Positions 1 through 32,980 of a stretch of 32,980 nt of DNA are shown one piece after another; position 1 is the first letter of the stretch; the number at the start of each line of letters is the position of its first letter. Below the pieces are notes generated by a model. It was not told the origin of the DNA. It saw only the letters and a program-made list of their open reading frames with translations, and searched no databases. Made by a program: the position numbers and the translations under genes. Origin of the DNA: a virus; IMG/VR virus record IMGVR_UViG_3300032311_000816, positions 1-32,980 of that record. One strand, 5' to 3'.

Positions 1-465
1 ATTAGGATAATCTTTAAAAAATAAATCTAGATTCTGGCGAATATGAGGAGCAGAAATAATCTTCTTGCCGTTTCTGCTAAACATTCCATCTTTTGTTACA
101 ATACAACGAATACCATCAAGTTTAGGTTGGCTATAAACTGGATATTTAATTTCGTGATCTTCGTATTTTTGTGCAAGCATTGGCTCAAAGTATTGAACCT
201 TATTAATATCTTTAATAGATTCAAAGTAACCAGATTCTAATTTCTTCTTGCGTTTTGCTTCTGCTTCTTTGATTGCTTGTTCTTCTGGAGTAGTAGCATT
301 TGATCTGCCAGCATTTTTAATATCACAATCACTCCAGTTATTTGTTATTTTATTATCGCTATCAGTATGACCAGAGATCGTTCGGTATTGATTGCCTTTT
401 ACCTCGATAGTCCACTCTTGGACTTTGCCAGTTTTAGTCTTTTTATAAATTGTAGGTAATTTCAT
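1..465 (-). CDS. ATP-dependent DNA ligase, N-terminal part (runs off the window)
   Basis: Open frame of 155 codons from ATG at 465 to the window edge with no stop, so the C-terminal half lies outside. Residues 1-75 form a small WGR-like leader ending in a Lys/Glu-rich helix, as in some phage ligases. The nucleotidyltransferase motif I is KLDGIR, with the predicted adenylated lysine at residue 115. It is followed about 15 residues later by SRNGK, the usual next strand of this fold. The expected role is sealing nicks in phage DNA with ATP. A TTGACA/TATAAA promoter lies just upstream (474-500), with the start codon 8 bases below the -10 box. The RNA-ligase branch of the superfamily is less likely. 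Confidence is high for the superfamily and moderate for DNA ligase. Confidence 0.85.
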   Translation of the reverse strand, partial: MKLPTIYKKTKTGKVQEWTIEVKGNQYRTISGHTDSDNKITNNWSDCDIKNAGRSNATTPEEQAIKEAEAKRKKKLESGYFESIKDINKVQYFEPMLAQKYEDHEIKYPVYSQPKLDGIRCIVTKDGMFSRNGKKIISAPHIRQNLDLFFKDYPN

Positions 466-473
466 AGTCTCAG

Positions 474-500
474 TTTATACTGGACTAGCCAACTTGTCAA
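474..500 (-). promoter_or_regulatory. Sigma70-type promoter of the ligase gene
   Basis: On the minus strand TTGACA (495-500) and TATAAA (474-479) are 15 bases apart, slightly short of the optimum. The start codon at 465 is 8 bases below the -10 box. The -35 box overlaps the stop codon of the AbrB-like gene. Confidence 0.5.
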
Positions 501-685
501 ATTTTATTTTTTTTTGATTTAGAAGGACTTGCAACTTTCAATAAACTCCAACTACCATCTTTGTTATCTTGCCAATCAATCGTATCACCGATTTTCCATC
601 CCATTTTATTCATTAAAGAATCTGGTATCTCAATATACTGGTATCCATCTTGCTCTTTAACTTTAAGAATGTGTGGTTTTTTCAT
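497..685 (-). CDS. AbrB/SpoVT-like small protein
   Basis: A 62-aa protein whose first 50 residues look like a swapped-hairpin AbrB/MazE-type domain: a basic beta strand (ILKVKEQ), then IEIPDSLMNKMGWKIGDTI, then a strand ending WSLLKV, followed by a Lys/Ser tail. Family members bind DNA as dimers, as transition-state regulators or antitoxins. No toxin partner is adjacent, so a regulatory role is the safer inference. The ATG overlaps the stop of the upstream gene by four bases (ATGA), which suggests translational coupling. The identification rests on pattern only. Confidence 0.6.
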   Translation of the reverse strand: MKKPHILKVKEQDGYQYIEIPDSLMNKMGWKIGDTIDWQDNKDGSWSLLKVASPSKSKKNKI

Positions 686-1329
686 CTTGGCGTTAAAATG
701 TTTATTAATTTTCTAATACCTTTCCATTGTAACCAATTCAAGAATCTTATGATATGATTTATTCCAGCAGAAAGTTTCCATTCAACAAGATTCATAGTCT
801 TAACATAATATTTAAAATAAAAACTATAAACTGGACATCTCATTTTTCTTTCGTGATCGTCTAATTGTTTTTTAAATTTTTCATCTAATTCTATTCTTGT
901 TCCAGATGAATTTTTTTCTATGGGCTTAATTAAGGATATTTCTGTTAGTAGACCTTCAACTACGACACATTTCCAATCTGGAAACCAATCATAGCTTTCT
1001 TTATCTTGACCAAGAACATAAGTTCCAAAAGTAAATGTTCCAGTATAATCATCTCTAAATACTTCTTCTTCGCTATCTTTTACCAATTTATTCTTATTAA
1101 AAAATTCACCAAATCTGCTACCATCTTTTACATAATCTGGATTATCTTCCCAATGGCTAGTTATTTTTAATTCATATAATCTATAATCACGGATAATATA
1201 AGTAGCCATTACATTATCTTCTAACTCTTTTGTTTGAAATTCTTCTTTCTTAAAGTCAATGTTAAGAGCTTTTAACTCGTCATTAAGAGGTAAATCTTGC
1301 TCGACCTTGATATAATTAAACATTCCCAT
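682..1329 (-). CDS. Conserved phage hypothetical protein
   Basis: 215 aa, no recognised enzyme motif. The opening MGMFNYIKVEQDLPL resembles a class of phage orphans that start MGMFDYI. The middle is acidic and aromatic (DWFPDWKCVVVEG), and the C-terminal 45 residues are basic (RFLNWLQWKGIRK), possibly an amphipathic helix. A canonical promoter (TTGACA-16-TATAAT, 1337-1364) ends 7 bases above the ATG, so this is the first gene of its transcript and probably leaderless. It is coupled to the AbrB-like gene downstream by a 4-base overlap. Function unknown. Confidence 0.75.
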   Translation of the reverse strand: MGMFNYIKVEQDLPLNDELKALNIDFKKEEFQTKELEDNVMATYIIRDYRLYELKITSHWEDNPDYVKDGSRFGEFFNKNKLVKDSEEEVFRDDYTGTFTFGTYVLGQDKESYDWFPDWKCVVVEGLLTEISLIKPIEKNSSGTRIELDEKFKKQLDDHERKMRCPVYSFYFKYYVKTMNLVEWKLSAGINHIIRFLNWLQWKGIRKLINILTPR

Positions 1330-1336
1330 ATACTAT

Positions 1337-1364
1337 ATTATATGCTAATTTTATGTATTGTCAA
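1337..1364 (-). promoter_or_regulatory. Canonical sigma70 promoter, near-leaderless
   Basis: TTGACA (1359-1364) and TATAAT (1337-1342) on the minus strand with a 16-base spacer, both boxes perfect. The ATG at 1329 sits 7 bases below the -10, about where transcription would start. The promoter begins just after the stop of the 29-codon ORF upstream. Confidence 0.8.
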
Positions 1365-1367
1365 GTT

Positions 1368-1457
1368 TTACCAATGATGAATTGCATTTATAATAAGCAC
1401 AATATTAGCTATCACACCTAATATAACAATAAACATTTCATATAACTTATGTGTCAT
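1368..1457 (-). CDS. Candidate 29-aa single-pass membrane peptide
   Basis: A small frame starting MTHKLYEM, followed by a continuous hydrophobic run (FIVILGVIANIVLII) and ending NAIHHW. It fills the only gap between the gene at 1473 and the next promoter, and stops 4 bases before that promoter's -35 box. That fit suggests a real gene. There is no good Shine-Dalgarno sequence. It resembles in kind the tiny membrane ORF at 12732. Function unknown; small phage membrane peptides are often inhibitors or lysis accessories, but nothing here shows that. Confidence 0.4.
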   Translation of the reverse strand: MTHKLYEMFIVILGVIANIVLIINAIHHW

Positions 1458-1472
1458 AGTTTATTTTTTAGA

Positions 1473-1709
1473 TCAACTTCCGTAAAAAAAGTTTTTTCTA
1501 TTTCCTCTTGCTATCTTGTGACCTTTATAAGTCTTACCAAACGAACTTCTATTTCCACCAATACCCATAAAACGATTACGAACTACTTTTTGTAATTCTT
1601 TATTATATAAATCTGGATTGTTTGTTTTACAAAAACGCATCCAAGAATTATCTTGAAATTCTTTTTCTACTTGTTCTTGGATTTTACCTTTAGTATGCCA
1701 TTTATTCAT
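1473..1709 (-). CDS. Small basic hypothetical protein
   Basis: 78 aa, strongly basic. The N-terminal half is helical (GKIQEQVEKEFQDNSWMRF), and the C-terminal half is Gly/Arg/Lys-rich (GIGGNRSSFGKTYKGHKIARGNRK), the kind of tail that contacts nucleic acid. It starts inside the last codons of the UV endonuclease gene with a 4-base overlap and so is co-translated with it. I do not recognise the family. Confidence 0.65.
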   Translation of the reverse strand: MNKWHTKGKIQEQVEKEFQDNSWMRFCKTNNPDLYNKELQKVVRNRFMGIGGNRSSFGKTYKGHKIARGNRKNFFYGS

Positions 1710-2608
1710 AGTTTAGCAAAAGATTGTTCTTTCATTTTTAATTCAAAATCTACATCTATATTATCATAACCATAAGTATTTGGCAAGTTTTTTGCGTAGT
1801 CTGCGTGTTTGCGTGGATTCTTGTGACCATCAATGCTTTCGGAGTAATGAAATAGTGGAGTATGATTGCCCCAAGTAATTCGTGCAAGATGAAATGCTTG
1901 TTCCTCTGATAGATTATCTGGATGGCATTTGTGATGAAGATAATCGAAGGTAATAGGAATATTAGATACAGAATGAAAATACTTCATAAGTTTCTTAACT
2001 GACCAGCAAGTATCTTTATCATCATTTTCTATTACTAATCTAGACTTAACATCATCTGATAGTCTTTGAAAGTTGCTCATAAACTTTTTAACTATATCAT
2101 TTAGATTGCCCTTGGAATTATGTATGTGCATATTCATAGGTGCATCATAGTTTAGTGGACAACCAATTTGCGTCATAAACCAACCATAGTGATTTAATTC
2201 TTTGATTGTTTTAGTGATTGCATTTTCATTATCACTTGCAAGAACATTAAATTCACTAGGATGGCAAGATACTCTTACATTCCTAGATTGAATAAGATTT
2301 TTGATAGTATCAAATGATACTAATATCTTATGATAGTCTGGTAAATCTTCTAGCTTTACATTAGCTTTGTCATAAGTAATAAGAGGAAATAGATCAGAAG
2401 AAATTCTGTAAGTATGATTATGGTCTGCACAATACTTTATGTATTGATATGTAGTTGTCATATTGTTTAATATTCTAGAAGAAAGAGTAGATAACGCTTC
2501 TGATCTAGACATAGCAGAGAAACGAGCATAAGTCATAGTATTGAACTTGATAGGATTATCTTGTTCAGTTAGACTTAATACAATACAACAAACTCCTTTT
2601 CTCATCAT
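1706..2608 (-). CDS. uvsE: UV damage endonuclease (UvdE/UvsE family)
   Basis: 300 aa, the normal length for the family. The protein is a TIM barrel that uses divalent metal ions to nick DNA 5' of UV photoproducts. Family hallmarks in order are YRISSDLFPLITY, VSCHPSEFNVLAS, LVIENDDK, ITFDYLHHKCHP and LFHYSES followed by HADY. The His/Glu/Asp residues in these are the expected metal ligands. It would give the phage light-independent repair of cyclobutane dimers and 6-4 products. The frame opens with two consecutive Met codons; the second (2605) lies where transcription from the promoter at 2612-2640 should begin. Its stop overlaps the start of the 78-aa gene. Confidence 0.9.
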   Translation of the reverse strand: MMRKGVCCIVLSLTEQDNPIKFNTMTYARFSAMSRSEALSTLSSRILNNMTTTYQYIKYCADHNHTYRISSDLFPLITYDKANVKLEDLPDYHKILVSFDTIKNLIQSRNVRVSCHPSEFNVLASDNENAITKTIKELNHYGWFMTQIGCPLNYDAPMNMHIHNSKGNLNDIVKKFMSNFQRLSDDVKSRLVIENDDKDTCWSVKKLMKYFHSVSNIPITFDYLHHKCHPDNLSEEQAFHLARITWGNHTPLFHYSESIDGHKNPRKHADYAKNLPNTYGYDNIDVDFELKMKEQSFAKL

Positions 2609-2611
2609 TCA

Positions 2612-2640
2612 AATATAATATAAGTTATAAAATTTGTCAA
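2612..2640 (-). promoter_or_regulatory. Sigma70 promoter of the UV endonuclease gene
   Basis: TTGACA (2635-2640) and TATATT (2612-2617) on the minus strand, 17 bases apart. The -10 box is 3 bases from the first ATG and 6 from the second, so the message is predicted to be leaderless from the second Met. The -35 box touches the stop codon of the upstream gene. Confidence 0.65.
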
Positions 2641-3018
2641 TTATACTTTCTCAAAGAATCCAAAGCTATTTAACCTTGTTGTGCCGTGGAACTTATATTT
2701 GATGGTAAAACTTTCTGGCTCAATAATAGATAAGAATTTCTTACCTTCTTCTGTTTCATACAAATAATAATCTTGACCTATGATACATTCTATTCTGCAC
2801 TCAAAACTATCAACAAAAGTATTCCATTCGTGAAGCGAAACTAACGCATCATATTCTGCCTTAATTTCTTCTAATCTGGTTTCTATTTTTTTATTTAGAT
2901 TTAAATGTCTAACTTGTTGTAGCTTACCAAGATCAGCAAGTTCAATTTTTGGAGCAGAATATTCGGCTATGTAATAAGAACTTGCCCGATTTTCTAGGAC
3001 TCTTTTCGGGTCTGTCAT
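2641..3018 (-). CDS. DUF2452-like hypothetical protein
   Basis: 125 aa. After an N-terminal stretch it has a coiled helix (IETRLEEIKAEYDALVSLHEWN), then a beta-rich C-terminal part (IIGQDYYLYETEEGKKFLSIIEPESF) ending TTRLNSFGFFEKV. This order of helix, YYLYE, FLSLI-like strand and RLNS matches what I remember of the DUF2452 family, which has no known function. The start overlaps the stop of the 58-aa gene upstream by four bases. Confidence 0.6.
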   Translation of the reverse strand: MTDPKRVLENRASSYYIAEYSAPKIELADLGKLQQVRHLNLNKKIETRLEEIKAEYDALVSLHEWNTFVDSFECRIECIIGQDYYLYETEEGKKFLSIIEPESFTIKYKFHGTTRLNSFGFFEKV

Positions 3019-3191
3019 CTGTAAATGTATGTGGATGAACCATCTTTGTTTTTTAATTCTTTTTTAATCAACGACTTATCTTTATCATCTGACCAGATTA
3101 TACTATCAAAGTTTTGCTTAAACCTATTAGAGAAACAATTTCTTGGTTTATCTCCCTTTCCAGCCCCATTATTTGCACTTTTTTCATTCAT
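3015..3191 (-). CDS. 58-aa conserved phage small protein
   Basis: A short basic protein opening MNEKSANNGAGKGDKPRNC. The pattern GKGDKPRNCFSNRFKQNFDSIIW resembles a widespread phage small-protein type in which a GDKPR segment precedes a FxxNFDxIxW helix. Its function is not known. The TGA stop overlaps the next ATG (4 bases), tying it to the DUF2452-like gene. The ATG abuts the first TATATTTG arm of the repeat array, so its own promoter may lie within the repeats, though I see no TTGACA there. Confidence 0.7.
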   Translation of the reverse strand: MNEKSANNGAGKGDKPRNCFSNRFKQNFDSIIWSDDKDKSLIKKELKNKDGSSTYIYR

Positions 3192-3322
3192 ATATTTGAC
3201 TTTTTTCTGTTAGCAAATACGACTCTCTATATTTGAGATTTATTGATTCACAAATATAGCTATATTTGGAACATTTCTATTCACAAATACAGCTATATTT
3301 GGGATTTTTCTATTAGCAAATA
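3191..3322. repeat. Array of four ~35-base palindromic repeats (TATATTTG ... CAAATA)
   Basis: Four units, each TATATTTG, a 13-15 base T-rich spacer and CAAATA, with TATATTTG at 3191, 3228, 3261 and 3294 (periods 37, 33, 33). The junction of units 2 and 3 is a perfect 18-base palindrome, CAAATATAGCTATATTTG (3251-3268), and the next junction (3284-3301) differs from it by one base. A fifth copy lies at 3655-3684, on the other side of the exported-protein gene and directly against its promoter. Possible roles are operator sites for a dimeric repressor, iterons of a replication origin, or weak hairpins in the RNA. Confidence 0.8.
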
Positions 3323-3616
3323 TTACTTTTTGAAATCGCCAAGATCACGATCAAAAGAAAACTTGCCAGTCTTTTCTACAAGAGTATCGTAAGTTTCTTC
3401 TGTACAATCTGCCATTGTAGTAAAAGGTGAGATTACTGCAAAGATACCAAATGCACCAATTGTTGCTGCGGTTGAGATTGGACGAACAAATACTAGATCT
3501 CCAGCAGATAGAAAACCATCTGCTACTGGAGTAGACTCTGCTTGAGTGCCAGTATCAGCCAATCCTAAAGAAGCACAAAATAGTGCGATTAATGCTAGTG
3601 TCTTAATTTTATTCAT
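3323..3616 (-). CDS. Small exported protein, host-like 'multidrug transporter' orphan family
   Basis: 97 aa with a clear signal peptide (MNKIKTLALIALFCASLGLA). The mature part has VFVRPISTAATIGAFGIFAVISPF, a hydrophobic segment that could be a second membrane span, then an acidic Cys-containing stretch and FSFDRDLGDF at the end. A VRP...FTF.RPLGDF pattern is familiar from a small proteobacterial family usually labelled 'multidrug transporter' without evidence. The gene stands alone between copies of the palindromic repeat and has its own consensus promoter. It looks like an accessory gene taken from a host. Confidence 0.65.
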   Translation of the reverse strand: MNKIKTLALIALFCASLGLADTGTQAESTPVADGFLSAGDLVFVRPISTAATIGAFGIFAVISPFTTMADCTEETYDTLVEKTGKFSFDRDLGDFKK

Positions 3617-3624
3617 ATTGGTAT

Positions 3625-3653
3625 ATTATATATGGTTATTATGGTTTTGTCAA
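3625..3653 (-). promoter_or_regulatory. Perfect consensus sigma70 promoter
   Basis: TTGACA (3648-3653), 17 bases, TATAAT (3625-3630) on the minus strand. The ATG at 3616 is 8 bases below the -10. The fifth palindromic repeat begins 2 bases above the -35 box, so a protein bound there could block or assist RNA polymerase. Confidence 0.85.
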
Positions 3654-3654
3654 C

Positions 3655-3684
3655 TATATTTGGCATTTTTTCGTTAGCAAATAT
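3655..3684. repeat. Fifth copy of the TATATTTG...CAAATA repeat
   Basis: TATATTTG (3655-3662) and CAAATAT (3678-3684) enclose a T-rich spacer like that of the four-unit array at 3191-3322. It lies between the promoter of the exported-protein gene and tRNA-Ser. Confidence 0.75.
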
Positions 3685-3691
3685 GATATTT

Positions 3692-3778
3692 CGGAACGAG
3701 TAGGATTCGAACCTACGGATGGAGTGAACCATCGGAAGTTTAGTAAACTTCTGCTTTAGACCACTCAGCCATCGTTCC
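3692..3778 (-). tRNA. tRNA-Ser with anticodon ACU
   Basis: Class II tRNA. Acceptor stem GGAACGA/TCGTTCC, D arm GCTGAGTGGTCTAAAGC, anticodon stem GAAGT/ACTTC with loop TTACTAA, a long variable arm closed by GATGG/CCATC, and T arm GTAGG-TTCGAAT-CCTAC. Discriminator G73 and the long variable arm fit serine. The anticodon reads ACU, matching codon AGU; the usual bacterial isoacceptor is GCU. CCA is not encoded. Confidence 0.88.
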
Positions 3779-3781
3779 AAA

Positions 3782-3853
3782 CTGCCTAACTAGGATTTGA
3801 ACCTAGAACATCTTCATTAACAGTGAAGCGCACTACCCTTGTGCTATTAGGCA
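3782..3853 (-). tRNA. tRNA-Asn (GUU)
   Basis: Acceptor TGCCTAA/TTAGGCA, D stem GCAC/GTGC, anticodon stem CTTCA/TGAAG with loop CTGTTAA (anticodon GUU), T arm CTAGG-TTCAAAT-CCTAG, discriminator G. The U1-A72 pair and G73 match bacterial tRNA-Asn. CCA is not encoded. It lies 3 bases from tRNA-Ser and 5 bases from the next gene. Confidence 0.93.
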
Positions 3854-3858
3854 AAATC

Positions 3859-4149
3859 TTAATTATTATTTTCTGCGACACCATTAATATGACTTTTAAT
3901 TAAATTATAAATTCTTACCTCTTCTGGATTAGCTTCTCTTTCGACCTTGTCTAAAGAAGAAAAAGCGTATTCCTTTAATTGATGATGCTTAAATCTATAC
4001 AATTTATTTCCACCATTAGTATGAGAGTATTCTATATGTCTAAATGGTAAATCTTCACCCTTTATTTTATAAAGTGTGCCTAGTTTAAGGTTCACCTCTT
4101 CTGGAGGAAAAACTCCATCAATAAAATTTAAAATTTTTATCCAGTTCAT
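3859..4149 (-). CDS. Hypothetical protein
   Basis: 96 aa, mixed alpha/beta, no recognised motif. It starts with an amphipathic helix (MNWIKILNFIDGVF). The segment NLKLGTLYKIKGEDLPFRHIEY could be a small beta-barrel strand pair, and the tail is acidic and Asn-rich. It overlaps the glycosyltransferase gene by four bases (ATGA) and so is probably co-expressed with it. Function unknown. Confidence 0.65.
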   Translation of the reverse strand: MNWIKILNFIDGVFPPEEVNLKLGTLYKIKGEDLPFRHIEYSHTNGGNKLYRFKHHQLKEYAFSSLDKVEREANPEEVRIYNLIKSHINGVAENNN

Positions 4150-4895
4150 ATATTTTCTTTCTGTTCACTCCTGTATTTTTCTAAATTTTTAAGCCAAAGT
4201 TTAAAATCTCCATTCCATTTTTTACTTCCTACATGAGAACAAGTCATTTCATCATCAAGATAAATCTTTTCTCCAGAATCTTGCCATTTTTTGCAGAAAT
4301 AAACATCCTCACTATAAAATTTTCCATCTACAATAGATGTTTGGAAAACATTTCTATTATCTTTTTGCTTTTCAGAGTCGTAAAGTTCACTAGTTTCCCA
4401 AATCTTTTTAATCGCTCTTTTACTTAACCTTAAAAATCCAGTTCCAATACTATCAACTTCTAATAGACCAGTATCCTTGTCTCTAGGTATTGGCCATTGT
4501 AAACATTTTATATTATATAACTCAATATCGCTTTTTTTTACAACTGGACACCCAACAAAATCTACTGGATGTTGAAGTAGTCTTAGGAATTGCTCTGGTT
4601 GCCATTCTTGATCGGAATCAATAAAAACTAAATCATCTAAGTCATTAGTATATGCCATTTTAAAAATATCATTTCTAGCTACTTGAAGAATGCTTTCATA
4701 ACATAGTTGGACTGGAAAAACTTGAATTTGATTTTGTGAGCATAATCCGACAGTGTTTAAAACAGAATGCAAATACACAACCTCTACTCTGCCATCGTGA
4801 CAAGGAGTGCCTAATAGGACTCTTCTTGTTTTCGTGTTTAATTTAGCTTCTTCGTTTACCATTCTCAATGGTCGAATATCGTTAGACTTTTTCAT
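4146..4895 (-). CDS. GT-A fold glycosyltransferase
   Basis: 249 aa. The protein opens a Rossmann-like domain with VLLGTPCHDGRVEVVYLHSVLNT, then ESILQVARNDIFKMA followed by the DxD-type metal/nucleotide-sugar motif in LVFIDSDQEW (about residue 93). Acceptor-side elements follow: VDSIGTGFLRLSKRAI, then FYSEDVYFCKKW and a late His (CSHVG). These are typical of small phage and bacterial GT2-like enzymes that add a sugar to DNA, a virion protein or a surface glycan. The substrate cannot be told from sequence. It overlaps the 64-aa gene by one base (TAATG). Confidence 0.78.
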   Translation of the reverse strand: MKKSNDIRPLRMVNEEAKLNTKTRRVLLGTPCHDGRVEVVYLHSVLNTVGLCSQNQIQVFPVQLCYESILQVARNDIFKMAYTNDLDDLVFIDSDQEWQPEQFLRLLQHPVDFVGCPVVKKSDIELYNIKCLQWPIPRDKDTGLLEVDSIGTGFLRLSKRAIKKIWETSELYDSEKQKDNRNVFQTSIVDGKFYSEDVYFCKKWQDSGEKIYLDDEMTCSHVGSKKWNGDFKLWLKNLEKYRSEQKENI

Positions 4896-5089
4896 TAGCG
4901 TTTGTTTTTTCGATTAGATTTCTTTTTTGGTTTTACATATTTCCAAACTTTACCATTTATATCTAGGTCAACGCTCCAAAGCATAATTTTATTATATACT
5001 TTAAATCCATATCCATCGCCCCATTCCATAGTCGTTCTGCTTATAATATCACCAATATAATATAAAATTTTAGATAGCAGAAGTCTCAT
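4895..5089 (-). CDS. Small conserved phage protein
   Basis: 64 aa: MRLLLSKILYYIGDIISR, a hydrophobic N-terminal helix, then WGDGYGFKVYNKIMLWSVDLDINGKVW and a Lys/Arg/Asn tail. The hydrophobic start and basic end suggest a peripheral membrane or nucleic-acid-linked protein. I recall similar small phage proteins but no assigned function. It is the first gene after the promoter at 5097-5125, with the ATG 7 bases below the -10 box, and is coupled to the glycosyltransferase. Confidence 0.7.
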   Translation of the reverse strand: MRLLLSKILYYIGDIISRTTMEWGDGYGFKVYNKIMLWSVDLDINGKVWKYVKPKKKSNRKNKR

Positions 5090-5096
5090 ATATTAT

Positions 5097-5125
5097 ATGA
5101 TATATTGAATATTCACTTTTGTCAA
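5097..5125 (-). promoter_or_regulatory. Sigma70 promoter of the glycosyltransferase operon
   Basis: TTGACA (5120-5125), 17 bases, TATCAT (5097-5102) on the minus strand, 7 bases above the ATG at 5089. It would drive the 64-aa gene, the glycosyltransferase, the 96-aa gene and possibly the two tRNAs. Confidence 0.72.
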
Positions 5126-5169
5126 ATATAAACTTGTTATTAAATATAATTAAAGGTATAATAATTTCA

Positions 5170-5667
5170 ATGCGTAAATGCTTGAATTGCCAAGGAAATA
5201 TTCCAAATAAGATCGAACATAATGGTAAAACAATAAACACTCAAAGAAGGAAATATTGCACAACTTGCTCTCCAATTGGTAGTCATAATACGAGTAAAAT
5301 ACATTTACCAAAAACATTAAACAAAACATCTGCAAAAAATTATCAAATAATGAACCAAGAAGAAAAGAAAGCTTTCAATAAGAAACATTACAAAGAAAGC
5401 TGTAAAAAAAGAAGAGATGAGAGAAAAAGAGATTTAGTAGAAACTTTTGGAGGAAAATGTACTATATGTGGATATGATGAGAACATCCATAATCTTCATT
5501 TTCATCATTTAGATCCAACCTTAAAAGAATTTGAGGTTAATACAAAAAACTTATCTAGTAAAACTTGGGAGAAAGTTCTTAAAGAAGCTGAAAAGTGTGT
5601 TCTAGTTTGTGGTCATTGTCATACTAATATACATTATCCACAGGGTAAAAATTGGAAGAATAGATGA
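5170..5667 (+). CDS. HNH endonuclease, probably a free-standing homing enzyme
   Basis: 165 aa from the Met at 5170; an in-frame Met at 5119 would add 17 hydrophobic residues that do not look native. The N-terminal part has a zinc-binding pattern (CLNCQGNI...KYCTTC). The basic middle leads to a C-terminal HNH domain: CTICGYDE, HFHHLDP (the ββα catalytic His pair), then CVLVCGHCHTNIH with two more Cys and the last His. Such genes are typical phage selfish endonucleases. It is the only plus-strand gene in the first 12.8 kb, squeezed between a minus-strand promoter and tRNA-Thr, and its stop codon touches the tRNA's last base. Insertion by transfer is likely. Confidence 0.85.
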   Translation: MRKCLNCQGNIPNKIEHNGKTINTQRRKYCTTCSPIGSHNTSKIHLPKTLNKTSAKNYQIMNQEEKKAFNKKHYKESCKKRRDERKRDLVETFGGKCTICGYDENIHNLHFHHLDPTLKEFEVNTKNLSSKTWEKVLKEAEKCVLVCGHCHTNIHYPQGKNWKNR

Positions 5668-5738
5668 GCCAGAAATCGGATTCGAACCGATGACCTACGG
5701 TTTACAAAACCGTTGCACTACCGCTGTGCTATTCTGGC
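5667..5738 (-). tRNA. tRNA-Thr (UGU)
   Basis: Acceptor GCCAGAA/TTCTGGC, D stem GCAC/GTGC, anticodon stem ACGGT/ACCGT with loop TTTGTAA (anticodon UGU), T arm ATCGG-TTCGAAT-CCGAT. CCA is not encoded. Its first 21 bases are also the last codons and stop of the cytidylyltransferase gene on the same strand. Its last base overlaps the stop of the opposing HNH gene. Confidence 0.93.
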
Positions 5739-6143
5739 GTTTTCAACTCTAGCTCTTAATTCGCTAGATGAAAATACATGCTTTCTTTTATGATAATGTA
5801 TTTCAATTCCATTATCAAGACAATATTGTTTTGCAGTAAATTCTTTATTGATATACTCTTCGCTTAAGAATCTAATATCTATTTTTTGAGTTTTAATTAA
5901 TTGTTCAAGATCATATTCAGTATTATATAATAAGATTTCATCTACATATTTACAGGCTTGAAGTTGAACATATCTTTCATAAACACTTTGAACGGGTTTG
6001 TTTTTAACATCTGGTCGATCAATAGTCGGATCAATTTGAAGTCCAACTTTTAAATAATCACATAAATCTTTTTCCATTCTTAACATCGTTACATGTCCAG
6101 CGTGAAATAAATCAAAACTACTACAATTAAATCCTATTTTCAT
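5718..6143 (-). CDS. Cytidylyltransferase-like nucleotidyltransferase (TagD type)
   Basis: 141 aa, the size of glycerol-3-phosphate cytidylyltransferase. The nucleotide-binding HxGH motif is HAGH at residues 14-17 after a GFNCSSFDLF strand. The second signature near the C terminus is FSSSELRARV, equivalent to the ISSTxxR motif. The family transfers CMP (or AMP) to a phosphorylated alcohol or sugar to make an activated precursor, so this may supply a donor for a glycosyltransferase. The final codons overlap tRNA-Thr by 21 bases. The substrate is not determined. Confidence 0.83.
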   Translation of the reverse strand: MKIGFNCSSFDLFHAGHVTMLRMEKDLCDYLKVGLQIDPTIDRPDVKNKPVQSVYERYVQLQACKYVDEILLYNTEYDLEQLIKTQKIDIRFLSEEYINKEFTAKQYCLDNGIEIHYHKRKHVFSSSELRARVENARIAQR

Positions 6144-6149
6144 ATAACA

Positions 6150-6413
6150 TTAAGATTTGCGTGGTTTTTTATTTATATATTTATTTACTTGAGCTTCGAC
6201 TTCTGCTAAATTCTTATATTCTATTTCACTTTTAGCTATTAAATTTTTTATTTTATTCATTGTTATTTTAATTTCTTCTTCTGTCTCTGGACTCCAAGGT
6301 AAAGAGTTTAAATGATCCATCTTTTTAAATTGTTCTTCAGCATTTTTCTCTAAAAATTCAGAAGATGCTAAAGTAATTTTAGCTTTTTCTATAAGATCTA
6401 AAAACTCATTCAT
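6150..6413 (-). CDS. Coiled-coil hypothetical protein
   Basis: 87 aa, almost entirely predicted helix with Glu/Lys heptad-like spacing (FLEKNAEEQFKKMDHL and MNKIKNLIAKSEIEYKNLAEVEAQVNKY), interrupted by NSLPWSPE, and ending in a basic KKPRKS tail. No family recognised. It starts in a 4-base overlap with the gene upstream and lies 6 bases before the cytidylyltransferase. Confidence 0.6.
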   Translation of the reverse strand: MNEFLDLIEKAKITLASSEFLEKNAEEQFKKMDHLNSLPWSPETEEEIKITMNKIKNLIAKSEIEYKNLAEVEAQVNKYINKKPRKS

Positions 6414-6646
6414 TTTCTAATCTTTGGCCTAAATTGAATAAGAACGTCTTTACCATAAACCTCAAATGAAGCTAAAGAAAAACCTTTACGATCTAAAATT
6501 CTACATAGTTCTTCGTAATATTTTCTTTTCAAGTATACTGCTATAACATTCTCTTCGTGAACACTAACGCCATATTGGTCGCTAAATTCTGAGCACAAAG
6601 CTAACGCTTCTTCAGTGTTGCTCACATTTTGAATTACACTATTCAT
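6410..6646 (-). CDS. Hypothetical protein
   Basis: 78 aa, alternating helix and strand (SNTEEALALCSEF, VIAVYLKRKYYEELCRILDRKGF, DVLIQFRPK), which suggests a compact alpha/beta domain. No known motif. It is translationally coupled on both sides by 4-base overlaps, in a run of four small unknown genes between the ACP gene and the cytidylyltransferase. Confidence 0.6.
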   Translation of the reverse strand: MNSVIQNVSNTEEALALCSEFSDQYGVSVHEENVIAVYLKRKYYEELCRILDRKGFSLASFEVYGKDVLIQFRPKIRK

Positions 6647-6834
6647 TTAGATTTTATTGAATACAGTTCTGGTTTAGCTGTGATTTTATTTAAGTATAGT
6701 TTAGCTCTTGCTAGTCCTTCTTTACTATATGGGAAAACTCCATATTGGAAATTATCTTTTTTTGATATTAGCAAATAATACTTCTTCTTTTTTGCTCCAA
6801 TTTTTTTCTTTGTTGTATTTTTTTTCTTAGGCAT
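6643..6834 (-). CDS. Lysine-rich small protein
   Basis: 63 aa; the first 20 residues are mostly Lys/Thr, then a short alpha/beta part (YYLLISKKDNFQYGVFPYSKEGLARAKLYLNKI). The basic N terminus suggests nucleic-acid binding. The gene overlaps its upstream neighbour by 8 bases and the next gene by 4. Function unknown. Confidence 0.55.
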   Translation of the reverse strand: MPKKKNTTKKKIGAKKKKYYLLISKKDNFQYGVFPYSKEGLARAKLYLNKITAKPELYSIKSK

Positions 6835-7147
6835 GTGTTATGTACTCCATTAAATTTTTCCATTCATCTTTTGTAAATCCAGTTCTACTAGCTTCTGCCA
6901 CATATAAAGAGTTTCTTGTCCACCACTTATCTTCGTGAATAACTGGATCTTCTTCCATTTCATTCATCCATTCTAATACATATTTTGTATTATCGCTTCT
7001 AGACTTTGGAATTGGCATTTGATCAAGTTTTGCATAATAAATATCCATTAATTCATTTAACTTTTTATCAGCTTTATCTTTTCCAAAAAGACTGGCTATC
7101 TTATAAAGTCTTTCTTTTGCTTCTTCTTTACTTGGCCCTTGTTGCAT
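6827..7147 (-). CDS. Hypothetical protein
   Basis: 106 aa, helical, rich in Glu, Lys and Trp (VLEWMNEMEEDPVIHEDKWWTRNSLYVAEASRTGF). The C-terminal TKDEWKNLMEYI helix resembles an ending seen in several phage orphans but no named domain. Its first 21 bases overlap the end of the ACP gene, so it is probably translated by reinitiation from it. Confidence 0.6.
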   Translation of the reverse strand: MQQGPSKEEAKERLYKIASLFGKDKADKKLNELMDIYYAKLDQMPIPKSRSDNTKYVLEWMNEMEEDPVIHEDKWWTRNSLYVAEASRTGFTKDEWKNLMEYITHA

Positions 7148-7406
7148 CGTTTACCTTTTCATTTAGAAAACTAATAAACTCACCAAAGGTTTTCATTCCA
7201 TTTTTCATCTCTTCTATTTGTTTAGCGTTTTGAATTAACCAGAAATCATATTTATCTTCTATTTCAGAAGCGATAGATAATAACGCAAAAGAATCTAGGT
7301 TCAAATCTTCTAGAATAGTAGAGTCATTAATTTTTACGCCTTGATTTTCTTTAAGAAGCTCTTTACGGATTAACCCTTTAATAAATTCGTTATCTACTGT
7401 TTTCAT
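7128..7406 (-). CDS. acpP: Acyl carrier protein
   Basis: 92 aa four-helix ACP. The phosphopantetheine attachment site is Ser39 in LNLDSFALLSIASEIEDKYDF, the standard DS(L/F)xxxxL motif at the start of helix II. The first 38 residues and the C-terminal FGEFISFLNEKV helix also fit. ACPs carry acyl or aminoacyl groups on a 4'-phosphopantetheine arm. The phage encodes its own holo-ACP synthase 2 kb upstream in the same operon, so the carrier can probably be activated without the host enzyme. No ketosynthase or acyltransferase is in the window, so the acyl group and acceptor are unknown. Confidence 0.87.
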   Translation of the reverse strand: MKTVDNEFIKGLIRKELLKENQGVKINDSTILEDLNLDSFALLSIASEIEDKYDFWLIQNAKQIEEMKNGMKTFGEFISFLNEKVNDATRAK

Positions 7407-7418
7407 ATTAATATTATA

Positions 7419-8411
7419 TTAAATATTCTCCTTATCTCCAGAAAATACTACATCACAATAAGTTTTTAATTCTCTAGATATATACTCTTTCATATTATCA
7501 AAATCATTAAACTTAATAAAATTAGGGCCAAGTTCATTATCTAGTCTTATTTTAAATATATTTAATTCTTGTAGAATATCACATTTATTAATAATCAATT
7601 TATTTGTTCCAGATATTCTTACGGCATCTAATAATCTATTAAAATTAAGCCAATTAACAAGCCTTTTTCTTCCAGTAGTTGTTCCATATTCTTTACCTAA
7701 ATCTATTACTTTATTTAATTCTTCATCTAGCCATAATGATTCTGGAAATAATGGATCAACTCCGCTTTTAGTATCATAAATTTTAGCTACCCCAATAATA
7801 TCTCTTATCTTTTTAGGACTAAAACCTAAAGAACAAGCAGAATATGGTAAAGTTTCACTACTTGTAACATAAGGATAATCGCCATAATTTAAATCTAACC
7901 AAAAACTTTGAGCCCCTTCGCAAAGGATATCACCATCAAACTCTCCATTCCAAATATACTTTTTATCTAAATAATCTTTAGCAAGTTTGCCTATCCTTAA
8001 TGCTTTGTCAGAATAGCATGGAGCAATTCCTTGACCAGTTGTGCCAAGTTTTGGTTTTAAAAATTTGAGATCATATTGAATATGTCTTTCAGTAATGATA
8101 TGAGTTTTTGGGCTAACTTTAATTAAAGATGTATCAAAACCTTCCTTTGAGAGATATTCTATTTCATCGAAAAACTTATCAATATTGATAACGCAATTTG
8201 GACCAATAATTGATTTTTTATTATGAAATATTCCAGAAGGAATAACATGTGTTTTATATTTTTTACCATTTAAATAAACTGTGTGACCCGCATTCGGGCC
8301 ACCATTCCATCTACATACATAGTCATATTTACTAGATAAAGCATTAGAGATTTTACCTTTACCTTCATCTCCCCAGCATAAGCCAAAGATGATGTCTACT
8401 GCGTTAATCAT
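7419..8411 (-). CDS. purA: Adenylosuccinate synthetase family (PurA-like, short)
   Basis: 330 aa, clearly shorter than typical bacterial PurA (about 430) and closer to phage paralogues. The P-loop-like WGDEGKGK is at residues 13-20 with the catalytic Asp (D15) kept. NGGPNAGHT contains the catalytic His (H43). Further family segments are GTTGQGIAPCY, LCEGAQSFWLD, YPYVTSSETL and TTGRKRLVNW. PurA joins IMP and aspartate with GTP to give adenylosuccinate. The phage paralogue PurZ instead uses dGMP to make a 2-aminoadenine precursor. The retained Asp and the nearby GMP-reductase-like gene favour the PurA reaction, but PurZ is not excluded. One-base overlap (TAATG) with the 72-aa gene. Confidence 0.85.
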   Translation of the reverse strand: MINAVDIIFGLCWGDEGKGKISNALSSKYDYVCRWNGGPNAGHTVYLNGKKYKTHVIPSGIFHNKKSIIGPNCVINIDKFFDEIEYLSKEGFDTSLIKVSPKTHIITERHIQYDLKFLKPKLGTTGQGIAPCYSDKALRIGKLAKDYLDKKYIWNGEFDGDILCEGAQSFWLDLNYGDYPYVTSSETLPYSACSLGFSPKKIRDIIGVAKIYDTKSGVDPLFPESLWLDEELNKVIDLGKEYGTTTGRKRLVNWLNFNRLLDAVRISGTNKLIINKCDILQELNIFKIRLDNELGPNFIKFNDFDNMKEYISRELKTYCDVVFSGDKENI

Positions 8412-8629
8412 TACTCGCAGTTATACAATCTACTTGGGCTTCTTACATCAAATATAGAAACATTCTGTTCTTTTTTATCATTAAAGATATTTAAAGTTTC
8501 GTGATCAATAACTTTATTTACTAATCCACAATATCCTTCTTGAGTAAGACTATTTGTAATAACAAATACTTTCTTACCGATCATTCTTTTTAGAATGTTT
8601 GCTTTTGTTTTATTTAATGTTGCGTCCAT
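8411..8629 (-). CDS. Hypothetical protein
   Basis: 72 aa; helix (NKTKANILKRMIGKKVFV), then strands in ITNSLTQEGYCGLVNKVIDHETLNIFNDKKEQNVSIFDVRS. The pattern suggests a small SH3- or KOW-like barrel. It sits just ahead of the purA-like gene with a one-base overlap. Not recognised. Confidence 0.6.
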   Translation of the reverse strand: MDATLNKTKANILKRMIGKKVFVITNSLTQEGYCGLVNKVIDHETLNIFNDKKEQNVSIFDVRSPSRLYNCE

Positions 8630-8650
8630 ATTTATATATTATCCTATATT

Positions 8651-9313
8651 TTAACAAAAGTCCAGATCTATTTTACCTTTTTTATTAATTGTGACATAAC
8701 TGCATTTTTCTTCGCAAAAGCTACCAGTATTTATATAGTTATCAGATATTTCTGGTATATGAGTATGACCACAAATTATCTTATCATATCCATTGAGCTT
8801 TATGTATTTTATTGCATTTTTTTTGACATCAGAGCTTTTCTCTACAAAGTCATTTGTTTTATTCTTAAAGATTCTAAAAAAATCGTCTGCGTAGGGCGTG
8901 TATTTTCTGATAAAATAATAGCATTTAATTATGATATTAGTAATCCATTTGTATTTTGTAAAGTATATATCAAATATATCTCCATGAACAACCAAGATTT
9001 TAGTTTTATTATATTCTAAAACATAATCATTCTCGCATTTAAAACCTAATAAGATACTCATGAATTCGGCTTTAAGAAAACAATGATTGCCAATTAAGTA
9101 TATGATTTTACATTGCTTCGAAAGTTTCCTTAATTTTGAAAGAACTTTCCAATGTTCTTTTTTGAGTCTATGCAAATTATGATGATCAAATAAATCTCCA
9201 GCAATAATAATTTTATTGGCTTTAATGTTCTTTAAAACTTTTAAAAGTTTATCTGGATGACAATCTTTTGAACCCAAGTGAACATCTGAAAAAATCAAAA
9301 CATCAGTTTTCAT
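8651..9313 (-). CDS. Calcineurin-like metallophosphoesterase, LpxH-like
   Basis: 220 aa, the size of UDP-2,3-diacylglucosamine hydrolases. Metal-binding motifs in order: SDVHLG (D10, H12), GDLFD (D40), GNHC (N76, H77), VVHGD (H110) and CGHTHIPE near residue 183. The fold cleaves phosphoesters or pyrophosphates with two metal ions. The usual acidic residue after GNH is Cys here, while the metal-binding Asn and His remain. A hydrophobic, Lys/Tyr-rich insert (about residues 118-142) could form a membrane-facing cap as in LpxH. Being next to holo-ACP synthase hints at lipid chemistry, but a nucleotide phosphatase is equally possible. Confidence 0.8.
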   Translation of the reverse strand: MKTDVLIFSDVHLGSKDCHPDKLLKVLKNIKANKIIIAGDLFDHHNLHRLKKEHWKVLSKLRKLSKQCKIIYLIGNHCFLKAEFMSILLGFKCENDYVLEYNKTKILVVHGDIFDIYFTKYKWITNIIIKCYYFIRKYTPYADDFFRIFKNKTNDFVEKSSDVKKNAIKYIKLNGYDKIICGHTHIPEISDNYINTGSFCEEKCSYVTINKKGKIDLDFC

Positions 9314-9315
9314 TA

Positions 9316-9627
9316 CTAAACCTTCATATTTAAAACGATTGCTGTAGCGTATTCTTTTTCATGACTTATTGATACACATGCTTTAATTTTTTTACCTTTT
9401 ATATAAATGAATGGTTTATTATTCTTAGTTAAAATTTCTATTTCTTTATTAACGTATGGTAGTCCAGCCTTAAAAGCTGCTTCTTTTGCTGCCCATTTTC
9501 CAGCTAACTTTTGATGTATATTTGATTCAGTTGTCTCTGCAATTTCTTTATCTGAAAATATTTTACTAAAAAAAGAATATTTTTTATTTATGAATCTATT
9601 GACTTCTACTATATCTATACCAATCAT
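9316..9627 (-). CDS. acpS: Holo-[acyl-carrier-protein] synthase (4'-phosphopantetheinyl transferase)
   Basis: 103 aa, slightly shorter than bacterial AcpS (about 120-126). Motifs: GIDIVEVNRF at the N terminus with the Mg-binding Asp5, FSDKEI, and LAGKWAAKEAAFKA with Glu49 as the second ligand. The C-terminal VSISHEKEYATAIVL holds the SISH signature. It transfers phosphopantetheine from CoA to the serine of an ACP. The obvious partner is the phage ACP at 7128-7406 (Ser39). Spacing is 2 bases to both neighbours, so it is co-transcribed with the phosphoesterase and the IMPDH/GMPR-like gene. Confidence 0.9.
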   Translation of the reverse strand: MIGIDIVEVNRFINKKYSFFSKIFSDKEIAETTESNIHQKLAGKWAAKEAAFKAGLPYVNKEIEILTKNNKPFIYIKGKKIKACVSISHEKEYATAIVLNMKV

Positions 9628-9629
9628 AA

Positions 9630-10736
9630 TTATTTGCCATGAGCGAAAGCTTCATACATGTTATTTGCTGTGGTTCTTACTGCTATTATTTTACCAGTCC
9701 ATAATCCTCCACGCATTTCTTCAATAGTTCTAAATCCAAGATAGCTCATAGTGCTTCTTAAACCATTTGCAAAATCATAAACCACATCTTCTATTGATTT
9801 ATTTTCAATCAAAGGAATCATAGTTTTGTCTCCTTCTACAAAAAGATTTTTCTTGCTTCCATCATATAGCTCGTAATCCTCAACAACATCTTTACTAGCC
9901 ATACCTCTATATACTGCAAATCTTTTACCATCTTTTTCTATTATATCTTCTTCATCAACGACATCACTTAATCCTGCAAATATTCTTCCACAAATTACTC
10001 CATCAGCACCACTAGCAATAGCCTTGGCTAAATCTCTTGGATTCCTTATGCCACCATCAGCTAAAATGCTTGGTCTATTTTCTTCTTTTGGATTTTCTTG
10101 TCTAAAATGATCTAAATTAGCTAATTGATAATTTCTTATAGCATTCCAAGCGTAAGATAAACCAGTAACACTTGGACAACCAATCCCAGTTTTAATCTGA
10201 GTCAAACACATACTTCCTGGCCCAATGAGATGTCTAAAACCATCTGCTCTTAAGTTTGCTAACCTATGAACACTTGCTTTAGTTAGTGTGTTTCCGACTA
10301 TAATATCTTGTTTATATTCAGATTGTTTGTACCATATTAAAAAATCTTCAACACTCTTGGCTAAACCATTGGCTGTATCTAAAAAGAAAATATCAGTATA
10401 TTTTGATAATGTTTCAATTCTTTGTACTGAATCTTTTAGTCCTATGGCATTAATACAGAAATTGCTTTGATCTTTGATGATCTTTGCTTTTCTAGCTTGT
10501 TCTTCTGCACTCATAAATCTATGAAGTACTCCTGCTCCACCAATTTGATTTATTTTTATACAAGACTTGACGGATGATACTGTATCCATTGGAGATAGTA
10601 CAATTGGAATATCAATATATTTATTTTTTGATATTTTCGTAATTGTACTTACTTCTTTTCTTGAAGAAATATCAGAGAAATTAGGCAGTAATGTAATATC
10701 ATCGTATCCTAAAGCTTCTTGAAATTCAATTTTCAT
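9630..10736 (-). CDS. guaC: IMPDH/GMP reductase family enzyme, probably GMP reductase
   Basis: 368 aa, a TIM barrel without the CBS pair found in most IMP dehydrogenases; GMP reductases are of similar length. Motifs: GYDDITLLPNF at the start, SPMDTVSS (about 49-55), GGAGVLHRF, the catalytic loop GPGSMCLTQ with Cys177, SILADGGIRNPRDLAKAIASGADGVICG, and YRGMASK. The C-terminal part lacks the Arg-Tyr pair of the IMPDH flap, and GLRSTMSYLG resembles the GIRSTCTYVG of GMP reductases. GMP reductase converts GMP to IMP and ammonia with NADPH. Paired with the PurA-like enzyme it would channel G nucleotides to A. The call between GMPR and IMPDH is moderate. Confidence 0.8.
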   Translation of the reverse strand: MKIEFQEALGYDDITLLPNFSDISSRKEVSTITKISKNKYIDIPIVLSPMDTVSSVKSCIKINQIGGAGVLHRFMSAEEQARKAKIIKDQSNFCINAIGLKDSVQRIETLSKYTDIFFLDTANGLAKSVEDFLIWYKQSEYKQDIIVGNTLTKASVHRLANLRADGFRHLIGPGSMCLTQIKTGIGCPSVTGLSYAWNAIRNYQLANLDHFRQENPKEENRPSILADGGIRNPRDLAKAIASGADGVICGRIFAGLSDVVDEEDIIEKDGKRFAVYRGMASKDVVEDYELYDGSKKNLFVEGDKTMIPLIENKSIEDVVYDFANGLRSTMSYLGFRTIEEMRGGLWTGKIIAVRTTANNMYEAFAHGK

Positions 10737-10737
10737 A

Positions 10738-11043
10738 TTAAAATTCTAGTAGTGATCCGTCTTTCCTTTTAATCTGGATGATTTTAGCATTTTCTTCTGA
10801 TTTAATCTTTTGAATTTCTTCTTGTGTTAAGTATTTATCTAAATGGTCTTTGATTAGATCAAGATAGCTTTTATGATTCTTATTGCATGGGCAGTCTGGA
10901 TTTTCTCCAACTTTTTGATATATATCAGCATAAGCTTTAAGCTGAGAATCGTTGCCTTTTAGGTTATAAGAATGAACCATTACTACTAATTCCCAATGAT
11001 TTTCAATCAGAAGAATATCGTTATTTGGATTAATTTCGCTCAT
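10738..11043 (-). CDS. Hypothetical protein
   Basis: 101 aa; central segment HSYNLKGNDSQLKAYADIYQKVG followed by NPDCPCNKNHKSYLDLIKDHLDKYL and a helix ending in a beta strand (AKIIQIKRKDGSLLEF). The CPC motif followed by His could bind a metal. No family recognised. One base separates it from the GMPR-like gene downstream, and its start overlaps the membrane-protein gene by 14 bases. Confidence 0.6.
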   Translation of the reverse strand: MSEINPNNDILLIENHWELVVMVHSYNLKGNDSQLKAYADIYQKVGENPDCPCNKNHKSYLDLIKDHLDKYLTQEEIQKIKSEENAKIIQIKRKDGSLLEF

Positions 11044-11377
11044 ATTTTGTTAATATATTGACTATCTTATAGTATATCATACTTGAGGTATAAATTAAAG
11101 CAAAAAATTTATAACCTACAAAAAAACTTGTGATAATTGAAATCCAAAAATTCAAGCAAAATGGACAAGTCAATAGTCTGACTACAAAAGAATCATAATT
11201 TAAACTTAAGAAATTTATAAAATTCATATCTAGACCAGATTTTAATGAATTATTATAAGAAGAAATAATCTTATTAAGATAAGGGAAGTTTCTAGAATAT
11301 TCTATGAATGCATTAGTCTTAAACCAAATTAATAATATAACTACATTGAAGAATGAAATTAAAAATGCTTCAGTCAT
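11030..11377 (-). CDS. DUF1360-like membrane protein
   Basis: 115 aa from the Met at 11377, which overlaps the upstream stop by one base (TAATG), a junction used elsewhere in this operon; a longer start at 11398 is less likely. An N-terminal membrane span (AFLISFFNVVILLIWF) and a second region RLLTCPFCLNFWISIITSFFVGYKFFALIY carry the CPFCxxFW motif, as in phage and bacterial DUF1360 membrane proteins. The Cys pair could be redox or metal-active. Function unknown. Confidence 0.65.
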   Translation of the reverse strand: MTEAFLISFFNVVILLIWFKTNAFIEYSRNFPYLNKIISSYNNSLKSGLDMNFINFLSLNYDSFVVRLLTCPFCLNFWISIITSFFVGYKFFALIYTSSMIYYKIVNILTKYERN

Positions 11378-11904
11378 TATTCTGGATTTTCTGCACAATA
11401 AGAAGACTTACGATCTGATCTTAAACTTTTGCTGTAGGTATAACTAGAACTTGTATTCATTTCAGATGGACTACTAATTGTTTGTTTTGTTTGTGAATAG
11501 CTTGAGGTTGTTTGCAATTTAACTGCAGATGGATTTTGTTGTTTTGTATAAGAATAATCTTTAGTTTCGCTTCTCCAATTTAAATCAGATATGTATCTAT
11601 CTGGAAATTGATTAGGATAAACGCTATTTGTTCCATAAGTTCTGTATACTCCCCATTGTTGAGAAGATGTATATGTATTTTGTTTACGCACTATATATGT
11701 GGGAAAAATTCTATGAAAAATTGTATTAGTATTTAAACTATCATAAAGCCAATACTCGTTATCGTTCATTTTTCTAATAGTTGAAGATGGAAACTGCCTT
11801 GGATAAACGCTATTTGTTCCATATGTTCTTGTTATAGTGGCTTCTTCTCGTTGAGCAAATGCTAATGAAGTAAATAAAAATGTTAATATTAATACGTATT
11901 TCAT
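11377..11904 (-). CDS. Exported repeat protein, Ser/Thr/Tyr-rich
   Basis: 175 aa with a clean signal peptide (MKYVLILTFLFTSLAFA, cut before QREE). The mature protein holds two copies of RTYGTNSVYPxQFP, near residues 27 and 88, with a partial related segment (HRIFPTYIVRKQN) between them. The C-terminal third is low-complexity Ser/Thr/Tyr/Gln, ending with one Cys. The DNA behind the repeats is a 23-base exact direct repeat (11615-11637, 11801-11823), so the duplication is recent or conserved. Not recognised. A periplasmic or surface protein is likely; it could alter the infected cell envelope. Confidence 0.7.
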   Translation of the reverse strand: MKYVLILTFLFTSLAFAQREEATITRTYGTNSVYPRQFPSSTIRKMNDNEYWLYDSLNTNTIFHRIFPTYIVRKQNTYTSSQQWGVYRTYGTNSVYPNQFPDRYISDLNWRSETKDYSYTKQQNPSAVKLQTTSSYSQTKQTISSPSEMNTSSSYTYSKSLRSDRKSSYCAENPE

Positions 11905-12329
11905 TCTTGTTCTCCTTTAAAGGTAAAGCTATGGATTGGCGATAAAATCATATTTGCTATCTTATCTCCAATATAAATATCTATTTTCGCTCTTTCACCT
12001 AGAAATCTTTCACTATCGGTCATCATAAATGGGCTTTTGGGTATATTAACATTTGTTACCATTAATAGCAATTCTTTTTTTTCTTGAGGCATTATAATTT
12101 CTTGAAAGGCATATAGTCCATTTCTATTATAGTTTTCTTTTCTTGGAACAATTAATCCAAAGTATCCTTCTGGAACTTCTACTTCTATAAAAGTTTTGAT
12201 AAACTTTCTTTCTCCTGGATATATATAACATCTTTCACCACTTGAGATGCTATATAATGCATTTTTATATTCGCTTGTTGGCTTCTTACCTTTATTGTGA
12301 ATGGATTTGAATTTAACTTCTTGGCTCAT
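11901..12329 (-). CDS. dUTPase/DCD-fold protein, divergent
   Basis: 142 aa, the length of trimeric dUTPases. A beta-rich core reads LYSISSGERCYIYPGERKFIKTFIEVEVPEGYFGLIVPRKENYNRNGLYAF, and the end IGDKIANMILSPI matches the GDRIAQLVI motif IV. PRKENYNRNGL sits where PRSGL (motif II) should be, and motif III (GVIDxDYRG) is not recognisable (QEIIMPQEKKEL). It may be a divergent dUTPase or a non-catalytic relative. The neighbour, dCMP deaminase, makes the dUMP a dUTPase would also produce. It overlaps that gene by 17 bases. Confidence 0.7.
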   Translation of the reverse strand: MSQEVKFKSIHNKGKKPTSEYKNALYSISSGERCYIYPGERKFIKTFIEVEVPEGYFGLIVPRKENYNRNGLYAFQEIIMPQEKKELLLMVTNVNIPKSPFMMTDSERFLGERAKIDIYIGDKIANMILSPIHSFTFKGEQE

Positions 12330-12735
12330 ATTTTTTAAGTTTTATATTGTGGAACTTTAGTATTTCATATGCAGATTGATCATTCTTGTAATCTTCTAAA
12401 TATATAACTTTTTCTATTCCATAAGAAGCTATATTTATTGCACAGCAAGAGCAAGGTAGAAGAGTTGAAGCCAGAATATATGGGTGGTCATATCTAGTAA
12501 TACAAGATAATGCATTAGTTTCTGCATGAATTATATATTTTCTTCTATTGTCTCTATCGTTCCAAAAATCATTATCTCTTTCATCTTTAGGCCTAATACC
12601 ATTGTATCCAAGACTTAAAACTCTTCCATTTTTATCTAGAATACATACGCCTACTTTTTGGTAGGGATCTTCTGATCTTTGGCTTACTACTAAGGCTAAA
12701 TTCATAGCCATATCTTCAAAAGACATTCTATTCAT
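12313..12735 (-). CDS. Deoxycytidylate (dCMP) deaminase
   Basis: 140 aa zinc enzyme of the CDA fold. HAETNAL (His70, catalytic Glu72) and PCSCC (Cys95 and Cys98) are the zinc and proton-shuttle residues of the dCMP deaminase/ComEB family. It converts dCMP to dUMP, the substrate of thymidylate synthase, and so raises the T supply. The ATG overlaps the stop of a tiny membrane ORF (ATGA), which argues for this start rather than the Met three codons later. It is the first large gene of the leftward operon. Confidence 0.9.
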   Translation of the reverse strand: MNRMSFEDMAMNLALVVSQRSEDPYQKVGVCILDKNGRVLSLGYNGIRPKDERDNDFWNDRDNRRKYIIHAETNALSCITRYDHPYILASTLLPCSCCAINIASYGIEKVIYLEDYKNDQSAYEILKFHNIKLKKYEPRS

Positions 12736-12800
12736 TTTGTTTTAATTGACATTCCAATAAATACCAAAACACCTAAAATAACGCTCATTGTCATAATCAT
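12732..12800 (-). CDS. Candidate 20-22 aa membrane micro-ORF at the head of the operon
   Basis: MIMTMSVILGVLVFIGMSIKTK, hydrophobic with a positive end. Its stop overlaps the dCMP deaminase start by four bases. The -10 box at 12802-12807 puts the transcription start near the second Met (12794), so a leaderless 20-aa peptide is possible. It may act as a leader coupled to the deaminase gene, or simply as a very small membrane protein like the one at 1368. Confidence 0.4.
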   Translation of the reverse strand: MIMTMSVILGVLVFIGMSIKTK

Positions 12801-12801
12801 G

Positions 12802-12830
12802 ATTATACTAAACTTTTCTAGAAAAAGCAA
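12802..12830 (-). promoter_or_regulatory. Promoter for the leftward nucleotide-metabolism operon
   Basis: TTGCTT (12825-12830), 17 bases, TATAAT (12802-12807) on the minus strand. Most junctions from here down to the tRNA-Thr/cytidylyltransferase region are overlaps or short gaps, consistent with one long transcript of about 7 kb. Confidence 0.6.
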
Positions 12831-12855
12831 GTTTTCTTTATATAATATTATATTG

Positions 12856-13260
12856 ATGACTATTGTTGAGGCAGCTAATAAGCTATTAGAGTATTTCGCA
12901 AAAAATGAATCATTCTCTTTAGAGGAAAACTACAAAGATATTATACTTATTTCCGAAAATCCAGAAGAAACAAAAATCGCTTTCATACTAGCTTTAGAAG
13001 ATCTCGAAAAGAGTGATTTGATTAAAAGCCATCAAATAGGTAAAAAGAAAATATATATTCTTAAAAAACCTTTAAATTCTTATGATCAAAGCGTAACTCT
13101 TGGTGGTTTTACTTGCAATATGATTTCTCAAGTGATCAATGATTTTTGTGATCAAATAAAAGATAAAAAAGACTATTGTGATGCAAAAAATATATCAGAA
13201 AAAGATATTAGAAATCTTATATTCTTGGCTAGCATGGTCAATAAAAAAGAAACCCCTTGA
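12856..13260 (+). CDS. Hypothetical protein, possible winged helix
   Basis: 134 aa from the Met at 12856; an in-frame Met further up would add residues encoded by the promoter region. The middle (YKDIILISENPEETKIAFILALEDLEKSDLIKSHQIGKKKIYILKK) has the helix-turn-helix then wing pattern of winged-helix proteins. The C-terminal part (GGFTCNMISQVINDFCDQI ... ISEKDIRNLIFLASMV) is helical. TATAAT at 12841-12846 ends 9 bases above the start. First gene of the rightward direction. Function unknown; a DNA-binding role is inference. Confidence 0.65.
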   Translation: MTIVEAANKLLEYFAKNESFSLEENYKDIILISENPEETKIAFILALEDLEKSDLIKSHQIGKKKIYILKKPLNSYDQSVTLGGFTCNMISQVINDFCDQIKDKKDYCDAKNISEKDIRNLIFLASMVNKKETP

Positions 13261-13285
13261 CTTTAAATTTAAAATAAATTATAAT
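13257..13285 (+). promoter_or_regulatory. Sigma70 promoter of dNMP kinase
   Basis: TTGACT (13257-13262), 17 bases, TATAAT (13280-13285). The ATG at 13292 is 6 bases below the -10, so the message is predicted to be leaderless. The -35 box overlaps the stop codon of the previous gene. Confidence 0.75.
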
Positions 13286-13291
13286 TTGTTG

Positions 13292-13885
13292 ATGCAAAAT
13301 AAAATAATTGGGGTAGCTGGATGTGCTCGTTCTGGAAAGGATACTTTTTTCAATATCCTAAAAAAATATTTACCAGAAGTTGAACAAGTAGCGCTAGCTG
13401 GAGAACTTAAAAAAGACCTAGATGATTTTATTAAATCTAAGATTGGTATTTCTGTATTTACAGATGATACAAAAGAAAAAAGTTTAATTCGTGGTTTAAT
13501 GGTTGAATATGGAAAAATCAAAAGACAACAAACTGATGGAGCATATTGGACTTGTCTTGCTCAGAAAAAAATTAATGAAATTTTAAGATTAGATAAAATC
13601 CCAGTTATTACAGATGTAAGATACGACATTTATCCAAAAGATGAATTTTATTGGTTAAAAAATGAAAATAATGGAATTATGGTTCATATAACTAGGATGT
13701 TTGGTGAAGATGAAATTCCACCAGCAAATGAAGAAGAATCTATTAATAATGAAAAATTAAGAAGCAAGGCTGATTATTCTATAACTTGGAATACTGTAGA
13801 ACCGAGTAGTGCAGCTTATAATGATGAAAATTTAAATGAAATTGTGAAAGGTTTTATAAAATATTATGATAAATTTAGAAGATAA
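13292..13885 (+). CDS. Deoxynucleoside monophosphate kinase (T4 gp1-like)
   Basis: 197 aa. The P-loop is GCARSGKDT at residues 10-18. An acidic segment (GELKKDLDDFIKSKIGISVFTDDTKEKSLIRGLMVEYGKIKRQ) follows, and IPVITDVRY in the middle is a Walker-B-like strand typical of phage dNMP kinases. The C terminus SKADYSITWNT resembles the ADYxIxN ending of the family. It phosphorylates dNMPs to dNDPs, which fits beside RNR, dCMP deaminase and the dUTPase-like protein. The start at 13292 is fixed by the promoter 6 bases upstream; an earlier in-frame Met overlaps the upstream gene. Confidence 0.8.
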   Translation: MQNKIIGVAGCARSGKDTFFNILKKYLPEVEQVALAGELKKDLDDFIKSKIGISVFTDDTKEKSLIRGLMVEYGKIKRQQTDGAYWTCLAQKKINEILRLDKIPVITDVRYDIYPKDEFYWLKNENNGIMVHITRMFGEDEIPPANEEESINNEKLRSKADYSITWNTVEPSSAAYNDENLNEIVKGFIKYYDKFRR

Positions 13886-14465
13886 ACCAGACGAATATTT
13901 GATAATACAAATTCAAAAGAACAATTGTGAAAAAAGTTTAGGTATTCTTATATCTAGACATTCTCCATTATGTTATAAAATATATAAGAAGTATACTCCA
14001 TCTTTTAATGTAAAAAATATAGATTTGAACGAAGTATATCAACAAAAGGATTATGTAATATACAAAACTGCCATGTCTTTTAAACCAAGCAAAAATGTAA
14101 AATTCTCTACTTGGTTAGGTAATCAAATAAGATATCAATGCTTAAATACAATAAACAAAAAAGAAGATATTGTATATTTGGAACAAAAAGATTTGCAATT
14201 CTTAATTGACAAGAGCACTGATCAAACAAACGATAAATTAAATGAATTAAAGGATTATATCGTCACATTATTAGATCAACTTAAAGATCATAGGATATCT
14301 AAAATTTTTAATATGAGGTATTTCGAAGATGCAGCAAACCAAACTTGGACTAAAATTGGTAAGAAAATGAATATGAGCACTCAAAACGCTATTAATCTTC
14401 ATAATAAAGGCGTTCAAATTTTAAAAAATAAATTGACAAGTAAGGATTTATTTGATAAAATATAA
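13866..14465 (+). CDS. Sigma-70-like RNA polymerase sigma factor
   Basis: 199 aa. Residues 9-95 match sigma region 2: DEYLIIQIQKNN, ILISRHSPLCYKIYKKY, then KNVKFSTWLGNQIRYQCLNTI, the FSTW..xxIR promoter-melting helix. Residues about 145-190 look like region 4, a helix-turn-helix (RYFEDAANQTWTKIGKKMNMSTQNAINLHNKGVQILK). It overlaps dNMP kinase by 20 bases. It could direct host polymerase to middle or late phage promoters. It is one of two sigma-like genes in 5 kb. Confidence 0.78.
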   Translation: MINLEDKPDEYLIIQIQKNNCEKSLGILISRHSPLCYKIYKKYTPSFNVKNIDLNEVYQQKDYVIYKTAMSFKPSKNVKFSTWLGNQIRYQCLNTINKKEDIVYLEQKDLQFLIDKSTDQTNDKLNELKDYIVTLLDQLKDHRISKIFNMRYFEDAANQTWTKIGKKMNMSTQNAINLHNKGVQILKNKLTSKDLFDKI

Positions 14466-14490
14466 AAATAAGGAGACACTAAAAAACAAA

Positions 14491-14805
14491 ATGAGCGAAA
14501 CAAATAATAAAACTGATTGGTCTAAGCGTGAGCTTGGAGCATTATGGAAGAAAAAGAGTGCAACACAAACATACCTAACTGGTCATCTATCTTTTGAGGA
14601 TGGTGAACGTATTAATGTAGTTGTATTTTCTAATAAGAATAAGAAGAATGAAAATGCTCCAGATTTTCGCATCTATGTTTCTGAGAAAGCACAAGGTGGT
14701 AAGCCAGTTCAAGCTGCTGCTACTTCTGCTACTCCAGTAAAGAAAGTAGTTGCTAAAGCTCCAGTAAAAGCCGTTGTTCAAGAAGAAGACGAAGATATTC
14801 TGTGA
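14491..14805 (+). CDS. DUF736-like / SSB-like small protein
   Basis: 104 aa from the ATG at 14491, preceded by a Shine-Dalgarno sequence (AAGGAG), one of only a few in the window. The first 65 residues (WSKRELGALWKKKSATQTYLTGHLSFEDGERINVVVFSNKNK) form a beta-barrel-like core similar to DUF736. A Pro/Ala/Lys/Val linker follows, then an acidic tip EEDEDIL that recalls the C-terminal tail of single-stranded DNA-binding proteins. It may bind ssDNA and recruit replication proteins through the tail; this is inference. Confidence 0.6.
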   Translation: MSETNNKTDWSKRELGALWKKKSATQTYLTGHLSFEDGERINVVVFSNKNKKNENAPDFRIYVSEKAQGGKPVQAAATSATPVKKVVAKAPVKAVVQEEDEDIL

Positions 14806-15890
14806 GTAAGGAAATTGCATTACATTTACCTGTCAATGCAGTAAGTTTTGGGCAGGTTTCAGTCGGTATTCTAAAAGAATTTTATAGAAGAAAACTGGAA
14901 CCTTGCCTATTCCTTATAGGTAATCAAGCCGATTTAAGCGTTTATAATACGAGTTCAGATTTTAACAAATGGCTTGAAGGTTGCGTAGCTAAATCTTTGA
15001 GATATCATCAAAGGTCAACTCCTATATTTAAATTATGGCATATGAATGGCTCGTTTGAGTCTTATAGCGATAAGCAAATTTTATTAACATTTTATGAATT
15101 AGACTCTCCAACTCCAGAAGAGATTAATATATTAAAGAATAATCACAAAGTTTTAGTTTCATCTGAGTATTCGAAAAGAGTATTTGAAGACAATGGTCTT
15201 ACTAATGTAGATTATCTTCCTTTAGCATTTGATTCTGATAGTTTTCATGTAAAAAATAATTCTCCTATTCTAAAAGATAGAATAACTTTTAATGTTGTAG
15301 GAAAACTTGAAAGAAGAAAACATCACGCAAAAGTAATTAAGTCTTGGGCTATGAAATATGGTAATAATAAAAATTATTATCTAAATTGTTCAATATTTAA
15401 TCATTTCTTAAAGCCAGAAGATCAACAAAAGCTAATTGCTAATATTTTAGAGAATCAAAATTTCTTTAATATAAACTTCTTAGGATTTATGCCTACCAAT
15501 GCTATATATAATGATTATCTTAATAGTTCAGATATTATAGTTGGTATGAGTGGTGGAGAAGGTTGGGGATTACCAGAATTTAATAGTCTTGCTCTAGGCA
15601 AGCATGGAGTTATTCTAAATGCTCACGCTTATAAAGGCTGGGCAAATGAACAAAACTCTGTATTAGTTAATCCTACTGGAAAAATAGAATCTTACGATAA
15701 TCTTTTCTTTAAAAAAGATTCACCATTTAACCAAGGAAATATTTTTGATTTTAATCATAATGAATTTCTAATTGCATGCGATAAGGCTATCGAAAGAGTA
15801 AAAATCAATAGAGTAAATGAAGCTGGTTTAAAACTTCAAAAGACTTTTACTTATGAGAAGATGGTAGACTCTATACTATCTTATTTATAA
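14802..15890 (+). CDS. GT4-type glycosyltransferase
   Basis: 362 aa, GT-B fold, starting with GTG in an overlap with the upstream stop. The N-terminal Rossmann half opens ALHLPVNAVSFGQVSVGILKEF. The C-terminal donor half has FNVVGKLERRKHHAKVIKSW and the GT4 signature GGEGWGLPEFNSLALG (E-x7-E type, binding the nucleotide sugar). It probably transfers a hexose to a phage or host surface molecule or to modified DNA. It is the second glycosyltransferase of the window and is encoded with late rather than early genes. Confidence 0.82.
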   Translation: MSKEIALHLPVNAVSFGQVSVGILKEFYRRKLEPCLFLIGNQADLSVYNTSSDFNKWLEGCVAKSLRYHQRSTPIFKLWHMNGSFESYSDKQILLTFYELDSPTPEEINILKNNHKVLVSSEYSKRVFEDNGLTNVDYLPLAFDSDSFHVKNNSPILKDRITFNVVGKLERRKHHAKVIKSWAMKYGNNKNYYLNCSIFNHFLKPEDQQKLIANILENQNFFNINFLGFMPTNAIYNDYLNSSDIIVGMSGGEGWGLPEFNSLALGKHGVILNAHAYKGWANEQNSVLVNPTGKIESYDNLFFKKDSPFNQGNIFDFNHNEFLIACDKAIERVKINRVNEAGLKLQKTFTYEKMVDSILSYL

Positions 15891-16243
15891 TGCCAGAATA
15901 TTTATATCAACATCCTAAGTCTGATAAAGTAATAAGTGTTATACAGAGTATTCATGATATACATGAATATACTGATTCTAATGGGTTAAAATGGAATCGT
16001 ATATATACTGTTCCTCAAATGGGAGTTGATACAAAAATGGATGGATCTATGGATTCTAAAAAATTTGCTGAAATGACTGGTAATAAAAGAGGAACTATGG
16101 GTGATCTTTTCGATCAAAGTAAAGAGTTATCAGAAGCTCGTAAAAAGGTATATGGCGGTAAAGATCCAGTTAAGCAAAAATATTGGGCTGATTGGAGTAA
16201 GAAACGAAAAGGTAAGAAACATCCTGAGATGTTCAAAGACTAA
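15890..16243 (+). CDS. Conserved phage hypothetical protein (FmdB-like start without Cys)
   Basis: 117 aa. The opening MPEYLYQHPKSDKVISVIQSIHDIHEY...WNRIYTVPQ follows the layout of FmdB-type zinc-ribbon proteins, but the zinc-binding cysteines are absent. The C-terminal half is basic (KKVYGGKDPVKQKYWADWSKKRKGKKHP). Its start overlaps the glycosyltransferase stop by one base. Phage homologues of this shape are familiar; function unknown. Confidence 0.6.
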   Translation: MPEYLYQHPKSDKVISVIQSIHDIHEYTDSNGLKWNRIYTVPQMGVDTKMDGSMDSKKFAEMTGNKRGTMGDLFDQSKELSEARKKVYGGKDPVKQKYWADWSKKRKGKKHPEMFKD

Positions 16244-16251
16244 AATAAAAA

Positions 16252-16273
16252 TTGTTTAAATTAAATTAAACAA
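16252..16273. terminator. A/T hairpin between convergent genes
   Basis: TTGTTTAA (16252-16259), loop ATTAAA, TTAAACAA (16266-16273), between a plus-strand and a minus-strand gene that meet tail to tail. It could act weakly in both directions. The stem is only A/T plus one G-C pair, so this is tentative. Confidence 0.3.
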
Positions 16274-16529
16274 AATTCAATTCAAGCTCTAAAGGATTTA
16301 CTGGTTGACCTCTATCAAATCTTTTGATAAAGTTAGTTCCTTTGGCTGGCATATTAGCTATATAAGATTTTTTATTTTTAAAAGAAATCTTAACGTGGTC
16401 TGCTAATACAGATACTGAATCTAGATTTTTAATACTAGATTTCAATGATCTTGCAATAGCGCATCCTTGAGGATCAGCTAATGTACCTTCTTTTATATTT
16501 TTATTTGTTATCTTGATGTGTTTTTTCAT
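16266..16529 (-). CDS. Hypothetical protein
   Basis: 87 aa from the Met at 16529 (MKKHIKITNKNIKEG); a longer frame to 16565 would sit wholly inside the upstream gene. The segment GTLADPQGCAIARSLKSSI is distinctive of a phage orphan type. The rest is basic and beta-rich (VSVLADHVKISFKNKKSYIANMP). It overlaps the upstream gene by 29 bases. Function unknown. Confidence 0.6.
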   Translation of the reverse strand: MKKHIKITNKNIKEGTLADPQGCAIARSLKSSIKNLDSVSVLADHVKISFKNKKSYIANMPAKGTNFIKRFDRGQPVNPLELELNFV

Positions 16530-17166
16530 TTTTAGTTTCTCGTATTGAATACTCATAATTATCACTATCTTCGGTAACCCATTTTGGGCTATTTTCAGCA
16601 GTATATATATGAGAATTTATTTTTCTTTGCAACAATGACTCATTTGGTTTTGTTGCGAAGCTAGGATCGAATACTTTTATTCTGTTATTCGGTTGTATTG
16701 CAAAATTACCATTATCAAGTTTTATAACATGTCCAGCCTTATGTTGATCAGGTTTTTGACTAAATCCAAAATTTAATTCATTATAATCACTATGAGCCCA
16801 ATCAAGAGTAAACAAATAACGACCCATATACTCTTGCCCAGTCCTTCCAGTATATTTTATTACTTTATTTTCTAATAAATAAAAAGTTGTTACAGATATA
16901 TGATAACTAAAACTATCCCAAAGCTCAAGTTCTGTAAGTTCCATATCTGGTGCATCTTCTTTTGAACAGAAAGCACTAATAGGAGCATGCCACCATATTC
17001 CACCATCTTCCATAAGAAAATTAAAAAGTGGAACTTGACTTGGTAAACTTGTAACGCCAAAAATTAAACATTTATATTTTTTATCAAAACTATCTTCTTG
17101 ATTTCTTAGATAATTACCTCGAACAAAACATTCGATTGGAGGTATATTTGTATTAAGAAACGCCAT
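16501..17166 (-). CDS. Conserved phage hypothetical protein
   Basis: 221 aa, soluble, Trp/Tyr-rich. It opens MAFLNTNIPPIECFVRGNYLR followed by a beta-strand ladder (KCLIFGVTSLPSQVPLFNFLMEDGGIWWHAPISAFCS), a start I have seen in other large phages without assigned function. The middle contains HISVTTFYLLENKVIKYTGRTGQEYMGRYLFTLDWAHSD. Its promoter is probably the late-type GTGTAAAT motif (17176-17183), 9 bases above the start and shared in divergent symmetry with phoH. It and the 87-aa gene are the only leftward genes after 12.8 kb. Confidence 0.72.
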   Translation of the reverse strand: MAFLNTNIPPIECFVRGNYLRNQEDSFDKKYKCLIFGVTSLPSQVPLFNFLMEDGGIWWHAPISAFCSKEDAPDMELTELELWDSFSYHISVTTFYLLENKVIKYTGRTGQEYMGRYLFTLDWAHSDYNELNFGFSQKPDQHKAGHVIKLDNGNFAIQPNNRIKVFDPSFATKPNESLLQRKINSHIYTAENSPKWVTEDSDNYEYSIRETKNEKTHQDNK

Positions 17167-17175
17167 CGTTAATTT

Positions 17176-17206
17176 ATTTACACATTAATTGATAATCTGT
17201 GTAAAT
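17176..17206. promoter_or_regulatory. Divergent GTGTAAAT motif pair (inverted repeat)
   Basis: GTGTAAAT occurs on the minus strand at 17176-17183 and on the plus strand at 17199-17206, forming TTTACACA...TGTGTAAA. Each copy faces a gene, 9 bases before the leftward ATG and 15 bases before the phoH ATG. The motif matches the -10-like element before most late genes. Confidence 0.6.
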
Positions 17207-17221
17207 TATAGAGTAAGTATA

Positions 17222-17965
17222 ATGTCTAAAAAGCATAAACAAAAAGAAGATAAGTCAGTTCCTGTTCCTCAAAGAGATAAAATTGAAGGCTTTTTAACTA
17301 TTCGTGAATTAGAATGGACTGAAAATCAAAAGAAATTCATACAATTATTACAAGATAAGAATACCAAAATGGTACTATGTAAAGGGCCAGCAGGAACAGC
17401 TAAAAGTCTATTAAGCGTATATGCAGCTTTAAATGCTATTAATAGTAAGAAAATAGGTGAAATATTCTATGTTCGTAATCCAGTAGAAAGTTCATCTCAT
17501 AATTTAGGATTCCTAAAAGGAGATCTCCATAGTAAATTAGATCCTTACCTTCAACCATTAATGGATAAACTTCATGAATTATTACCAAAGAATCAAGTAG
17601 AAATGCTCTTAAAGCAAGAGAGGGTAAAAGGATTACCAGTTGGATTCTTAAGAGGTCTAAGCATTAATGCTAGCTATATCATATGTGATGAAGCTCAAAA
17701 TCTAAGTATCCACGACTTTCTATTAATTACTACTAGAATGGGTAAATTTAGTAAATTAATATTAATTGGTGATATTCGTCAGTCTGATATTAAAAATAGT
17801 GGATTTGAAGCAACTTATAATTTGTTTGATAATAAAAAAAGCGTTGATAAAGGCATACATACTTTTAAATTTGGCACAGAAGATATTATGAGAAATGATA
17901 TTCTAGCTTATATTATTGAAAAATTTGAAGAATTGTCTGAATCAAGACCTCATACACGCAAATAA
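17222..17965 (+). CDS. phoH: PhoH-like ATPase
   Basis: 247 aa from the Met at 17222. Walker A GPAGTAKS is at residues 55-62 and Walker B in IICDEAQN at about 153-160. LLITTRMGKFSKLILIGDIRQSD is the family sensor segment. These single-domain PhoH proteins are helicase-like P-loop ATPases common in large phages and are thought to act on RNA. An in-frame Met 11 codons earlier would include the promoter motif, so the later start is preferred. Confidence 0.9.
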   Translation: MSKKHKQKEDKSVPVPQRDKIEGFLTIRELEWTENQKKFIQLLQDKNTKMVLCKGPAGTAKSLLSVYAALNAINSKKIGEIFYVRNPVESSSHNLGFLKGDLHSKLDPYLQPLMDKLHELLPKNQVEMLLKQERVKGLPVGFLRGLSINASYIICDEAQNLSIHDFLLITTRMGKFSKLILIGDIRQSDIKNSGFEATYNLFDNKKSVDKGIHTFKFGTEDIMRNDILAYIIEKFEELSESRPHTRK

Positions 17966-17994
17966 AATTAAGTAGAAAAAAATATATTTAGGTT

Positions 17995-18002
17995 GTATAA
18001 TC
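17995..18002 (+). promoter_or_regulatory. Late-type promoter motif GTATAATC
   Basis: A -10-like box with no TTGACA 15-18 bases upstream, 6 bases before the zinc-ribbon gene start. One of a set listed in the findings. Confidence 0.55.
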
Positions 18003-18008
18003 TAAAAT

Positions 18009-18395
18009 ATGCCAAAAATATATTGTAGTTCATGTGGTAATCCAATACAGTACGCAGATACTAAACCAAATTTCTGCACTAAATGTGGATGTAATTTAGC
18101 AAGTGGGAAACCAGTACAGAATCAAGTAAAAGTTGAACCAGAGATAGAAATAATTAATAAACCTAGTATTTCTAGTCTTAATTGGGATATAGAAATAGTA
18201 AAACCAAAAGGAGAAAAACTCCAAAATTTAGCTATAGGTGAAAAAAACTCTTGTCCACAAAGAGATTCAACTCAAGTTAATCTATCAAAAGAAGAATTTT
18301 TAAGAGAATTTCAGAAAGAAGCTGGAACCCTTCGTAGGGGTAATCAAGCTCAAGATGATGATAGTGCTGATTATGATGAAGATGATGATTCGTGA
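18009..18395 (+). CDS. Zinc-ribbon protein with acidic tail
   Basis: 128 aa. The N-terminal zinc ribbon is CSSCGNPIQYADTKPNFCTKCG (Cys6, Cys9, Cys23, Cys26). A linker with INKPSISSLNWDIEIVKPKGEK follows, then a very acidic end (DDDSADYDEDDDS). Its stop overlaps the GTG start of the second sigma-like gene, so the pair is coupled. A transcription accessory or co-activator for that sigma factor is an attractive guess, not shown by sequence. Confidence 0.7.
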   Translation: MPKIYCSSCGNPIQYADTKPNFCTKCGCNLASGKPVQNQVKVEPEIEIINKPSISSLNWDIEIVKPKGEKLQNLAIGEKNSCPQRDSTQVNLSKEEFLREFQKEAGTLRRGNQAQDDDSADYDEDDDS

Positions 18396-19069
18396 AAAAA
18401 CCAACATTCGAAAATAAATTTCAAGAAATAAATGTTGAGATCTACAAAAGAAAACATAAGTGGAATCTCACTTCTCTTGCTTGGATGGATTTTGATGATG
18501 TAGCTCAAATATTAAGAATACATATCCATAAGAAATGGAAGATGTATGATCCAGATCAACCTTTAGCTCCTTGGATAAATAGAATTGTTAGTAATCAAAT
18601 TAAAAATTTAATTAGAAATAATTACGGAAATTATTCTCGTCCTTGTTTGAAATGTGCAGCTGCAGAAGATGAGGATCATTGCAATATTTATGGAAAACAA
18701 TGCAATTCTTGTCCATTATATGCTGCTTGGGAAAAGAGCAAGAAAAATGCACATGATACAAAATTACCATTAGCTTTAGAAAATCATACAAAAGAAGTAC
18801 ATGAAATGGAGGATGGTAAAATTGATATAGAAAGAAGTGCTAACAATATACATAAAAAAATGCAACAAGTGCTTAAACCTACTGAATGGAAAGTATATCA
18901 ATTGCTTTATATAGATCATAAAGATGAGGATCAAGTTGCAGCAAGTATGGGATACAAGACTAGCGAAAAGAATCGTGCTCCAGGTTACAAGCAAGTACAA
19001 AATATTAAAAAATCTATTATCGTAAAAGTAAGAAAATATCTTTATAGTGATGATGTAGATATATTATGA
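18392..19069 (+). CDS. Second sigma-like factor with inserted zinc-binding loop
   Basis: 225 aa, GTG start. A sigma region 2-like part lies near residues 25-75: WMDFDDVAQILRIHIHKKWKMY followed by APWINRIVSNQIKNLIRNNYG. A cysteine cluster follows (CLKC, C near 93, CNSC at about 100-105) that probably binds zinc, and a C-terminal helix-turn-helix (TEWKVYQLLYIDHKDEDQVAASMGYKTS...VQNIKKSI). The Cys insertion is unusual for sigma factors. Its position just before the packaging genes suggests it drives late transcription, perhaps from the GTGTAATA motifs. Confidence 0.72.
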   Translation: MKKPTFENKFQEINVEIYKRKHKWNLTSLAWMDFDDVAQILRIHIHKKWKMYDPDQPLAPWINRIVSNQIKNLIRNNYGNYSRPCLKCAAAEDEDHCNIYGKQCNSCPLYAAWEKSKKNAHDTKLPLALENHTKEVHEMEDGKIDIERSANNIHKKMQQVLKPTEWKVYQLLYIDHKDEDQVAASMGYKTSEKNRAPGYKQVQNIKKSIIVKVRKYLYSDDVDIL

Positions 19070-20145
19070 CAAATATAGAACTAACAGATGATCAGAAAAA
19101 AAAGATTCTTGAAGAATGGAATTCAAGACCATCTAATCCACCATCATTAGCTGAATTAACTAAATTAATATTTGGAGAAGGTTTTGATGGACGAAGCCAA
19201 GAAGGTAAAGCAATTAAAAATTATTTAGCATCTAGACAAATTATACCTAAGAAAAGTCATGAATACGAAGCTAAAGGATTAATAGAACTAACAGAAGAAC
19301 AAAAAGAATATATTAGTAATAATTGTTCAACAATGACTTCTGTTGAAATAGCTAAGATCATATTTAAAAATAATGATTTAACAAATTTAAACCAAGAGAC
19401 TAGAAGCGTTGGTGAATATATTAAAACACTTGATACGAAAGTAGTATATAGTAATCCTAATAATATTCCAGAAGGAGATTACAAACCACCAACAACTTTT
19501 ACTAGGTGCTTATCTAGAATTAACAGATATGTTCATGAAGGAATTGATGAAACAAAGTTAACTGGAAAACAAAAAAGAGATATACAAGCTATAATTGGAT
19601 ACTTGCATACTTATAGATTTTTACATCAAATTAATACATATCAAGACGAGAAGGAAAGAGAGCTTTTTGAGAGTAGCTTTATAAGATATACTTACGATAA
19701 AAATGATTTAACTCAAGAAGAAGTAGATCAATACATTGTTCTTGCTACAGAGGTTGTGATCTCTTCTAATATCCAAGAAACTATTCAAGCATTACAACTA
19801 CAAATGGATGCTAATGTAGAGGCTGGAGAAAAAATCTCCATGTCTCTTGTTGAAGCTATTAGTACTTCTAGAAATGAATATAATCAATCCGTAAGTAGAC
19901 AGCAAAAATTGCTTCAAGATTTAAAAGTTAAGAGAAGTGATAGATTAAGCAAACAAGTTAAAGAAAATGCCTCTATATTAAATCTTGTTGAATTATGGAA
20001 AGAAGAAGAGAGTCGCAAAGAAATGATAAGATTGGCTGAAATGAGAAAAGAGCTCTTATCAAAGGAAGTGGAAAGATTGAGTACTATTGACGAAATTAAA
20101 GCTAGAATTTTAGGCTTATCGAAAGATGAAGTCTTGAATGGATGA
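19066..20145 (+). CDS. Candidate terminase small subunit / DNA-binding protein with duplicated HTH
   Basis: 359 aa. Two similar N-terminal units of about 60 residues: ELTDDQKKKILEEWNS...SLAELTKLIFGEGFDGRSQEGKAIKNYL (about 5-55) and ELTEEQKEYISNNCS...TSVEIAKIIFKNNDLTNLNQETRSVGEYI (about 75-125). Both contain a helix-turn-helix-like core. The C-terminal 130 residues are a long charged coiled coil. Its position two genes upstream of the large terminase, and an HTH plus oligomerising helix, are what a small terminase subunit needs. No direct homology was recognised, so the name is inference. Confidence 0.6.
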   Translation: MTNIELTDDQKKKILEEWNSRPSNPPSLAELTKLIFGEGFDGRSQEGKAIKNYLASRQIIPKKSHEYEAKGLIELTEEQKEYISNNCSTMTSVEIAKIIFKNNDLTNLNQETRSVGEYIKTLDTKVVYSNPNNIPEGDYKPPTTFTRCLSRINRYVHEGIDETKLTGKQKRDIQAIIGYLHTYRFLHQINTYQDEKERELFESSFIRYTYDKNDLTQEEVDQYIVLATEVVISSNIQETIQALQLQMDANVEAGEKISMSLVEAISTSRNEYNQSVSRQQKLLQDLKVKRSDRLSKQVKENASILNLVELWKEEESRKEMIRLAEMRKELLSKEVERLSTIDEIKARILGLSKDEVLNG

Positions 20146-21079
20146 GATGCAAATTGAATGCAAAATTTGTAATCAATTATTTGCTGCAGATAAATTCTTG
20201 CATCTGCATTTAAAAGCTCATAAAATAAATACAGCTACTTATTATCAGAAGTATTTTCCAAGATATGATTTGCATTCTGGAGAAATGATTAACTTTAAAA
20301 ATAAAGATCAATACTTTACTGACGACTTTAATAATAAAAATAATTTAAAAGCATATGTTAAGAATTTAGATCAAAGCAAATTACAAACATTTCTTACTGG
20401 TTTATTAAGTAAAAGAAAAGAACATAAGAATCTTATATATGCTCCGACTCAAGTTGAGCTAAGATCTTTAATAATGCCATCAATTGTTACATTTGATAAG
20501 TATAAATTAGACTATTATAGTATATGCAAATCTATAGGTCTTAAAAATAAATTTCAATCTTATAGTGGAGAGCAGTTTAATTTTGAAGAATCTGAAGATT
20601 ATCAAATAATGGTTGATACTAGAGAACAGAATCCTCTTAGATTTAAATATCAACAGCAAGTGGCTAAACTAGATTTTGGAGATTATACATTAAATGATTT
20701 GCAAAAATGTTGTTTTACAGCTGTTGAAAGAAAAAATTTATCAGACTTTATTGGCACAATGAGTGCTGGCTATGACCGATTTAATAATGAAATAGAAAGA
20801 GCAAAGAATGCTAATTACTATCTAGTAGTACTAGTCGAAGAATCAATAAATGATGCACTTTCTTTTAATTATTTACCTCATATTTCAAAAAAAATTAAAG
20901 CTACTCCAGAGTTTATATTTCATAGAGTTCGAGAATTATGCCAAAAGTATGATAATATTCAATTTGTTTTTGCTGATGGTAGAAAAAGAACTTCAGAACT
21001 ATTAATAAAAATTTTAACTGGTAATTGTATACATAAGAAATATGATTTGCAATTACTTGTTGATAAGGGTATAATCTAG
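20138..21079 (+). CDS. ERCC4-type nuclease with N-terminal zinc finger
   Basis: 313 aa. Residues 8-28 are a C2H2-like finger (C8, C11, H24, H28), similar to MucR/Ros-like fingers in phage recombination proteins. The C-terminal half is an ERCC4 (XPF/Mus81) nuclease: MVDTREQNPLRF with Asp160, LDFGDYTL and AVERKNLSDFIGTM, giving the GDxnERKx3D catalytic signature. It should cut branched or flapped DNA. Sitting between the candidate small terminase and the large terminase, it may resolve branched replication products before packaging. It overlaps the upstream gene by 8 bases. Confidence 0.82.
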   Translation: MDEMQIECKICNQLFAADKFLHLHLKAHKINTATYYQKYFPRYDLHSGEMINFKNKDQYFTDDFNNKNNLKAYVKNLDQSKLQTFLTGLLSKRKEHKNLIYAPTQVELRSLIMPSIVTFDKYKLDYYSICKSIGLKNKFQSYSGEQFNFEESEDYQIMVDTREQNPLRFKYQQQVAKLDFGDYTLNDLQKCCFTAVERKNLSDFIGTMSAGYDRFNNEIERAKNANYYLVVLVEESINDALSFNYLPHISKKIKATPEFIFHRVRELCQKYDNIQFVFADGRKRTSELLIKILTGNCIHKKYDLQLLVDKGII

Positions 21080-21080
21080 T

Positions 21081-22913
21081 ATGTGGTATTGTAACGATAA
21101 ATATAAGAAAAATTTAGTTGACTTTAATAAAGAATTATTAAAAATTGAAGGTACAATGCTTGATAAGGAAGCTAAGATAAGTTTAGCTAAATTCTTAAGA
21201 GCAAATTTAGGCTTGACTACAGAATTGATAAGTGGAATTAAACTAGCTCCATATCAAGAAGTGACATTAAAAGGATTCTTTAATCGTAATTTTAATATGT
21301 GTGTTTGGGGTCGAGGTTGTTCTAAATCATTTATCGCTAGTGTTTATATTTTCTTACAATGTATATTTGAACCAAATTCTAAGATATTAATTGCTGGACC
21401 AACATTTAGAACTGCTAGAAATATTTTTACAAATTTAGAAAAGTTAGTAAATAGTAAAGAAGCTCAATTGCTTCAACAAGCTTTTGGAGTTAAGAGTAAA
21501 AGAAATGATTTATTTGAATGGGAAATTAATGGTGGAAATATTGTAGCTATTCCTCTTAATGGTGAAAAAGTTCGAGGATTTCGTGCTAATGTTCTTGTTC
21601 TTGATGAGTTTCTACTTATACCAGAAGAAATTATTAAAAATGTTCTAATGCCATTCTTGGTTGCTCCTCAGAATATGAAAGAACGTATTCAAATCAGAGA
21701 AATGGAAGATAAATTAATTGCTGAAGGGATGATGAAAGAAGATGAAAGAATGGTCTTCCCAAATAAGTCAAAAATGATAGCTCTTTCTTCTGCTAGTTAT
21801 ACATTTGAAAATCTTTATAAAACATATCAAGAATGGGTTGCTAATATCTATTCTGATGAAGCAGTTAAAGATGCCACATATTTTGTAAGCCAAATGGGAT
21901 ACGAATCTCTTCCAGAAGAAATGGTTGATAAAACTATTATTGAAGAAGCTCAGGCTGGTGGATTGAGTCATAGTGGTTTTTTAAGAGAGTATTGTGCTCA
22001 ATTCACAGATGGAAGTGATAGTTACTTTTCAGCAAAGAAAATGCATGAATGTACAATTAAAGATGGTGAAAATCCGACTTCTAAAATTTATGGCGATAAA
22101 GACAAAAAATATATACTAGCAATTGATCCAAGTTTTAGTAATAGCCCAAGTTCAGATTATTTTGCTATGAGTGTTTTAGAGATTGATGATGAAAAGAAAG
22201 ATTGCATTATAGTTCATTCTTATGCTGTAGCTGGTGGAGATCTTAAAGATCATATTTTATATTTTCATTATTTATTAAATAATTTTAATATAGAGATGAT
22301 CATCATTGATAATGCTGGATATCAATTTATTGACTCTGCAAATGAAAATGAATTATTTAGAAAATCTGGAATTAATCTTAAATTTTTTGATGTTAATTCA
22401 GATGCAGAAGGAATTGAATATGATCTAATGTTAAAAGATGCAAAAAGACAATACAATAAAGAAACGAAAAGAATTTGTTTTAAACAAGTATTTACTACTG
22501 AATTTATTCGTAAAGGAAATGAATATCTTCAAGCAAGTATAGATCATAAGAAGATATGGTTTGCTAGTCGTATATCTGCAAATGGAGATTCTTTCGGAAG
22601 AGTCACTGGAAGTAATATCAATATAGAGAGTACTGGGTTTAATAATTTAATTGATTTTATTGAAAATCAAGATGATATGATTTATGCAACAAAAAAAGAA
22701 TGTAGTTTGATTGAAGTTAAGAGTACTAGCCGTGGTCTTCAATCATTTGACCTACCACAACATCTTAAAAGAAATACTAGTGCTAATAGAGCAAGAAAAG
22801 ATAGATATACTGCTCTTATGCTAGGAAATTGGGCAAGTAAGATATACTACGATATGACTAAAATTGAGAATAAAGTAGAAAATGATACATTTACGCCTAT
22901 AATGTTAAAATAG
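21081..22913 (+). CDS. Terminase large subunit
   Basis: 610 aa, two-domain motor/nuclease. The ATPase half has Walker A GRGCSKS at 77-83, AGPTFRTARNIF, and Walker B VLVLDEFLLI with D175/E176. The RNase H-like nuclease half has ILAIDPSFSNSPSSDYFAM (first catalytic Asp), MIIIDNAGYQF (second acidic strand), and a later Asp in FNNLIDFIENQDDM. It cuts concatemeric DNA and pumps it into the prohead through the portal encoded next. GTATAATC (21069-21076) lies 4 bases before the start, with TTGCAA 17 bases above the TATAAT. Confidence 0.93.
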   Translation: MWYCNDKYKKNLVDFNKELLKIEGTMLDKEAKISLAKFLRANLGLTTELISGIKLAPYQEVTLKGFFNRNFNMCVWGRGCSKSFIASVYIFLQCIFEPNSKILIAGPTFRTARNIFTNLEKLVNSKEAQLLQQAFGVKSKRNDLFEWEINGGNIVAIPLNGEKVRGFRANVLVLDEFLLIPEEIIKNVLMPFLVAPQNMKERIQIREMEDKLIAEGMMKEDERMVFPNKSKMIALSSASYTFENLYKTYQEWVANIYSDEAVKDATYFVSQMGYESLPEEMVDKTIIEEAQAGGLSHSGFLREYCAQFTDGSDSYFSAKKMHECTIKDGENPTSKIYGDKDKKYILAIDPSFSNSPSSDYFAMSVLEIDDEKKDCIIVHSYAVAGGDLKDHILYFHYLLNNFNIEMIIIDNAGYQFIDSANENELFRKSGINLKFFDVNSDAEGIEYDLMLKDAKRQYNKETKRICFKQVFTTEFIRKGNEYLQASIDHKKIWFASRISANGDSFGRVTGSNINIESTGFNNLIDFIENQDDMIYATKKECSLIEVKSTSRGLQSFDLPQHLKRNTSANRARKDRYTALMLGNWASKIYYDMTKIENKVENDTFTPIMLK

Positions 22914-22921
22914 GTGTAATA
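22914..22921 (+). promoter_or_regulatory. Late-type promoter motif GTGTAATA before the portal gene
   Basis: Starts at the last base of the terminase stop codon and lies 17 bases before the portal ATG. No -35-like box at the normal distance. Confidence 0.5.
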
Positions 22922-22938
22922 TTTAAAAATAAACAAAA

Positions 22939-24816
22939 ATGGCTAAAAAACTCCAAAAAGACGAAAAATTAACAAACTATACAACTGGTGAGCCTTTGAT
23001 GGCAGTAGCAGGAATGAAGGAGATTAAGGCTTCTGATAAATCTAGAAGGAACAGATCTGCTACAATAGAAAGAACAGATAAATACGCTAATATTACAAAT
23101 GGATTAATACCATTTAATAGATCTTCTACAAGTGTTTATAGTTCGTCAAATATGGACGTAAGAGATGCGGTCATCTTATGTCAAAAGGCTTATTATAATT
23201 TTGCAATATTTAGAAACACAGTAGATTTAATGACAGAATTTAGTTCTAGTAAAATTTACTTTAAAGGCGGAAGTCAAAAGAGTAGAGATTTTTTTGAAGC
23301 ACTATTTAATAAAATTAATCTTTGGAGTTTTCAAGATAAGTTTTTTAGAGAATATTATCGTTCTGGTAATGTATTTATGTATAGATTTGATACAAGCATT
23401 AAAGAAGATGATTTAATTAAAATTACTCAAACATTTGGAATTAGTAAAGCTGCTTCTGTCACTTTACCAGCTAGATATATAATAATTAATCCAGCAGATA
23501 TTCAAATTGCTGGAAATATTAGTTTCGTTACAAATAAATTTTATAAAGTATTAAGCGATTATGAATTAGAAAGACTTCGTAGCCCAAGAACAGAAGAAGA
23601 TAAAGAAGTTTACGAATCATTACCTCAAGAAGTTAAAGATAATATTCAAAAGAAAGCTAATGTTGCAATTATGCCATTAGACTCTCATCGTTTAGTGGCT
23701 GTATTTTATAAGAAACAAGATTACGAGCCATTTTCTGTTCCGATGGGATTTCCAGTTCTTGAAGATATTAATGCTAAAGCTGAAATGCGTAAAATGGATA
23801 TGGCAATTGCTAGAACAATGCAACAAGCAATTCTTCTGATAACAATGGGAACAGATCCAGATAAGGGTGGTATTAATCAAAAAAATCTTGAAGCGATGCA
23901 AGCTCTATTCCAAAATGAAAGCGTTGGAAGAGTTCTTATTGCAGATTATACAACAAAAGCTGAATTCGTTGTACCTCCAATTGCCGATCTTCTTGATCCT
24001 AAAAAATATGAAGTAATAGATAGAGATATTCAAATTGGTTTAAATAACATCCTTATTGGGAGTGAAAAATTTGCAAATACAAGCATTAAAGTACAAGTGT
24101 TTGTTGAAAGACTAAAACAAGCAAGAGAAGCTTTTATTAATGAGTTCCTTGCACCAGAAATTGTTAGAATGAGTAAAAGTCTTGGATTCAAAAATTATCC
24201 AACACCATACTTTGAAGATATAGACTTAAAAGACGATATCCAATATTCTAGAGTATATAATAGACTCATGGAACTCGGAATATTAACTCCAGAAGAAGGT
24301 CTTAAGGCTATCGAAAGTGGCAGATTACCAGACGCAGAGTCTTCAATTGAAAGTCAAAAGAAATATAAAGAGCTTAGAGATCAAGGGTATTATCTACCTG
24401 TTATTGGTGGAAATCAACAAGCTGGTGGTAGGCCAACTGGTAGCACTGGAACGCCTCAAGCGACAAAAAATGTAAGCCCTATTGGTACTGGTAAACAATC
24501 TAAAGCAGAATTTAGTGCTAAAAAAGTTGGAGAGAATTTTGTACTAGCCTCTAAACTAGAAGATCATGTCACAGATTTGATTAAACAAAAATTTAATATA
24601 AAGAAATTAAATAAACAACAAAAGAATATTGTAAATGATATTTCTAGAATGATTATATCGAATGAGGATTCTGCAGGATGGATCGAGAATGCTGCCAGTT
24701 ACGTTGAAAATCCTATTGACAAAAATAAAAATAATGTAAATGAAGTAATTGAGATTGCTGAAAATCATCAAATAGACACTTATATAGCTAGCATATTAAG
24801 AAATAGTAAAGTTTAA
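22939..24816 (+). CDS. Portal protein
   Basis: 625 aa, right after the large terminase as in most tailed phages. The N-terminal and central parts contain VILCQKAYYNFAIFRNTVDLMTEFSSSKIYF, a FFREYYRSGNVFMYRF segment, LPARYIIINPADIQIAG, and the long stem helix KAEMRKMDMAIARTMQQAILLITMG. EVIDRDIQIGLNNILIG is a typical portal crown/wing element. The last 130 residues hold a Gly/Thr/Pro/Gln linker (GGNQQAGGRPTGSTGTPQATK) and a Lys-rich helical tail. Dodecamers form the DNA entry vertex. Confidence 0.88.
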   Translation: MAKKLQKDEKLTNYTTGEPLMAVAGMKEIKASDKSRRNRSATIERTDKYANITNGLIPFNRSSTSVYSSSNMDVRDAVILCQKAYYNFAIFRNTVDLMTEFSSSKIYFKGGSQKSRDFFEALFNKINLWSFQDKFFREYYRSGNVFMYRFDTSIKEDDLIKITQTFGISKAASVTLPARYIIINPADIQIAGNISFVTNKFYKVLSDYELERLRSPRTEEDKEVYESLPQEVKDNIQKKANVAIMPLDSHRLVAVFYKKQDYEPFSVPMGFPVLEDINAKAEMRKMDMAIARTMQQAILLITMGTDPDKGGINQKNLEAMQALFQNESVGRVLIADYTTKAEFVVPPIADLLDPKKYEVIDRDIQIGLNNILIGSEKFANTSIKVQVFVERLKQAREAFINEFLAPEIVRMSKSLGFKNYPTPYFEDIDLKDDIQYSRVYNRLMELGILTPEEGLKAIESGRLPDAESSIESQKKYKELRDQGYYLPVIGGNQQAGGRPTGSTGTPQATKNVSPIGTGKQSKAEFSAKKVGENFVLASKLEDHVTDLIKQKFNIKKLNKQQKNIVNDISRMIISNEDSAGWIENAASYVENPIDKNKNNVNEVIEIAENHQIDTYIASILRNSKV

Positions 24817-24824
24817 TTTAGCTT

Positions 24825-24845
24825 TTTAAAAAAAAGCTACACATA
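24825..24845. terminator. Hairpin after the portal gene
   Basis: TAGCTTTTT-AAA-AAAAAGCTA is a 9-bp stem with a short loop, starting 8 bases after the portal stop codon. There is no clear U-run immediately after it, so it may be a weak terminator or an RNA-stabilising hairpin. The rest of the 120-base gap is A/T-rich and holds TATAAT and CTGTAATA (24910-24917) before nrdA. Confidence 0.4.
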
Positions 24846-24936
24846 AAAAACTTAAAAATAAAAATTGTTAATAAGTAGATTTTTTTTACTTTTATTTTCT
24901 ATAATAAAGCTGTAATATAAGATCTACTCTTGAAAC

Positions 24937-27198
24937 ATGAATAAATCTATACTAGTTAAAAAAAGAAATGGTGCGTCTGAAAAATTTGATATAGAAAAAA
25001 TCAATAAGGTAATTAAATGGGCAATTGATGGTCTATCTGGCGTAAGTCTCACAGATATCGAAATAAACGCTAAAATTAATATGCATGAAGGAGTTTCTAC
25101 TGAGGAAATTCATAAACTTATAATAGAGAGTGCAGCAAATTTAATTAGCGTAGAAAGTCCAAACTATCAATATGTAGCTAGTAGATTATTAAACTATCAA
25201 TTGCGTAAAGATGTATGGAGGGGTAAGCATGCACCACGACTAATAGAATTTATACAAAATGGTATTAAAAATAAAATTTATGATGCAGTTATCCTAGAGA
25301 AATATACCGAGGATGAGATTAATAAGATGGGCGAATTTATTGATCATGAAAGAGATTTTATATTTACTTATGCTGGAATAAAACAATTATGCGATAAGTA
25401 TTTAATTAAAAATAGAACAAATGGAGTAATTTATGAGACTCCGCAGTTTGCTTACTTATTAATATCTGCTTATGCTTTTATAAATTATCCAATAGAAACA
25501 AGAATAAATTATGTAAGAAAGTTTTATGACGCTATTAGTAAGCATAAAATTAATCTTCCAACACCAGTAATGGCTGGAGTAAGAACAAGTAGTAGAAATT
25601 ACGCTAGCTGTTGTTTAATTGGAGTAGATGACACAAGGGAAAGTATTACAGCTAGTGCTACTGCTGTTAGTATGGCTACTGCTAATAGATGTGGTATTGG
25701 AATTGATGTAAGTAAAATTAGAGCTATTGGTTCTCCAATTAAAAACGGAGAAGTTGTTCATACTGGTTTAATTCCATTTTTAAAAATCTATGAAAGTAGC
25801 GTAAAGGCTTGGCAACAGAATGGATTGAGAGGTGGTAGTGCAACTTGTAATATTCAATGGTGGCATTACGAGATTGAAGATATTATTGTTTTAAAAAATA
25901 ATGCTGGAACAGATGACAACAGAGTTCGTAAACTTGATTATACTGTTGGCATGAGTAAACTATTTTATGATAGAGTATTAAAAGATGAAGATATTACTTT
26001 ATTTAATAATGCAGAAGTTCCAGAACTTTATGAAGCATGGGGTACAAAAGACTTTGATAAAGTATATAAAGAGTGTGAATCTAAAAAATTAAAGTTAAAA
26101 AAGAAAGTATCTGCTCGTAAATTATTTTCTCTTATAGTTAAAGAGAGAGTTGAGACTGGTCGTATTTATATTCTTAACGTAGATCATGCTAATGAACATG
26201 GAGCTTGGTCTGATAAAGTTACGATGAGTAATCTTTGCACAGAAGTTATTCATCCTACTATTCCATTAAATGATTATAATGATAAAGATGGTGAAATTGG
26301 AATGTGTATTCTTTCAGCAGTAAATATGTTAGAAATTAAAAATTGGCAAGATCTTGAAAAGACATGCGATCTTATCGTAAGATTTCTAGAAGAAATCATT
26401 GAGCTTCAAGACTATTTTAATATTGCTGCTGAGAATTTTGCTAAAAAGCGTAGAAGTCTTGGTATTGGAATTACTAATCTAGCTGCTTTTCTTGCTAAGA
26501 ATGAATTAAAATATTCAAATGATAAATCATTATCAGTAATTGATGAATGGATGGAGCATTTTCAATACTATTTATTAACCAGTAGCATGGAATTAGCTAA
26601 AGAAAAAGGCAGATGTGAGAAGTTCGATCATACAAAATATTCTAAAGGTATATTACCAATTGATACATATAAAGATAAAGTAGATGAAATTTGCAAAAGA
26701 AAATTATCACTCGATTGGGAAAAGCTAAGAAAAGATATTAAAGAATTTGGATTAAGACATTCAACTCTTTCTTCTTGTATGCCCTGTGAAAGTAGTTCTG
26801 TTATTCAATCTTCTACCAATGGAGTAGAACCAATTCGTAGTCTTATTACTTACAAAACAAGTAAAATGGGTAAGCTTCCAGTTATGGTTCCAGGAATCGG
26901 CAAGTACGATGAAAATTATGAACTAGCTTATGAATTAAAGGATAATACTGGATTGCTTAAAATTAATGCAGTTATTCAGAAATATATTGACATGGCTATA
27001 TCAACTAATGTATACTATAATTATAGTCATTATGAAAACAATATATTACCAGATGCAAAAGTCATGAAAGAATTAATTTATGCTTATAGTCTTGGTTTGA
27101 TTAGTCTTTATTACAACAATACAGACGACGGAGATAAAGAACAATCACTTAATCAAAAAGAAGATAGAGATTGCTCAAGTGGTGCGTGTAAACTATAG
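24937..27198 (+). CDS. nrdA: Ribonucleoside-diphosphate reductase class I alpha subunit
   Basis: 753 aa, normal size. An N-terminal ATP-cone (VKKRNGASEKFDIEKINKVI...) indicates dATP feedback control, perhaps unwelcome to a phage. Catalytic features: the redox Cys in ASCCLIGVDD (about residue 226), SNLCTEV with the thiyl-radical Cys (about 434), and SCMPCESSS (about 612-616). The C-terminal redox pair is DCSSGACKL. It reduces NDPs to dNDPs with NrdB. The promoter region carries TATAAT and CTGTAATA 19-37 bases upstream. nrdAB lies inside the late module between the portal and structural genes. Confidence 0.96.
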   Translation: MNKSILVKKRNGASEKFDIEKINKVIKWAIDGLSGVSLTDIEINAKINMHEGVSTEEIHKLIIESAANLISVESPNYQYVASRLLNYQLRKDVWRGKHAPRLIEFIQNGIKNKIYDAVILEKYTEDEINKMGEFIDHERDFIFTYAGIKQLCDKYLIKNRTNGVIYETPQFAYLLISAYAFINYPIETRINYVRKFYDAISKHKINLPTPVMAGVRTSSRNYASCCLIGVDDTRESITASATAVSMATANRCGIGIDVSKIRAIGSPIKNGEVVHTGLIPFLKIYESSVKAWQQNGLRGGSATCNIQWWHYEIEDIIVLKNNAGTDDNRVRKLDYTVGMSKLFYDRVLKDEDITLFNNAEVPELYEAWGTKDFDKVYKECESKKLKLKKKVSARKLFSLIVKERVETGRIYILNVDHANEHGAWSDKVTMSNLCTEVIHPTIPLNDYNDKDGEIGMCILSAVNMLEIKNWQDLEKTCDLIVRFLEEIIELQDYFNIAAENFAKKRRSLGIGITNLAAFLAKNELKYSNDKSLSVIDEWMEHFQYYLLTSSMELAKEKGRCEKFDHTKYSKGILPIDTYKDKVDEICKRKLSLDWEKLRKDIKEFGLRHSTLSSCMPCESSSVIQSSTNGVEPIRSLITYKTSKMGKLPVMVPGIGKYDENYELAYELKDNTGLLKINAVIQKYIDMAISTNVYYNYSHYENNILPDAKVMKELIYAYSLGLISLYYNNTDDGDKEQSLNQKEDRDCSSGACKL

Positions 27199-27201
27199 TC
27201 C

Positions 27202-28266
27202 ATGAAAACAGTATTAAACTTTAAAAATGTAGATACTACAAAACAACCATTATTTCTTGGTGAAGATCTTAATCTTCAAAGATATGATCGTTTTAAATAT
27301 CCAGTATTTTTTGAACTATTTAAAAAGCAAAATGAAAATTTTTGGTGGCCTCATGAAATTGCTCTTGGTAAGGATAGGAGCGATTATAAAAATTTAACCG
27401 ATACAGAAAGATTTGTATTTGATAGTAATTTAAGATTTCAAACTCTTGGTGACAGTATGCTTTCTCGTAGTATTCATTCGCTTAAAGATTATGTAAGTAA
27501 TCCAGAACTTGAGATTTGTATGAATACTTGGGCTCAATTTGAAGGCATTCATAGCTATTCTTATTCTTATCTCTTGAATAATGTATATCCAGATGCAACT
27601 AAATTTTTTGATAGTATTATGGAAGATAAAGAAATTACAAGTCGCGCCGAGTTAATTAGAAATAATTTTGATAAAATCCTTGGTGATGATGATAAGAAAG
27701 ATGTTAAACAAAAGATTTTTGATGCAATTCTTTCTATCAATGTAATGGAAGGTCTTGTATTTTACGTTTCTTTTGCTTGTTCTTTTTATTTTGGATATCG
27801 TGGTAAGATGGAAGGTAATTCTAAAATTATCAAATTCATTCAAAGAGATGAAGCACTTCATTTTGCTGTAAGTCAAAATCTTCTTAAGATTCTAAAAGAA
27901 GAGGATAAGGAAGGCTTTACTTCTATCGTTAAGAAAAGCGAAGATAAAATATATGCTTTCTATGAACAAGCTGCAAAAAATGAATGCGAATGGTCACAAT
28001 ATTTATTTAGCAAAGGTAATCTATTAGGATTAAATCCAGAAGTTCTTGATGGATATTCTAAATGGCTTTGTGATAATAGATTAAGAAGTATTGGTTACAA
28101 GAAGATATTCAATCAAAAAGATAATCCTATTGGTGGTTGGCTTGATAGTTACTTGGATAGTAGTAAGGTACAAGTAGCTCCTCAAGAAACAGAGATTTCT
28201 AGCTATAAAGTAGGAGCAAGAAAGACTGATATCTCTGATGATGATTTTGGTGATTTAAAGCTATAA
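27202..28266 (+). CDS. nrdB: Ribonucleoside-diphosphate reductase class Ia beta subunit
   Basis: 354 aa, 3 bases after nrdA. All iron ligands are visible: Asp84 (QTLGDS), Glu114 and His117 (FEGIH), Glu183 (VMEGL), Glu217 and His220 (DEALH). The radical tyrosine is Tyr121, four residues after His117, so it should form the classical diferric-tyrosyl radical. The C-terminal tail, which docks on NrdA, ends ISDDDFGDLKL. With NrdA it makes deoxynucleotides for phage replication. Confidence 0.96.
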   Translation: MKTVLNFKNVDTTKQPLFLGEDLNLQRYDRFKYPVFFELFKKQNENFWWPHEIALGKDRSDYKNLTDTERFVFDSNLRFQTLGDSMLSRSIHSLKDYVSNPELEICMNTWAQFEGIHSYSYSYLLNNVYPDATKFFDSIMEDKEITSRAELIRNNFDKILGDDDKKDVKQKIFDAILSINVMEGLVFYVSFACSFYFGYRGKMEGNSKIIKFIQRDEALHFAVSQNLLKILKEEDKEGFTSIVKKSEDKIYAFYEQAAKNECEWSQYLFSKGNLLGLNPEVLDGYSKWLCDNRLRSIGYKKIFNQKDNPIGGWLDSYLDSSKVQVAPQETEISSYKVGARKTDISDDDFGDLKL

Positions 28267-28281
28267 TAGTTATCTGAAAAA

Positions 28282-28290
28282 GTGTAAATA
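28282..28290 (+). promoter_or_regulatory. Late-type promoter motif GTGTAAATA
   Basis: Five bases before the GTG start of the 110-aa membrane gene, with no -35 box. Differs by one base from the T4 late box TATAAATA. Confidence 0.55.
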
Positions 28291-28295
28291 TCTAT

Positions 28296-28628
28296 GTGAA
28301 TTTAGATATTAACATATTATTTAATTTGATTTTAGGGGCATTGTCCTTTTTAGGTGGTTGGTTATTTACTAGAGTTTTCTCTTTATTTGATAAGCAAGAG
28401 AAGTTAATGAAGGAATTGAATGATAAGACATTTAGCGATTTTATAACTTTAAGAAAAGAGCTAGAAGCAGAGAGTAGAAAAAATGAACAAGATATAGCAG
28501 ATCTTGCTTTAAAAGTAAGTACAACTTATGCTACTAAAGATACCGTAGAAAATGCTATGGAAAAGATTGAAGATAAGCTAGATAGAAACTTTGATTTGAT
28601 TCAACAGTATTTTTTCGATAAAGATTAA
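28296..28628 (+). CDS. Membrane protein with coiled coil
   Basis: 110 aa, GTG start. Residues about 7-27 form one membrane span (ILFNLILGALSFLGGWLFTRVFSLF). The rest is a charged coiled coil (KLMKELNDKTFSDFITLRKELEAESRKNEQDIADLALKV ... NAMEKIEDKLDRNFDLIQQYFF). The layout fits a small phage membrane protein such as a spanin-like or accessory lysis factor, but no lysis gene is nearby. Function unknown. Confidence 0.65.
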   Translation: MNLDINILFNLILGALSFLGGWLFTRVFSLFDKQEKLMKELNDKTFSDFITLRKELEAESRKNEQDIADLALKVSTTYATKDTVENAMEKIEDKLDRNFDLIQQYFFDKD

Positions 28629-28633
28629 TTTAG

Positions 28634-28641
28634 CTGTAATA
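28634..28641 (+). promoter_or_regulatory. Late-type promoter motif CTGTAATA
   Basis: Six bases above the GTG start of the 173-aa gene; same core as the site before nrdA (AGCTGTAATA). Confidence 0.5.
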
Positions 28642-28647
28642 GCATAA

Positions 28648-29169
28648 GTGACAGTAACTGATAAAGATATATCTTATCTTTCTAAAAAACTTAATCTATC
28701 TGAGGAGAAGACCCTCTGTTTGATTGATGATCCAGAAGCAGTAGAAAAAATTTTAATAAAAGTAGCACAAGAAGATTTGCATGGTGGTGAAGTACTGGAC
28801 ATTAGTTTTCCGCTTTATACATGTTTATGCATTTTAAAATATAGTGAAGATTTAAAATACGATTTCAATGAGAAGGAATATATTAGTGACACTATAAGCA
28901 AAAAGTATCCTACAATAAGTAAGGATAAGCTTGAAGAAGAATTTATTTTAAATATAAAAAAGAATGAAGATACTGCTCAATACTTTACTGTGTTCTTAGG
29001 ATTTTTTCATAAAAAATTGGATAGACCAAGAAGGTGCTATCCAGATCAAAAGATTTATTATACTATAGCTAAAGAAGGTTACAAGAATTCAAACCGAGAG
29101 AATATAGCTTATCATTTAAATAATTGGATTAAAGTCTTAAGAAGAATCAATACTGAAATTTGGTTCTAA
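28648..29169 (+). CDS. Hypothetical protein
   Basis: 173 aa, GTG start. The N-terminal part is acidic and helical (DKDISYLSKKLNLSEEKTLCLIDDPEAVEKILIKVAQEDL). The middle holds a Cys pair (LYTCLCILKYSED), and the C-terminal part is basic and aromatic (DRPRRCYPDQKIYYTIAKEGYKN). No known motif. It sits downstream of the coiled-coil membrane protein and before the structured region. Function unknown. Confidence 0.6.
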   Translation: MTVTDKDISYLSKKLNLSEEKTLCLIDDPEAVEKILIKVAQEDLHGGEVLDISFPLYTCLCILKYSEDLKYDFNEKEYISDTISKKYPTISKDKLEEEFILNIKKNEDTAQYFTVFLGFFHKKLDRPRRCYPDQKIYYTIAKEGYKNSNRENIAYHLNNWIKVLRRINTEIWF

Positions 29170-29499
29170 ATCTTATCTTAATTATTATACTTTTCTTTAA
29201 TATCCCATAGAAGACTTTCCCTCATATATAATATTGAGGTCGTATCTAGTATATAGTCCCTACTTTTCTTTTAACTCCCATTTTCCTCTTGCGAGGAAAC
29301 AGACTACGGCATTTATAGAGGCGAGGTGGCTTACCTCTGTTACATTGCCGTCCCTTACAGCCACACATTAATTCCCAAGCCATCTTATGCACAAGGGAAG
29401 TTTTCATAGTCGCAAGTCTTCACAGCGTTGCTATCTCTTGGAACTATATACTAAATAGTTTTCTATAAAACTATCAAAATTGCCTATAATTAGAAGGCT
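29170..29499. other. Gene-poor, G/C-richer region with several hairpins (candidate structured RNA)
   Basis: This stretch breaks the A/T background between 29280 and 29430. On the plus strand: TTTCCTC-TTGC-GAGGAAA (29282-29299); ACGGCA (29306-29311) pairs with TGCCGT (29346-29351) around GAGGT-GGCTT-ACCTC (29323-29337); TCCCTT (29351-29356) pairs with AAGGGA (29393-29398). The GGCTT loop region (GTGGCT) can pair with AGCCAC (29359-29364) or, via TGGCTT, with AAGCCA (29377-29382), a possible pseudoknot. A 53-codon minus-strand frame (29246-29407) also crosses it. Identity unknown; it does not match tRNA, tmRNA or RNase P RNA by eye. Confidence 0.45.
29246..29407 (-). CDS. Questionable 53-aa basic Cys-rich ORF
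   Basis: Frame starting MKTSLVHKMAWELMCGC, continuing with more Cys and a Lys/Arg-rich end (FPRKRKMGVKRKVGTIY). Arguments for: four cysteines and a stop-free frame in a region with no other gene. Arguments against: it is opposite to all neighbours, uses G/C-rich codons rare here (CGG, CTC, CTG, CGC), and coincides with the hairpins of a probable RNA. I consider it more likely a by-product of the RNA. Confidence 0.2.
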   Translation of the reverse strand: MKTSLVHKMAWELMCGCKGRQCNRGKPPRLYKCRSLFPRKRKMGVKRKVGTIY

Positions 29500-29562
29500 A
29501 TGTCAATAGGTTATAATACTATTCTTTTTGGAGTTTGTCAAATATTTTTATATAATATTTTC

Positions 29563-29778
29563 ATGGAACTTATTAAGAATCAAGCTTCTTGGACTAAATT
29601 CACAAAGCTTAAAGCAAAAAGCTATAATTTAGAACAGGATAAAATTGATAAAAATTTTAAACCTCAAGAGTTTCCTTGTTTAGCTCAATCATATATAAAT
29701 TCAGATGTTAATGGTTTAAGATTAAAATTCGTATTCGCTTATAAAAAAGATTGTCAAAAACTATTAAGTAAAGTATAA
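29563..29778 (+). CDS. Small hypothetical protein
   Basis: 71 aa from the Met at 29563 (MELIKNQASWTKFTKLKAKSY), which has TATAAT (29551-29556) 6 bases above it. A longer frame from 29500, itself 9 bases below another TATAAT, would add 21 hydrophobic residues and a possible membrane anchor. The mature part is basic (CLAQSYINSDVNGLRLKFVFAYKKDCQKLLSKV). Its 3' end contains the -35 and -10 boxes of the tmRNA promoter. Not recognised. Confidence 0.55.
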   Translation: MELIKNQASWTKFTKLKAKSYNLEQDKIDKNFKPQEFPCLAQSYINSDVNGLRLKFVFAYKKDCQKLLSKV

Positions 29779-29779
29779 T
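29751..29779 (+). promoter_or_regulatory. Sigma70 promoter of tmRNA
   Basis: TTGTCA (29751-29756), 17 bases, TATAAT (29774-29779), inside the 3' end of the upstream gene, whose stop codon lies in the -10 box. The mature tmRNA 5' end at 29812 is about 26 bases below the expected start site, leaving a short leader for RNase P removal. Confidence 0.75.
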
Positions 29780-29811
29780 CTGTGTAAGATCGTTTGTAGT
29801 TCTTTCTCATT

Positions 29812-30228
29812 GGGCCCGTACTGGTTTCGATTTTAAGAATTGAAATTAGAATGCAAGTAGAGTTGAAGTGGACTCTATAAACAACTTCAAACACTTAACT
29901 GCCAAATCAGCTAAGTTAAAAGGTAGCTTCTCATTGAGAGTTTCTCACAGTAAGAAGCACCTAATCGCAGCCTAAAAATCTGCGACCTGTTATCTACGAC
30001 ACATCTACTAGAATAATGGGTATTTAGATGTATATCTTTAAATCCTTTTTATTTAATTTTTAAAGATATTATTTAGGGTGAATATAACTAAGGTCATATT
30101 TATTATTAAATAAATAGCTATAGCCCAATTGCTTATTCGACACTATAGCGAAATAACGGAATAAGCTAAACTTGTAGTATTTTAATTTAACTTTTTAAAA
30201 GACAGAGGTTCAATTCCTCTCGGGTCCA
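29812..30228 (+). ncRNA. ssrA: tmRNA (ssrA), one-piece
   Basis: The tRNA-like half is formed by 5' GGGCCCG and 3' CGGGTCC with discriminator A; CCA is not encoded. The 5' end continues TACTGGTTTCGA, and the T arm is AGAGG-TTCAATT-CCTCT. Pseudoknot 1 is TAGAGT/ACTCTA (29858-29863, 29872-29877) interlocked with TGAAGT/ACTTCA. The tag frame is read from GCC at 29901 to TAA at 29973: 24 residues starting AKSAK and ending HLIAA, a ClpXP-type end. Two hairpins lie within or after the tag frame (GGT/ACC plus GCTTCT/AGAAGC; TCGCAG/CTGCGA around the stop). The product would rescue stalled ribosomes. Length is about 417 nt. Confidence 0.93.
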
Positions 30229-30256
30229 AGTTAAATAACATATTAGTCTTAATTTT

Positions 30257-30264
30257 GTGTAATA
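30257..30264 (+). promoter_or_regulatory. Late-type promoter motif GTGTAATA
   Basis: Eight bases before the start of the first paralogue gene; followed by ATAGTATT. No -35 box seen. The same motif in the same position precedes the second paralogue (30569-30576). Confidence 0.6.
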
Positions 30265-30272
30265 ATAGTATT

Positions 30273-30566
30273 ATGCCAAAGATTTATAGATACGAAGGTT
30301 TTGAAAATGTAGGTTTAATAGCAAATGCTGCTACAAGTGGAACAATAATTAATGCACCTGGAGTTGGATATAGTATATACCTTCTTGGAGCAGCAGCATT
30401 TAGTACTCAAAGATTTCAAGAAAACAATGTATCTGGAAGTACAATAATGCAAATGGATAGTGGAATAGCAGACTTCCCAGCGACAATAAAAGTAGCAGAA
30501 AATACAGCGGTTTACTCAGTAAGCTCTCAACCTTCTTCTCTTTTTTACTATATAGATAATGCTTAA
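30273..30566 (+). CDS. Small beta-rich protein, paralogue 1 (possible virion decoration protein)
   Basis: 97 aa from the Met at 30273; an in-frame Met six codons earlier lies across the promoter motif. The sequence is beta-strand and small-residue rich (YEGFENVGLIANAATSGTIINAPGVGYSIYLLGAAAF ... SSLFYYID). It aligns along its whole length with the next gene (YxxxGFExV, GxGVxxxxYxLGAxA, FPxTIxVxxN, SLFYYxx). No signal peptide. A capsid decoration or fibre-associated protein is a reasonable guess given the neighbouring structural-type gene and late promoter. Confidence 0.7.
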   Translation: MPKIYRYEGFENVGLIANAATSGTIINAPGVGYSIYLLGAAAFSTQRFQENNVSGSTIMQMDSGIADFPATIKVAENTAVYSVSSQPSSLFYYIDNA

Positions 30567-30568
30567 AG

Positions 30569-30576
30569 GTGTAATA
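30569..30576 (+). promoter_or_regulatory. Late-type promoter motif GTGTAATA before paralogue 2
   Basis: Eight bases above the ATG at 30585 and followed by ATAT, like the copy before paralogue 1. Confidence 0.6.
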
Positions 30577-30584
30577 ATAATATC

Positions 30585-30872
30585 ATGACAAAATACTTTA
30601 GAGAAGCAGGATTTGAAAGCGTAGCTCAAGTTGCACACTCTCTTTTATCTGGAGTAGTATTATCTGGTCAAGGAGTAAATACAACAACTTATATATTAGG
30701 GGCAAATGCTCACGCAAATACAACATTAAAAGAAAATAATAATAATGGAGCAGTAATAGCATATCTTCCAGCAGGAAACAATAATTTCCCATGTACAATA
30801 CAAGTAACTGGAAATAAGCATATATTCACTACTGCAAATGATGCAGTTTCTTTATTCTATTACGTTGAATAA
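30585..30872 (+). CDS. Small beta-rich protein, paralogue 2
   Basis: 95 aa, a tandem relative of the gene at 30273: EAGFESVAQVAHSLLSGVVLSGQGVNTTTYILGANAH, NNFPCTIQVTGN and VSLFYYVE line up with it. The middle is Asn-rich (KENNNNGAVIAYL). The two genes were probably produced by a local duplication that included the promoter motif. Function as for paralogue 1, unproven. Confidence 0.7.
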   Translation: MTKYFREAGFESVAQVAHSLLSGVVLSGQGVNTTTYILGANAHANTTLKENNNNGAVIAYLPAGNNNFPCTIQVTGNKHIFTTANDAVSLFYYVE

Positions 30873-30875
30873 TTT

Positions 30876-31931
30876 ATGAAAAAACTAGAAATCGATTTTA
30901 GTTCTAGTATAGCTAAAAAAGGCAAAGCTCCACTTAATAAACCATTTAGACTTCCTTCTGGTAGTAAAAAGAAATTTGGAGTTTACGTTAAAAACGATAA
31001 AGGAAATGTTGTTAAGGTTACTTTCGGTGATCCAAATATGTCAATTAAAAGAGACAATCCAGAAAGAAGAAAAGCATATAGATCAAGACACGGTTGCGAT
31101 AATCCTGGTCCAAAATGGAAAGCCAATTATTGGAGTTGTAAAATGTGGAGTGCTAAACCAGTTAGTAAAATTACTGCAAATGAAGATGAGGTTACTTTTG
31201 AGATTGATGTTCAAGCAAAAAATAAAGGTCTTTGGTATAATATTCAGCAAAAGAAAAAAAGAATGGGTAAAAATTATCGTCCAGCAAAACCAGGATCAAA
31301 AGATAGGCCAACTCAAGAAGCTCTTAAAAAAGCACAAGGCTCAGATTATGAAAATGAAAATTATGAATGGGATGGCGAAACAGAATTTGATCAAATTGAG
31401 ATTTTAAAAATAGATCAAAATCTTGCTCAAGCAGAAGAAATGGAAGATCCAGCAGATGAGCTAGAAGATTATAAAGAAGATTTTTATGGAATGATAGTTG
31501 GATCAATCAATTCTATTTATCAACATGCAAAAAATGTTATGGACAAAGTCAATGATCCAATGGTAAAAGAAAATCTTACAGAACCATTCTTACAACAAAT
31601 GGCAGCTCTTGCAGAAGATTATATGATAACAATTCATAATTATGTAATGTTTAACAAAGAGAATAAAGAACCTGAAGAGATGGAGATGGAAGAGAATGAG
31701 GCTTCTATGATGTTCAAAGTTGGTGATAAAGTTAAGAATGTTAACGCTATGTGCAAACATTATGGTAGCGAGGGAATAGTTAAAGAGATTCGTGATCTTC
31801 CAGAAGATATGGGTTATGCAGTTATATATGAATGCACAAATGATGGCGCTACTTGGAAAAAAGGCGATATGCTTGGCAAAACAGAAATCCAACTGACTAA
31901 AATAAAAGAGGATGACAAAAGTATTAAGTAA
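30876..31931 (+). CDS. Probable structural or head-assembly protein with conserved phage domain
   Basis: 351 aa. The N-terminal 100 residues contain KPFRLPSGSKKKFGVYVKN, KVTFGDPNMSIKRDNPERR, RHGCDNPGPKWKANYWSCKMW, a Cys/Trp-rich domain seen in many large phages near head-assembly genes. The middle is very acidic and helical (EEMEDPADELEDYKEDF). Residues about 280-345 look like a KOW/SH3 barrel (FKVGDKVKNVNAMCKHYGSEGIVKEIRD...). Acidic scaffold-like helices and context support a head or scaffold role. It starts 4 bases after paralogue 2 and overlaps the next gene by 20 bases. Confidence 0.62.
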   Translation: MKKLEIDFSSSIAKKGKAPLNKPFRLPSGSKKKFGVYVKNDKGNVVKVTFGDPNMSIKRDNPERRKAYRSRHGCDNPGPKWKANYWSCKMWSAKPVSKITANEDEVTFEIDVQAKNKGLWYNIQQKKKRMGKNYRPAKPGSKDRPTQEALKKAQGSDYENENYEWDGETEFDQIEILKIDQNLAQAEEMEDPADELEDYKEDFYGMIVGSINSIYQHAKNVMDKVNDPMVKENLTEPFLQQMAALAEDYMITIHNYVMFNKENKEPEEMEMEENEASMMFKVGDKVKNVNAMCKHYGSEGIVKEIRDLPEDMGYAVIYECTNDGATWKKGDMLGKTEIQLTKIKEDDKSIK

Positions 31932-32442
31932 ACTTTGGAATTGGAAAACAAAAACATTATCTGTTGGGCTCGCTTTAATCGTATCTTGGATCTCCTGTTT
32001 AAAAATTGGTTTTGAATTAAAAAAACATTATTCAATAACAAATCTTCCTAATTCTTGCTTTGTTGATGCAATGATTTATGCTTCCAGATGCAATCTTCTT
32101 TTAGTAACTACCTCAGATTCTTGGAATAGTGTTTATGGTTTTACCTTTGGCTATAAAGATGACAAAGAAGCTATACTTGGTCATGCGGTTTGCGTTTTTG
32201 AGTATAATAATAACTTATGGATGTACGATCCTAATTGGGGAACATCTCCTGTATGCAAAATTGGAGACAGAAAACAATACAAAGAAAAAATAAAGTTGTA
32301 TATAAACAAAACTTACCCTATAATAGTAATAGAGGATTTTATGTTAAATGATTGGACATATGTTCAAAAAACAAAGAAAAATAAAATGAACAAAACTTAT
32401 CAAGAGGTGTCTATACATTTAGATGAAGACAAGAAGGAGTAA
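31912..32442 (+). CDS. Membrane-anchored cysteine-hydrolase-like protein
   Basis: 176 aa. A single N-terminal membrane span (LSVGLALIVSWISCLKIGF) preceded by Lys is followed by a domain with a possible Cys-His-Asp triad: Cys49 in NSCFVDAMIYASRC, His91 in LGHAVCVFEYNNNLWMYDPNWG and Asp106. Cys at a helix start, then GHA(V) and YDPNW with Asp, is the layout of transglutaminase-like and papain-like folds. It could be a peptidase or amidase acting at the cell envelope. No close family named. It overlaps the upstream gene by 20 bases. Confidence 0.6.
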   Translation: MTKVLSKLWNWKTKTLSVGLALIVSWISCLKIGFELKKHYSITNLPNSCFVDAMIYASRCNLLLVTTSDSWNSVYGFTFGYKDDKEAILGHAVCVFEYNNNLWMYDPNWGTSPVCKIGDRKQYKEKIKLYINKTYPIIVIEDFMLNDWTYVQKTKKNKMNKTYQEVSIHLDEDKKE

Positions 32443-32451
32443 ACTAATATC

Positions 32452-32980
32452 ATGAAAATAAACCTACTAAAAAGGTTACTAAAAAATACAACCGCAACAT
32501 TGATTGCGGTTTTTTTATGCTCAAATCTAGCAAAATCAGAAGTAATTTTTACTGAAAATTTTGAAGATGGTTCATGGGATGGATTTAGTGCATATCCAGC
32601 AGCTAATACATCAGTATTAACTTCTGGCGATCAAATATATGGCGCTCCAACAACTGGTGCAGTTGGAACATATATTGTAGCTCCAGAAGGATTTAAGTCT
32701 GGTAAAATGTGGCCACTATATTGGTCTCCTGGAAATGTTACAACATCTAATAGTATAATTTATAATGATTATTATGATCCAGCTGGATGGGTTCCATACT
32801 TACAAGGACAACAAATGAAATTATCTATGGATATTTATATTTCAAGTTATGATCAAATTCAAGCAAGTACTGGAGCATTTATGTATGCGAAATTCTTCAA
32901 TCAAGATTATTCATACTATTATGATTGGGCTTCAGTTTTAATGTCGATTAAAGATACTCCTTTAGACACTTGGACATATA
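32452..32980 (+). CDS. Exported protein, N-terminal part (runs off the window)
   Basis: Open to the window end (176 codons). AAGGAG at 32434-32439 precedes the ATG by 12 bases. The N terminus MKINLLKRLLKNTTATLIAVFLCSNLAKS is a signal peptide. The mature part opens EVIFTENFEDGSWDGF and is rich in Gly, Tyr, Trp and Ser, with the look of a LamG-like or concanavalin-like beta-sandwich seen in secreted bacterial proteins. Bases 32490-32516 form a perfect terminator-like hairpin with a T run inside the signal-peptide codons. Confidence 0.75.
   Translation, partial: MKINLLKRLLKNTTATLIAVFLCSNLAKSEVIFTENFEDGSWDGFSAYPAANTSVLTSGDQIYGAPTTGAVGTYIVAPEGFKSGKMWPLYWSPGNVTTSNSIIYNDYYDPAGWVPYLQGQQMKLSMDIYISSYDQIQASTGAFMYAKFFNQDYSYYYDWASVLMSIKDTPLDTWTY
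32490..32516 (+). terminator. Intrinsic-terminator-like hairpin inside the signal peptide codons
   Basis: AACCGCAA (32490-32497), loop CATTGA, TTGCGGTT (32504-32511), then five further Ts. An 8-bp stem with a U-run is the classical form and is stronger than any other hairpin in the window. It lies 39 bases after the ATG of the exported-protein gene. It may end the upstream transcript, or act as an attenuator of this gene. Confidence 0.6.

Follow-up and report, generated by a model that had tools for sequence, protein, structure and literature searches.

The window, by which the whole stretch of DNA analysed here is meant (32,980 bases, positions 1 to 32,980 of an IMG/VR virus record), encodes a terminase large subunit, nrdA, nrdB, an ERCC4-type nuclease, PhoH, a dUTPase-like protein and a dCMP deaminase, together with one tmRNA gene. 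Its viral origin is indicated by the IMG/VR record itself, by the terminase, nrdAB and PhoH genes, and by the presence of the same tmRNA in related viral contigs. ARAGORN located a one-piece tmRNA with the tag AKSAKLKGSFSLRVSHSKKHLIAA on the plus strand at 29812-30228, and Infernal aligned positions 29812-30229 to the full RF00023 model (1-374) with 89.5 bits (E 1e-33), the curated cut-off of this covariance model being 47 bits. A sequence-only reading had proposed a phage tmRNA with all core elements at the same coordinates, and both programs bear it out. The parts of the gene and the region upstream of it are as follows.

29751..29779, plus strand: putative sigma-70-type promoter TTGTCA-17-TATAAT, 32 nt 5' of the tmRNA gene and overlapping the end of the upstream ORF (11/12 matches)
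29812..30228, plus strand: one-piece tmRNA gene (ssrA), 417 nt, CCA not encoded (ARAGORN; RF00023, 89.5 bits; covariation in 9 alleles)
29812..29818, plus strand: acceptor stem 5' strand GGGCCCG, including G3 of G3-U70 (G-U in 9/9 alleles; pairs 5 and 6 compensatory)
29858..29888, plus strand: pseudoknot PK1, stems AGAGU/ACUCU and GAAGU/ACUUC, 12 nt 5' of the resume codon (pair test)
29896..29900, plus strand: frame-setting pentamer UAACU (identical in 9/9 alleles)
29901..29975, plus strand: tag reading frame AKSAKLKGSFSLRVSHSKKHLIAA, 24 codons at 29901-29972 and UAA stop at 29973-29975 (ARAGORN, Infernal, alleles)
29910..29948, plus strand: conserved basic core of the tag, residues 4-16, AKLKGSFSLRVSH (6 variable columns in 7 distinct alleles, all synonymous)
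29921..29962, plus strand: hairpin within the tag frame (15-17 of 17 pairs retained in 9 alleles; more stable than synonymous recodings)
29965..29985, plus strand: canonical tag-end helix UCGCAG/CUGCGA with the tag stop codon in its loop (invariant in 9 alleles)
30204..30220, plus strand: T arm (compensatory changes in 5/5 pairs)
30221..30228, plus strand: acceptor stem 3' strand CGGGUCC and discriminator A (RF00023 alignment, pair test)

The TATAAT of the putative promoter is retained in most relatives; as evidence the site is weak, given the high AT content of the region and its overlap with coding sequence. Elsewhere in the window, an adenylosuccinate synthetase-like gene (PF00709; 7419-8411, minus strand) lies near an IMP dehydrogenase/GMP reductase-like gene (9630-10736, minus strand), and the two form a phage purine nucleotide module. 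The idea of a Z-genome, raised by the PurA-like gene, was rejected, as the motif WGDEGKGK is kept and phmmer places the protein closer to bacterial PurA than to the shorter 6fko entry. Further observations concern intergenic 33-bp tandem repeats at 3246-3323 (2.4 copies, each with TATATTTG), possibly an origin or a regulatory site, a predicted tRNA-Ser at 3691-3779 (minus strand) that adjoins a tRNA-Asn and has the anticodon ACU, unusual for bacteria, and a weak sigma-70 region 2 match at 18392-19069 (plus strand), possibly a phage sigma factor.

Relatives of this phage were collected in several ways. A search with the terminase retrieved 80 relatives with 67-99% identity, while the terminases of cultivated phages are only about 24% identical to those of this lineage; in a family search, 50 records contained ten tmRNAs above the cut-off, and the exact piece of the tag frame matched 2 viral contigs. 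The alleles compared with the window comprise four relatives with the same tag type found via the terminase alone (L088-L091), two found via the tag DNA piece and two records found via the tag peptide pattern. The gene lies downstream of nrdB in the window, in L001 and in G002, as it does wherever a record includes nrdB.

The fold of the whole tmRNA is markedly stable (z = -6.5 against dinucleotide shuffles), and its pairing was examined in an alignment of 9 sequences covering 70 pairs in 11 helices. Paired cells amount to 99.2%, compared with 32-51% in slid versions, a measure favoured by the fact that the helices were named from these same sequences and from the general tmRNA plan. Both sides have changed in 18 of the 70 modelled pairs (mean of 7.9 in shuffled alignments) and covariation scores 0.252, the shuffled control reaching 0.121; covariation is thus far above both controls. 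Compensatory changes are found in the acceptor stem, the T arm, P2 and PK1, and the tRNA-like fold closed by P2, together with PK1, is as expected of an RF00023 member. Pairs 5 and 6 of the acceptor stem covary, whereas the alanine identity pair G3-U70 is G-U in every allele, from which charging with alanine would be expected. The RF00023 score of the phage RNA is lower than that of most Flavobacteriales tmRNAs (about 130-177 bits), which is what an AT-rich phage RNA predicts and is equally compatible with a specialised role.

The translational register can be read from the same alignment. In all 9 alleles UAACU is followed by the resume codon GCC (29901), and the pentamer retains the counterparts of U85 and A86, which are chiefly responsible for setting the frame in E. 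coli tmRNA; there, the spacing between PK1 and the resume codon is also 12 nt (PMC2481249). Stops occur in both other frames of the message region of the window, and frame 0 is open in all alleles. In the covariance-model alignment the resume region is UAACU-GCC and not shifted to another frame, so that the frame chosen in the sequence-only reading is correct, and ARAGORN returned the same 24-codon tag.

The tag has a net charge of +6 without His (+5 to +6 among the alleles of the clade), in agreement with its earlier description as strongly basic. Measured against 10 aa, the commonest tag length in the current (2025) tmRNA database (PMC11915505), 24 residues count as long, and in this the phage tag departs from those of bacterial one-piece tmRNAs. 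The 7 distinct tag alleles encode AK[STP]AKLKGSFSLRVSH[SNK]K[KDEN][HSA]LIAA. Residues 17-20 drift, the terminal LIAA is invariant, and in residues 4-16 there are 6 variable columns with at least 8 changes, all of them synonymous. If substitutions fell at random, with transitions weighted 2, six core columns would vary only synonymously with a probability of about 3e-4, or 3e-4 to 9e-4 once the tolerance of the hairpin is allowed for, values which assume independent changes and are based on seven distinct tag sequences only. The window and the four terminase-found alleles alone show all six variable core columns, and the pattern was therefore not created by the search. The open tag frame thus combines coding constraint with a hydrophobic-AA ending, as is typical of RF00023. 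Taken together, these data give good, though not overwhelming, grounds for considering the tag peptide itself to be under selection, and the exclusively synonymous variation suggests an additional role of the core at the peptide level. The LIAA end, for its part, resembles a usual C-terminal degron.

Within the tag frame lies the hairpin that had been noticed from the letters alone (29921-29962, 17 pairs, -17.7 kcal/mol). Of 2000 synonymous recodings generated with phage codon usage, just 3 fold as well as the window hairpin, and with uniform usage 45 of 2000 do; for some other alleles the latter contrast is less pronounced. Being conserved and unusually stable, the hairpin could be a rival cause of the conservation of the core, which would then serve RNA-level needs only, the peptide being an indifferent linker before LIAA; this would also agree with a report that tmRNA function in E. 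coli is little affected by alterations of the tag template (PMC2481249). Yet 70-99 of the 117 possible single changes leave a hairpin of -14 kcal/mol or better, and only about 26-31% of these are synonymous, whereas all changes observed in the core are. Such an outcome would hardly arise from RNA constraint alone, and an explanation limited to the RNA is considered unlikely.

The question of where the tag comes from was addressed in cellular and viral genomes. The core KLKGSFSLRVSH had no match in 84,980 prokaryote species genomes even with nearly all synonymous codons allowed, and the tag had none in 50,697 phage records; at the DNA level, known phages gave short generic matches only, including the 5' ends of mycobacteriophage tmRNAs. 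Flavobacteriales were chosen for comparison because a Flavobacteriales MAG contains the sole GTDB contig with this terminase family, although binning is weak evidence of a host. The tags read from their tmRNA loci have 9 residues (GENNYALAA, GNEEFALAA), apart from one odd 10-residue tag in this MAG. The suggestion that the phage might carry a tag different from that of its host agrees with this comparison, as far as candidate host groups are concerned. A copy of a host ssrA was rejected on the basis of the missing core and of these 9-10 aa tags, and a copy of a phage protein or of a solved protein for want of a convincing match. The odd tag, ADTSVLALAA, belongs to a second tmRNA (L153, contig C23 of the Flavobacteriales MAG NAT55) beside GENNYALAA, and may reflect a foreign contig or a second element.

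Other host signals are mixed. Shine-Dalgarno motifs precede genes at or slightly above background; on the other hand, the TTGTCA-17-TATAAT promoter-like site is present and the Bacteroidota promoter motif TANNTTTG shows no excess. Because the MAG, the Shine-Dalgarno motifs and the promoter types disagree, no host is assigned. A cyanobacterial host was not supported, psbA being found in 0 of 18 records.

A different tmRNA is found in phages whose terminase is 69% identical; its tags are acidic and mostly 30-35 residues long. The degenerate core pattern APS[LV]AEAD[AE]ILAK[FYH]G recovered 33 stretches, and the conservation of the acidic core is partly by construction, because this pattern fixed it. 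Among 31 records, two of them of the window type, 29 had a tmRNA match and 26 were above the cut-off. Reading the frames gave about two dozen tags, such as ADNIVDMAPSLAEADAILAKYGWAEEAAVAA and ANSDIDMEFAPSLAEADEILAKFGYVEEEELQLAA, a few shorter readings of which may have wrong starts. The acidic core occurred in 0 of 395 Bacteroidota genomes. Like the window tmRNA, these are one-piece phage tmRNAs having a tag far above the usual length and a conserved core. The window tag is instead basic, has no sequence in common with the acidic ones and lies at another genome position; it ends in LIAA, most acidic tags ending in -AA, and CCA is encoded in those acidic-tag tmRNAs that were read but not in the window. 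The acidic-tag records are L084-L087, L102-L133 and L189-L217 (except L206 and L209), on contigs of up to 182 kb, some of which lack a match to the terminase family of the window. In one of these genomes (G151, the record of L103) the terminase large subunit gene is split into two overlapping frames (25465-27299).

From these comparisons, the locus very probably encodes a working phage tmRNA that recycles ribosomes during infection and adds a tag ending in a ClpXP-type degron. The RNA would be transcribed from the phage and trimmed, and host enzymes would add CCA and charge it with alanine. SmpB (PF01668) had no match in 26 phage records, which are partial (33-182 kb), with positive controls. 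A phage-borne SmpB is not a required feature of a phage-encoded tmRNA, and since it was missing from these records, host SmpB and the host alanyl-tRNA synthetase would be the partners. SmpB of the host would bring the tmRNA to ribosomes that stall when a message is cut or damaged, translation would switch to GCC at 29901, append AKSAKLKGSFSLRVSHSKKHLIAA and end at UAA, and the ribosome would be recycled. The LIAA end would direct the tagged product to a ClpXP-like protease. As for the basic core, its effect would lie in the peptide: in the simplest case it would be a spacer or adaptor site matched to the protease machinery of the host, or alternatively a stretch with affinity for nucleic acids or membranes, and the in-frame hairpin probably compacts the longer message and protects it from nucleases.

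Two further proposals place the function in the peptide. The tag might stabilise or target rather than degrade, so that ribosomes are rescued while truncated products are kept or steered to nucleic acid, to a membrane or to a phage or host partner. Its length, charge and conserved core fit this, as does the failure to match tags of candidate host groups or phage proteins, but the invariant LIAA resembles the hydrophobic-AA ends of known degradation tags, for example ALAA, and the proposal seems rather improbable. Similarly, it is a speculative, quite unlikely view that the tag is a purpose-built, clade-specific peptide, basic in the window clade and acidic with about 30-35 residues in the relatives, which binds a host or phage partner, so that stalled products are re-routed and not merely destroyed. 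In more general terms, it is possible that a phage tmRNA diverts stalled peptides to host proteases or away from them, as the sequence-only reading proposed. An RNA that consists of the tRNA-like domain only and inhibits trans-translation of the host has been reported from mycobacteriophage DS6A (PMC4131195). That the RNA of the window likewise titrates host SmpB and blocks trans-translation instead of tagging is highly improbable, since here, unlike in DS6A, the whole message domain persists under coding constraint, complete with the resume signal, the tag frame and the stop helix.

With bacterial one-piece tmRNAs (RF00023) the phage RNA shares the tRNA-like domain with G3-U70, PK1 at 12 nt before the resume codon, the UAACU-GCC start and a tag-end hairpin holding the stop codon, whereas the extra in-frame hairpin, the absence of an encoded CCA and a tag found in phages only set it apart. 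Phages with their own ssrA are already known, among them the mycobacteriophages Bxz1, Wildcat and others, Bacillus phage G and the OM43 phage Melnitz, whose tmRNA is a permuted two-piece molecule, unlike the one-piece RNA of the window. Ten phage tmRNAs were listed in one study (PMC4131195), 402 of 18,146 phage genomes carried one in another (PMC9004378), and 79 unique phage sequences are present in the 2025 database (PMC11915505). What is new is the long, basic tag of an uncultivated clade, which by comparison of its alleles is conserved across that clade, together with its in-frame hairpin and the acidic long tags of related phages.

The proposed reasons for phages to carry a tmRNA are the upkeep of the hijacked translation machinery or the recycling of host proteins (PMC9004378). 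The synonymous-only core argues for selection on the tag peptide in phages, beyond ribosome release. The question of why phages carry a tmRNA becomes testable in this way, with the related acidic long tags as a natural comparison set, and the unusually long, basic tag is a small, testable twist on a known ribosome-rescue system.
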